A stretch of 64,000 nucleotides of DNA, taken from Dasypus novemcinctus (Eukaryota > Chordata > Mammalia > Cingulata > Dasypodidae). Each line of letters opens with the position of its first letter. Position 1 is the first letter of the stretch. Below the pieces are notes generated by a model, which saw only the letters and a list, made by a program, of their open reading frames with translations, did not search any database and was not told the origin of the DNA. Location: the NCBI RefSeq assembly GCF_030445035.2, contig NC_080673.1, forward strand, positions 177,983,216 through 178,047,215, written 5' to 3'. Positions 1 to 64,000 of the stretch are shown here, piece by piece. A program made the position numbers and the translations under genes.

Positions 1-519
1 ACATCATATTTCTGCATCAATAAATATTTTCTCTGACAATAAGAGTTCTTTAATCTCCATCCTTTGTCATATACATTTGATTGAATGTTTTCTGGGAGCT
101 TGGCTTATGAAGGCAGTTTGGGGATCAGTATGTAAACTTTCATTTAATTATCTTTTCATCTTTACACCTTACTCCTATCACTTTGTCTGTTGCCTCAAAG
201 CCAAATCTCTTCTTAATTTAATTCTCCCAATATAAAATTGTCCTTCTGAGTTATGCAGCCTGGAATTCTGTGTGACCCTTACTCAGACTTTCAAATATCT
301 CCCTCTGTTCAGCCCCCAACTCAAATCCACAGTCTAAAATGCATACTACTTTCAATTATTAAGATTTTCCCTGGATTATTTTGGGGAAAATTATCTTGCC
401 TTTCCTTCACATCACCTTTTTGTTAACATGTATGTCATCAGTGAGGGCTATTTTATTTTAATTATTATTTTTCTATGAATATATAATTGCTCTAGCACTA
501 CTGATTGAAATAATTGATT
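1..519. other. Unassigned AT-rich sequence
   Basis: No open reading frame, RNA gene or repeat boundary that I can support. It may be a further decayed part of the old L1 that begins near 520, but I cannot align it by eye. Confidence 0.4.
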
Positions 520-3500
520 TATGATACCTTTGTTAAAAAATACAAATTGAGTAGAATATATAATAGAATATATATATTTCTATATATGTCTTATTTCTGG
601 ATCTCTATTCTTTCTATTGAGCTATGTTCATGCCAAAAGTACTGTATCTTTTATTACTTTAGAATAATCTTTGCTAATAGTAATGTAAATTCTCCATTTT
701 TGTTCTCATTTTGCAAAACTGTTTTGACAATTTTTGTCTTTTGCAATTCTTTCTATATATTAGAATCAGTTTGTCAATTTGTATAAAAATAAAAGGTAGC
801 TGGCATTTGGTTTGGGGTTGCCTTGATTTTATGGATCATTTGGGGAAAAATTAGCCTCTTAGCAATGTTAAGTTTATTTCAAGTATTATTTCTCTTTCCA
901 TTTCCTTTAAATTTCTTTGAGCAGTACATTTTTTGTTTCCATTGTATATCTGTGGTATATATTTGTTAAAGTAATACTAAAGTATTTCATTTTTATGCTA
1001 CTATAAATGAATGGGCATTGGCTTTTGTCTGCTGCTCTCCTTTTTGCCTTTATTGAAATCTTCATATTTTTTAAGAATGTGTTATGAAGAATCCATTGAT
1101 TGATTTTCAAACTGGGGAAAAATAATTCTACTTGGTCATGAGATATTCTTTTTATGTATTCTTAGATTTAAGTTGATAAAGTATTCCTAAAGATTTTCCA
1201 TCTATGTTTATGGTGGATTGTTGTCTGTTTTTTGTTGGTTTGTTTGTTTTTTAATATCTTTATCTGGTTTTGGTATTTGTGTAATGCTTTCCTCATATAT
1301 TATTTGGGAAATGCTTCCCCCTCTCCTATTTTATGGATTTGATTAAAGAAAATTGCCATTGTTTTCATTAAATATCACAATCATCAGTGAAGTCTTCCGG
1401 ACCTGCAGTTTTCTTTGTGGAAAGATTTTTAACTATAAATTAAATTTGTTTTACTAGATGCTAATCAGGCTAACATTTTCTCATGTCTTAGTTTTGGTAG
1501 TATTGTTCTTCCAATACTATGTCCATGTCAATATGTTGTTAAATGTATTGCTATAAAGTTGCTCATAACGTTCCCTTATAATCTTTTTTATATGTCTTTC
1601 AAATATATAATGGTGCCCTTTCTTTTGTTACTGGTTTGATGATTTTTACTTTTGTTTTTCAAAATGCCTGTCTAGAGATTTATCAATTTTAATAAACAGC
1701 TTCTGTTTTCATGCATTATTTTAATTTCATTGAGAGGAAAATATTTCCTGATTTTCTTTATAATTTCTTCTTTGATATTGTGATATCCAAAACTATCTTG
1801 TTGAATTCCAAATATTTTGGAATTGTCTAGATAGCTTTCTAATTTTAATCCCTTTATTTATACTAAACCTAGTTTTATGGCCTAAACTATGGTCCATCTT
1901 GGAGAATGTTCCCTATGGACTGGCAGGGTACTTGAATTGCTTTCAGCTGTTGGTGAAATGCTTTGAAACATCAATCAGGCAAAGTTGGTTGGTAGGGCTG
2001 TTACAAATTTTCCTGTTCTTACTGATTCTCTATGCATTTGTTCTAACTAGCACACGGAGTGAAAGTTGAAATCTTTTAAATATTTTTGGATTTTCCCAGT
2101 TCTTTGAGTTCAACAAATTTTTGCTACTTTTATTTGAAGCTCTGTTTTCTTGTGTATACATTTTTGTTATGACCGCTTTAAAATTGAAACACATATAATG
2201 ATGAAATTATAATCTTGATCATTTTCCATGTTTCTTCTTTTCCTAACCAGTACATTGCCTGATATTAATATAATCACACCAGGTTTCTTTTGAATAGAAT
2301 TTGCATGCAGATCTTTTTACATTCTTTTAAAATATCACTATTTTATATTTAATGTTTTTCTTATGGGCTATATTTGGTACATTCTTATTTTTTTAATCCA
2401 CTCTGATAATCTTTGCTTCTTACTTGGGATTTTTAAACTATTTATATGCAACGTAAATGCTTGAATTTAAATCCAATTTGAGAGTTATTTTATATTTAGG
2501 TATCTGTTCTTTGTTCCTTTATCCAATTTTCCAGTTTTCTATTGCATTTGCTGATAATTTAAAAAGTATCCTATTTTATTTCCACTATTTGTTCATGAAG
2601 CAATTCCTACTATATAAATTTGGGGCTATGTGCAGTTTATAAAACACATCTTAACTTATCTCAAACTATTGTCAAAAATTACAGCACACAAAGCACAGTG
2701 TGCTATCATGGCATTTCCCCTTTCCATCTATTTTATTACAGTAGTTATGCTATATATTCCTAAAAGTTTTATCAAGCCCACAATAAACAGCTACTATTTT
2801 TATTTTGCACAGTCATCTTTTGAAAGAGTTTTAAAATTTGATTTTAAGTCTTTTATATTTATGTTTACCATATGTTTACCATTTCCAGAGATTTTAATTC
2901 CTTTGTGTGGATATAAATTTCCACCTGGTATTATTTTTCTTCTGTCTACATAGAAGTTCATTTAGAATTTATTGTGGTACATAGATGTTGGCAATGAATA
3001 TTTCAGCTTTTAGTTATCTGGGAAATTGAATTTGCCTTTTTTATTTTTAGCTTTTAAAAAATTAATTTATTGAAATGTAACACCCATACACAAACATACT
3101 TAAACAATAAGTGTATAGTAATAGTTGTGAACTTACAAAACAAACATATATAGCATCATACAGGACTCTCATAACTCACCCTACCACCAATACCTTACAT
3201 TATTGTTAAACCTTTTAAACTAATGATTAAAAAGCATTGTCAAAATATTACTGCTAACCAGACAATTTCCCCCAACCCTCCCTATTATTATTATCTTTAT
3301 ACCATTTATATATATACATACATAAACAATAAGTGTATAGTAAAAGTTGTGAACCTACAAAGCTTACATGCATAAAACATCATACAGGAGTCCCATACCT
3401 CAACCTTCCACCAAAACCTTGGATTGTTGTGCGATGTTTGTTACAAATTATGAAAGAATATTGTCAAAGTCTTACTACTAATCATAGTCCTTATCTTACA

Positions 3501-5282
3501 TTTGGTGTGTTTTTCCCCCAAACCACCCTATAATTATTTTTTAAATATATTTTTTATTATAGAAGTTGTAAACTTATAAAACAATCATGCAAATGTGCAG
3601 AATTACCAAACAATACCCCTCTATCAACACACCACACTATGAAGAAACATTTGTTACAGATAAGATAATATCATCTGATTGTTACCATGTCCATAGTATA
3701 TATTTGGCTCACATTTTCCATACTGCCCCATTATCAACACAGTACATCTTTGGCACAGATGAAAGAATATTATATTACTACTAAACACAGTCCATAGGTC
3801 ATTCCAGTTTATTTTTTCCCATGCTTTCCCAACACCCTGCAGTAGTGATATACATTTGCTCTAGCTCATAAGGACAATCTTGCATCTGTACCATAAACCA
3901 CAATTCTCATCCACCTCTTGGTTTACTGTGCTATTCAGTTCCTAGATTATTCTCTAGCATCTGTCAATTGGCATTTACATACCTAGACTACCATTTTCAG
4001 CCACATTCCCATTTATAAATTAGCTATTACTCACTATTTGTTACCATCAATTCCACACATTTCCACATTTTTACAGTAAAGTTAATTGAAACGTCTACAT
4101 ACATTAAACATCATTAGTCCATCTCAGTCCTTCTCTTATCTCCATTAAGTATCCACCACTTACCGCCAGGTCTTGAGATATTTTCTTATAATTTCATCTA
4201 GAAGAGTTATGGTTCTTGCTTTTATATTTAGGTTTTTGACCCATTTTGAGTTAATTTTTGGATAAGGTATGAGATAGAGGTCCTCTTTCCTTCTTTTGGC
4301 TATGGATATCCAGTTCTTTCAACACCATTTTGCTGAATGGACTGTTCTGCCCGAGCTGTATGGGTTTGATGGGCTAGTCAAAAATCACTTGACCATACAT
4401 GTAAGGGTCTGTTACTGAGCCATCAAGTTGGTTCCATTGGTCTATATGTCTGTCTTTATGTCAGTACCATGCTGTTTTTACCACTATAGTTTAGTAGTAT
4501 GATGTAAAGTCCAGAGGACATTCTTTTATGATGTTTCTGGCTATGCAGGACCCCTTACCCTTCCAAATAAACTTGGTAATTGTGTTTTCAATTTTTTTAA
4601 AATGCTGGTGAAATTTTTATCAGGGTTGCATTGAATCTGCATATCAATTTGAGTAGAATTGAAATCTTAATGATATTTCGTCTTCCAATCCATGAGCATG
4701 GAATGTTCTTCCAGTTATTTAGGACTATTTTTATTTCTTTTAACATCGAGTTGCAGTTCTCTGAATACAGTACTTTACATCATTAGTTAAGGTTATTACT
4801 GACTATTTGAGTTTATTCTGTCATATTGTATTTTGACCACTCTTTTGACATTTTTAGTTACTTTTATTGATATAATCTTCATTTCTAGACTAACTTCCAG
4901 GCCTCTCTCCTGTCTTTTCTTTTCAGGTTCTAGCACACCCTTTAGTATTTCCTGAAAACTGGGTCTCTTACTTAGAAATTCTCTCCATTTCTGTTTATCT
5001 GTGAATATTCTAATCTTGCCCTCATTTTTGAAAGACAGTTTTGCTGGATATCAAATTCTTGGCTGGAAGTTTTTCTCTTGTAGTGCCATAAATATATTAT
5101 ACCACTGTCTTCTTGCCTCTATGGTTTCTGGTGAGAAATCAGCACTTAATCTGATTGGTTATCCTTTATATGTTATGCATTGCTTTTCTCTTGCTGCTTT
5201 CAGAACTCTCTCTGACTTTGGTCTTTGACATTCTGATGAGTCTTGGAGTTGTTTTATTTGGATTTTTTTGGATGGGAGTACA

Positions 5283-5513
5283 TTATCCTTCTTGGACATG
5301 GATATCAACATCCTTCAATAGGGCTGGGAAATTTTCTACCATTATTTCTTCAAACATTTCTTCTGCCCCTTTTCCCTTCTCTTCTCCTTCTGGGACACAC
5401 ATGACATGTATGTTTGCACACCTTTTGCTGTCATTTAGTTCCCTGAGACTTTGTTCAATTTTTTCCATTCTTTTCTTCATCTGTTCTTTTGTGTGTTCAC
5501 TTTCAGAGGCCAT
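5283..5513 (-). pseudogene. L1 ORF1 fragment
   Basis: A 76-residue open stretch with the coiled-coil to RRM transition of L1 ORF1 protein: a heptad-like KKRMEKIEQSLREL segment, then an IHVMCVPEGEE segment and a MFEEIMVENFP segment. ORF1p is the RNA-binding chaperone of the L1 ribonucleoprotein. The surrounding frame is broken, so this is a remnant within the L1 at 3046-7247. Assignment to L1 ORF1 is secure; nothing suggests it is expressed. Confidence 0.75.
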
Positions 5514-5899
5514 TTCCTCAAGCTCACCAATCCTTTGTTCTGCCTCCTCAAATCTGCTATTATATGATTCAATGTTTTTTTAAATTTCATTTATTGCACC
5601 TTTCATTCCATAAGATCCTCTATTTTTCTATATATGCTTTCAAATTCTTCTTTGTACTCATCCAGTGTCTTCTTAATATCCTTAATCTCTTTAGCCATCT
5701 CATTGAATTAATTAAAGAGATTTGTTTGAACATCTATAATTAGTTGTCTCAACTCCTTTATGTCATCTGGAGGCTTATCTTGTTCCTTTAATTGGGTCAT
5801 AGCTTCTTGTTTCTTGGTGTGGATTGTAGTTTTTGGTTGGTGTCTTTGCATCTGGCTTACTAGAGTATTTTTTCTGGGTACAGTTTTTCTTTTTAGTTT

Positions 5900-7247
5900 A
5901 GGCCTTCCTCCCTTTCTGGTTGTGCAGTAGGAGCCAAGGATGTAATTGGTGCTATAAACTGTGCAGGTTCAAGCTGCCCTCATTGCCCCAAGGACCAATG
6001 AAGCTTCTCCCAACTTTCTCCTTTCCCAGAGGTAGGGACAGAGTCACAGTTGTGTGACATTCTTGCAGGCCTAGACTGTGGTTGTCCAGAGAGACTGATG
6101 AAGCTTCACACCCTTTCTCCCCTGCCTGGGGAAGGAATGAAATTGCAGGTGTGGGCAGCAATCTATGCTTTGCAGGTCCAAAATGACCCCAGTTGCCCAG
6201 GTAGACTTCGGATTATTCAGTTTGTGGCAGCCAAAGGTACCCAAAGTTACCTGGATAGGCTGGTGCAGAGCTGGCCAGCCTCTTCCCTGCCAGAGGTCGG
6301 GATGAAGCCTAGGCTAGAACTGCAGGCTGATCTGGGTGAAAGAAACTGATTCCTACCATCACTGTGATATTTGGTCTGACCAGCTTCCCCTCAGGCTGGG
6401 AGTGGAGTCAAAATGGTGGCCACCAGCCTATTTCCTTTCCAAATTGGACAGATTCACATTCCAGCTGTTCCTTGGTTTATTCCTTAGCCATCCAAGTCTA
6501 CCAATCAATAACTGAAATTGGCAGCCAACTGTCTCCTCCTCCCCTGTTTTTGGGAAATGGAGCTTCCAATCCCAGTCACAGAACAGCTCCTGAGGTGGCT
6601 TGTGACACCAGAGTAGGGCAATTGCTGACCTCCACAGCTTGGCTGGCAATTTCCTGGAGAGGCTCGAGCAGATTCCCTCAGCTTCCTCCCTGCTGGAGGT
6701 GGCACTGGTGCCTAGGCTAGAGGTGCAATATGATCTGGAGGGAAAGAAGCCAGTCCCCACCAGCACTGGGATTCTCAGTCCGCCCTGCTTACCCTTGTGC
6801 CAAGGGTGGAGTTCAGATGGCAGCTCCCAGTCCCTTTCTATGTGGACAGAGTCAAACTTTAGCTGTTCTCAGGATTATATTTTAGCTTGCTGAATTTACT
6901 CATCAGTAGCTGAAATTGGTGCCCAACCTTCTCTTCCTCCTCCGTTTTTGGGAAATGGAGCTTTCAATTCCAGCCATGGAACAGCTTCCAAGGTGGTTTG
7001 TACCTCCTGTGGAGGATGGGTACTGTCCTCCAGGGCATGGAGTGCTCTACTTAGGAGTCTTCTCTGCAGATAGGCAGGCTCCTCCTTCCATTCCTTCAAG
7101 GATGTTGCAGGATGCCCTTCTGGCCTCCTGAAAACCCCAGACAGGTGCTTCAGCTAGCTCAAGATAGCTCTGGGTGTTTACTAACTGCCCAGTAGCAGGA
7201 GCTGACTCTAGGAGCTCCTTACTCCACTGCCACCTTGCTGGTTCTCC
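5900..7247 (-). repeat. L1 5'UTR containing a ~400-bp direct duplication
   Basis: GC-richer than its surroundings. Blocks at 6338-6730 recur at 6743-7130 with an offset of about 400 bp: for example ACTGAAATTGG at 6511 and GCTGAAATTGG at 6909, each followed about 30 bp later by GTTTTTGGGAAATGGAGCTT. Its proximal part (5970-6200) resembles 56680-56850 in another L1, so both are 5'UTRs of related L1s. This region would hold the L1 promoter, read on the minus strand. Short open frames here (6364-6720 plus, 6428-6766 minus) overlap on both strands and look like chance. Confidence 0.6.
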
Positions 7248-8070
7248 TTGCCTTCTTTTTTAAAAGATATTAATCTGAGGGAAATAATTCAGGGTTGACC
7301 ATTTTTTCTTTCAAAATGTTAAAAATGTTAGCCATCATCTTTTGGACTGCATAATTTCTGGTGAGGTGTCTGATATTCTTTGCTCTGTTCTTTTCTACAT
7401 GCTGTGTCTTTTTAGTATACTCTTCTAAATATTTGTTTCTATCTTGCTTAATTTTGAGGGTGATTTTGATATCTTTTCCTCTTTGTTTTCTCCCATTTTA
7501 TTCTTCTTGGGAATTGTTGATCTTGGCTCTATGGGTTTAGTTTTCTTCAAATTTGGAAAAGGTTTCGCTATTTTTTTCTTCAAATATTTTAAAATGTTTT
7601 TCATTGTCTTTTCTATCCATGTGCAAGTATATTGATAGGTAATTCAAACTGTTTAGTTTTATAACATAATCCCTTAACACAAACCTCATGTTTCCTACTT
7701 TTTTTTGCTTTGTTTTTAACTTCATTGCTCTTTATACTGCAGTGTCTAATCTACTGTCAGTCTCTGTGTATTTTATTCAAAATACCATATTTTCTAGAAG
7801 TTTTATACGAGCACGTTCTTTTCTATCTTCTATTACTCTCCTCTACCTTCTTTAATACATGGAACAACTTATGGTAGGTATTTAATATGTTTGTCTTCTA
7901 GTTTCATCTTTTCTATTATTTCTGGTCTGTTTATATTTACAGTTCTTTTTTTCTTCTGGTCATTAATCATATTTTCCTCTTTTATTGTATATCTGGTAAT
8001 TTTTTATTGAGTACTTCATACTATAAATTAGATATTATCAGTTTCTTTGTTTTGTTGAGTTCCTTTAAAA

Positions 8071-8400
8071 CAGGAGCTCTTAACCATTTTTATTCCACAG
8101 GTCTTTTTGCCAGCCACGTGAAAATCATGGACTCCTCAGAATGCAACAGGCAGATAGTTTTATGACAGTCAACTAGCATTGGATCTAACAACTACCATAA
8201 TTTCGAAGTATGGATGAGTGTGATTTTTGAGATATGCAACAACTTTAATTTGATATGAAGTGAATACTACTGTAATTGATTGCATACTTTCATAAGTGAA
8301 GGAAATGCTAGTTTCAGTTAGATGTCAGAGAAAATAAAGATAGTAAAGTGATTTTTTTTTTTCAATTCAAGCTCACGGACTTCCTGGTTAAGAAACCCTG
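8071..8400. mobile_element. Non-autonomous DNA transposon (hAT-like)
   Basis: A 330-bp element with terminal inverted repeats: it begins CAGGAGCTCTTAACCA and ends TGGTTAAGAAACCCTG, whose reverse complement CAGGGTTTCTTAACCA matches at 13 of 16 positions. The flanks CTTTAAAA and TTTTAAAT agree at 6 of 8 positions, fitting a hAT-type 8-bp target duplication. No coding capacity. It is inserted in the ancient L1. Confidence 0.65.
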
Positions 8401-9050
8401 TTTTAAATAGTAATGGATTTTACCTTAACATGCAGTTAAGTGAGATGGAATCAGTTATTTCAGGGCTTCCTTATAAGTTTGTTTTATAGTAGGCACAGGC
8501 CTTCAGTCACGGGCTTATTTATTGCCATTACTAAGGCAACAATCTTCTGTGGATTTTACTTGCTGACTCGTGTGTTATAAGGACTTTCTAAAATGCTTGA
8601 TAAAACATGAACTATTCCCAGCCTGTGTAAATTCTGTGAATTGCTAACTTCATTTCAGATGATTTTTCCTTTAGCCTTGGATAGTTTCAATTCACACATG
8701 GCCAACTCAGTACTCAACTAATAACTCAAGATTGCCACTTTTCAGATCACTGGAGGTCTTTTAAAGTGAAGCTTCTTCCTCATCCCACAAATTCTAGCTA
8801 TCTTGAACTGCCCGACCTCACACTCATAACTTATCAATATTGCTGGCATCTCTATTACTTTTCTTCCTTATGCTATGGTTTGGAAACTGGTCCCTGTTAG
8901 TAGCTGATGTGATTGTAATATTTATCTTGTTTGTTACTCTTACCTCAGGGATGATTGCTATTCCCTCACTATTGTCCAATAACTATAAATTATCATAATT
9001 TTCTTCTGGGTTTCTAGTTATTTAAGACAACAGGATGAATCATCTCTATT

Positions 9051-9463
9051 TTTTTAAAAGATTTATTAATTTTTATTTATTTCTCTCCCCTTCCCCCCCC
9101 CCCAGTTGTCAGCTCTCTGTGTCCATTCGCCATGTGTTCTTCTATCCTTATCAGTGGCACCGGGAAGCTGTGTTTCTTTTAGTTGTGTCATCTTGCTGTG
9201 TCAGCTCTCTGTGTGTGCAGCGCCATTCTTGGGCAGGCTGCACTTTCTTTCACGCTGGATGGCTGTCCTTACAGGGTGCACTCCTTGTGCATGGGGCTCC
9301 CCTATGCAGGGGACACTGCTACGTAGCAGGGCACTCCTTGTGCACATCAACGTTGTGTATGGGCCAGCTCCACACGGGTCAAGGAGGCCCCGGGGTTTGA
9401 ACTGTGGACCTCCCACATGGTAGGCAGATGCCCTATCCATTGGGCCTAGTCTGCTTCCCTCTT
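9051..9463 (-). mobile_element. tRNA-derived SINE, DAS-III-like (copy 1)
   Basis: The plus strand shows the reverse complement: a T-rich tail on the left (from 9051), a C-run, a body with the GCAGCGCCATTCTTGGGCAG block, and on the right a tRNA-like head. On the minus strand the head carries an A-box-like GGCCCAATGGAT and a B-box-like GGTTCAAACCCC-type sequence (here with a substitution). ATCTCTATT flanks it at 9042-9050 and 9464-9472, the target duplication. Open frames crossing this element are chance frames in a GC-rich repeat. Confidence 0.85.
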
Positions 9464-9472
9464 ATCTCTATT

Positions 9473-10753
9473 ATTATGTCTTGATAATAGTGAAATTCCT
9501 TTAAATTGAAAATAAAATGCTGTGGCTTGATATATGGAAAATGATACAGAGGACTGATAAATCTCACATTTATAATAAGTATATTTTAGATGTTTTAATT
9601 TAAATGCATTTCATTCTTTAATATGTACCATCAGTTAATTATATTAAAATTTTACAACTATCTATCATAAAAATGATTATAAGCTACTTTTTGTCATGTT
9701 AATCTTCCTTCTTTGACTACATAGGAAAGATGAATTAAATATATTCTAACTCAAAAAATATTTTAATGTCTGGATATTTGGAAAGATAATTTTCTCTCTC
9801 AGAACTTTTCATATTCAATAGTACTCACCTTAATTCTTCCAGATATGATTCTAAATTTTTTATAAAGTCATTTTTCCTTAATCTCTAGTTATACTTCCAT
9901 CATTTAGTTAGAGACTTCTTTTCCTCAAGTTACATTTGTCATTTTACATGGCAGTTATTAGGGCCTGTTTTAAAATGAACTTGTTCTGTGAAGTCACAGT
10001 AAAAATCTGCAAAATAATGTCATTGTAAACTGCTTTATGTTTTTGTAGCCAAAGATGAAAACAATCTGCTATATGATTTCTCATGTTCAAGATGACTTTT
10101 TACTAGCCAAATTTCTGTTGATCTTCAGCTTAAATTACTAGAGCAAAATCAACACAGGATAGTGAACAAAGGATGAAATGAATCAATGATTTAAATTCAG
10201 GTAAGTGTTAAAAGTGGCAAAATATACAACAAAAGCAGAGTGAAATTTAATTATTAAAAATGAAATTACCATGACTTAGATTGTTTTTAAGAAACACATG
10301 AGTATTTGCATTTTTCTTCATTTCATGAATACATGGGCAAGCAAATAAGGAAATTTAAGCTAACTCGAAATAATCTATATGAAGCTTAACATTTTACTGT
10401 TCTTCAATCTAGTGTTCATTTTCACATGTTCCAATTATATTGGGACAGACAAATTCAATAAATTTATTGCTAGGCACATAGCAAGTGCTTAATAAATAAA
10501 CTCTGAACTTAGAATTCATTACTTCAGACCTGCTGGTTAGAATCATAGCTATATTCAACAATTGATTGAATAAGTAGAATGCACCAATGATGACTGGTTA
10601 ATGGTACAAATTGCTTCTTCCTAGTTTGAAAATTTAAGTTCTGGCTCATACAGAACAACAAAATACCAGTTTTATTAAATTAAAATATATTTAGCATTCT
10701 TGTACCCTATCTTTAGTACATTTTATACCACAAGCATATTAAATTAGCATTTT
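9473..10753. other. AT-rich sequence, no feature recognised
   Basis: No coding frame longer than about 60 codons, no RNA gene and no repeat family that I can name. It separates the two SINE copies. Confidence 0.5.
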
Positions 10754-10770
10754 CTCAGATAACTATATGT

Positions 10771-11187
10771 TTGTTTATTTTTTTAAATTTATTTATTTTA
10801 TTTATTTCTCTCCCCCTACTCCCCGCCCCAGTTGTCTGTTCTCTTTGTCCATTCACTGTGTGTTCTTCTTTGTTCGCTTTTGTTGTCAGTAGCATGGGAA
10901 TCTGTGTTTCTTTTTGTTGTGTCATCTTGTTGTGTCAGCTCTGTGTGTGCAGCGCCATTCTTGGGCAGGCTGCACTTTTTTTCGCACTGGGTGGCTCTCC
11001 TTACAGGGCGCACTCCTTGCACATGGGGGTCCCTACTTGGGGGACACCCCTGTGTGGCAGGGCACTCCTTACACGCATCAGCACTGAGCATGGGCCAGCT
11101 CCACACGGGTCAAGGATGCCCGGGGTTTGAGCCACCATCCTCCTATGTGGTAGACGGACACCCTAACCACTGGGCCAAGTCTGCTTC
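10771..11187 (-). mobile_element. tRNA-derived SINE, DAS-III-like (copy 2)
   Basis: Same layout as copy 1: T-rich tail at the left, the GCGCCATTCTTGGGCAGGCT block, tRNA-like head at the right. A perfect 17-bp target duplication, CTCAGATAACTATATGT, flanks it at 10754-10770 and 11188-11204. The duplication marks a target-primed retrotransposition event, presumably driven by L1, and its perfection suggests a fairly recent insertion. Confidence 0.9.
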
Positions 11188-11279
11188 CTCAGATAACTAT
11201 ATGTGATTTTCAAAAAGTCAGACTAGGTTTCTAGCATTTGGTAGAAAGGCCAATCACCCTGCCCCTATTCTCTCAACAA

Positions 11280-11695
11280 AGATGTCAAATCATAATTCCT
11301 GGACCTGTGTAAATGCTGCTTATCTAGTAAACAGAATTGTTCAAATGTGAGTATCTTGAAATGGAGAGTTTATCCAGGTGGTTCAAATATAACCACAGGG
11401 GTCCTTGTAAGAGGAAGGCAGGATTAGGAGAAGGCAATGTGACAGTGGAAGCAGAGATTGGAATGATGTAGCCAGAAGCCAAGGAATGCTATATCCTCTA
11501 GAAACTGGAAAAGACAAAGAACAGATTCTCCTCTGGAACCTTCAGAATGAACCAGCTCTGTGAACACCTTGATTTTAATCTAATAAGAAATATTCTGGAA
11601 TTCTGATCTCCAGAACCATAAGAATAAATTTCTTTTGCATTAAACCAGTAAGTTTGTGGCAATTTGTTACAGAAGCAATAGAAATATAATAAAGA
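11280..11695 (+). mobile_element. MLT1-like (ERVL-MaLR) LTR remnant
   Basis: Contains landmarks of old mammalian MaLR LTRs in order: GTCCTTGTAAGAGGAAGGCA, GGCAATGTGAC, GCAGAGATTGGAATGATG, AAGCCAAGGAATGC, AACAGATTCTCC and a polyadenylation region AATAAATTTC near 11624. Family recognition is from memory of the consensus. It is diverged and lacks a clear 5' end, so it is an ancient solo LTR. Confidence 0.7.
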
Positions 11696-11949
11696 GCAAG
11701 AGGGAGTGTTTCAAAATTAGTATAATATCTCCCTTCACTGCCTACACATTGTAATCTTCTTTTGCTTTGTCCTGATTTATAAAGTTTGTCATTATCTGAT
11801 TTTATATTTCCTTATTTAATGTTACTTTATGATTTACACATGTTATCCTATTATTTTTTGAGAAACTTAAAGCTCATGAAACCAAAGATCATGCTTTTCC
11901 ATCTTCATAGTCACAATGGCTAGCACAGATTCTCCATAAACGAATGACA

Positions 11950-12202
11950 TTGACCATCTATCACAAAGCTGGCCTTATGGAGACAGCAGAGCAGCTGAGC
12001 CTGGACAGAGGCAAGCCCCAGGTAGAAGGAACACAGGAAGCCTGAGCCTTTGCAGATGTTGGCAGCCATCTTGCCCCAACATGTGGCAATAGACTTTGGT
12101 GAAGAAGGTAATAATTGTGCTATATAGTCTGGGAAGTGTAAGCTTCCACCCCAAATAAATTTCTGGTCTTTTGCATCAGCACCCCTTTGGCTGACTAATA
12201 CA
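11950..12202 (+). mobile_element. Truncated 5' LTR of an ERV-L/MaLR-like provirus
   Basis: About 250 bp that matches the 3' part of the complete LTR at 16828-17411: the gagcagctgagccyggacag block, a GGCAGCCATCTTG block, AATAAA at 12154-12159, and the terminal GGCTGACTAATACA ending in CA at 12202. The first half of the LTR is missing; upstream sequence does not resemble it. Immediately downstream (12206) TTTGGTATCA fits a tRNA-Leu-type primer binding site, as used by ERV-L and MaLR elements. Confidence 0.7.
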
Positions 12203-12244
12203 GAATTTGGTATCAAGTAGGGAAGTGCTTTTGCAATTACCAAA

Positions 12245-12703
12245 ATGCTAGAATGGTTTTATAAATGCATAAGGGGTATTTTTTGGAGGAATTGTGAATT
12301 ACTTGATAGAAAGGGCCAATATTGCTTTGCAAAGACAGTTGGAAGGGACTCTAAAGAGACGTTTTATGAGAACTTAGAAATAAATGATAAAACTATTATT
12401 GAAAACTGGAGAAAAGGTGATCTGTGTTATAAAGCTGCAGAGAACTTAGCAAGATTAACTCCTGGTGTTTTATGGAAGGCAGAATTTGAAAATGGTGGAC
12501 CTTGGCATTTAGCTAAAGAACTTTTCAAAGTAAATTTAAAGAATATGGCTTGGCTTCTCCTTGCAGCTTCTAGCAAAATGCTAGATAAGAGAGAGAAACT
12601 GAGGACTGAACTGTTGGGCACAAAGAAACAGAAACTGATTCAGGAAATTCCAAACCTTTGGAAATCAAGCTCCCAGATAATGGTATCCAATTTCAGGATT
12701 TAA
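12245..12703 (+). pseudogene. Gag-like remnant of the ERV-L/MaLR-like element
   Basis: An open frame of 152 codons just after the primer binding site, in the position of gag. The protein is rich in Lys, Glu and Leu, with a DKTIIENWRKGDLCYKAAEN segment and an ELFKVNLKNMAWLLLAASSK segment that resemble the internal coding remnant of MaLR elements as I recall it. There is no zinc knuckle, protease or reverse transcriptase motif. The frame ends at a TAA, and no continuation is visible. It may be a short surviving stretch of a decayed gag; a domesticated role is not supported. Confidence 0.5.
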
Positions 12704-12944
12704 CTAGGAACTTGTAAATTGGAATTGAAGATGCAGTTATCTCGGAAAGTCTTGTGGAAAGTCTTACTGTCTGATTGCTTGGACCCCTACTTCCTGCATG
12801 TTAAACTAATACACTTTTTGAGAGAGATGTATGAATGAGCAATCAGCCTGGACTAAAAGGGACATGGAAAGGAGAGCTTGAAGAATAAACATCATTAAGA
12901 GGAAAACCATGGAACCTGAGATTTGTAATTAAGACACTGCCTTG

Positions 12945-13290
12945 GGTCAAGGGAGGAACCCCACCCATGTGTAAAGAGAGGGTGAGTTTGCCCTAGCATT
13001 TGAAGACGGTGGATGTTCCCACCTGATGTTCAGGGAGAGTTTTGTTGCCCCAGGGTACAGAGAGGGTGCAACACATTCCCCAAGGATTAGGGAGGTTAAG
13101 GTTATCACCCCATAAGTATGAGAGGGGTAGATCTGTCCCCCATGGATTAGGGAAGGCCAGATCTTCAACTCATTGCTCTGAAAGGATTAAGTCTATATGC
13201 CAAAAGCTAGGCACTTCACTTCACTGTGTTAGAGGGGTTAAGACTCTAATCCAAAGATTGGGTAAAATCTGGCAATCACCCCAGTCTTCT
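12945..13290 (+). repeat. Imperfect ~30-bp tandem repeat array
   Basis: About ten diverged units of roughly 28-33 bp, each with a purine-rich GGATTAGGGAGG-like half and ending in a CCCCA-like block. Clear units lie near 13077, 13109, 13140 and 13172. It lies inside the internal region of the ERV-L/MaLR-like provirus. Some MaLR internal regions carry comparable arrays, so it may be an ancestral part of the element. Confidence 0.6.
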
Positions 13291-13713
13291 TTGTGGGTGA
13301 GGTTTGGTGCTTGGTTGCCACCCAGATACTTGATGAGGGTGGAATCAAGAAAATGGCCTTTGGACAAGCCTGTGTAAAGGGCCCATGTGGTCCCAAGGAG
13401 AAGAAAGCATCATCCTAAGAATGACTCTCAGACTTTGACATCTAATGAAGTATGCCCTACAGATTTACTGAACTGTAGAGAATGCATGATTCACAATTCC
13501 CTCCCAATTTCTCCTTATGATAATGGAAATTTTTATCCTTTGTCCGTCCATTTTTGTATTGGAAGCAGAAAAATTGCTTTCAGAAGTCTATAGTCAGACC
13601 TGATTTTGCCCCAAGACAAACTGTACTTCTTCAAACTAACTGTGATATGATTCTGTATTTAGCATTGTACTGGTTTAAGGTGTTTTTGTTTGTTTGTTTG
13701 TAATGCCTTTTTG

Positions 13714-16700
13714 TTTTTTTTTTTAATTGATTTTGTAAAAATATTACATTAAAAAAAATATATGAGGAACCATTCAACCCCACCACCCCCACCCCACCAC
13801 TCCCCCCCCCCCCTCCCCAGCAACACTCATTCCCATCATCATGACACATCCATTGCATTTGGTAAGTACATCTCTGGGCACCTCTGCACCTCATGGTCAA
13901 TGGTCCACATCATGGCCCATACTCTCCCCCATTCCATCCAGTGGGCCCTGTGAGGATTTACAATGTCTGGTGATTGCCCCTGAAGCACCATCCAGGGCAG
14001 CTCTAAGTCCCAAAGACGCCTCCACATCTCGTCTCTTCCTGCCATTCCGCATACCCATTAGCCACCATGTCCACTTTTCCCACTCCAATGCCACCTTTTC
14101 TCTGTGGACATTGGATTGGTTGTGTCCATTGCACCTCTATGTCAAGAGGAGGCTCAGATTCCACATGGATACTGGATGCAATCCTTCCGCTTTCAGTTGT
14201 AGGCACTCTAGGCTCCATGGTGTGGTGGTTGTCCTTCTTCAACTCCATCTTAGCTGAGTGAGGTGAGTCCAATAAATCAGATTGTAGGTGCTGGAGTCTT
14301 TTGAGGCTCAGGGCCTGGCTATCACATTGTCAGTCCAGAGATTCAGATCCCCTAAATATATCTTAAACCCCAACACCAACTACAACTCCAGCACAGTAGC
14401 ATGAAAGTCTTATGAAGAGAGATCCCATCTGAGTCCAGATTCATCACGCAGAAACACCAGCTCCAAAGAAGGGCCATCTGACATGGCAGTGAACCCCATC
14501 TGCCATCACCATAGCACCCATGGGTCTCTTTAGCCCTCAAAGGAACCAATACCTGGAGGTTGTATCTACTTTATCTGTCTCTTAGACTCTGCTCAGTTGT
14601 GCATAAAGGCAATCCTTCTGACAGCCTCCAGACTCTTTTTTAGAGACTCGTAGCCATATAAACTCATTTCTCCTTTCCATTTCCCCCTTACATTAGGTCA
14701 AACAGCATTTTAAAGTCATGTTATTTTATGTAGACAGGGATATTCTGCTGATCCGCATTGAACCTTCCATTCCAGTCATTTTCCAGTTGCATCATCAGTT
14801 GGTAGTTGATAGTGATCCCTCGGTGCCAGGGAGGCTCATCCCCGGGTGTCATGTCCCACGCTGGGGGGAATACATTGCATTTACATGCTGAGTTTGGCTT
14901 CGAGACTGGCCACATTTGAGGAACATGAAGGCTGTCAGGAGGAAATTCCCAGGCACAATGCTACTCTAGGCCTTGTTCTTATTTTAGGCATATCAGCTCA
15001 CAAGCATAGTCATTAGCATCAGGGGCTCACTGTTGGACCCTCATTCCTTCCCGGTCCTTGCCACTGCACCTGGGAGACTGTCGCTGCTCCCCTAGGGACC
15101 ACGACAGAGCACCACCGGCCAGGAACCCAGTACACCCCCAGCTGTAGTTTTTAATTGTTGCCACTCTGAGTATATCCAAACATTACCATGCACCCTGGAC
15201 ATATGTCCTGTATAGCTCCCTGTCAGCCATATATCACCTGTCAATAGTATCCTATACTAGTATTCCTCCATTGCCATTGTTGAACCACTCTGTGATCCAG
15301 AACTTCCTGAAAATTGAAGCCCAATATAATGTCAGGATCCCTTACTAGCAAAATGGCATATAGCGATGGGTTTAAAGGTTAGATATAGAATACGTGTTGA
15401 CTTGGAAAAAATTCTACATCCTATCTTTTTCTTTTTTTTTTTTTCCCCTAATTATTGAACTTCTCTTAACAAGAGCCCTAGACCACAGCAATTCACATAT
15501 ATAATATACAGCACTCCCACACATCCACCACAAAACCTTTTCCCTTCCACAGCGATACTCTTATACCCTATTCACATCATATTTACTTAAAGTGATGTAC
15601 AGAGTCTGAGACAATAGCTCTCAAACAAGGTGACATCTGTGCTTACATTGTGGTGCTTACTTTAGGATACACAGTTTTCTAATTTTTTAGTTATCCTATG
15701 TTTTACATTATGGTTTACATTATCAGTCTGTCGTCTCCTATATGTTATGGTGTAATATTACATGTTTTATATCCATCCTTGTGTACTCTTGTGAAACTCC
15801 TCTCTTACCCCCCATTTACCTTGGTTCCACACATTTAACATCCATTTTCCCATCCACCTTGGTGCCCACAGTGACAGCCAACCTCCGTTTCCCGAGGAGC
15901 CACATCCAGAGATAGTGGGAATAGTGTTCAGGGCCTAACTTGCTCAACTGCCCTGGGAGCCACCCTTTCTCTCGAGAGATACAGTTCCCTCTATTTGATG
16001 GCATTAGTTCTCCCCAGGATGTGGGTCCACCCCCATTCTCACTACTTGGGTCTCTACCCAATGGTGCCACCCACTCTGGCAAAATGAGCATTCAGACATT
16101 CCCCAGGAGCCCGTCCCGCATCGGACCATCCCCTCCGAGCATTCTAAACAGGTAACCCTCTTAATTATATTTTGATACGATTTTCTCGGCATTTTACTCT
16201 CCACCAACCCCTGACACTCTCCTATGTTCGTATGCTACCCCTCCCTCCCCCCACTTTTGGGAAATATTACCCATCCGCCCATCCCCAGCCACCCTCAAAC
16301 CCGCAAAGCCCCTCCCAAAGGCAACCCTTGCCCCCATTTTATCTCTTCTTTGTGTTCATACTTACCACCAGCTCGTCATAAATTCCACCCCTGCAGACGT
16401 CGGCTCACATCCTTCCTCCACCCCCCGATTTCCTGTAAGCCTATCATTCAGTCTCTTGCTCTCTGAGGCAGCTTGCTTATTTCATATCATTGAGGTCATG
16501 TAGTATTTGTCCTTCAATGCCTGGGTTGCTTCACTCAACATAAGGTTCTTAAGATTCATCCATGTTATCACATGTGTTTGTAGTGTATTTGTTCTCACAG
16601 CCGAGTAGTATTCCATTGTGTGTATATACCACATTTTATTGATCCACTCATCTGTTGATGGGCATTTGGGTTGATTCCAACTTTTGGCGATAGTGAACAA

Positions 16701-16795
16701 TGCTGCTATGAACATTGGTGTACATATATTGGTTTGTGTCCTTGTTTTCAGTTCTGCTGGGTATATAGCCAGCAGTGGTATTGCTGGGTCATATG
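13714..16795 (-). mobile_element. 5'-truncated L1 with 15-bp target duplication
   Basis: Begins on the left with a T-run (the poly(A) tail of a minus-strand L1), runs through a very long 3'UTR (13740-16480) and ends in the antisense of the ORF2-proximal region at about 16795. TGTAATGCCTTTTTG is present at both 13699-13713 and 16796-16810, an exact 15-bp target duplication. Removing the element and one copy rejoins the host provirus. It is less decayed than most L1s here. The GC-rich, ORF-like frames inside are not conserved in the related copies at 19203 and 53964 and are not genes. Confidence 0.85.
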
Positions 16796-16827
16796 TGTAA
16801 TGCCTTTTTGGAATTCAGAGGGTGGAG

Positions 16828-17411
16828 TGTAGCAGTTTGATATTGTTTATGAATTCCAAAAGTAGATATTGGATTGTGTTTCTAAAATGGTCTGTCCCTC
16901 TGGGCACATTAGATTATACTGGATGCAAAGGTTTCACATTTTAAATAATGATTAAGGCTTTGATTAGGCCATGTTAATAGGATGTTGCATTCCCACCCCT
17001 TTTGTGGGCATGGACTCACAGAAAAAGACATGGAAAAGGATAGAGTTGGGAGTTTTGGGCTAAAGCCCAGGAATAAACACATAGAGAGATGCAGAATGGC
17101 TGAACCAAGACAGAACTGAGCCCTGGGGATAGAGACAGCCATTCACCTGATAGTCTACAGCAGGCCTTGTGGAGAGAGCAGAGCAACTAAGCCCAGACAG
17201 AAATGAGCCTTGGGAAGAGAGAAACCCAGTGTGCCTGAACTCTTGTAGATATTGGCAGCTATCTTGGTCAACATGTGACAATAGACTTTGATGCGGGAGG
17301 TAACTTGTGCTTTATAGCCTAGCATCTGTAATCTTCCACCCCAAATAAATATCCTTTATAAAAACCAACTGTTTTCTGGTATTTTGCATTAGCACCCCTT
17401 TGACTAATACA
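16828..17411 (+). mobile_element. 3' LTR of the ERV-L/MaLR-like provirus
   Basis: A 584-bp LTR that starts TGTAGCAGTTTGATATTG after a purine-rich tract and ends GACTAATACA. AATAAA at 17344-17349 gives the poly(A) signal, about 62 bp before the 3' end. The truncated partner is at 11950-12202, and a solo copy lies on the minus strand at 40154-40714 with the same ends. The sequence after 17411 is unrelated. Confidence 0.8.
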
Positions 17412-19202
17412 GTTACCTAACCCACTCCTGTCTCAAGCCTTTTTCCATGACTCTTTTCAATGAGTTTCACTTTCTTCTGAGCATAAAATGTGATTTCTTT
17501 CCTATTCAGAAAGGTTTATTCTACTTAACAGTAACACTAGAATATTTTTGACAAGCAATATGAACCTCATCACTTGTCAAATGATATTTTCTTGATAAAA
17601 TCTTCCTTATATCCCCAGTTTAGGTTATCCAGTTTTCCTACCCCCAACCACCATTATTTACATAAACTGCACTTTAATTCATGAAGTTTATAACTTAGTG
17701 TAGAAGTTACTTAACAGACAAATCATTGAAATAAATACAACATTAAATATAAGTACAGTGGAAGAGACCCAGTTATCTAGGTGCAAGCAAAAATAAAATT
17801 CCCTAAGTTTAGGGGAATAACCTCAAAATGAAAAAGCTGTATCCTTACTTGCAAGAGCAGATGTGGAAGTGGCTGACCTGAGCTGCTTGCAGACACTCCT
17901 ATGTATATGTTGTTAGTGAGTGACAAAAAAGTGAATATTACTCACTATTTCCTGCCATCTTATTTTTTGATGTTGTATGTTTGCCTGATACTTCCTCTTC
18001 TGTTCTTTAGCAAATCTGTTTTTTTATCTGAGTCAGAGGAGAATATAAGTATTTTTATTGTGACGTTACTTCCCTGGCCTTTCTTTGATCCTTCCCACCA
18101 GAAAGTAGGTCCAGAAAAACATGAATCCTCTAATTATATAATAAAATTGTAAGTAGTAGAGCATCCATACAAAAAAAATCTAGAAAAATATTTATTAATA
18201 GTTAATATGATTAACTTGCATCAAAAATATTGCTATAGAGCAAATAAAAATTGTCACCAAATTTTTCACTATAAATAAGGAAAAACAATAAATTTTTCTC
18301 TGTGACAAAGGCAATAATTAGAAATGCAATGCTTACAATCAAATAGGTAAAAATACATCAATGAAACTTAATAGGCATATTTCAGGAAAGAAGTGGAAGA
18401 AAAAACAAATTCAAAATCATCATGGAAAGGAAGAGCAAACATACAAAGAAGCAAACAAAGAATAGGCAAAGCAATAACTAAAAGAGGATAGCAATGAGAA
18501 ATAGCAAACTACAGGAATAACAATTAAAAAATAGAGTTTTAAGAAGGATTAGAAAAACAATGATCAATGTAGATAATAAAGAGTTCAAATTAAACCTACA
18601 TCTAATCCCCGAACAGCACACTAATAATAGATAATGAGAATGAGAAAATTCTTTAAAGAAGCAATTGAGACAACATTCCTTAAATAAAAGAAGACGTGTC
18701 TACAAGTATAGCATAATGTATAAAAGCACAAGTTTTTATGTCCTATTTCCTGAGTCCAAATCTTGACTTCAATACTTATTTGCTTATTTAAATTTTATCC
18801 TGAATTTAGTCTTTTGAAAGAAATTGGAAATATTTTTATATAGTTCATATAATGAGAGGTTAAATGAATGAAATAATTTCATATATATATAGTGCTTAAG
18901 CAATACCTGCCCAAAGTAAGATCTCAATATATATTCATCTTGTTTCAACTCAGATTATTATGACCATGATTAGTTTTTCTCCCTTTGCCAGATATACATT
19001 TTAGCATCCTTTAATTTTCAAACTGGTGGGTCCCAAATATGGAGTTGCATTTGTAAACCTTTGTTGGAAGGATTATAAAATGATCTTCAGTTCTTCACTG
19101 CTCCTTTAAAATGTGACTTTGCAACTCTTTTATCAAGGGGGTAACATTTATTTTGCCACTCCTCCATCTAAGCTAACAAGGTGAATTGCTTTTTAAAAAA
19201 AT
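17412..19202. other. AT-rich sequence, no feature recognised
   Basis: No gene, RNA or repeat boundary that I can defend. The 83-codon plus-strand frame at 17901-18152 has no recognisable motif and sits in low-complexity sequence; I treat it as chance. Confidence 0.5.
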
Positions 19203-20934
19203 TAATTTCATTTAAATTTATTTTTAAAGAAGCTTTAAATTACATAAATGTTACACTGAAAATATGGGGGATTCCCATGTACCTCATCCCTACCCCCACA
19301 CACTTTTCCTCAAAATAACATCTTTCATTAACACAGTGCATTTGTTACAAGTGACGAACACATATTAAAGCATTGCTACTAACTATGGTCTATATTTTAA
19401 ATTATGTTTAACACTTTGCACCTCACAATTTTATAGGTTTTGACAAAATGTAAAATGGAATGAACTATATCTGTCACTGCAATGTCATGTAGAACAATTC
19501 CAATTGCCCCCAAATCCACTATGCTATACCAATTCTTCCCTCTTCCTCCCCTCAGAACCTCTGGTGACCACTGCCTACATATCAAAGATATAAGTTCTTC
19601 CATTGCAAGAATAATAATAAGTCTACTTTAGTCCATAGTTGCATTCACCCCTTACATTTGTTCATTCCTCCATCTTGAGGATTTGGGGATAGTGATGCCC
19701 AGTGTACTTCTGATTGAGAATGCCCTTAGATCCCGTGGGTTAGATGGGTAGATCTGTCTTGTTAGCAGTTGTTGTAGATACAATCTGTTTTGTTTTTTTG
19801 GGGGGGATGGGCATTGTCATCATCTCCTTTTGTAGGTTGTCTTAGGTAAGTCCAATAACCTGGAGAGGAGGTGTTGGTTGCAACTCTGCTGAGATTCATG
19901 GCTCAACTGGCATATGAACAACTGAAATATTTAAGTCTCTAGGACACATATTTAAAAGCCATAGTGCTAATTATAAGTTCACATAAAAGGGACATAAGAA
20001 CCATATATAGGGAAACTATAAATGGGCTAACTTGAACATATTGAGGGGATAAGTCATCTTATATTCCAAAGTAGGGCCCAATATCTGGGGTTATCTGACA
20101 TGCCTATAGTTTCCAAATGTCTCTAGAGCCCTTAGGATCCCCCTTTCTTGTGTAACTCTTTACTGTGGCAATCAGTGAGATCTCCCTAAGATGTGCATAA
20201 ACATGACATCTTGATTGACTTCCCAACTTACTTTAATATCTCTTAGCCATAAAATTCATTTTCAAAAATATTTCTTCCTTTGGTCTAGGTCTTTTTCCAA
20301 ATTCATCATTATTGGTACTTGTTATTAATCCCTCAGTGTAAGGAGGCTCATCCCTGGAGTCATTTCCCATACAAGGGGGAAAAGCAGTGAATTTATAGGC
20401 TGAATTTGGCTTAGAGAGAGGCCACACTGGAGTAACAAGGAGATTTTTGGGAGATAACCTTTAGGCAATATATAATACTGGGCTGTTTCAATTTTGCAAA
20501 AATAAGGTTATATCATTATCAAGGGCTTGGCATTTTGGTGTGTCCTTATTTGTTAGGGCTGCCCATGTACTATAGGGATTCTTGTCTTTCTATTAGAAAG
20601 TATAGTTGGACTTCCCAGGATGGGAAATCAATATTCTTTTGTTTATTGTGTGGATCTCTACCTGCTGAGACAACACCCCTTGAATACTTGAACACATTCG
20701 TTTTTCATAGACACATGTCCCAGGTGCACCCCTCCCAAATGACACCACACACCAGCAATCATCCTCTGCCACAGTTGCAACTCCTCTGAAATCTCAAAGC
20801 TCCCCAAAAATACACATAAAAAATAATGTAAAAAAAGTAAAAAATAAAATAATTTTTTTGTATTGTGTCTTTCATCCTTGTAAGATCTATTTATCTTTTA
20901 TGTACAGTGACAATTTCTTCTTTATATCCTCCAG
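19203..20934 (-). mobile_element. Old L1 3'UTR fragment
   Basis: Matches, with much divergence, the long 3'UTR seen at 13714-15400 and 53964-55700: compare GAGGCTCATCCCTGGAGTCA at about 20343 with the GAGGCTCATCCCCGGGTGTC block at 14830. It ends where another minus-strand L1 3' end begins (about 20935). Non-coding. Confidence 0.65.
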
Positions 20935-23872
20935 TTTTTTTACTTTATTACTTTATTTTCAAAGAAGGTTTAGGTTAAAGAAAACTCACATAGAGAATAT
21001 AAGGATTCCCATTAAACCACTCCTCCACCTCTCACATTAATAACATCTTATATGATTATGGTACATTTGTGACATTTGAACAAATACTGAAGATTTGCCA
21101 CCAACCATGGTCAATGGTTTACATTATGGTTCATCTTCTGTACCATACATGGTTACAGTTTCTAACAAAATGCATAATGACCTGTATCCATCATTGCAAG
21201 ATCATTAAGAAAAATTTCAGCGCCCAAATTTGCCCCATGCTCCATCCATTCTTCCCTTCCTGTCCCCTCAGAATCCATGGTATCCACTAGGTTGCAATTT
21301 TTGAAGAATAAGATTCATATGTACATGCATTCATATTGATGACTTGACATAGTGGTCTGTCTTATTTTATTAGGCACTGCTTAGGTTTTTGAGAGGCTCT
21401 TGCACCTCTATATTAGAATATAGAAGGATTTCCAGGGTTGAAGTTTAATATTTTCTTGTTTACTGGGTGAGTCTCTATCCACTGAGATAACATACTACAA
21501 CACAATGCACACTTTCATATTCCATAAAAGCATGCCCCAGGTGTGTCCTTTCCCCACCTGCACCAATAACCCTCCCCTGGAATATTTGCTGAAAGAATCT
21601 TCCCACAATTGTAGCTTTAAACACAAACCTACAAATACCCAGACTTTACATGTTCTTTAGTCCAGCCTTCCCCCAAGTTCCTTGGAAGTCTGAACCAATC
21701 TCCTCATCCTGCTTACACTCATGTTATGGAACTATTGACCCCACTGACATACCAGCACCAATATCACCCCATCCACTGCCAAAGCACTCCCCTTCCACCT
21801 TTTCATATGTTTTGCCCATATTGAACATCACCTCACCACACTCTACTCCCTTTCTGTCTCCGGATAACCTATCTTCCCAGCTCTAGTTCTGTCAGTCTAC
21901 TCAATTTCCTTAAGTCCTATCAGTGAGGTTATGTAATATTTGATCTTTAGTGACTGGCTTACTTCACTCAATACAAGGTTTTCAAGATTCATCTATGTTT
22001 TCTGTTGTATCAATACTTCATTCCTTACAGCTGAGTAATATTCCATTGTATGTATATACACAATTTTCTTACCTGTTTATCTGTTAATAGATACTTTGGC
22101 TGTTTCCAACTTTTGGCAACAGTGAATAAAGACCTCATGCACATTGGTGTGCATATATCTGTTCTTGTCTCTGCTTTCAGTTCTTCCAAGTATATCCCCA
22201 GCAATAGAATTGTTGGATCATATGGCAATTCTATAGTTAGGTTCTTGAGGAACTGCCAAACCATCCTCCACTATGGCTGCACCATTCTACATTCCCATCA
22301 GCAGTGGGTAAGTGTTCACTTTTTTCTACATCCCCTCCAACACTTGTAGTTCTCTGTTTCTTTTAGTAGCCACCAGTATAATAGTTGGAGTTTTGATTTT
22401 TCATTTCCCAAATAGCTAGTGATGTCGAGCATCTTTTCATGTGTTTTCTAGCCATTTGTATTTCTTCTTTGGAAAAGTGCATATTCAAAACTCTTGCCAA
22501 TTTTTAATGGATTGCTTTTCTCTTTATTTTGAAGATGTAAGATTGTTTATATATGCTGGGTATTAGGCCCTTATTAGATAATTAGTTACCAACATTTTCT
22601 CCCATTGAATAGATTGCCTTTTCACTTTCTTGACAAAATGCTTTGAAGCTCAAATTTTTTTAATTTTGAGGAGGTCCCATTTATCTATTCTTACTTTCAT
22701 TGTCATGCAGTGGAGGTAAAGTTTTTGAAACCATTTCCTATTTCAAGATCTTGTCGATGCCTCCCTAAATTATTTTCTAGGAGCTTTCTTGTCTTGGTTC
22801 TTATATTTAGATCTTTGATCCATCTTGACTTAATTTTAGTATGAGCTGTGAAATGGTGATCCTCTCGCATTCTTTTGGATATGGATATCAAGTTCTCCCA
22901 GCACCATTTGTTGAAGATGTCATTCTGTCCCAGTTGACTGGGCTTGGTGGGCTTGTCAAATAACAATAAACTGTTTATGTGAGGATATATTTCAGAGCTT
23001 TCAATTCGGTTCTATTTGTCAATATAGCTATCCTTTTGTGAATACCCTGCAGTTTTAACCTCTGTAATTGTGTAGTATACTTCAAAGTTAGGTGGCAAGA
23101 GTCCACCAGTTTTGTTTATCCTTTTCAATATGATTTTGGCTGTTAGGGGCCCCTTGTTATTCCAAATAAATTTCATAGTTAACTTTTCCAATTCAGTAAA
23201 AACATGTGCTGTAATTTTTTATTGGGATTGCATTAAATCTGTAAATCAATTTGGGTAGGACAGATATCTTAATGATGTTTAGTCTTCCAGTCCATGAATA
23301 TGGAACATTCTTCAATTTATTTAGGCCATTTTGGCTTTTCTTTAACAATGTTGTATAGTTTTCTGTGAACAAATCCTTTACATCTTTAGTTAATTTTATT
23401 CACATGTAATTGATTATTTTAGTGCTATGTTAAATGGAATTTTTTTCTTGATTTTATCTTCAGATTGCTCATTCATGTACAGAAATTTTACCAATTTTTG
23501 CATGTTGATCTCATATCCTGCCACTCTGTTGAACTTGTTTATCAGCTCTAGGAGCTTTGTGTAGATTTTTCAGGGCTTTCTATGTATAAGATCATGTCAT
23601 CTGCAAATACTGAGACTTTTATTTCTTCTCTTCTAATTTGGATGACTTTTATTTCTTTTTCTTGTCTAGGTGCTCAAGCAAGTACTTCTAACACAATCCT
23701 AAATAAGAGTGGTGACAGTGGGCATCTTTTCCTTGTTCCAGATTTTAGAGGGAAAGCCTTTATAATTTCACTATTGTGAACCACTACTGTGGTTTTTTTC
23801 ATATATGCCTTTTATCATGTTGAGGAATTTTCCCTCTATTTCTATCTTTGAAAGTGTTTTTATCAAGAAAAG
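20935..23872 (-). mobile_element. L1, 3' portion (minus orientation) of an inverted L1
   Basis: From left to right the plus strand reads 3'UTR (20935-22500), ORF2 C-terminal region (22500-23150) and the middle of ORF2 up to about 23872, so the element points left. At 23872 the text switches abruptly to plus-oriented L1 sequence, giving a head-to-head arrangement. Boundaries at the left are approximate. Confidence 0.7.
22703..22966 (-). pseudogene. L1 ORF2 C-terminal fragment
   Basis: An 87-residue open stretch with segments typical of the region downstream of the L1 reverse transcriptase: NDIFNKWCWENLISISKRM and the KIKSRWIKDLNIRTKTRKLL segment. ORF2 protein is the endonuclease and reverse transcriptase of L1. 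The frame is broken at both ends. It belongs to the minus-oriented L1 portion at 20935-23872. Confidence 0.7.
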
Positions 23873-25740
23873 AGATCCTTCACATACAAGAGATGTTCGA
23901 TAAAATTGAACTGATTTCTCATCTGAAACCATGGAGGCAAGAAGACAGTGGTATGATATAATTATTATGCTAAAAGAAAAAACTGCCAGCCATGAATTCT
24001 GTGTCCAGCAAAGCTGGCATGCAAAAATGAGGGTGAGTTTGGAATATTCACAGATAAACAGAAAATAAGAGAGTTTATCAACTTGAAACTAGCCCCTCAG
24101 GAAATACTAAAGGGAATTCTGCAGGTTGAAAGGAAAAAAAACAGGAGAGAGAAGGTTGGAGGAAAGTGTATAAAAGAAAATTCTTAGTAGTAATAACTAA
24201 AAAAATAAAAAGAGAACTAAAAACAAAATATGACATATATAAACTTAAAGAAACAATGACCAATTTAAGTACTACCTTGGCAGTAATAACATTGAATGTA
24301 AGGGATTAAACTTTCCAATCAAAAGACACAGAATGGCAGAATGGATAAGGATATATGAGCCATCTATATGATGTCTACAAGAAACTCACCTTAGACCCAT
24401 GGATGCAAGGATTGCAAGTGAATGGTTGCAAAGAGATTTTACATGTACTAATATTGGACAAAATAGACTTTAAATGCAAAACTATTGTAATAGACAAAGA
24501 AGGACAGTATATATTAGTAAAAGGGGTAACCTATCAAGCAGAAAGAACAATCATAAACATTTAAACACTAGCCAGGATGCCCCAAAATGCATGAAGCAAA
24601 CACTGGAAAAACTAATACACTGTTATCACCATTAGACTGAACATATCATCAGAGGGTCAATAAAGAAATAGATACCTAGAATGATATGTTAGATAATCTA
24701 GACATAATAGACATATACAAAACATTATACCTAAATACAGCAGGATATACATTCTTCTCAAGTGCACGTGGATCATTCTTCAAGGCAGGCCACATGCTAG
24801 GTCACAGAACAACTCTCAGCAAATTCAGAAAGATTAAACTATACAAAATAATTTCTCTAACCACAATGGAATGAAGCTGAAAATTAAGGGGCAGAGAGCC
24901 AGAATAGGCACAAAAATATGAATGTTAAACAGCACAGTCTTAGACAATCAGTGGGTCATGGAGGAAATTGCAAAAGAAATCAGCTACTACCTTGAAAAGA
25001 ATGAAAATGAGAACACATCCTTTCAAAACCTATGGGATGCAGCAAAAGTAGTGTTGAAAGGGAATTTTTGGCCATGAATGCCTATATTAAAAAAAGATTT
25101 AAAATCAAAGTCCTCACTACACACCTGGAGGAACTATAAAATTTAACAAACTAATTTCAAAGCAAGCACAAAGAAGGAAATAATAAAGATTAGAGAAGAA
25201 CTAAATGAAATTGAGAATAAAATTGCTAGAAAAAATTAACAAAACCAAGAGTTGGTTCTTTGAGAAAACACATAAAATTGAAAAACCTTTAACTAGACTA
25301 ACAATGAAAAAAGAGAGAAGATACAAATACATGAAATAAAAAGCAAGTGAGAGGATGTCATCACTGATTCCACAGAGATAAAGTATATTGTAAGAGGATA
25401 CTTTGAAAAATCATATGCCAACAGGATGGATAACTTGGTTGAAATGGACAATTTCTAAAAACACACAAGCAGCCTACACAGATGAAAGAAGAAACTCATG
25501 AACTCAATAGACCAATCACAAGTAACAAGATTGAATTAGTCATCAAAAACATCTCAACTAAGAAAAGCCCAAAAACAAATGGTTTTACACATGAATTCCA
25601 CCAATTATTTCAGAAAGAACTAATACCAATCATGCTTAAACTCTTCCAAAAAAATAAAAGTGGAGGGAACATGGTCAAACTCAGTTTTGTGAATTCGCTT
25701 TTGCCAATAAAATGTGTCATAAGTGAGTGTGCTGGTTCTG
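23873..25740 (+). mobile_element. L1, 5' portion inverted (plus orientation)
   Basis: Starts with text from the ORF1 end and inter-ORF region (ATGGAGGCAAGAAGACAGTG near 23930), continues through the endonuclease region (24250-25000) and reaches the start of the reverse transcriptase domain by 25740. It lies head-to-head with the minus-oriented 3' portion to its left. The two halves cover complementary parts of one L1, with a gap of a few hundred bp of ORF2, which is what twin priming produces. After 25748 the L1 match stops. Confidence 0.7.
24355..24564 (+). pseudogene. L1 ORF2 endonuclease-region fragment
   Basis: A 69-residue stretch resembling the C-terminal side of the L1 endonuclease domain (KLTLDPWMQGLQVNGCKEIL and DKIDFKCKTIVIDKEGQYIL segments). 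It is frameshifted relative to neighbouring L1 text and ends in a stop. It is non-functional and part of the inverted L1 5' portion. Confidence 0.6.
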
Positions 25741-25748
25741 AGCTCTAA
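25482..25748 (+). pseudogene. L1 ORF2 reverse-transcriptase N-terminal fragment
   Basis: An 88-residue stretch with a KSPKTNGFTHEFHQLFQKEL segment and a LKLFQKNKSGGNMVKLSF segment, matching the fingers region at the start of the L1 reverse transcriptase. A related fragment on the minus strand is at 52661-52909. L1 similarity ends here, marking the outer end of the inverted segment. Confidence 0.7.
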
Positions 25749-26559
25749 CCCTAAGAAGATTTTTGCACTTCTGATGTATTTCCAAACTTCAACCTAAGCC
25801 ATGAGACTTACACACAACTGCAGGAGCTAGACTTTGAATTCAGATAGTGTGAATACAGAGTCAACACCCTTGAAAATTATACTATAAAAATATCTTGGAA
25901 ACTGAAAAATATGAGCAATGATGGAGACTTGTTCAACCCAATGTAAAACATATTTTAAAGTTTTAACAAATAAATAACACAATATTGGAATATGCCTGAT
26001 AAATGAACAGAATTGATATCTAGATACGGAAACACAAAAAATTCATTTTATGCCAATAATGACAACTCAATTCAGTGAGATAAAGGTTCTTATTCAACAG
26101 TTGTATTTCTTAATAGTTGAGTTACCTTCTGAATATGAAAAAATATGTTATTCATAAACAAGACATCACCTTTACATAAATAGCAAATAGTACAAAGATA
26201 CAATTTTATACAAAAATAGTATCACTGAAAGTATACTAAAACATTTGAATTGTTTTTATTTTGCAATTTCAGAATGTTGGAGACTTTTCTAACCTTGATT
26301 AAAATTTATAGCTACATTAGGGATGATTGATATATTCAACTACTTATGATTTAAAGAAAATAGATATGGCATAAAAGACCATAAATGAACTGTAAACACA
26401 AAATGCCAAGTTGAGAAATATTTCACAACTCTTATCATAGAAAAAAGGCTAACCTTCTGATTGTACAAGTAGCCCCTATAAGTTAATTTAAAAAGTAGCA
26501 TAATAAAAAGTGATTTAAGGGTATGAAAAGGCAGTTCATAGAAACTTTGCAAATATAAG
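25749..26559. other. AT-rich sequence, no feature recognised
   Basis: No repeat family or coding frame that I can support between the end of the inverted L1 and the old L1 tail that follows. Confidence 0.5.
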
Positions 26560-27110
26560 GAAAATCCTTACTGTCACATATGCAAAGAACAATGGAAACC
26601 AAAATAGCTCTTTCTTTTAATCTAACGGATTGGTAAAGAGCTAAACATTGATTAAACTCTGTTTTGATGATTCTGTTCATTCATTATTGATAAGAATGTG
26701 AATTGTTAAAACATATATAAAGCAATTTAGCTGTATCTTGTCTAGCAATTCAAATTCTGAGTATTTTTATAATGTATAGCGTTGAACATATTTAAAATAT
26801 GTATCTACAGTTTTCTGAGTGCATCAATGTCAGAAATTGTTGGAAAAGATTGAAGGCAATGCAAATGTCCATCGATAAGGAATTAGATTCGTTATGCTGC
26901 ATCCATACAATGGGATCTTATAAATTTAGAAAAGAGTAAGCTTTTATGTGTCAATAAGGAAAGTTTGCCAAGAAAAAGTGCTATGTGTAAAAAGCAAGGT
27001 TTCCAAAAATGGGTGGATTGTCGTACCTTTGTATAAAAGCAAGGAATTGGAAAAGAAACATGCATTTGTATATGATTGTATATGATTTAAACCATCTTTG
27101 CGAAAATCAT
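26560..27110 (+). mobile_element. Ancient L1 3'-end remnant
   Basis: Plus-strand text such as AATGTCCATCGATAAGGAAT (26865), a TGCTGCATCCATACAATGGG block (26897) and a TATAAAAGCAAGG block resembles the 3' ends of old mammalian L1 (L1M) families. No coding frame survives. Limits are approximate. Confidence 0.5.
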
Positions 27111-30100
27111 TAAAATTTAATACAATTCATTTCTTCTGCATACCAACTAGGGGAATAAGATCCTCTCTGGGAGAGAGATATCCTTGCAAATGAAGTTATT
27201 ACATATGATGGAGTGAAAATGACCCACTTTTTAACAGTTAATTTATCTAAAAGTAAATATGGGTAAAATAAGGAATCTTAAGATTTCAGTAAAGGAGAAA
27301 ATATCTGAAGGAAAATAAAATTATAAATTATTTTACAGAGGAACAAGAAAGGCATACTTCTACTAGGAATGCTTGGCTCAATAACATTATTTTATATATT
27401 ATCTTTGGTAAATAAATCAAAGATCCATTCGTTTCTTTTGACTAACTTTCATCAATGCATATTGCCGTTTTCCCTTTAATGCAATAAAAGTAATAATGTC
27501 CTATCATGATATAATACCCTTGTAAATTTGGTTTTGTTAAGGAACAGTTTTTCATTGCATAGTTTAGGAAGATAGAAAGGGAAAAGCAAACAAACAAGCT
27601 ACCTATCATATCAGGATAAAATGAGGAAAAAGACAAAAGAGAAGGTAGAGTCAAATAAAAACACAAAGGATGTAGATTTCCCTTCTTAACCATCTGGCAG
27701 GAGGACAAAAATAGATAATAAAATAAATACATGCTATAAACTGTGCACTGAGAATTCCAATACTGGACTAATTAAATTAGTCACAGTGAAATTCAGAGGC
27801 CTTTTCTTTTTTGAAATGTACGCTAATGATGGTAGTTAAATAACTACCAAGGTGTCAACTCTTCAAGAAAAATATTTAGTTTTCCATTTTCAAATGAAGG
27901 TACATTTCAAAATAAGAAATATAAAGAAAGCATATATAGATTGAAGGTTTAGAAAAAAGTATGCTTAATTATAAGTACTGCAAAATATAAGTTGTATAGG
28001 CTATCTAGGCAAATGTTTCCAAATGATTTATATGACAAATTTGCAATCATTTCTCCAACTGCACTCCTGATCTTAAATATTTTGTATTTGTGTTCCCATA
28101 TCACCAAATGTTCTAGAAATATTCTTTTTTTGTGTTTTTTTTCCAGAAGAAATGACACATATTTTATTTGGTTTTGGAATTATACCCACCATAGCCCTAT
28201 ATATGATGTGTGTACGTGTATGTGTGTGTATGTGTGTTATCTCACTCAATTGAAGAGTAGAGTGGTTTGGTTATTTTTTATAAATATAGGAACCTTGCCA
28301 CTTAATATTATTTGTAACTTAGCAAATCTAACCTGCTACCCATAGCTAAGCATCAAAGGAGATCGATAAGTCAAGTTAGATAAACTAGGAATCAGCAATA
28401 GAAAACAGTCAGATGCAGGGATAGGAGCCAAATGGTTTTGAAGGTGATTTTATTTGTTATCTATGACAGCATCACAGGAAAGACCATGCTTTCATTAGAA
28501 TGAATTTTCAATGAAGAACTCCTATGCTGGGCAGTTATATGCATTGATTATTTAGTGTCCTACATATGCATTCACATTTATGGTTAGAACTGAATACTTG
28601 TACTTTAAATAATTGTATATTTTAAAATTTCATATCAAATGGGAGCACACTGAATTAGCATTGAAGTCCCAACTGGTTTAACACATGCAATATCATGACT
28701 TTGAAACAAATGAGAAAGGTAAGCTATAATGTAAGGGGAAATGGAGAGTAGGGTCTCGATCAGGCTGAAAAAATAAACTTACTCATGGCTCTCTTATTTG
28801 AGCACTTCAGTCACCCACTTCTAGGAAAAATGCCAGTTTCTTACATATATGAGCTTCTTTAGTACTTCAAACCTTTACATTTAAAGCAATTGTTCGTAAA
28901 CTACACAATTAATTTTTAGAAAAGTTGTTTTTTAATTGCCAGCTATTATTTTTATTCAATAGTTAACTATAAGTACTAATAGGTTACAAACACAGTGTTT
29001 AATGTTGAAAAATTAAAGAATTAATAAGAAACCATAATTGCTTTTAAGTGGCTCATTCATAATATAATTTTTCCTTTTTCCTTTTTTTCCAATGAGCTCC
29101 ATAATTAAAACAACTTTCCCAAGTGTTGTGAGGTTGTGATATTTTAATTGATTCTCTGATTGGATAGACTAGGTCAAAATCTCTTTTATTATCTGAATTT
29201 TGTATATAGCATCTAAAGTAGAAATAGTACTGAATCTTAAAATAATAATTTTCACTAAATGTATCAATGAGGTGTACATTGCAACATGCAATCCTCTAAA
29301 ATTATTCCTGGAGTGGGATTTTCTGGCTCTTACATGATGGGCCTAACCTAATGTCCTATATAATTAAGCTGTAATAACAAGTTGAGCAAACCAAAATGTT
29401 TTATTTTTATTAATTTTGTCCCCTTTAAAATGGTCATATTATTTATAATATATGCCCTACTAATTTAAAAATATCTATGTACTGCCTACTATATACAATG
29501 TTATTCTGCTCCAATACAGATCAAATAAAAAATATCATGACTTTAGAAACTTGCCTAATTATTAGATGTCAGGGATAATATTACTGTCAGTGCTCAGTGT
29601 GAATTCTCATACTGTGTCACTTAGTTAGAGCTGGGTAGTTCCTGTTCCATTTAGATATTTAACTTTCCAGTTTGACGCTGTAACTGTCACTATCCAAGTG
29701 TGACTTTATTACTTATAACATTTGCTTATTCTCTGAGAGCACTGAGATTGCAAACTCTGATAAAATATGTCTGCAAGCATTGATAATTCAAGGGGGAAAG
29801 TGATATTCATTGAGAGGTTTCTATGTAAACCAAATGAGAGTTTTAGGAAGGAGATTACTGCTTGAAACATCAGGAAAGGTTCTATTGAAAATGTGGTTCA
29901 CATGCAGAGTGAATTGTGTTTTTGTTTGCCTTGCAGGTACAACTTTGATGCCCTCACACTTTCTTTAGGACACTATCCATATTATCAATTGGACACTACT
30001 TAATTATTAATTGAACAATAACCCTGAGTCACGGACAACTCAGCAGTAAAACCAAATGTAGTTCCCTCCCTCACGCAGCTTATAGTTCATCACTGAAGAG

Positions 30101-31994
30101 GTTCATTAAATGAGTAATTCCATATGGAAGACTAATGCCAAAAGGGAAATGTAGGGCACTTTAATATGGTTATGATTCTTTAGGAAACAACATTTAAGGA
30201 TGCCTTTCCATTTTATAGTCACTGGAAATAGGGAATTCATAAATATTCTCAAAAGAGTTGAAAATATTTTCTCAAGTGCTTCACAGCAGAGCTGAAATAA
30301 GCCTTTTGGAAAAACATAATTTTAAGTTTTGTTCAAATTCTGACAGTCTGCTGACTTTATAATCATGAGTAAATAAGCATATAGATAAAATGATTTTTTT
30401 ATGGATCCTTTCTCATAAAACAAAGATTTTAAAAGTATGTCTATGTAACTTACAGTGTTTATCCCTCTAGGTTACTCTATCACTACTTCCTTTTCTTCTT
30501 CTAAGCAGATACTCAAAAAACCCTCTAAAATTTTACTGTACTTCAGATACTCTTCCCTCATGAAGTAATCTTTAGTGACATAATATTTTCTATGGCAAAG
30601 TCTCAGTAGCCTCAAATGTTTTCACAAAATGATGTATGAGATACTGGAAAACAGCTGAAAATAACATGATTGCACTGATGTCTAGTAAAGATGAAAAGAA
30701 ATATAGTTTCCTGTATCATGGGTCGGAGAATAACAAACACTTTACTCTTGGTATTTTATCAGTGAAAGATTTTATCTGCTTTCATTTATTTTCTCTTCTT
30801 TATACTTGCACTATAGGGATAATATAAGAAGGTTAGGAAAATTTATTTTATTCTAGAAAATCCATGCAAATAATTATAAATTAGATAAATATTATTAACA
30901 GTTATGGCTGCTTGTCAGCATATTTAAATCTCAGAAATATATTGCTGCTTCTCCTAGGAATGTGTGAGACACAAGGCACAATCTTACCCTTTCTTTAAAA
31001 GTTCACAAGCATACATGGTTCTTGCACAGTTTCAATCAGAGAACAGATAAATATTTGAAGTGCTTTAGCCTGTTTTTCACACATTTATACAAAACACACT
31101 TGTATTCATTGTATTAGCCAACACAAAAATATATTTATGTGTAATGAATGTGGATTCTATGAAAATATCCATTCAAAAACTTATGTTTTGTAAATATCCA
31201 ATAAGAAGAAGGTACACTCAATAAATAGTTAAAGAAGAATGTTGCCTAGTAAATAACTGATGACCTCTCATATGTATCTTTCCAGATCTTGGTCCCAATG
31301 ATCAAACTTTAAAATTATGTGTTTCCATTTATCAAGGTCTCAGATTTAACAGCACTCACATAACTGACTTGTACTTATAAAGCACATGAGAAAAATAAAG
31401 CCATAATGGAAATCCATTAATTAAATATGAGAAAGCACACTACTGTACAATGAACTAGATAATATAATATCACTTTCTCATCCATAGGCTAGTTTCTAAG
31501 AATACAAATTACTTAAAGCTGCTGGGCGAATACGAAGTAAACCAATGATTTTTGTATAATTTCAATGCTTACAGACATAAAGCTTTTGTAATCTGGTATG
31601 TCTACGCACAGTCATAATTTCTCACAGGGCTAACTAGAGGGTAACTTTGTCCTGAGGTGACAAACACTTCAATTTGTGGTGTTTAGATAGGTATTACTAG
31701 GGTTTGCCCCTGTGCTTCCTTGCTTGGTAAATAATCCAATTTCACCCAAAAACCTTCTTACTGATTTATCTAGTATTTCTTTAGCACTTTTATTGTATAC
31801 AATATAGTTGCAAGCAATTTTCATACCATGCTAAACATTTGGTTTCTTAGAGTACATTTGCACATTTGAGGTTACATTCATGATTAGTTAATTTCATAAA
31901 ACCCTTAAATGACAATCTTACATCACTCATTTCAGAAATCCACAGGAGCATCTGACTTTGCCTCAAAAATAATTTAAAATCATCATATTTGAAA
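27111..31994. other. AT-rich non-coding stretch of ~4.9 kb
   Basis: I see no gene, structural RNA or recognisable young repeat. Open frames are all under 120 codons, on AT-rich sequence without domains. A short TG-rich microsatellite lies at 28205-28237 (TGTGTGTACGTGTATGTGTG and similar). This is the longest stretch in the window not obviously made of transposons. Confidence 0.5.
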
Positions 31995-32081
31995 TTGAGG
32001 CTTTCTCTATCAATAATAATATGCTCTTTTTAAAATGAATTTTATGTAAAAATTCCCAAAATTTCCACTCTCTCAACCCAC

Positions 32082-32604
32082 TGTTTTAGCCTGCCAGGCT
32101 GCTGAAAACAATGTAACAGACATGGATTGCCTTTTACAATGGAGACTTATTAGCTTACAAGTTTACTGTTATTAAGTCTGAGAAAATGTCTAAATCAAAG
32201 TATCATCAGGCATTGTTTTTCCCAAAGACTGGCTGCTGTCAATCCTGAACTCCTGTCACCTGGCAAGGCACATGGCAAGACACATGGCAGCATTGGCTGG
32301 GCTCACCTTTCTCCTCCAGGCTTCCTTGCCTTTCAGCTTCATGCTTTTGTGGTTCTTTCCTCTACTGTTGCTTTCTTTCTGTTTCTCTCTCTCTCTCTCT
32401 CTGTATTCATCCTGTTTAAAAAGAACTCCAGTAGAAGGATTAAGACCCAACCTGGACCATGTCTTAATTGACCTAACCTAGTGAAAAGCCCTTAACTGAA
32501 GTAACCAAACCAAAAGTTCCCACCCACAGTAGGTTCACCCTCACAGGAATGGACCATATTTAAGGACATGATTTTCTGGGGTACATACAACCCCAACTAC
32601 CACA
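32082..32604 (-). mobile_element. Solo LTR, probably ERV-L type
   Basis: A 523-bp block beginning TGTTTTAGCCTGCCAGGCTG and ending CTACCACA on the plus strand, so TG...CA ends in either direction. Flanking 5-mers CCCAC (32077-32081) and CCTAC (32605-32609) are a likely 5-bp target duplication with one change. A (TC)n run at 32378-32401 lies inside it. Orientation is inferred from the GTTACATTGTTTTCAGCAGC text near the minus-strand 3' end. The internal region is absent, hence solo LTR. Confidence 0.6.
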
Positions 32605-33186
32605 CCTACAAACCAACAACTCCCACTTCCACCCATCTCCTGGGAACCTCTAATTTACATCCTGTCTCTGAATTTCTATTTCTCGATATCTCATGTAAGT
32701 GAAATCATACCACATGTGCCCTTATGTGCCTTGCTTAATCACTTCCCATGATGTTTTCAAGGTTGGTCAATGTTGTAGCACATCTCTGAACTTCATTCCT
32801 TTTTATAGCCAAATAATATTCCATCTTGTGCCACAGTTTGTTTATTCATTCATCTGTTAATGGATGCTTGTGTTGTTTCCACCTCATGGTTATTGAGAAT
32901 AATACTTTGAACATTGGTGTAAAAATATCTGTTTCAGACCCTGTTCTTATTTTCTTCAGGTATACATCCAGGAATAGATTTACTAGGTCATATGGCAACC
33001 CTATAAATAACTTTTTAAAGAGCCACCCTATTGCTTTACACAATAGCTATGCCATTTTATGTTCCCACCAACAATGCACCAGAGTTCTTATTTATCTGCA
33101 TTCTCTCCAACACTTGCTATTTTTGTTTGTTTGTTTTAAACAGCCATCCTTGTGTAACCAGATTTTTTCTAACTTCTTGACCTTGC

Positions 33187-33760
33187 TGCAGAAATGAATT
33201 TCAAAAGCATGTCAGGTTAGTTGAGCCAGTAATTTATTAAGAATGGTAAGAAGAGGAATGGGAGAAAATAGAGCTCATTGGTTCCAGGTAGAGAAGAAGG
33301 AACTGAAAAGTGATAAAGAGGGCTGATTTCCAGAATACAATTCCCCATCATAGATTATAAATGCCCAGGTTCTACTTGCGTAGCCATAATGGCAGGGGGG
33401 AAAAAGGTAAGAGCAGGGCACAGAAGGCAGAAACAGGGCAAGAACAGGCACACAGACAGGCACCAGGACAGGGCAAAGGCAAAAGGGCAAAAGGTCTTTG
33501 TGTTTTCTTTTTAAACCATTAGTTATTCTGGCTCTTTGCTAATGGCAAGGGAGGAGTCCCAGCTATTTGCTGTTTTGGTTCATTATGCCAACCATCAATC
33601 CCACAAAAGGGCCCAATGATAAGGCCCTTGGAGAATATCAGGGGCTTCTGACTTCTGGAGGAAATCTCACTCCAAATGGCTGATTCTTGTGAGGGATTTC
33701 CAGCAGCCATCTTGGGGAGTATTGAGGTCCATGTGGACTTTTTGCCAGGTTCCAGATCCA
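33187..33760 (-). mobile_element. Solo LTR-like insertion
   Basis: A 574-bp, GC-richer block inside the L1, with TG at its left end (TGCAGAAATG) and CA at its right (CCAGATCCA). On the minus strand it has AATAAA (33233-33238 on the plus strand) about 45 bp before its end, which suggests an LTR. I found no convincing target duplication, so exact ends are uncertain. Confidence 0.5.
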
Positions 33761-33999
33761 TGTAGTGATTTCCTATTTTACTAGCCTGTTCACTTGTGCT
33801 TGTTAAGTATTATATCATTGTGGTTTGATGTACATTTCCCTAATGTTTCTGAGCATCTTTTCATGCTTACATGCTCTTACATTATAGTATGCTCTAGTAT
33901 ATACTTCAAATGTATAATCCCACAAAATTGATATTTATGTACATTTAGACAATTCCATAAGGTCTCACATAAACTTATCAATAAGTAACCCTTAAAACA

Positions 34000-34318
34000 G
34001 TCTTATCTAATAGATTATAATGTAAACCACATATGTAATTTTAAATTTTATAGTAGCTAGAGTAATTTAATAAAAATAATAGTTTGATAAAATTAACAAG
34101 TTAATTTAATTATATATTTTATTTAATCAGAGTATTCAAAATAATATCACTTCAACATTTCAATATTTAATAATTGGTATAAAAATGTAATGATACTTTA
34201 AAAATTTTTCATGCAAGTATTGAAAATCTGTTGTTTTTCATATTTATTATAGACTATTTCAATTCAGTCAAAAATCATTCCAAGTATTCAAAATCCACAT
34301 GTGGTTAGTGGTGATGGG
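34000..34318. mobile_element. Old non-autonomous DNA transposon (MER-type)
   Basis: Text such as AACCACATATGTAATTTTAA (34026), TTTCAACATT (34152) and ATCCACATGTGGTTAGTGGT near the right end matches, as I recall it, an old hAT-type mammalian repeat with a palindromic interior. Terminal repeats are degraded. No coding capacity. Confidence 0.5.
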
Positions 34319-35984
34319 GAAATATAAATAAAAACAAAATCTTCTCCCAATCCAGAAAATCTCTCCACAAATGTAAAAGAGAAAAACAATTTTACTACTG
34401 AACATGCATTAAACCAGATTGTGCTGCATTATAGGAAATCCACAAAGAGATTTCAGGGTACAGTGAATTACACACACATTTTCAAGATATGTCCAGTGTA
34501 GATTCAGAATTTGGGACTAAGAGTCCCAAGGAAGTCATGCTACTCTCTTCCCAGGAAGCTGGTGGATGGTGGGGATATCTTCCTTGATTACATTACAAAT
34601 AAATGAATTCCTTCCTTGGGGAGAGCTTGTATGGAGAAATTTGCAAAAGTCCTATTCAAATTTTTGTATCTTAAATGTATATAAATTTTAAATGGACAAA
34701 GAAAAGGAGAACATGAAATTACAGGTTTCTAAAGTAAATCCAAAGAGAGATGGGAGGGAGGAGGAAGTCTGCTTCCTTATGTACAACATGGAGAATTAGG
34801 CCTTTTCCTACTAATTTAGATATGTATCTGCCCTAAAAGTGGCTACCATACTTGTCAGTGCAGGCTTAGAGATTTTAAAAGGGCCCCAATCCACAGACTT
34901 GAAAATTTTCATGGCTAATGACTGCAGTTTTTTAATAATGGCTTATATATTTCTTTTTATATTTAAAGATTAAATGACTACTTAAGATTTTTGATAATTT
35001 GACAGATTTACCATATTACATCATCTTCCAATAAATGGAAAATTGTTTATTTTTATTTAACACTATTGTCACTTTTATGAAAGATGCCTCTTTTTTAATT
35101 ATGTTGGTCAATATAATGGCAAAAAATATAAATGTATTTGATTGTATATATATGGACATTGTTTATTAGTCATATCTTACTTTAATATTTAAATAAGTGT
35201 AATAGAATTCACTGATCTAAGTATTTTCAATTGTAGATTTTAGAATTACTGCAAAGATATTGCAAATACTCATTTTTAACTGTTCAGTTAGGTACTTGTG
35301 ACATTTTGTTAATTAAATGACATTGTGAAGAGAAGAATTTTTTTTCCTGCCAAAAAATCATAGCTTGGGGTCATTTTTGAAGTAAAAATTTAGGAAGAAC
35401 ATGCAATCTAAATTTATATTCAAGACACTCTACTCAATTTTCTCTAAGACCTTTATACTGTCTTCTGATAACAGAAACAGATTTTTCAAATGTCTTTCTT
35501 TTACTTTAGGCAAAGATCAACATCATGAAATTCTCTTAAACTCTTAGATGGCATGTAGACAAAGATTTCTGATTTGGATAGCATGATTTAGATGAAGTTA
35601 CATTTAATTGGAAAAATAAATTGTAATAAATTCAATATCTAGCATCATTTATTTTGAAAGACAAACTTTTACAGCATTAATAATTTCTCAAGTTAATAAA
35701 AAGTACGTTTCTTCTATATTGATTTTATACTATATGTCTAATATTTTAATGATAGTACCAGTCTTTGAACTTCTTCAAAGCAATGACCTGTGCTTTATGT
35801 ATATTTAAATAACTGGCAAGTCTACTTAAAGTGCTTCTAACATAATACACCCTCATTAATATATAAAAAATAAATGAAGCATGACAGGTACAATACCTAA
35901 ATTATGAATTTATAAAATAATTTTATAGGATATAGTCACATATATAACATAAACTATCAGTTGTAACATGAAAAACTTGGGTAG
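34319..35984. other. AT-rich sequence, no feature recognised
   Basis: Nothing that I can assign to a gene or to a named repeat. Confidence 0.45.
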
Positions 35985-36680
35985 TATTGGTCCGCAGTTC
36001 CTGTGGAGGTAATGAGATGACAGGATCAAGCTACCTGCACCTGTAATTTTTGGGGGCTACCTGGCCATGCTAGAAAGATAACCATGTGATTAAAGGTTTG
36101 GGGCCTTGAGACACATTATGTCAGCCTATGTCAGACCACCTCTCTGACAACAAAGGAAGGAGGGGCTGCAGATTGAATTCAACCAGGTGGACATAGCTTC
36201 TATCAATGATGCCTACATAATGAGGCCCCTACAGAATCATACATTCAAAACCCAAACTTGCTTCCACAATTGGTAAGATGCATCTCTGTGTCAGTAGGAT
36301 GACACATTCTGACTCTATTTGGAGAGAACCCAGACCTTGTGTTTCAGACACTGCTAGACTTCGTTCTATTAATCTTCTCTTTTGATTTCTTCTTATTTGT
36401 GTCCTTTTACCATAATCAATCAAGTTATAATCTTAAGTATAGCTCTGTTAGTTATTCTAGCTAATTACTGAAATTGGGGAAGTGATAGGAATCCCTGTAT
36501 TGGTACCTGGTTGGTCAGAAGTATGGGTGGACCTGGAGCTCCTAAAATTGTGACTGGTGTCTGATGGACAATCCTGAAGAGGATAGTTCTTAACTTGTGT
36601 AGTCTGGCTAAGTCTAGGTAGTTAAAGTCAAAATTGAATTGATTCAGTTAACGTAGTCTTTGAAGCTGGTGTCAGAAGTT
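35985..36680 (+). mobile_element. Old endogenous-retrovirus LTR remnant
   Basis: Carries landmarks in the order seen in an old mammalian ERV LTR family: TGATGCCTACATAATGAGGC (about 36206), a GGTTGGTCAGAAG block (36509), a GTGACTGGTGTCTGA block (36551) and a TCTGGCTAAGTCTAGGTAG block (36604). The family name is not certain. No partner LTR or internal coding sequence is visible. Confidence 0.5.
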
Positions 36681-37449
36681 GTGTTAGAAGTTGCAGAAGT
36701 TTTAGAAAACTTCATAGTTTCCACTATTCTATCCTACAAATTGAGCAAAAAGGAGACAATATTTTATATGACAATTATTATGGCTTTTCAGTTTAAAAAT
36801 ATTTTATGTTTTTAAATAATTTTAAATAATGCATTTTAAATAATTTTAAAGGTATATTTTCTAATTATGACTTTATTCATCACAGGCCAATATTTTCTCC
36901 ATGTTATTTGACTTTGGTAAAGAAATATACTTTGTACATTGGTTTTTGGACATATTACCATGTACATTGTATTTTTTGAAACATTACCATGAATAATTGA
37001 AGTATATAAAACAATAAATTAAAAGTACTTAAATTTCTAGAACTACCTTAGAAATAATAGGGATAGAACAAATAAAATGTTGCCCTCTAGTCACTTAAGC
37101 CAGAGCCTTATAAATAATTAAAAATTTGGCAACACCTAATTTCCAAGAAAGCACATTGACTTTCTTAAAATTATATCATGTAAGAGCATTTTACAATCCC
37201 ATAATTGTTTCAGAAATGTGCTTCACCTAGAGTTCCTATAAAGTTTGATTACCTTTATATTTTAAGTAAAGAAAATGCATAAAGAAAATATGAACTAATC
37301 ACTATGGTTTATTCTGAACAGATAGTAAATATGATGTTTTTGAATGAATTAATGGTCAACATTACCAAACATCTTTATGATACTAATAAGTAGATTTTTA
37401 TAAGTATCCAGATACAAAATTATATTGTTATTTTTCCATAAATGAATGA
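36681..37449. other. AT-rich sequence, no feature recognised
   Basis: Low-complexity AAATAATTTTAAATAAT-like runs near 36805-36850; otherwise nothing assignable. Confidence 0.45.
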
Positions 37450-37579
37450 GGTGCTTTTTTTAAAATTTAGAGAAGTGGTAAGATTACAGAAAATTATGCA
37501 TAAAATGCAGAATTTCCATATATAACTCTCTTATCATTACCCTACTTTAGTGTGGAAATTTGTTACAATTAATGAAAGT

Positions 37580-38190
37580 GATACAGAGCAAAAGCTGATT
37601 CCTTTCTTCCAATACACTTTAAAGAACAATTCTTGAGACACCAGTGTTTCAAAGAGAGAAAGAATTTGTTTGCACAAGCAAAGGAGGACAGCTGCCTAAT
37701 GTCCCAAAAAACTACCTCCCGGAACTGCAGGAATCCTGATAATTCATAATATCCAGATTAGCAATTTATGCTAATGAGTAATCAGGATGGGTCTGGCTCA
37801 GGTTCTGTCATTAATAAACAGAAAGGACTTAAAAGGATGGGGAAAGGTATCAAACCAGGGTGAGTCACAAGGTTATAACAATCACAAGACAATATCAGAG
37901 ATCAAGGCATCTGGGATAAAAGGGTACAGAACAAGGTCAGATACAAGGGTTTTTCATTTGGATATTAAACGGAGTAGGTAGGAGTGGTTACCATTTCATT
38001 AGAAATATTTGTATATAAAGGTAAGATACTTCTGAAATAATCATTGCAATGACAGGTTTTTAGTTGAAAATGGCCATATACAAAAGATGAGGTTGTTCTA
38101 GCCAGTTTCAGTAATTTCAGATATTAACCTTTGGCTAATTTATAATATACTGGAACTAAAAGGCATCTATATAATGATTAAGTAATCAAA
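37580..38190 (-). mobile_element. Possible LTR insertion in the L1 3'UTR
   Basis: Sequence between two L1 3'UTR segments that is not L1-like. On the minus strand it ends in pyrimidine-rich text with ATTCTTTCTCTCTTTGAAAC, resembling a retroviral R-U5 end. The limits and the family are not resolved, and no target duplication was found. Confidence 0.3.
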
Positions 38191-38205
38191 ATTATTTGTT
38201 AAATC

Positions 38206-38597
38206 TTTTTTTTTTTAATTACTTAGTTTTTTTTTTTTTTAAAGATTTATTTATTTATTTAATTTCCCCCCCTCCCCTGGTTGTCTGTTCTTGGTGTCTA
38301 TTTGTTGCGTCTTGTTTCTTTGTCTGCTTTTGTTTCTTTGTCCGCTTCTGTTGTCGTCAGCGGCACGGGAAGTGTGGGCAGCGCCATTCCTGGGCAGGCT
38401 GCACTTTCTTTTCACGCTGGGCGGCTTTCCTCACGGGCGCACTCCTTGCGCGTGGGGCTCCCCCACGCGGGGGACACCCTTGCGTGGCACAGCACTCCTT
38501 GCGCGCATCAGCGCTGCGCATGGCCAGCTCCACACCGGTCGAGGAGGCCTGGGGTTTGAACTGCGGGCCCTAACCACTGGGCCAAAGTCCGTTTTCC
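38206..38597 (-). mobile_element. tRNA-derived SINE, DAS-III-like (copy 3)
   Basis: Same design as the copies at 9051 and 10771, with a long T-run on the left. It is flanked by TATTTGTTAAATC (38193-38205) and TATTTGTTAACTC (38598-38610), a 13-bp target duplication with one change. Relative to the other copies it lacks about 25 bp between the A-box-like and B-box-like parts of the tRNA head. It is GC-rich and retains many CpGs, which suggests a younger age. Confidence 0.85.
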
Positions 38598-38707
38598 TAT
38601 TTGTTAACTCCTAAACCTTGGTTACAAAAGAAAATATAATAATTGTATTATTAACTATAAAACATGGTTTATATTATGGTTCATTGCTTGTATTGTATGG
38701 TGCTATG

Positions 38708-39123
38708 TGTGGCATAAATGACTTTGCCTTTATTTACTCCAACCTTTCCACTTCTTTCCCCTTCTAGTTACAGCAGCAATTTAAATGGTTAAAAGATAAA
38801 CCTCTGGAAATGGTTGTGATCAGTAAATCTTGTAACACTATATTTTTTAGAAGCCCTACTGTTCCTCAAGTGCCTTCCCCATCTGCATGTAGACATGTAT
38901 AATAAAAGGCCCCTCTCATTTTGTGGAGGGGGTCAATGATCAAACTTAGAGAATACTGTCTCTTCTCCCAATATCAAGGATGAGGAGTCCATGTAAGTTC
39001 TCTAAATAAATGCTCATTACTCACCAAGCTGGACTTGTCTGAGTCTTTCTTTGCTCTTACATATTCATTCTCGATGTGGCCAGAAGCTGTCATTTTGCAC
39101 AGCTCCTCACCATACTCTGTACA
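38708..39123 (+). mobile_element. 5' LTR of an old provirus
   Basis: A 416-bp LTR starting TGTGGCATAAATGACTTTGC and ending CATACTCTGTACA. AATAAA at 39005-39010. It pairs with 43962-44374 across its length, with an estimated quarter or so of positions different, which implies great age. It is preceded by CTATG (38703-38707), which also follows the 3' LTR. A TTGGCTTAG sequence two bases downstream is in the position of a primer binding site, but I cannot match it to a tRNA. Confidence 0.8.
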
Positions 39124-42100
39124 ATTGGCTTAGTAGGGAGGATATCCCAGTCCAAAATATGAGCCAAGGTGGGGAATCTGTGGGGATATACAGGGAGTGG
39201 CCTTCTACTACTAAGTGGGGAGGGGCTGCCTGATTGCTTGATTGTTGTGAAACTCTGCATAAATACAAGGTTGCCCCTAAAATGTTGGAGGGAATAAATT
39301 GGGCATTGCAAGAACAAAAGGTTGAAAAGTTTAACAGAGAGAGTAAACACACTGCCACAGCAATTAGCTGGCTGTTGTTATGGGTTAGCTATAGGAGACT
39401 GTCTGAAAAAGACATGGAAATCCACTAATTAACAGAAGAGTTACAACTAGAAAGGAACATGCAGGTTTCTACCTCCTCTTTTTGATGTGTACAGATAATA
39501 TGTGAAGTAGTGCAGGAACTGAGGAAAAGTGCCTGAGAGTTCCTTAGAGACCATGTTGAGAAAAGTCAGTGCCTCAAAAGGTAAAGGGCATTTCAAAAGT
39601 CGAAGCAGGTTAGAACAAAAATGTAAGACCCCTTTATGAACCCCTCCAGGAATGGGAAACATTCTTAAGAAATTAGAAAGACTCAAGGACAGAAACCTGG
39701 AATGAAAGGTCCTGGGGGAAGGAAAGTCTTACTACTGAATTAAAACCAAATTATTTAAGGCATATCCTCTGAATATAAATATCTTGCTAAAAACTTATTA
39801 ACCAAATAATGCCATGATAACTTTTTTCCAATTTTTAATATAAATTGTTTCCAAAAAAAAGCTTGCATATTGCAGGCAACACTGATCCCAGAAAAGATCT
39901 TAAAAGCTATAAAAACCAGAGGTGTGGAATGACGGAAAAATCAAAGACAAACCGGAACAAAAGAATGAGAATTATGAGTCAAACTAGTGAATTTCATGTT
40001 TCTGTTTGTGTGTCTGACTCTTTATTTGTGTCTGTCTGTTTGAGCAATGCATATTTTCATTCATACATCTGGATGGTAATATCAAATTAACAAATGAAAA
40101 GTCTTAGGACAGCTCTTTTTAAATTGCTGAAAGTATATACATTCCTGGATCCCTATATTAGTCAGCCAAAGGGGTGCTGATTCAAAATACCAGAAATTGG
40201 TTGTATTTTTATAAAGGGTATTTATTTGTGGTAGGAGCTTACAGATGCCAGACTATAAAGCATAAGTTACTTCCCTCACCAATGTCTGTTTTCACATATT
40301 GGAGCAAGATGGCTTCCAATGTCTGGGAGGGTTCAGGCTTCCTGGGTTCCTCCCTTCCACAGTCTTGTTTCTCTCTGGGTTCAGGGTTCCTCTCTTCCCA
40401 GGTTTGCTTCGTCCTGAGCTTAGGTTCCTCTTTTTCTGGGACTTGCTTCTCTTTCCTCTCTGAGTTTACTTCCCGAGGCTCCAGTTTATAACTTCAGCAT
40501 CAAACTCCAACATCAAAAACCCTCAACGCTGTCCTTTGCTATGAGTCCCCACCATCTGTGAGTCCCCACCCACCAAAGGGTGGAGTCTCAACACCCTAAT
40601 GATGTGGACTAATCAAAGTCCTAATCATAACTTAATCATGCCTAGGCTCAGACCAGATTACAAACATAATCCAATATCTGTTTTTGGAATTCATAACTAT
40701 ATCAAACTGCTACACTTCCCAAATTTGAAAAACCAAGCAAGATTAAAATACCATATAGAAATCTGAATATAGAAAATATTGGAAGAAGAAAAAAGGATTT
40801 TCCTAGGCTCCTTGTCCTACCCTGTTCTCTAGGGCCTTCTTGATAAGGTTCTCAACAAAACATGTTGAGAAATCTATGGGTAAATGGCTAGTGCAGTGGA
40901 TAGGGAGCTGTGAGTTTAGCTTAGAACTCTACTAGGTCTTGAAATTAAGAATTACAAGGACAGAAGGAATGGTACAAAACAAACCTTGTTTTGAATTGTT
41001 TGTCCTGTAATTCCTCAATTTATTTTTTTAACAACTTTTGTATGAGAGAAATTAATAATCCAATTGCTAAATTTCAGGAAGTAAAGAAAAAGCCCTTGAA
41101 AGCTATGAAAAGGTTTTTCTAAATTATGATTGAAACAAATTAAAGAAAAAAAATTTATATTCCAGAACTTGATAGTGGGCATTTGAGGTTGCTCACAATT
41201 TTAGAATATTATGGCAATGAGAATTTAGCATCATATGGAGGAAGAAAAAATATTTCTTGCATAAAGCATAATTGTTTCAATTTTATTAAACATGAGAATA
41301 ATTCTCCTAAGTTTATATTGAAATTAATAAAATAAATTAACATTATATTTATTAGATCTTGAAGATGATGAAAATTGTTAAGTTTGTGTTAATGAAATTA
41401 AAAAAGAGAATGTATATCTGTCATGAAGTGAAATGACTAGTTTTTCACAGAATAGTATAAGGGATATAAGATAAGACTTAAACTGATATAGAGAGAAATA
41501 AAAGCTTCATGGAAGCGAATTCATTGTCAATATTGACTAAAATTTGATAAGCTTTTGTATGGGAATGTGTTCTTGTCTTAAGATAAAATGTCTGGTTTTC
41601 ATCCTGATGAGACTATGTAGGACAAAAGCCTGAATGAATATGAAATATTGTAGATGGCTTGCCAAAGTAAATCTTATTTGTTGCTGATTATAATTTAATA
41701 AGCTTATTTAAAGATGAAATTTGTCTTAAGGTGAAATAACTAGTCTATATGGTTATAAAAGTTTATAAGAGGTTATAGGAAGTTAATGGTTTGTAAAAGC
41801 ATTTTCTAAACTGAAAGATTTCAATGCAAAAGACTGATTCCAAGGAGCCATTATATAGTAGAAATCTGTGAGTTGATATTGATAACAAAACATAACTTCA
41901 TAACAGAGAACCCTGTCAGACCGCCACTTCAATCTGCATATTAAGGAAAATAATCTTGATTCCATTGGGAATCTTAGGTTTTCATAAAATAAATAGTGTT
42001 TTTTTCCGTATTATTGAAATTTATTCATGAGTACTATATATCTTACAATTTCATTTTAATCTGAAGTGAAATAATTTCAGGAATGTTAAAAATATAGTTA

Positions 42101-43961
42101 GTTTCACTTAATATATTATGGGTTACATGAGAAGTGTTTGGGAAGTGTTGTAAAATTGAAGAAATTTCCTAATCCTCTGTTGGTTAAATCTGGGGAAGCA
42201 AAATGTTACTTATATGCTATTTATATATTTAGAGATTATATAAAATTCTTAAAGTTCTTACTGTCAATAGTCTTTCCTAATTCTGATCTGCATCATGGTA
42301 TTGTTGGTTATAGTTTTAGTCTTAGAAGAAAGTGATATGCTATGAAAACAACCAAAATCCCATACGCCTTATCAGTTACACTGTTCTTCTTTTCTTATAC
42401 TTCTATAAAAGGGTATGCATTCAGCTCATCTTTAACAGAAAGTTTTTAAAGAAGAAGTAAGGCAAGTCTATAAGTCTATAAGTTATATTTTACATGTTGA
42501 TTAATCTTAGTAAAAGAGTAAAAGTAAAATGAAACAAAACTTCTATTTTAGTCTGTAGTTAATGATCTCTAGAAAAGGATTTATTAAAAATATTCATAAG
42601 GAAATTAGAGGGCCTACCTTGTGAGCTCTTGCACAGTCACATTTATCCCTGGGCTTTGATCACTAATCGTTATTTCTAAATCCCAAGATGCTGTACTCTG
42701 TATGTATAAACTAGTAGCTCTCTAGAGATGTTAAGTGCCTATATGACACCTGGATCTCAGAGCTAAAGCTATCCAGCTCTAAGGGTGCTGAAAAAGCAGC
42801 CCTAACACTACACAAAAAGAATGGCCATAGAAAAGGTGCCATGGGGTGGTGCCTGACTAAGGCACTAGGCACCTCCATTAAATGTTCATATTATACAAAA
42901 TTGAGAGACCTGTTCACAATTCTGACCAACTTCAGTGCCTTACAACAGTGGCCATGTGCACGAAACCAACTTACACTTAAGGGAAATAGACTCATGCATT
43001 TAGACTAGGCCCCAACTACTGCACATGGCATCTTTCCATTTGAGTTATTGGCATAGCCAGTCCATACTATGCCAATACCTTTATTGTCCCATAAAACAGT
43101 AAATGTATCTGTTACATCATCTGACCATGCCCCCAAAGTAGATGGAAACATGCTGCTGCTGAAAACTCCTCAGCTATATTAGCAGGTTATGGCTCTATCT
43201 CCTTAGCCCTATGTTGGATGCTGCTTCCAGACTGGCTCTGTTTCATAGTGCTGGGGAGCACTAAGCAACATGCCAGAGCAACCAAGCCAAACTTCCTAGC
43301 AATATGTCAAGTGCATGAAAGTCTTCACAGGGACAATAATTGCCAGAGTGATGTGAGTAGAACCTAAAGAAACACAGTTGGCAATACGGCCTGCTCCCAC
43401 AGAGGTCATCATGTGTGGTAATGACAGCTCAGATCCCACCCACTCATAGCCAAATGTTCTAGAGCCTATGGGAGGAAGTTCACCATTATTTTATTCACCA
43501 GAGAAGACTTTCCCCTCAGGGTAACTACCAGACATTTGTGCATATGCCCTAATGTCTCTCTTCCTGATTCTTATGGCTATGCTAGTGTGTTCCTTGACTG
43601 GGCTACCACTGTGTCAACAGCCCACAATCAATCAGACCAAGTAAGCAGATACATGCCAACATATGGCAGCAAAGGTCTCCCTTCCAGTATCCTTAACTTA
43701 TTTTTGATGAATTAGAGCAATTGACTAAAGACTGCAAATAAAAGATGCCCTTCTAGGAGGCAACTCTTGGAGACCACAAACTCTTGGAGACCACAAACTC
43801 CTGTAATTACTAGTAGCCATTTGCTTGTTTTGTTATTGTTTATATTGTAGCTGTGTCCTTGTAGCACAGTATCACCATTTATAAACCCCTTGTTCAATGC
43901 TCTGGGCTTCATACAGAAGAGGCAGTAGAAAGACTGTAAGAAGTTGTGGGACAGGGTAGAT
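39124..43961 (+). mobile_element. Internal region of the old provirus, non-coding
   Basis: About 4.8 kb between two LTRs. No gag, pol or env motif can be read; the longest plus frames are under 110 codons. It includes a solo LTR of another family on the minus strand (40154-40714), AT-rich repeats around 41400-41770, and a small tandem duplication of CTCTTGGAGACCACAAA near 43764-43798. The end (GGGACAGGGTAGA at 43948-43960) is purine-rich, as expected of a polypurine tract. Confidence 0.7.
40154..40714 (-). mobile_element. Solo LTR of the ERV-L/MaLR-like family
   Basis: On the minus strand it begins TGTAGCAGTTTGATATAGTT and ends GGCTGACTAATATA, the same ends as the 3' LTR at 16828-17411. In the middle it has a CT-rich, GGTTCCTC-repeating section (40340-40470) that differs from that LTR. 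No internal region is present. It sits inside the older provirus at 38708-44374, so it inserted later. Confidence 0.75.
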
Positions 43962-44374
43962 TGTGGCATATGTGACTTTGCATTTTTCTCCCCTAACCCT
44001 TCCAGCTGCAGTAGCAGCATTCCATTCCTAAACAATAAAAGGCAGCCACAGGAACTGGTTTTGAACTCGTGATTGATCAGTACATCCTATAATACTGCAT
44101 TCTTCAGAAGTTCGCCTATACCTCAGATGCCTTCCCCATCTGCACGTGGACATGCATTATTTAAGACCTCATTTTGTGGCAAATGCCTGAATCAAGTTGA
44201 AAAATGCGGCCTTTCCTCCCACCACTGAGGATAAAGAATCCCACATAAGCCCCCTAAATAAATGCTTATAACTCACCCAGCTGGACTTGTTTGAGTTTTT
44301 CTTTAGTCTGACATATTCATCCTCAGTCCAGAGAGGAAACTCATTTTACATAACTTCTAGCCATACTTTTGACA
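43962..44374 (+). mobile_element. 3' LTR of the old provirus
   Basis: A 413-bp LTR starting TGTGGCATATGTGACTTTGC and ending CCATACTTTTGACA, with AATAAA at 44257-44262. It matches the 5' LTR in order throughout (GATGCCTTCCCCATCTGCA, AATAAATGCT, CAGCTGGACTTGT blocks). CTATG follows at 44375-44379, identical to the five bases before the 5' LTR, completing a 5-bp target duplication. Confidence 0.8.
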
Positions 44375-46306
44375 CTATGATTTTAAAATATATATTCTAG
44401 TGATATATATCTTAAAATTTCCCCTTGTAACCACATTAAAATATATAATTAATGCTGCTAATTAAATTCACAATGTTGTGCTACCATCACCGCCATCTGC
44501 TACCAAAACTTTCCCATCATTCCAAATAGAATCTACAATTTAAGCATTAACACCCCAAACCCTACCATAACCTGCCCCCCCCCGCCCCCGGCACAATATA
44601 TTCTAGATTCTGAATCAGTGAATTTGCTTATTCTAATTACTTCATATCAGTGAGATCATTTGGGTCCAGCTTACTTTAATTAACATGGTATCTTTACGGT
44701 TCACCCAAGCTGAATAATATAAAATTGTTTCTATATACTACATTTTGCTTATCCATTCATTGGTTGATGGACACTTGGTTTGATTCCATCTTTTGGCAAT
44801 TGTGAAAAATATAGCTATGAACTTTTGTGGGCAAATATCAGTTCAAGTTCCTGCTTTCCTTTTTTTTTTGGGTATATATCTAGCAGTTGGCTTTCTATGT
44901 CTTATGTTAATTCTATACATAGGTTTCCAAGTTATTGCCAAAATCTCTTCCATAGCAGCCAAACTATTTTACATTCCCATCAACAAGGAATAATTGTTGC
45001 TATTTCTCCACATTCTCTGCAACACTTGTACATTTCTGGGATGTTTTATTGCCTCTTTATAAAAATTTCATTTTTTTATTAAATTGTCTTTTTTTTTTAA
45101 GGTACATAGGTCACAAAAAATATACGAGGTTCCCACATACCCCACACCCGATGCCCCCACTCGTCCCACATCATTCTAGTGGATATGAAATGGTGAAATG
45201 GTGAAATGGTGTCTTATGGTGGCTTTCATTTGAATTTCCCTATTTGCCAATGATGTTGAATATTATACGTGTGCTTTTTGGCCATCTGAATATATTCTTT
45301 GGAGAATTATAAGTCATCTGTCCATTTTTTAATTGAGTTGTTTTCTTTTTGTTGTTTAGTTGGAAGATTTATTTATATATTATGGATATTAAACTCTTAA
45401 TGGATATGTGGCTTCCAAATATTTTCTCATATCATGTAGGTTGCTCTCTCTTTACCTTCCTGATAAAGCCCTTTGATGTGCAAAAGATTTTGATTTTGGT
45501 AAAGTCCCATTTATCTACTTTTTAAAATTTTGTTGCTGGATAAAAAGTCTAAAAATTAATTAACTAACAAAAGGTCCTAGAGATGCTTCCCTATGTTTAC
45601 TTCTAGGAGTTTTATATTTTGTTTGATGCATTTTGAGTGATTTTTGCAAATGAGGTGAGGTAAGGGTCAACCTTTATTCTTTTGCATATGGGCATCCAGT
45701 ATTCCCAGCACAATTTGTTGAAGAGACTTTCAAAGTGAGGGTTGATTCCTGAGCTTTCAAATTCATTGTTAGTCTGTATGTCTGTCCTTATGCCAGTACC
45801 ATATATATATATATATATTTTTTTTTATTACAGTGGCTTTGTAATAAGTTTGAAGATTAAGCAGTGTGAGTCCTCCAGTTTCTTCTTATTTAAGATGGCT
45901 TTGACCATTCAGGTAAACTTACCATTCCATATACATTTTATGATTGTCTTTTCTATTCTACAAAGAAGACTATTGGAATTTTAATTGGGATTGTGTTAAA
46001 TCTGTAGATCTTTTTAGGTAGAACTGACAAGGTAACAATATTTAGTCTTCCTTCCTAGGTACACAGATAGCCTTCCATTCATTTAGTTCTTCTTTGATTT
46101 TTTTTAGCAGTTTTATTTGTGTGCATGTGTATAAGTCCATTACATCCTTAGACAGATTTATTCCTAGGTATTGATTCTTTTAGTAACTATTGTAAATGGA
46201 ACTTTTTTTCTTGATTTCATCTGTAGAGGCTTCATTGCTAGTGCATGGTAATTGCTGGTTTTTGAATGTTGATCTTAGACCCTGACACATGCTGAAATTG
46301 TTAGTT

Positions 46307-46528
46307 CTAGTTGCCTTGTTGCATTTTTTTCTCAAGATCTTGTTTATATAGAATCATGTCATCTGAAAATATGGAAAATTTTACTTCCTCCTTTCCAATT
46401 TGGATGTCTTTTATTGCTTTCTCTTGTATAACTGTTATGGATAGAATTTTCAGTAAAATATTGAACAGCAGTAGTGACAATTGTGTTGTTACTGCTTTTA
46501 GAGCAGGCGTTCTTAACAAGAGGTCCAT
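46307..46528 (-). pseudogene. L1 ORF2 reverse-transcriptase fragment with SDDM motif
   Basis: A 73-residue stretch containing [14 protein letters not shown], then [20 protein letters not shown]. The SDDM corresponds to the catalytic Asp-Asp box of L1 reverse transcriptase (normally ADDM). The stretch is cut short on its 5' side by the DNA transposon at 46504 and is frame-broken elsewhere. Confidence 0.7.
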
Positions 46529-46693
46529 GAGGTTGAATGGAATCTCAAAAAAAACATTCTTGTGGGGACATGGCAGTGTAGATGTGATATATTTATTAAA
46601 TAACTCACAGTATAGTGTGAACTTAGTAAGGGATTCTTGGTTTTCACCTGACTGGCAAAGGGGTCAGTAGAACGAGAAAAGATTCAGAATCCC
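46504..46693. mobile_element. Small DNA transposon (MER-type) within the L1
   Basis: A 190-bp non-L1 insert that starts CAGGCGTTCTTAACAAGAGG and ends GATTCAGAATCCC, giving loosely matching inverted ends. The flanking L1 bases CTTTTAGA and GTTTTAGG suggest an 8-bp duplication. No coding capacity. Confidence 0.55.
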
Positions 46694-47164
46694 AGTTTTA
46701 GGGCGGAAGTTTTCCATTTTTCACTGTTGAGCATGATGTTATTGGTGGGCTTTTCAGACATGCTTTTTATTACATTGGGGAAATTTCTCCTATACCTAGC
46801 TTTCTATATTTTTTTATCAAGAAGGGGAGCTGGATTTTGTCAAATGCCTTTTCTGCATTAATTAAGATGTTTACACCTTTTTTCCTTTGTTCTGTTAATG
46901 TGGAGCATTATATAAATTTATTTTCTTGTGCTGAACCATCCATGAAGAGCTGGGATAAATCCCACTTGATCATAGTATATAATTATTTTATTGTGCTGCT
47001 GGAGTCAATTTGCTAGTATTTTGTTGAGGATTTTTGCATCTACATTCATAAGGAATATTGGTCTGTAAATTGTTTTCTTGTGGTCCTTTCATCTGGCTTT
47101 GTTAAGAGTGTGATGTTGCTCTATTGAATGAGTTAGGAAGTGTTCTTTCCTCTTCAACTTTTTG

Positions 47165-47512
47165 TGTTGCACCATAACCTGAAATCTGCCCACTTCCCTA
47201 GCAACAGCTAACAGCACAAAACCACAAGTCCGCCCACAAGTTTCTGCCAATCCCCAGCCGCCCCGTAGCCCTCACTCCTCCTGCTCTACCCCGCCCTCCT
47301 CATTCTCTATATAACCCACTGCACTTCCTTAATAAAACGGACTTGCGCACAGACCTGGTCTCCGCGGCATTCTTCCTCCCCTCGCCGTGCGTCCTCCATG
47401 CCTGAGAGCCCCTCTGATGCTGTCTGCCGTAGAATCAGACGCCACTGCGGTCTAGTGTGACCCCTCCAAACCCCCCCCCGTCAGCATCGGGGTGCAAGCC
47501 GCCCCAGCCGCA
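47165..47512 (+). mobile_element. Solo LTR related to the betaretrovirus-like ERV
   Basis: A 348-bp LTR inserted in the L1, starting TGTTGCACCATAACC and ending CCCCAGCCGCA. The six bases TTTTTG precede it (47159-47164) and follow it (47513-47518), a 6-bp target duplication as betaretroviruses make. TATATAAC at 47308-47315 and AATAAA at 47331-47336 are 23 bp apart, the same spacing as in the ERV LTR at 57445-57843. The 29 bp from TATA box through poly(A) signal differ at three positions. It is GC-rich against AT-rich surroundings. Confidence 0.85.
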
Positions 47513-48440
47513 TTTTTGGAAGAGGCAGTGCATAATTGCTGTTAATTCTTCTTGGAATGCTTGGTAATATTCACCAGTGAAGCCAAATGGTCCTGGGATT
47601 TTCTTTGTTGGAAAGGTTTTGGTTACTGATTCAGTCTCTTAACTAGTTATTGTTCTGTTTGGGTTTTTTTTTTTTTAAAGTCATTTTTTCTTAAGTTATT
47701 GTAAGTATTTTGTGTGTTTCTAGAAATGTGTCCATTTTATGTATATTATGTAATATGTTGGTGTACAGTTTTTTGTAGTATCCTCTTGTAAACCTTTTTA
47801 CTTTTGTGGGCTAGGTAGTAATGTTCACCTTTGAGTTTATGATTTTAGATTTGTCATGTCTCCTTTTTTTCTTTGTCAGTGTAGCTAAGTTTTGTCAGTT
47901 AGATTTTTTTTCTTTTCTTGGAAACAGCATTTGGTTTTGTTGATTCTCTCTATTGATTTTTAAATTCTCTATTCATTTATCTTTGCTCTAATTTTTATTT
48001 CCTTCCTTCTGCTAATTTTGGTTTAGTTTACTTTTCTTTGCCTGGATCTTCCTTTGTTGAGGTTAAGTCTCAGAATTGAGAACTTTCTTGATTTTGTTTT
48101 GTTTTGTTTTGTTAATGGACAATTATAGCTATAAATTTCCCTATCAGCACTGCTTTGCTGTATCTCGTATGTTTTGATATGTTGTGCTTCCATTTTCACT
48201 TGCCTTAAAATATTTTGTAATTTCCCTTGTGATTTTTAACCTGACCCATTGGTTGATTAAAAGCATGTTGTTAATTTCCACATATTTGTGAATTTTCCAT
48301 TTCTCCTTTTAATATTGATTTCTAGTTTCATTTCACTGTGATTGACTAAGATTTACTACATGATTTCAATATTTTAAAATTTATTGAGAGTTGCTTTGTG
48401 ACCCAACATCTGGTCTATCTTTGAGAATGATACAGGTGCA

Positions 48441-48623
48441 CTAGAGAAGCATGAGTATTCTGCTCTTGGTTGATGGGTTCCATATGTGTCTGCTAGGTCT
48501 AGTTGGTTTAGAATACCAATCAAGTTTTCTATTAATCTCCTCTTTAGAAGTTCTGTCCATTATTGAAAGTTGTGTTTTCAAATTGCCTAGTATTAATGTA
48601 GAACCATTTATTACTCCTTTCAA
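48441..48623 (-). pseudogene. L1 ORF2 endonuclease-region fragment
   Basis: A 60-residue stretch with a LILGNLKTQLSIMDRTSKEE segment that corresponds to the late endonuclease domain of L1 ORF2. It is frame-broken on both sides and belongs to the L1 at 37450-49340. Confidence 0.5.
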
Positions 48624-50014
48624 AACCTGTCAATATTTTCTTTATATATTTTGGAGCTCTGTTGTTAGGTGCATATATATTTCATATTCTGAGTCTTCTT
48701 GTTGAATTGACCTTTTGTCTATATATATAATGACTTCTTTGTCCTTCCTCATAGTTTTTAATTTAATATCTATTTTTTTCATGTTTGTATTGCTACTTCA
48801 ACTCTCTTTTGGTTACTATTTACATGGTGATTTTTTTCAATCCTATCATTTTCAGCCTACTCATGTCTTTGAAATTAAGGTTTTCTTTCTTAAGCAGAAT
48901 ATATTTGTGTCATGATTTTTATCCATTCTCTCAATATCTGCCTTTTGACAGAAGAATTTAATCTATTTACATTTACAGTACTACTGATAATACATATTTT
49001 CTTATATCATTTTGCTATTTGGTCTTCATAAGTCTTATACTGTTTATGACCCTCAATTATTGACTCTGTTCAATATTTTAATTCTTTATTTTCTATTCCT
49101 CAGTCTGAATCATTTCAGTTGTCTTGTCCATGAAATCACTGATTCTCTTTTTCTCCGCTAGCTCCAATCACTTGTTGAAAGCATCAAGGGAATTTTTCAT
49201 GTCAGTTATCCTGTTCTTCAACTACAGTATTTCTGTTTGATTCCAACTGAGAATATCAAAGAGACTCCCATATTATCCACTCATTGTTTTCCTCATATCC
49301 TTTAGTTTTTTTCTCTGTGTTTTCCTTTATTTCCTTGAGCATATTGAGGATAACTTTTTAAGAATATATTTATTTTGAAAGATTGAACAATTATGCATAT
49401 GTGTGGAATTCCCTTATAATACTCCAACCACACACAATGTTGTGGAGCATTTGTTGCATATTATAAGATAATATCATCAGACTTCTACCATTAACTATGG
49501 TATATTGTACATTTGGTATATTTTTTCCATACTCTTCTATTATTCACACAGTACCACTTTGGCATAGATGCAATAATATTACAGTTTTGCTGTTATCTAT
49601 AGTCCATAGGTTACATTAACTATTTTTCCCACATTTCTCCACATTCTTACCACGTTGCAATAGTGATGTACATTTGTTCTAGTTAATAGAAAGATTTTTT
49701 AATTTGTACTATTAACCACAATTCTCCTCCACCTCTGGGTTCACTATGTTATTCAGTCCTAGATTATTCTCTAGCTTTCTTTCAAATGAAATTTACATCC
49801 CTCAACCACCGTTTTCAACAACAATCCCATTTATAATTTAGCTGCATTATTTCTACTCACTATAATGTGTTACCATTAACTCTGTCCATTTCCACAATTT
49901 ACAGTCAAGTTAATTGCAACTTCTACACAATTGAACAACACTACACTGTCTCAGCTCCTCTCTTATCTCCTAATAACCTATACTCTAGATTTTAACTCCA
50001 TACACTTATTCTTT

Positions 50015-50529
50015 TTTTTTTCACTATAACAATACAAAGATTTTATTTTAAGACTGAGATTTTGCCTGACAATCAAGTGGAATTAGAATGTGCTTATTTC
50101 TTATAAGAATCTGGGAACATGGATGGCAGTGCACAAATGAACATATTTTATACAACTTTTTCTTCATGGAATAAACCAGTCCCGTTTTCTGAATTATTAC
50201 AGTGAGCTGTGTGTTCTATTGGGAAGACCCTTGTCTTTGGAGCCACCTGGGCTCAAATGCCAGACGTACTAATTTCTTGCTGTGTAAGCACGGGCAAATT
50301 ACTTTACCTGAAGAGGTTTCTTTTCTCATCTGTAACGTGAGGATGACAACACCTAGGTAAATATGAGAACCCTCACAAAATCAGGCACCTGAGTTAGGCA
50401 TTCAACAATCAAATGTATTTTCTTTTCCTCAACTGTCTGTGTGATCTTTTGCAAATGGGCTATAATCCGAGGAGATGCTTTTCAGGTGTTTCTTTCTTTC
50501 TTTGATATTTTGCTAGCCAGCTGTGTAAT
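50015..50529 (-). pseudogene. Processed retrocopy of an unidentified transcript's 3' end
   Basis: The insertion is flanked by a perfect 16-bp target duplication, CATACACTTATTCTTT (49999-50014 and 50530-50545). On the left is a T-run, the poly(A) tail of a minus-strand transcript, and AATAAA on the minus strand (50042-50047) lies about 20 bp upstream of it. The body is non-L1 and contains a MIR SINE. This is the signature of an mRNA 3'UTR reverse-transcribed by L1 machinery. I do not recognise the parent gene, and no coding segment is retained. Confidence 0.75.
50230..50375 (+). repeat. MIR SINE carried within the retrocopy
   Basis: Plus-strand text with GAGCCACCTGGGCTCAAATG, a CTTGCTGTGTAAGCACGGGC block, AAATTACTTTACCTGAAGAG and TCTCATCTGTAACGTGAGGA blocks, which follow the MIR consensus order. 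MIRs are old, so it was part of the parent transcript (antisense to it) before retrotransposition. Confidence 0.65.
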
Positions 50530-52660
50530 CATACACTTATTCTTTATAGTTTGTTCATTTCAGTCAGACTATGCAATATTTGCCCTTTTGTGTCTGGCTT
50601 ATTTCATTTAACATAATGTTTTCAAGGTCCACCATGTTATCAAGTGTGTCCCAATTTCATTATTTCTTACAGCAGCATAGTAGTTCATCATCTATATGTA
50701 CCACATTTTGTTTATCCATTCAATGGTGGATGAATACCTGGATTGTTTCCATCTTTTGCCAATTGTGAATAAGGCCACTATAAACAGCAGTATGCAAATG
50801 TCCATTCATATAACAGTTTTCATTTCTTCTGGATATATTTCTAGTAGAGGAATTGCTGGATCATATGGCAGTTCTATATTTAGGTTTATAAGGAACTGCT
50901 AAACTGTCTTCCTCATTGGATGCACCATTTTACATTCCTACCAACAGTGAAGGAGTCTTCCTATTTCTCCACATCCTCTGCAGTACTTATTGTTTTCTGT
51001 TTTTTGTTTTTCTTTTAATAATGGCCATTCCATGTGGTGTGAGATGATATCTCATTGTCATTTTGATTTTGATTTCCCTAACTACTAGTGATATTGAGCA
51101 GTTTTTTCATGTGCTTTTTGTCCATTTGTATTTCCTTTTTGGAGAAATGTCTACTTAAGTATTCTGCCCATTTTTAAAATTGGATTGTTTGCTCTTTAGT
51201 TGAGTACTATGATCTCTTTTTGAAGACAGGAAATCAAACCTTTATCTGATATGTGGTTTCCAAATATTTTCTCCATTGAGTTGTTTGCCTTTTCACCTTC
51301 TTGGCAAGACCTTTGAATTGAAAAAGTGCTGAAGTTTGAAGAGGCTCCATTTATGCATGGTTTCTTTCAATGCTTGTACTTTCAGTGTAAGGTTTAAGAA
51401 TCTGCCCTACTACCAGGTCTTAAAAAGTTTGCCTACATTTTCTTCTGGGAGTTTTATGGTTGTCGATTTTATATTTAGGTCTTTGATCCATTTCTGAGTT
51501 AAATTTGTATAAAGTGTGAGATAAGGGTCTTCTTTCTTTCTTTGACTATGTCTATCCAGTACACCCAGCAACATTTGTTGAATAGATTGTTCTGTCCCAG
51601 TCGGGTGAGTTTGACAACTTTGTCAAAAATCACTTGACTTTAGAAGTGAGGGTCTGTTCTTGAACCATCAAGTCAATTCCTTTGGTCTAATTGTCTATCT
51701 TTATGCCAATACCATGCTGTTTTTACCACTGTACATTGGTAATACAATTTAAAATACAGAAGTGAGGGACTTGCAACTTTGTTGTTCTTTTTTAAGATGT
51801 TTCTGGCTATTCAGTGCCCTGTACCATTCCAAATAAATTTTATAATTGTGTTTTCCATTTATTTTAAAAATGCTGAATACCAATTTGGGTATAATTGACA
51901 ATTTAATGATATTTCGTCTTCTAATCCATGAGCACAGACTGTTCTTCCATTTATTTAGGTCTTTTCTGATTTATTTTTAGCAGTATATTGTACTTTTCTA
52001 AATACAATTGCTTTATGCCCTTTATTGAGAATATTCCTAAATAGTTAATTCTTTTAGTTCCTAATGTAAATGGAATATCTTCACTGACATCCTCCTCAGA
52101 TTGCACATTACTAGTGTATAGAAACTATTAATTTTTTCATATTAATTTTGTATCATGCCATCTGCTGAATTGTTTATTAGCTCTAGTAGCACTGTGTAGT
52201 TTTTCAGGACTTTCTAGGTATAGGATCATATCATTTGTGAATAACAAAATTTTTAATTCTTCCTTTCTGATTTTGATGACTTTTATTTTTTTTCTTGCCT
52301 GATGGCTAGACTTAGAAAATCTAACACTATTTGAAAAACTGTGCTGAGAGTAGGCATCTCAAAGGGAAAGATTTGAGTCTTTCACCGTTGAATACGTTAG
52401 CTATGGATTTTTCATATATGAATTTTATCATGTTGAGAAATTTTCCTTCAATTCATTTTTAATGTTTTTATCAAGAAAAGATGCTGTCTTTGTAAAATGG
52501 CTTTTTCTATGCCAGTCGTTAGGATCATGATATTTTTCTTCTTTGACTTATTAACGTGGTGTGTTATCCTGATTAATTTTCTTGTGTTGAACCACTCTTG
52601 GATTCCTGGTATAAAGTCCACTTGATCATGATGAGTAATTCTTTTAATGTGCTGTTGGAC

Positions 52661-52909
52661 TTAATTAGCAAGTATTTTGTTGAGGATTTTTGCATCCATA
52701 GCCATTAGGGAAATGGGTCTGTAATTTTCTTTTTTCATAATGTTTTCACCTGGCGTTGGTATTAGGGTGATATTGGCTTCATAGAATGAGTTTGGTAGAT
52801 TTCCTCCTTGTTCAATTTTTTGGAAGAGTTTGAGTAAGATTGGTCTTATATCTTCATTGAATGCTTGGTAGAACTCACCTGTGAAACCATCTATTCTTGG
52901 GCTTTTCAT
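52661..52909 (-). pseudogene. L1 ORF2 reverse-transcriptase N-terminal fragment
   Basis: An 82-residue stretch: [20 protein letters not shown], then [20 protein letters not shown], then a [20 protein letters not shown] segment. These are diagnostic of the fingers and palm start of L1 reverse transcriptase. It is the best-preserved L1 coding piece in the window but still lacks the catalytic boxes in frame. Confidence 0.85.
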
Positions 52910-53649
52910 TTTGGGGAGTCATTTGATGCCTGTTTCAATCTCTTTATTCATGATTGGCTTATTGGGGGCTTCTAGTTTTTCAAGGGTTGTTCTTGTAAAT
53001 GGTTCATATATTTCTAGGAGTTTTTCCATTTCATCTACATTGTCTAGTTTATTGGTGTATACCTGTTCATAGCATCCTATTATGATCTCTTTTACTTCTA
53101 TGGCTCATTAGTAATGTCCCCATTTTCACTTTTTATTTTATTTATTTGCAATGTTTTTTCTTTTTTTCCTTTGTCAATTTAGGTAAGAGTTTGTCAATTT
53201 TTTTAATCTTGAAAACATACTTTTGGTTTTGTTAATTCTATTTTTTGTCTTAATTTCATTTATTTCTGCTATGATCTTTGTTATTTCATTCCTTCTGTTT
53301 GATTAGGGAATAGTTTGCTATTACATTTCAGATGTTTTATCCAATGCTGAGAGAGGTGTACTGAAGTCTCCAACAATTGTAGAGGTTATCTATTTCTCCC
53401 TTCAATTTTGTCATTTTTACCTCATGTAATTTCAGTCCTGGATATAAGATTCTTGGCTGGAAGTTTTCTTTTTGCAGTATCTTAAATACATACACTGACT
53501 TCTTGCCTTCATGTTTTCTGATGAGACATCTGCACTTAATCTTACTGGGTATCTCTTGTAGGTAATACATTGTTTTGCTTGCTGTTCTCAGAGTTCTCTC
53601 TTTTTCTTTGGCATTTGATATTCTGGTTTGGAAGTGTCTCAGAGTAGGT

Positions 53650-53934
53650 CTATTTGGATTTATTCAGAAAGGAGTATATTGTGCTTCTTGGGTATGGATA
53701 ATTATGCCCTTCAATAGGGTGCAAAATTTTTAACCATATATCTTCAAATATTCCTTCTTCATGTTTTCTATTCTTTTCTCCTTCTGGAACACACATGATA
53801 TATATGTTTACATGTCTCTTGATGTTGTTGAATTTCCTGACACCCTGTTCAATTCTTTCCATTCTTTTCTTTACCTGTTTTGCTTTTGGAGGCCATGTCT
53901 TCAAGCTTACTGACCTTTTCTTCTGCCATCTCAA
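53650..53934 (-). pseudogene. L1 ORF1 fragment
   Basis: A 94-residue stretch equivalent to the one at 5283-5513: KKRMERIEQGVRKFNN, then VNIYIMCVPEGEKNRKHEEG, covering the end of the coiled coil and the start of the RRM. It is truncated on its N-terminal side, where the L1 at 53964-56257 has been inserted. Confidence 0.75.
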
Positions 53935-53963
53935 ATCTGCTGTTACATGCCTCCATGGTATTT

Positions 53964-56257
53964 GTTTTTTTGTCTTTATTTATTTTTTTAATATTACATT
54001 AAAAAATATGAAGTCCCCATATACCCCCCACCACCCTCATACCACTCCTCCCCCCATAACATCAATCTCCTCCATCATCATAAGACATTCATTGCATTTG
54101 GTGAATACATATCTGAGCACCATTGCACCTCTTGATCAATGCTCCACATCATAGCCCATACTCTCCCACAGTCCACTCAGTGGGCCATGGGAGGACATAC
54201 AATGTCTGGTAACTGTCCCTGCAGTACCATCCAGGACAACTCCAAGTCCCAAAAATGCCCCCACATCTCATCTCTTCCTTCCACTCCCTACCCCCAGCAG
54301 CCACTATGGCCACTTTCTCCACACCAATGCCACATTTTCCTCTATTACTAATCACAATAGTTCTTGAAAAGAATATCAGTAAGTCCACTCTAATCCATAC
54401 TCTATTCCTCCATCCTGTGGACCTTGGAATGGTTGTGTCCACTCCACAAATATATCAGGAGGGGGCTTAGATTGCACATGGATGCTGGATGCAATTCTCC
54501 TGCTTTCAGTTGCAGGCACTCTTGGCTCCCTGGTGTGGTGGTTGACCTTCTTCACCTCCATGTTAGCTGAGTGGGGTAAGACCAATAAACCAGAGTGTAG
54601 GAGCTGAAGTCTGTTGAGGCTCAGGGACTGGCTATCACATGGTCAGTCCAGAGATTCAGGTCCCTGGGTATATATTAAACCCCAGCACCAACTACAGTTC
54701 TGTTAAAAGTAACAGGAGAGGCTTATGGACAAAGATCACATCTGAGTCCAGCTCCATCACACAGAAACACAAACTCCAAAGTGGGGCCAAGTGACATGGC
54801 ACTGAACTCCATCTGCCATGACCATAGAACCTGTGGGTCTCTGTAGCCCTCAGAAGAACCAATACCTGAGGTTATATCCACTTTATCTGACTCTGGGACT
54901 CTGCTTAGGTGTGCATAAGGGCAACCCTTCTGATAACCTCCCAGTTCTTTTTGGAGACTCATAGCCATATAAACTCATTTGTCCTTTCCATTTCCCCCTT
55001 TGATTCAGGTCAAAAGCATTTTTAATTCCTGGTATTATATGTCGATTGAGATATTCTGTTGGTCCGAGTTGACCCTTTTATTCAAGGTCATTTTCTAGTT
55101 ACATCATCAGCTGGTACTTGGTAGTAATCCCTCGGCACCAGGGAGGTTCATCCCCAGAAGTCATGTCCCACACTGGGGGGAAGACAATGCATTTACATGC
55201 TGAGTTTGGCTTCAAGACTGGCCACATTTGAGCAACAAGGAGGCTCTCAAGAGGTAACTCTTAGGCACCCTGCAGCTCTAAGCCTTGTTCTTATTTCAGG
55301 TGCACAGGCTCACAAGCATAGTCATTAGTATCAAGGGCTCATTGTTGGACCTTCCTTCTTTTTGGTCTTTGCCGTTGCACTTGGGGGATTGTTGCTTTTC
55401 CTTCAGGAACTGTGATAGAGCTCCCCTGGCTAGGAACTCAGCACTCCCTCAGTTGTTGTTTTTAATTGTATCCACTATGAAAAGATCCAAACATTTTTAT
55501 GTGCCCTGGATATACACCCTGTAGAACTCCCTGCCAACCATGTGTCCCCTGTCAATAACATCCCACACCAGTGTTCCTCCCCTGCCATTGTTGAAACTCT
55601 CTGTCATCCAAAACTTCTTCAAAAGTGAAGCCCAATATATTGCCAGGTAACATTAATAGTAAAATGGAATATAGTGACGAGTTTAAAGTTAGATATAGAA
55701 TACATATTAATTTAGAAAAATTAAAGTAAAAATAAATTGGGGTATCAAAAAATTTAAAAATGCAAAAGCTTTGTTTTTGATGTTTTGTCTTCCATCACTG
55801 CAATAAGTGTTGCCCTGTATGCAAATTGGCATGGCAACTATTTCCGTCTTTTCCTCAGTGTCTATGTCCTATCTTTTTTTTTTTTCCTAATTATTAAGCT
55901 TATCTTCAGAAAAGTTTTAGGTCACAGTAATTCATATATACAATATACAGTACTCCCACATATCTAACATTAAACCCTTTTCCCTTCCACAGAAATAATC
56001 CTTTTACATATTCATACTATATTTACTGAAACCAATGCACAGATATTGAGACAATAGCTTTCAAACAAGGTAACATTTGGATTTACATTGTGGTTTATAT
56101 TTTAGACTATATAATTTTATAAATTTTTAGTTATCTTATGTTTCACATTATGATTTACATTTTAGCCTATCAGCCCCCATATATTTTTGGTGTAATTTAA
56201 CATGTCTTATATCCATCCTTGCGTACTCTTGTGGAACACTTCTATTGCCCACACAAT
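53964..56257 (-). mobile_element. 5'-truncated L1 nested in the larger L1
   Basis: Begins with a T-rich tail and covers about 2.3 kb of L1 3'UTR that matches 13740-15800 closely in order, for example the GCATTTACATGCTGAGTTTG block at 55189 and 14876. It is flanked by TCCATGGTATTT (53952-53963) and TCCATGATATTT (56258-56269), a 12-bp target duplication with one change. Removing it rejoins the ORF1 antisense of the host L1. Confidence 0.8.
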
Positions 56258-56639
56258 TCCATGATATTTTAAATATAATTTATTTTGGCTTCATTCCCAT
56301 AAGAACTGCTAGGTTTCTATGTAGGCTTTCAAACTCTTCTTTGTGATAACCCAATATCTTCTTAATATCCTTAATATCATTAGTCATCTCATTGAATTAA
56401 TTAAGAACATTTGTTTGAACATCTGTGATTAGTAGTCTCAACTCATTTCTGTCATCTAGGGGTTTATTTTATTCATTTGACTGGACCATATCTTCCTTCT
56501 TCTTGTCATGGATTCTAATTTTTGGCTGGAATCACAGCATCGGATTACTAGATACATTTATTTTGGTCACAGTTTCTTTATTTAGTTTAGGGCATTCTTG
56601 CTCTTTCTCCCTTTCTGGGTATTTATTAGAAGCCATGGA

Positions 56640-57444
56640 GGTGGTTGGTACTGTAATCTGTGGAGGCTGATGTTGCCCAGGTTTCCCCAGGAACCAGTGA
56701 AGCTTCTCCAACCTCTCTTCTCTGCCATGGTTAGGAACAAAGCTGCAGCCACGTGTAGTAATCCAAGTGTTTAGGCCAAGACCATCTGTAGTTGCCCAGA
56801 GAGACAGAGGAAGTTTCATGCCCCTTCCTACCCTCCCTGGAGTGGGGATGGACCCTTCATAGTGCCCAACAATCTAATCTATGTATGCTAAATACACCTG
56901 CAGTTGCCCTAATAAGCTGAGGGATTACTGATCCTTTTGCCCTTTAAAGGGTGGGGTTGAAACCAGGGGTGCCCATCAGGCCAATCTGTGCAGGCCAAAA
57001 GTACCTGCAGTTGCCCAGAAAGACTGAGAAAGCAAAGTTCTCTTCCTAATGTATTAGGTGTTGGAGGTGAAGCCATAGGACCCCAACAATATTGTCTGTG
57101 TAGACCAAGAGTTCCTGCAGTTGCCCAAGAAGCTAAGGAAACACCTGCCTCCTCCCATCCTACTGTGAGGTAAAAGTGGAGCCACAGGTACCCAACAGTT
57201 TAGTCTGTGCAGGTGCACTGAAAGGCACTGAAAGTGCCTGCCATTGCCCAGAGAGGCTGAGGATGCAAAGCTCTCCTCCTATCCTACTAGATGCTGGGGA
57301 TGGAGGCACAGGTGTCTGACTCTTTAATCTGTGTGGCTAAAAGCATTTGTCACTGTCAGAGTGGCTGAGGAAACACTAGATCACTCTTATTCTATGGGGA
57401 AGGTGGGGGTGGAGTCCAAGGCACCCAATGAACCAGTCTGTGCA
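56640..57444 (-). repeat. L1 5'UTR with ~110-bp tandem repeats
   Basis: At least five diverged units, recognisable by TGCAGTTGCCC/TGCCATTGCCC and by RRCCAACAnTnTnGTCTGTG-like blocks, spaced about 100-125 bp (near 56890, 56998, 57108, 57234, 57345). The proximal, non-repeated part resembles 5970-6200 in the other L1. The ERV has inserted in the last visible unit, just after GTCTGTGCA at 57436-57444. Repeated 5'UTR units often act as L1 promoters; activity here is inference. Confidence 0.65.
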
Positions 57445-57619
57445 TGCCGTCGGGCTGGAGGGCTTAGCCTCGCTCAGGTCCAAGAGTCAGGGGGGGGCTC
57501 GCTCCTGCCGAACCACCGGCAGGGGGTACTCCCGAAGGGAGCACTGGTTCTCCAGGCGTGGGGGACGCGCGGTTGGGGAAAAAACCACGGAGACCGCTTG
57601 AGTGCAAGAACAGGTCTGC

Positions 57620-57625
57620 TTTATT
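57620..57625 (-). promoter_or_regulatory. LTR polyadenylation signal AATAAA
   Basis: AATAAA on the minus strand within the 3' LTR, downstream of the TATA box; it would end viral transcripts in this LTR. Confidence 0.75.
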
Positions 57626-57640
57626 ATGGAAGTGCACTAG

Positions 57641-57648
57641 GTTATATA
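57641..57648 (-). promoter_or_regulatory. LTR TATA box
   Basis: TATATAAC on the minus strand, 23 bp (start to start) upstream of AATAAA. The spacing is the same in the solo LTR at 47165-47512. The matching box in the unseen 5' LTR would be the proviral promoter. Confidence 0.7.
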
Positions 57649-57843
57649 GGGTTGAGAGGGAGGAGTAAGATGGAGGGAGGGCTAGCTACGGGGCAGTAGT
57701 GGACAGGCTGAAGCTGATGGACAGCCCCGAGGTAAGCAGTTACTGGGGAAGAGGGCAGATTGTACATTGGCAATATGGGCGGGACTGGCGGGAAATATAG
57801 CTACGGCTGGAAAGGGGAGGAGGGGTGGCGAGAGGCAGCAACA

Positions 57844-57866
57844 ATTGCTCTCTTTTTGTTTTTTAA
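57844..57866 (-). promoter_or_regulatory. Polypurine tract
   Basis: On the minus strand, AAAAAACAAAAAGAGAG followed by CAAT lies directly before the LTR start. It is almost all purine and in the position where plus-strand DNA synthesis is primed. The single C within the run and the CAAT end make it slightly atypical. Confidence 0.6.
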
Positions 57867-58025
57867 AAGGGAAACAATGAGGAAGGGGAGGGAGATGGGT
57901 CGGGGGAAGGCGAAGGGTGAGGGGGCGAGACTGGCTGGCTATGGGCGGACAACATAGCATCTGGCCAGGACGCATGTGTCAGCCCTCTGGGTCGGTGCGC
58001 GCCGGTGCTAGGCGCACACCGAGCC

Positions 58026-59987
58026 TTACCAGCAAAACGGTCTCGCGATGCCCCTGAACCCTCCTAGAGGGGGGGGGAATGACAGGAGGCAGCTAGAGGC
58101 ATGAGGTACGAAGTAGGTCTCGCGGGCGGAAAGGGCGAGGAGGGCGGCGGGGGGGGACTCAGTGGTGGCGAGGCATTGGTAATGGACTTGTACGAAGGAG
58201 CTGAACACGGCGTTGGCTTGATCTTTGGCAAGGCGGACCATCTTTTTGATGGCCCAGGGGCCCACGGTGAGGGCTAAGATGACGATGATGAGTGGGCCTA
58301 GGAATGGAAGGAGGTAAGGGAGGAGGGTATGAAAAACACTGGACAAATAGTTCGCGTTTTCTCACTCTTTGCGGCGTCTATCTAGTCCCTCTTGGACTTT
58401 TTTTAGATTGTCCTCGACAAGGCCGGTGGAGTTGGCGTATATGCAGCATTCTTCTCCAAGGGCGGCACATAGACCTCCTTCTTTAAGGAGGAGGACGTCG
58501 AGGATGCGGCGGTTTTGGAGAACTACTTCGGAGAGAGAGTTAAGAGAGTCTTTTAGGTATTTTACAGCATTACAAAGATAGGTGATGTCCTCGTCAACGG
58601 CCTGCCTGAGAGATGAGAGGGCAGAGGACTGTGTGGAGAGGGCAGTGATCCCTGTGCCTGCTCCTGCGATACCCAAAAGGGAAGCAACTGTTAGGACTGC
58701 AGTGATTGGCTCCCTCTTTTGTAATTGGAGAGAGGTTTGTCTGCGCAACAAACGGCGGAAGAAATCAGTGTCAGAGTGGTAAAGGACTCGAGGGGCGAGA
58801 AGGATAAGCAGACAAGTTTCACTGGTAGCATTGAGGGTGGCGACATTGAGGCAGGGGGTTAATCCGGTGGAGGTACAAAGCCACTGGGAGGTGTTATGGG
58901 GGATTAAGAATTTGGCAGAGGTGCTAGGAGAGTAGTAGTTAGCGCAGGCGTGCATAAGGGGATGGGAGCCTTGGCGGGGACGAACGCAGTGCCCTGTGGA
59001 GGAAACAGATTGGAAGGTTAGGGGAACAGAGGAAGTGTTCCAGTTGCATCCAGTAGGAGAATTTTCGGAGGATTCGCTGAAGGTGAGGTTTGTGGCGACA
59101 GGTTCGTATAGAGGAAGAGAGGGGGAGAGACAAAGCCAGCAGCTCCGGGTGAGATTGGGGTGAGATGAGTTCAGAGAGGTGTATGAGGCTTTGATTAGGC
59201 TGATGAGAGGACTGGGAAGCTGACCAGGGGGTAAGTGAGGCTTGGGGTTGTGGGAGCTGAGAGAGGCAGTGGCGAGGGGGGTGCCGGGCGAAGGAGCCGG
59301 CAAGGTGGGGCGAGGTGGAGAAGGAGGCTGTGCCTTTGGAGGATTGAGAACTCGATTTGGGCCGATAGGGGTGGAGCGTGAGGGGATTGGCTCCTTTTTT
59401 ATAGAGATAATGCCGCCGTAATCATGACCCACTGCATACAAGCGGGCTCCCCACGTGCGGCCCTGTAGCCAGAGGTCAGAGTTGGGGTCTTTAACTGTGA
59501 GTGTGATGGTGTTCCATCGAGTAGCATTACGCTGGAGAATAAGGTATGGGTCCCTGTTAGGGGCGCCGGACCATCTGTGAGCGATGGTTACGCACCCCCA
59601 AGAAGGACAGTAGTAATGCGTTGGGTCATGACATCCTCTGGCGGAGGACGGGCACATGTAGAAACCTGTGGCAGAGAGGCTGTTTGGCCCCAAATTGTAA
59701 GATGGGATGTTTATGCGTCCAGTGAGATTGAGGACATCAGTTGTGAAAGAGGGGGCGGAGGCGGTCACGTTGGAGGCAAGGAGCTGGCTGCCGCCCTGGC
59801 AGCTCTCGCAGGTCAAGAGGGTGAGGGTCCAATTGAAGGGCTGATGATTCGGGTTGGCAGCGGCTGGGAGAGCGAAGGAAGCCAGGACGAAGGAGACGGT
59901 CGCGAGGTTGCATAGAGGCATCATTTGACGGTGCGGCATCTGTGGAGACAAAAGAAAAGAAAATTCCTCGCTCTCCACACGCGGCAA
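58026..59987 (-). pseudogene. env: env, gamma/type-D-like envelope, one in-frame stop
   Basis: The first open part is 541 codons (59987-58362). It starts with a leader: the Met at residue 1 or one at 22-23 precedes a hydrophobic stretch ending in ALPAAA near 44. Surface subunit: about ten N-glycosylation sites, a proline-rich hinge (about 209-260) and a CWLC motif at 283-286. A basic site lies near 411-425, then a hydrophobic fusion-peptide-like stretch (427-450), a heptad region, and CX6CC at Cys507, 514 and 515. A TGA at 58362-58364 interrupts the frame; the same frame continues at once to 58026 and carries the membrane-spanning segment (IIVILALTVGPW). As it stands, the product would lack its anchor. 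CWLC with CX6CC is the gamma/type-D class, in contrast to the betaretroviral pol. Confidence 0.9.
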
Positions 59988-60037
59988 GCGGGCAGCATGA
60001 GGGGGGTAAAGAGAGTGGGGTAAGGGTTAGAAACTTT

Positions 60038-62881
60038 TTATGAGGAGGCGTTTCTAAATGAGGGCTGGTGCTGGATCCGGGTGAACGGGGCGACTTCTGG
60101 GCCGTATCCTTTGTTAATGTTATCTCTCACTGAAGGCATAGGGTGCCGATCGTCTACTGGGACTAGAGGGTCGGTGGCAGGCCGGATGCAGCTCCCAGGG
60201 ATCCAGAGAGGTTGCGGCTTAGAATCTGGAAAGACACAAGCAAAGCCTCTCCCCTGTGCTAGGAGGGGAGCGGGATCTTGCCAACGATTGGTGGCAGGGT
60301 CTTTCCAATGGACAAGGGGAACTTGCGAGGGCTGCCACATGGGTCCCCAGTGCTTATGGGTGGGGGAGAGCCCCTGGTTATCGAAGGTTAAGAGATTGTG
60401 GTGAATGAGGCAGGCAGTCACGACGTCGGCTGGGGCCTTGTGGGGAGAGGAGGTTTTTTTCTTTTTGAATGAGTAGCTTGAACTGTTGGTGAGTGCGCTC
60501 GACGATTCCTTGCCCCTGTGGATTGTATGGAATGCCAAAGTGATGCGTGATGTGATACATCCGCACGAAGCTGACGAAGGCAGCACTGCGATATGCTGGT
60601 CCGTTATCTGTTTTGAGATCCCATGGGATTCCCATGAACAAAATAGCTTGGCGAAGCACCTTGATGCAATGTTTGGCGCTCTCCCCCGCGAGGGGGACTG
60701 CATAGCACAGATGTGAAAAGGTGTCAATTGCCACATGAAGATATTTGAGGCGGCCGAAGGCGCTGACATGAGTGACGTCTAATTGCCACCTCGAGTTTGG
60801 GCGGAGGCCGCGGGGGTTGACGCCCTGAGGCTTCAAATGTCCAAGTGGCAGCAAAGGCGTGCAAGTTCAGCACGCACGCACAAGGTGCTTGCAAGTTTCA
60901 ATAGGGATGTCTGGAAAGAGCTTCTGGATGGACCGCGCAGAGAAGTGAAATTGGGAATGTAAAAGCTTGGCTTGGTTGACAAAGTCTCCAAGCCGCGGTC
61001 CATCGGTGGAGTCTTCACGAAGAGTGACTGGGTTTATCTGATGGGCGGACATGGAAGCGTCAGCAAGGTCATTTCCCTGAGTCAGAGGCCCTGGTAGGCT
61101 AGAATGGCTTCTAATGTGAGCAATGAACCAGGGCTGTTGCCGTTCTTCAAGCAGTCGCTGCACAAAGGCGAGTGCCCAGTCGATGTTTGAGTTACTAGGA
61201 AAGTGGCAAGTGGAAGGCTACGACACACTTGAAGAGTGTATAGGCTGTCAGTAAAGATGTTGAGAGGCTGGTCTGGGTGAATATTGAGGACTGCAGCGAC
61301 GGCTAGAAGTTCGCCTACTTGAACAGAAAAGTCATTTGCGAACAGCAGTTGCCGCGGCTCAGGATTGTTGGGAGTGTATATGATGGCAGCAAACGTCGTT
61401 TTGGAGGCATCTGTGAAGGCAGAGATGGCAGAAGGAATTGGGTTCCATGCGGGCAATGGACAGAACGGGTTGGAAAACGCTAATTGAGACATTCCTTGCA
61501 GCAATTGGTGATGAGGATAGTGGTTGTCAAAGGAGCCACGAAAGAGCTCTACTAAGCTTTGCATTTGGGCATTGCTCATGATGAGGGAGGTAACATCCTT
61601 GGCATCTAAAGGCCGGACAATGGTGTGTGGCGGGACGCCGTATGTTTGTATGGAGAGAAGTAATAAGTCAGTGGCCAATGCGATCCAGGCTTTTATAAAA
61701 GGGCAGATTTTTGGGAGTTTGCTTTTTGACGTATGCAGAAAAAGGAGAGGGCCATCTTGCCACAAGAGGCCTGTGGGAGTGATTGGTGTTGGCAGGACTA
61801 AAGCTAAAACTGGAAGGTCAGGGGAAAACCGCTCTAGGCAGCATTGCTGTAGAGCGGCACTGACCTGTTGGACGGCTTCTCGGGCAGCGGGGGTGATGGT
61901 GATGTTACAAGTAACCGCAGTTGGTGGGCTATCCTTGGTCTGCAAGAGCTCGAAGAGGGGCTGCATTTGCGCTGTTGTGATGGGGAGCGCTGATCGAAGC
62001 CAATTGATTTGTCCGCAAAGCCGTTGGAGCTCAGTGAGTGTCATTTTGTGGGAGACGTGAATTTTTGGGCTCGCAGGTTGAATGGACTGGTGAAAATGAA
62101 AGCCTAAGAATTGAAAAGGAGGTTGGAGGTTTATTTTGTCAGACTGCACAGTAAGCCCGAGGCTGGAGAGGTTTGTTATTGTTGCTGAGAGCAGATCATT
62201 GAGGAGCGCATGGGAGCTCGCTGCCAAAAGGAGGTCGTCCATGTAGTGGAAGATGTATGTGTGCTCTGGATTGAACTTGGAGCGCAGCGGCTCAACGGCA
62301 TGGTTGACATACAATTGGCATATAGTAGGGCTGTTGCGCATGCCTTGAGGTAATACTTTCCATTGAAATCGCTGTGCTGCACCCTGGTTGTTGATGCGTG
62401 GAACTGTGAACGCGAACCTCGGACAGTCTCGGGGATGAAGAGGGATAGAGAAAAAGCAGTCTTTGATGTCAATGGTTGCTGCATAAAAATGTTGGGGGAC
62501 TGCGGTGGGATGCGGGCATCCTGGCTGAGGTGATCTCATTGGCTTAATATGCTTGTTGATCTCACGGAGGTCGTGGAGAAGGCAGAACTTGCCGGTGTTT
62601 TTCTTGTTAATGACAAAGATTGGCGAATTATAGGGACTAGTGGACGGCTTAATATGTCCTGCTTGTAGCTGCTCTTCAACGAGGGCAGAGAGAGCTTGTA
62701 GCTTGTGAGCTGGCAAGGGCCACTGCTCGACCCAGATGGGCTCCTCTGTGTCCCATTCCAGAGGGATAGGGTCAGGTTTTGCGACGAGAGCAGTGGCCCC
62801 TATAAGGGGGGGGGCAGCGTAGCTGAGAAGGCTTCTGTGATGATTCGGGCTTTTAGCTGGCTGAGGACATCTCTTCCCCAT
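60038..62881 (-). pseudogene. pol: pol: reverse transcriptase, RNase H and integrase, broken
   Basis: The first 599 codons (62881-61082) hold reverse transcriptase and most of RNase H: motif A Asp138, LPQG 177-180, YMDD 213-216, and RNase H acidic residues Asp491, Glu524 and Asp545. Near 61185 the reading moves back one frame (61163-60867), giving the end of RNase H and the integrase zinc-binding domain. A TGA at 60867-60869 lies inside the expected CX2C. The same frame resumes at 60854-60378 with the integrase core: Asp26, Asp83, Glu119 of that segment (DDX35E). At an A-rich run (plus 60451-60465) the reading returns to the first pol frame and gives the integrase C-terminal domain to 60038. 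It overlaps pro at its start by 82 bp, in the -1 frame. Confidence 0.9.
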
Positions 62882-63399
62882 AAGATGGTCTGGACTGAAG
62901 AGAGGACGAGTGGGCGAATTTGGCCTTCATGGCCTTCTCTGTCGCTCCAATGCAGAGGCTGGGATGTTTTCCAGGAGGTTGCGGCTCCTGTGGCACCGAT
63001 GACTTGAGGGCCAGTCTCGAGGGGCCAGTGATTAAATGCAGCGACTTCAAAAGGAACGCAGGAGATCTCAGCGCCAGAGTCTAGGAGTCCATCGAGCCAT
63101 TGCCCATCGATCCTGAGCTCTAATGAGGGTTTCCAGTGATGCGAGATAGGCATTGTCCACATTACGGCTTGGGAATTTTTCTGAGGGCCTCTTGAGGGTG
63201 GGGCTGAGGCCTGCCCCGCTGGGAGTTTAAAGGCTGCTGGAAACTTTGGGCGGCACGGCAGTCGCGGGCCCAGTGATATCCTTTCCCACAACGCGGACAT
63301 GGCGTAGAAGGGCCCCTTGGTCGTCGCGACGGCGGGTCGGAGTGAGGTGCCGGGCCTGGCTGAGAGCACTCGCGGACAAATTGGCCGGGCTGGCCGCAT
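62800..63399 (-). CDS. pro: pro: retroviral aspartic protease
   Basis: A 199-codon open frame, one frame back from gag and overlapping its end (63162-63399); the functional part begins within that overlap. The catalytic motif is DSGA at residues 107-110, preceded by the usual hydrophobic LDGLL; many retroviral proteases have DTGA, and Ser is an accepted variant. The flexible C-terminal signature ILWGRDVLSQL, a variant of the GRD/GRDL box, is at about 172-182. Most betaretroviral pro frames also encode a dUTPase; the roughly 80 residues ahead of the protease do not show one. The frame ends at a run of nine C's (62808-62816 on the complement), where it overlaps pol. It would be made as Gag-Pro by ribosomal frameshifting and would cleave the viral polyproteins. 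Confidence 0.85.
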   Translation of the reverse strand: MRPARPICPRVLSARPGTSLRPAVATTKGPFYAMSALWERISLGPRLPCRPKFPAAFKLPAGQASAPPSRGPQKNSQAVMWTMPISHHWKPSLELRIDGQWLDGLLDSGAEISCVPFEVAAFNHWPLETGPQVIGATGAATSWKTSQPLHWSDREGHEGQIRPLVLSSVQTILWGRDVLSQLKARIITEAFSATLPPPL

Positions 63400-64000
63400 C
63401 GAAAGCAGACGGAAGTGGAGGTAGATGAAACAGCCATGGCAGATGCAAAGGCAGCGGTGAGCGTTTTGACTTGCGGGTCAACGTCACGGCAGGCAAGGAC
63501 CCACTCATGCAGAGCCTTGTCACGTATAGGGAGGACTACAGCCTGGAATGGCGCAAGGCATCCGTCTATGATAAGCTCTTTGGCCAGCGCGAACTGGGCA
63601 TCCTCGCTGGAGATCTTTCGTTGGCAAGCTTCCAGAACACGGGCGACGAATGCTGGGAAGGTTTCATTGGGGTCTTGAAGCAATTGCGCGAGCTTGGTGG
63701 GCTGCTTGGTGGAAACTAGAGAGAACAATCGCTGGACGAGGACTTTTACCCGGTGCCAAAACCCTGGGTCGATTTCGGGATAAGAGCGAGGGTCTGCATA
63801 ATTGTTGGTCCCCGTGTATGCGTCGGATGGATCCAGGACGCCGGCTTGGGCATTCTCTATTACCTGCCGGTCAACAGCCGCCTGGTAGTGAGCGCGCCAT
63901 TCGATAAATTGTCCTGGCGTGAGGACGGCACGGGCTAGGGAAATCCAGTCATATGGGAGAACGAGCTGGGTTCCTAGCTCCTCCAGGAGCTGTTGCGCAT
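63162..64000 (-). CDS. gag: gag, partial: end of capsid and nucleocapsid
   Basis: Open from the window edge (64000) to a TAA at 63162, about 279 codons, continuing upstream outside the window. Capsid text includes PYDWISLARAVLTPGQFIEW (from about 63955) and the downstream major-homology-like DPNETFPAFVARVLEA. Nucleocapsid has two zinc knuckles. The first is CX2CX4QX4C (about 63407-63366), where the zinc-binding His has become Gln (63381-63383). The second (about 63299-63258) is a normal CX2CX4HX4C. The knuckles bind viral RNA. The last 238 bp overlap pro in the -1 frame; I see no classic slippery heptamer, only an AGAAAAATT run at about 63173-63181. Confidence 0.88.
   Translation of the reverse strand, partial: AQQLLEELGTQLVLPYDWISLARAVLTPGQFIEWRAHYQAAVDRQVIENAQAGVLDPSDAYTGTNNYADPRSYPEIDPGFWHRVKVLVQRLFSLVSTKQPTKLAQLLQDPNETFPAFVARVLEACQRKISSEDAQFALAKELIIDGCLAPFQAVVLPIRDKALHEWVLACRDVDPQVKTLTAAFASAMAVSSTSTSVCFRCGQPGQFVRECSQPGPAPHSDPPSRRPRGPSTPCPRCGKGYHWARDCRAAQSFQQPLNSQRGRPQPHPQEALRKIPKP

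What the first reader, a model, noticed from the sequence alone, without database searches (positions are those of the whole stretch)
57445..64000. Lightly damaged chimeric betaretrovirus-like provirus inserted into an L1 5'UTR
Gag, pro and pol follow the betaretroviral -1/-1 frame layout, while env has the CWLC and CX6CC motifs of gamma/type-D envelopes. Most of about 5.5 kb of coding sequence remains open, with only four visible lesions. The surrounding L1s and older ERVs are far more decayed, so this is the youngest large element in the window. A recent, perhaps unfixed, insertion is possible.
Basis: partly seen in the sequence, partly recalled or inferred. Interest (0 to 1): 0.75.

Follow-up and report, generated by a model that had tools for sequence, protein, structure and literature searches.

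The report
Old chimeric retrovirus in armadillo genome
In what is very likely the nine-banded armadillo genome sits a full-length but broken ancient retrovirus whose core genes resemble one retrovirus group and whose envelope gene resembles another; its two ends differ by 3.5%, so it likely entered millions of years ago and is an ordinary member of a kind that is already described.

Summary
In detail: a minus-strand provirus ends at window 57445, with gag, pro and pol in a -1/-1 layout, a gamma-type env with CWLC and CX6CC, and four visible lesions. The assembly is held, so I fetched the missing 5' end. The provirus is 8,027 bp (C1:178040660-178048686) with two ~399-nt LTRs, a lysine-type primer site and a perfect 6-bp target duplication, TGCACA. 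The LTRs differ at 14 of 398 sites (K=0.036; 8 of 14 are CpG transitions): about 8 My at 2.2e-9, 3-20 My over plausible rates. Several sibling copies have closer LTRs (1.0-2.0%). Gag, protease, RT and integrase match betaretrovirus-like proteins best; Env matches syncytin-1/MLV-type envelopes. Sibling copies carry the same pairing. An unfixed chimeric endogenous betaretrovirus of this armadillo is already published (Malicorne 2016; only citations and passages in other papers seen). This copy is a defective, older member of that kind. Its fixation could not be tested.

The parts
57439..57444 (.). 6-bp target-site duplication (TGCACA in provirus sense), 3' copy; the 5' copy lies just outside the 5' LTR at C1:178048687-178048692
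   Evidence: both flanking hexamers are TGCACA
57445..57843 (-). 3' LTR, 399 nt, TG...CA, with TATA-like and AATAAA stretches
   Evidence: defined by alignment to the 5' LTR (L009, C1:178048289-178048686)
57845..57864 (-). purine-rich tract directly upstream of the 3' LTR (predicted polypurine tract)
   Evidence: sequence printed; function inferred
58026..58361 (-). env, downstream piece after the in-frame stop: membrane-spanning segment and cytoplasmic tail (last ~13 codons possibly out of frame)
   Evidence: (TLV_coat 21.7 bits, under the cut-off of 22.5)
58362..58364 (-). in-frame stop codon in env, before the membrane anchor
   Evidence: some sibling copies, such as those on C28 and C13, have open env frames of 644 and 681 codons
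58362..59939 (-). env, main open piece: signal peptide, SU with CWLC, TM ectodomain with CX6CC; gammaretrovirus type
   Evidence: start codon inferred
60038..60445 (-). pol, integrase C-terminal piece (IN_DBD_C)
60432..60456 (-). frameshift between integrase core and C-terminal piece (approximate position)
   Evidence: frame change with 4 of 4 pol relatives compared
60867..60869 (-). in-frame stop in the integrase N-terminal domain
   Evidence: the relatives' matches run across it in one frame
60446..61202 (-). pol, rest of RNase H and integrase core (rve, DDE residues present in the translation)
61184..61202 (-). frameshift inside RNase H (approximate position)
61203..62926 (-). pol, RT with YMDD, thumb, connection and start of RNase H
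62800..63477 (-). pro ORF, aspartic protease with DSG active site; no dUTPase match
63225..63231 (-). predicted gag-pro slippery heptamer TTTAAAC
63162..64000 (-). gag, C-terminal part (capsid, two zinc knuckles, the first without its histidine); continues beyond the window in L009 with a likely start MGASLS and a PPPY motif
56256..57438 (-). host flank: decayed L1 5' region with ~110-bp tandem repeats into which the provirus inserted
47165..47512 (+). older solo LTR of a related family (348 nt) inside another L1-like repeat, with 6-bp duplication TTTTTG on both sides

Best explanation
This is one complete but defective 8-kb provirus of a many-copy endogenous retrovirus family, in what is very likely the nine-banded armadillo genome, with betaretrovirus-like gag, pro and pol and a gammaretrovirus-type env, flanked by a 6-bp duplication where it likely integrated into an old L1 5' region. 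Shown: the anatomy, the two LTRs, the matching 6-bp duplication, the frame layout, four lesions, and sibling copies with the same gene order. Inferred: a virus of this chimeric type entered the germ line; this copy was made by reverse transcription primed by a lysine tRNA and placed by its integrase some 3-20 (best guess about 8) million years ago; since then it has decayed neutrally. As it stands it would not make working RNase H, integrase or an anchored envelope. The joining of class II core genes to a gamma-type env most likely happened in an ancestor of the family, not at this locus.
For: LTR pair 399/398 nt, TG...CA, 14 of 398 mismatches, TSD TGCACA on both sides, primer site TTTGGCGCCCGAACGTGGGGC. 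Empty-site continuity. Best PDB matches by sequence: RT to a 'Polymerase' chain 7sr6 (E=1.8e-110, next best 6e-44), integrase core to 5cz2/3jca/7usf, protease to 3sqf/1nso, capsid to 8c9m, 6hwi and ERV-K Gag (I recall 7sr6 as HERV-K, the integrases as MMTV, 3sqf and 6hwi as M-PMV); Env to syncytin-1, MLV-related and ERV-S71 Env. RT model: the best viral matches are a human endogenous retrovirus (38%) and a python ERV (35%), while a bat gammaretrovirus ranks 46th at 23%. RT tree of 54 rows (53 of the 120 listed hits plus the window): the window groups with three unnamed relatives (99, starred), apart from SRV-1, IAP and ERV-K rows. Host: the top three Env hits are Dasypus novemcinctus, and contigs C24 (114,737,117) and C3 (187,432,307) have exactly the lengths listed for the contigs of Dasypus proteins P0002 and P0037. 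Family: 72 pol and 79 env rows listed, window included, both lower bounds; a listed env lies 2.8-2.9 kb (once 3.8 kb) downstream of the pol match start in 15 of 72 pol rows, window included, and 4 of 4 further pol loci that I opened also carry this env type, two of them only in part. Two clocks agree within error: LTR divergence 1.8% per copy; lesion count 0.4-0.9% (95% range 0.12-2.1%, with recalled indel ratios).
Against: The age rests on recalled substitution rates and on 14 differences, 8 of them CpG transitions, so it may be overstated; the lesion count alone points lower. 39 full-length LTRs at other places match the window's 3' LTR at 96-98%, about as well as or better than its own 5' LTR at 96.25%; I read that as a burst of insertions of similar age, but gene conversion between copies is not excluded. 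The pro ORF shows no dUTPase, which I recall as usual in betaretroviruses. No gammaretroviral pol was in the RT tree, so class II placement rests on search rank, domain models and structure matches.
Confidence: 0.93

Rival explanations
1. Recent, possibly unfixed insertion: few lesions mean a young provirus still segregating in armadillos.
For: Only four lesions in about 5.75 kb of coding pieces; lesion-based divergence 0.4-0.9%. An unfixed member of this kind is reported in print (title of Malicorne 2016, seen as a citation).
Against: LTRs differ at 14 of 398 sites, K=0.036; several siblings have closer LTR pairs, 1.0-2.0%. No empty allele in the assembly, which is uninformative for one assembly.
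Confidence: 0.06
2. The provirus is younger than its LTRs suggest because gene conversion with other copies made one LTR differ.
For: Other loci's LTRs match the 3' LTR at 96-98%, no worse than its own partner.
Against: Perfect 6-bp duplication; differences lie along much of the LTR, with a cluster of four near its 5' end, and 8 of 14 are CpG transitions, as in ordinary decay; sibling pairs show a similar range.
Confidence: 0.08
3. The env stop left a secreted, anchorless Env that the host uses, for example to block a receptor.
For: The open env piece (554 codons stop to stop, 525 from the first likely start) ends just before the membrane anchor.
Against: Stops and frameshifts elsewhere in the copy fit neutral decay; no expression data; many sibling env rows also carry stops.
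Confidence: 0.02

Closest known systems
Unfixed chimeric endogenous betaretrovirus of the nine-banded armadillo (Dasy-env1.1 provirus, Malicorne et al. 2016, J Virol 90:8132)
   Same: Very likely the same host; betaretrovirus-like core genes with a gamma-type env. A review says the armadillo group was acquired about 12 My ago and has a recombinant env recognising ASCT2 (PMC10536682, passage); 162 near full-length armadillo env ORFs are cited from it (PMC10152393, passage).
   Different: This copy has a stopped env and 3.5% diverged LTRs. The paper itself is not held and no sequence under that name was available, so identity of lineage is not shown. The name Dasy-env1.1 and other details of its abstract are recalled.
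Simian type D retroviruses (SRV-1, M-PMV)
   Same: Class II gag-pro-pol with a gamma-type env (recalled); -1/-1 frames (recalled).
   Different: Pol only 39% identical to SRV-1 and outside its branch in the RT tree, so the armadillo chimera likely arose separately or very early.
Rabbit endogenous retrovirus H (RERV-H / HRV-5)
   Same: Highest identity among the 50 listed structure matches: 56% over 162 columns of an RT fragment (P89944, rank 42); described as a defective rabbit betaretrovirus with around 700 copies (PMC3265301, passage).
   Different: Only a fragment compared; its env and LTR not compared.
HERV-K / IAP group of class II endogenous retroviruses
   Same: Best full-length RT matches in solved and viral structures are a HERV-K-type RT (recalled) and a human ERV; 40% identity to IAP pol.
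   Different: Different env class (recalled); separate branch.

Membership tests
Class II (betaretrovirus-like) gag-pro-pol | gag, pro, pol in successive -1 frames | tested here: met
   frames; TTTAAAC slip site at the gag-pro overlap; at pro-pol only a run of C fits the pattern
Class II (betaretrovirus-like) gag-pro-pol | Gag_p24 capsid and CCHC knuckles | tested here: met
   Gag_p24 60.7 bits (cut-off 24), zf-CCHC_5 36.2 (27); the first knuckle lacks its histidine and scores 20.7 against 20.8. Matrix: Gag_p10 at 21.1 bits, below its cut-off of 23.9
Class II (betaretrovirus-like) gag-pro-pol | 6-bp target duplication | tested here: met
   also 7 of 7 dated siblings with a close LTR
Class II (betaretrovirus-like) gag-pro-pol | lysine tRNA primer site (sequence class recalled) | tested here: met
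   primer site printed; no host tRNA was compared
Genus Betaretrovirus proper | dUTPase in pro (recalled as usual) | tested here: not met
   only RVP found in the 225-codon pro ORF
Genus Betaretrovirus proper | pol nested among known betaretroviruses | tested here: inconclusive
   own clade with three unnamed relatives on a long stem (quick tree)
Gammaretrovirus-type (gamma/type D) Env | TLV_coat profile, CXXC in SU, CX6CC in TM | tested here: met
RD114/type D (ASCT2) interference group | use of ASCT2 as receptor | not testable with these tools
   no receptor assay; receptor-binding region 56% identical to P0001, 48% to P0002, and 45, 38 and 23% to P0004, P0009 and FeLV
Armadillo Dasy-env1.1 provirus lineage | host Dasypus and chimeric gene content | tested here: met
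Armadillo Dasy-env1.1 provirus lineage | sequence identity to Dasy-env1.1 | not testable with these tools
   paper not held; no protein under that name in the lists or 49
Armadillo Dasy-env1.1 provirus lineage | orf-x over integrase (reported for the armadillo element, PMC8877266 passage) | tested here: inconclusive
   no -1-frame ORF of 80 or more codons over the integrase core in 8 of 8 copies, window included; a +1-frame ORF of 118 or more codons in 8 of 8 of these closely related copies
Armadillo Dasy-env1.1 provirus lineage | insertion not fixed | not testable with these tools
   one assembly, single place

The most novel reading that the evidence does not exclude
Within one armadillo germ line this family exchanged envelope modules: one group of copies shares the window's receptor-binding domain (86-88% DNA identity, four copies) but not its TM (74-75%), while another shares its TM (87-88%, three copies) but not its receptor-binding domain (60-63%). 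The armadillo would then hold a fossil series of receptor-binding swaps on a constant betaretrovirus-like core.
Probability: 0.35. Interest if true: 0.5.

Novelty: new member of a known kind. Interest (0 to 1): 0.27.

Why it matters
The dated sibling pairs with an exact 6-bp duplication lie at 0.7-3.6% in 9 of 10 cases (one at 20%), so the family seems to have stayed active over a long span, and its younger copies, not this one, are candidates for population markers. The envelope groups offer a testable case of receptor-binding domain exchange in one host lineage.

Tried and rejected
I first placed the start of the 3' LTR at 57954 by eye, by likeness to the solo LTR; a shuffle control did not support it (359 of 500 shuffles scored as high) and the 5' LTR later fixed it at 57843.

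Two scans of viral contigs found no relatives. ARAGORN and Rfam found nothing in the window. The Env structure model was poor (mean pLDDT 54), so its fold matches carry little weight.

Env module exchange: identities invert between groups, but trees did not prove it. With all 25 rows, the starred branches of the RBD and SU-C+TM trees that I compared conflict only in the place of one copy, C43. With C43, C1a and P0002 left out, SU-C plus TM data recover the same clade as the RBD data (99/100). TM alone, with C1b also left out, does not decide (p 0.30 and 0.40). RBD data reject the alternative grouping only mildly (p 0.028 and 0.033). DNA identities were computed for 11 of the 20 fetched copies; C43 (71% RBD, 76% TM) and C45 (87%, 93%) fit neither group. 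One copy (C1a) looked RBD-swapped at protein level, but DNA identity (98%) showed a reading-frame effect. I therefore give it only as the novel case.

The idea that most family members lack env was dropped: 4 of 4 opened pol loci without a listed env hit do have this env type, two of them only in part. Of 40 loci planned for LTR dating, 30 were fetched and 18 of 30 gave both LTRs; 12 gave none at the expected place on one or both sides. Of the 18, five have K above 0.06 and several diverged LTRs have uncertain ends; 10 of 18 showed an exact 6-bp duplication, one of these ten at K=0.197. My first pol-env pairing script held only 15 env rows picked by eye; I repeated it with all 79 rows and got the same 15 of 72.


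Full report
What is there. The minus strand of window 57445-64000 carries the 3' four fifths of a retrovirus: 3' LTR, env, pol, pro and part of gag. Pfam finds capsid, zinc knuckles, aspartic protease, RT with thumb, a weak RNase H match under its cut-off, integrase core and C-terminal domain, and a TLV_coat envelope. Pro is in the -1 frame of gag, and pol in the -1 frame of pro. A TTTAAAC heptamer sits in the gag zero frame at 63231; at pro-pol only a run of C fits the slippery pattern.

Lesions. Reading relatives against the window shows frame changes at ~61184-61202 and ~60432-60456, and the ORF list shows in-frame stops at 60867 and 58362. The last ~13 codons of the env tail are not covered by the best relative and may hold a fifth. 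The first zinc knuckle lacks its histidine. Gag upstream of the window is open, with a likely MGASLS start and a PPPY motif and a Gag_p10 match under its cut-off.

The missing end. The whole assembly became searchable: 3.61 Gb in 546 contigs, window at C1:177983216-178047215. I fetched the next 3.4 kb. The 5' LTR lies at C1:178048289-178048686, so the provirus is 8,027 bp. The two LTRs are 399 and 398 nt, TG...CA, and differ at 14 of 398 aligned sites plus one gap; 8 of the 14 are CpG transitions. The hexamer TGCACA flanks both ends. The leader begins TTTGGCGCCCGAACGTGGGGC, which I recall as lysine-tRNA type. Joining the host flanks at one TGCACA gives a site that continues the ~110-bp repeats of the neighbourhood. 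These repeats lie upstream of an L1 ORF1 remnant on the same strand, so insertion into an L1 5' region is well supported. That L1 is old: the other 39 places scored match the flank at 70-79%.

Age. K2P is 0.036: about 8.2 My at 2.2e-9 per site per year (95% range 4.4-13.4), and 3.2-19.7 My over 1.5-3.0e-9 (rates recalled). A count of lesions in 5,754 coding nucleotides gives 0.4-0.9% per copy, 95% range 0.12-2.1%, against 1.8% per copy from the LTRs. I dated other copies: of 30 loci fetched, 18 gave both LTRs. The seven with an LTR close to the window's have K of 0.010, 0.018, 0.020, 0.020, 0.031, 0.034 and 0.036, all seven with exact 6-bp duplications. The lowest of all 18 is 0.007, in another LTR subfamily; the highest are 0.20 and 0.26. 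The window's copy is thus at the older end of its own LTR subfamily. Its 3' LTR matches 39 other full-length places at 96-98% (only 40 of 2,001 candidates were scored), no worse than its own partner, as expected if many copies went in at about the same time.

Host. The three best Env hits are Dasypus novemcinctus proteins, and contigs C24 and C3 have the exact lengths listed for the contigs of two Dasypus proteins. I take the host as nine-banded armadillo.

Chimera. By sequence, integrase, RT, protease and capsid find betaretrovirus-like solved structures best (virus names partly recalled), while Env finds syncytin-1, MLV-related and ERV-S71 envelopes. The RT model's best viral matches are class II, with a bat gammaretrovirus 46th at 23%. 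In an RT tree of 54 rows the window joins three unnamed relatives at 59, 53 and 48% identity, apart from SRV-1, IAP and ERV-K rows. No gammaretroviral pol was available for that tree. Fifteen of 72 listed pol loci, window included, have a listed env at similar spacing (both lists are truncated), and four of four others that I opened have it too, two only in part. So the chimera is shared by the sibling copies examined and is likely older than this insertion.

Envelope groups. Against the window, 20 sampled env copies include groups with opposite gradients (DNA identities for 11 of 20): C13b, C40b, C36a and C24 keep the receptor-binding domain (86-88% DNA) but not TM (74-75%); C36b, C26 and C2 keep TM (87-88%) but not the receptor-binding domain (60-63%). 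This suggests exchange of envelope parts, but the tree tests do not prove it.

Literature. In the listings no title names this locus; I opened passages of five papers only. Three of them cite Malicorne et al. 2016 (J Virol 90:8132) on an unfixed chimeric endogenous betaretrovirus of the nine-banded armadillo that uses ASCT2; I saw its title in their reference lists and sentences about it in PMC10536682, PMC8877266 and PMC10152393. The paper is not held, and what else I know of it is recalled. The kind is therefore known; this copy is a defective, moderately old member, with assignment to Dasy-env1.1 itself untested.

Verdict. Real, correctly described, ordinary in kind. The 'recent, perhaps unfixed' reading is not supported for age and untested for fixation.

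Noticed in passing
window 47165-47512: A 348-nt solo LTR of a related, older family (about 68% identity over the matched part) sits inside another L1-like repeat with a perfect 6-bp duplication TTTTTG.
   Followed up: yes
window 53961-56250 and 13710-15810: Two copies (78-81% identical) of a ~2.1-2.3-kb repeat without long ORFs (longest 163 codons); the first lies inside the L1, T-rich at one end and with a ~12-bp near-repeat at its edges, as if retroposed by L1.
   Followed up: partly
G000 C45, about 32-49 Mb: Nine of the 79 env rows lie on this 49.6-Mb contig: six full-length at 84%, each with at least one TAA stop, a pair at 94% with two TAG and one TAA each, and one partial. It looks like amplification of the region after the stops arose; the stop positions were not compared.
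   Followed up: no
proteins P0001 and P0002: Two Dasypus gene models named ST6GALNAC3 isoform X2 and NVL isoform X11 are retroviral Env proteins; either misnamed models or fusion transcripts of host genes with env.
   Followed up: no
sibling env copies C13b, C40b, C36a, C24 versus C36b, C26, C2 (loci L113, L114, L116, L118 versus L119, L121, L122): Receptor-binding domain and TM identities to the window run in opposite directions between groups.
   Followed up: partly
loci L001-L008, integrase region: An alternative +1-frame ORF of 118 or more codons over the integrase core is open in 8 of 8 closely related copies; possibly the orf-x reported for the armadillo element.
   Followed up: partly
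5' LTR ends of sibling copies: Primer sites vary within the pol family between forms that I recall as lysine-1,2-like, lysine-3-like and a form with one extra G, which the window has.
   Followed up: no
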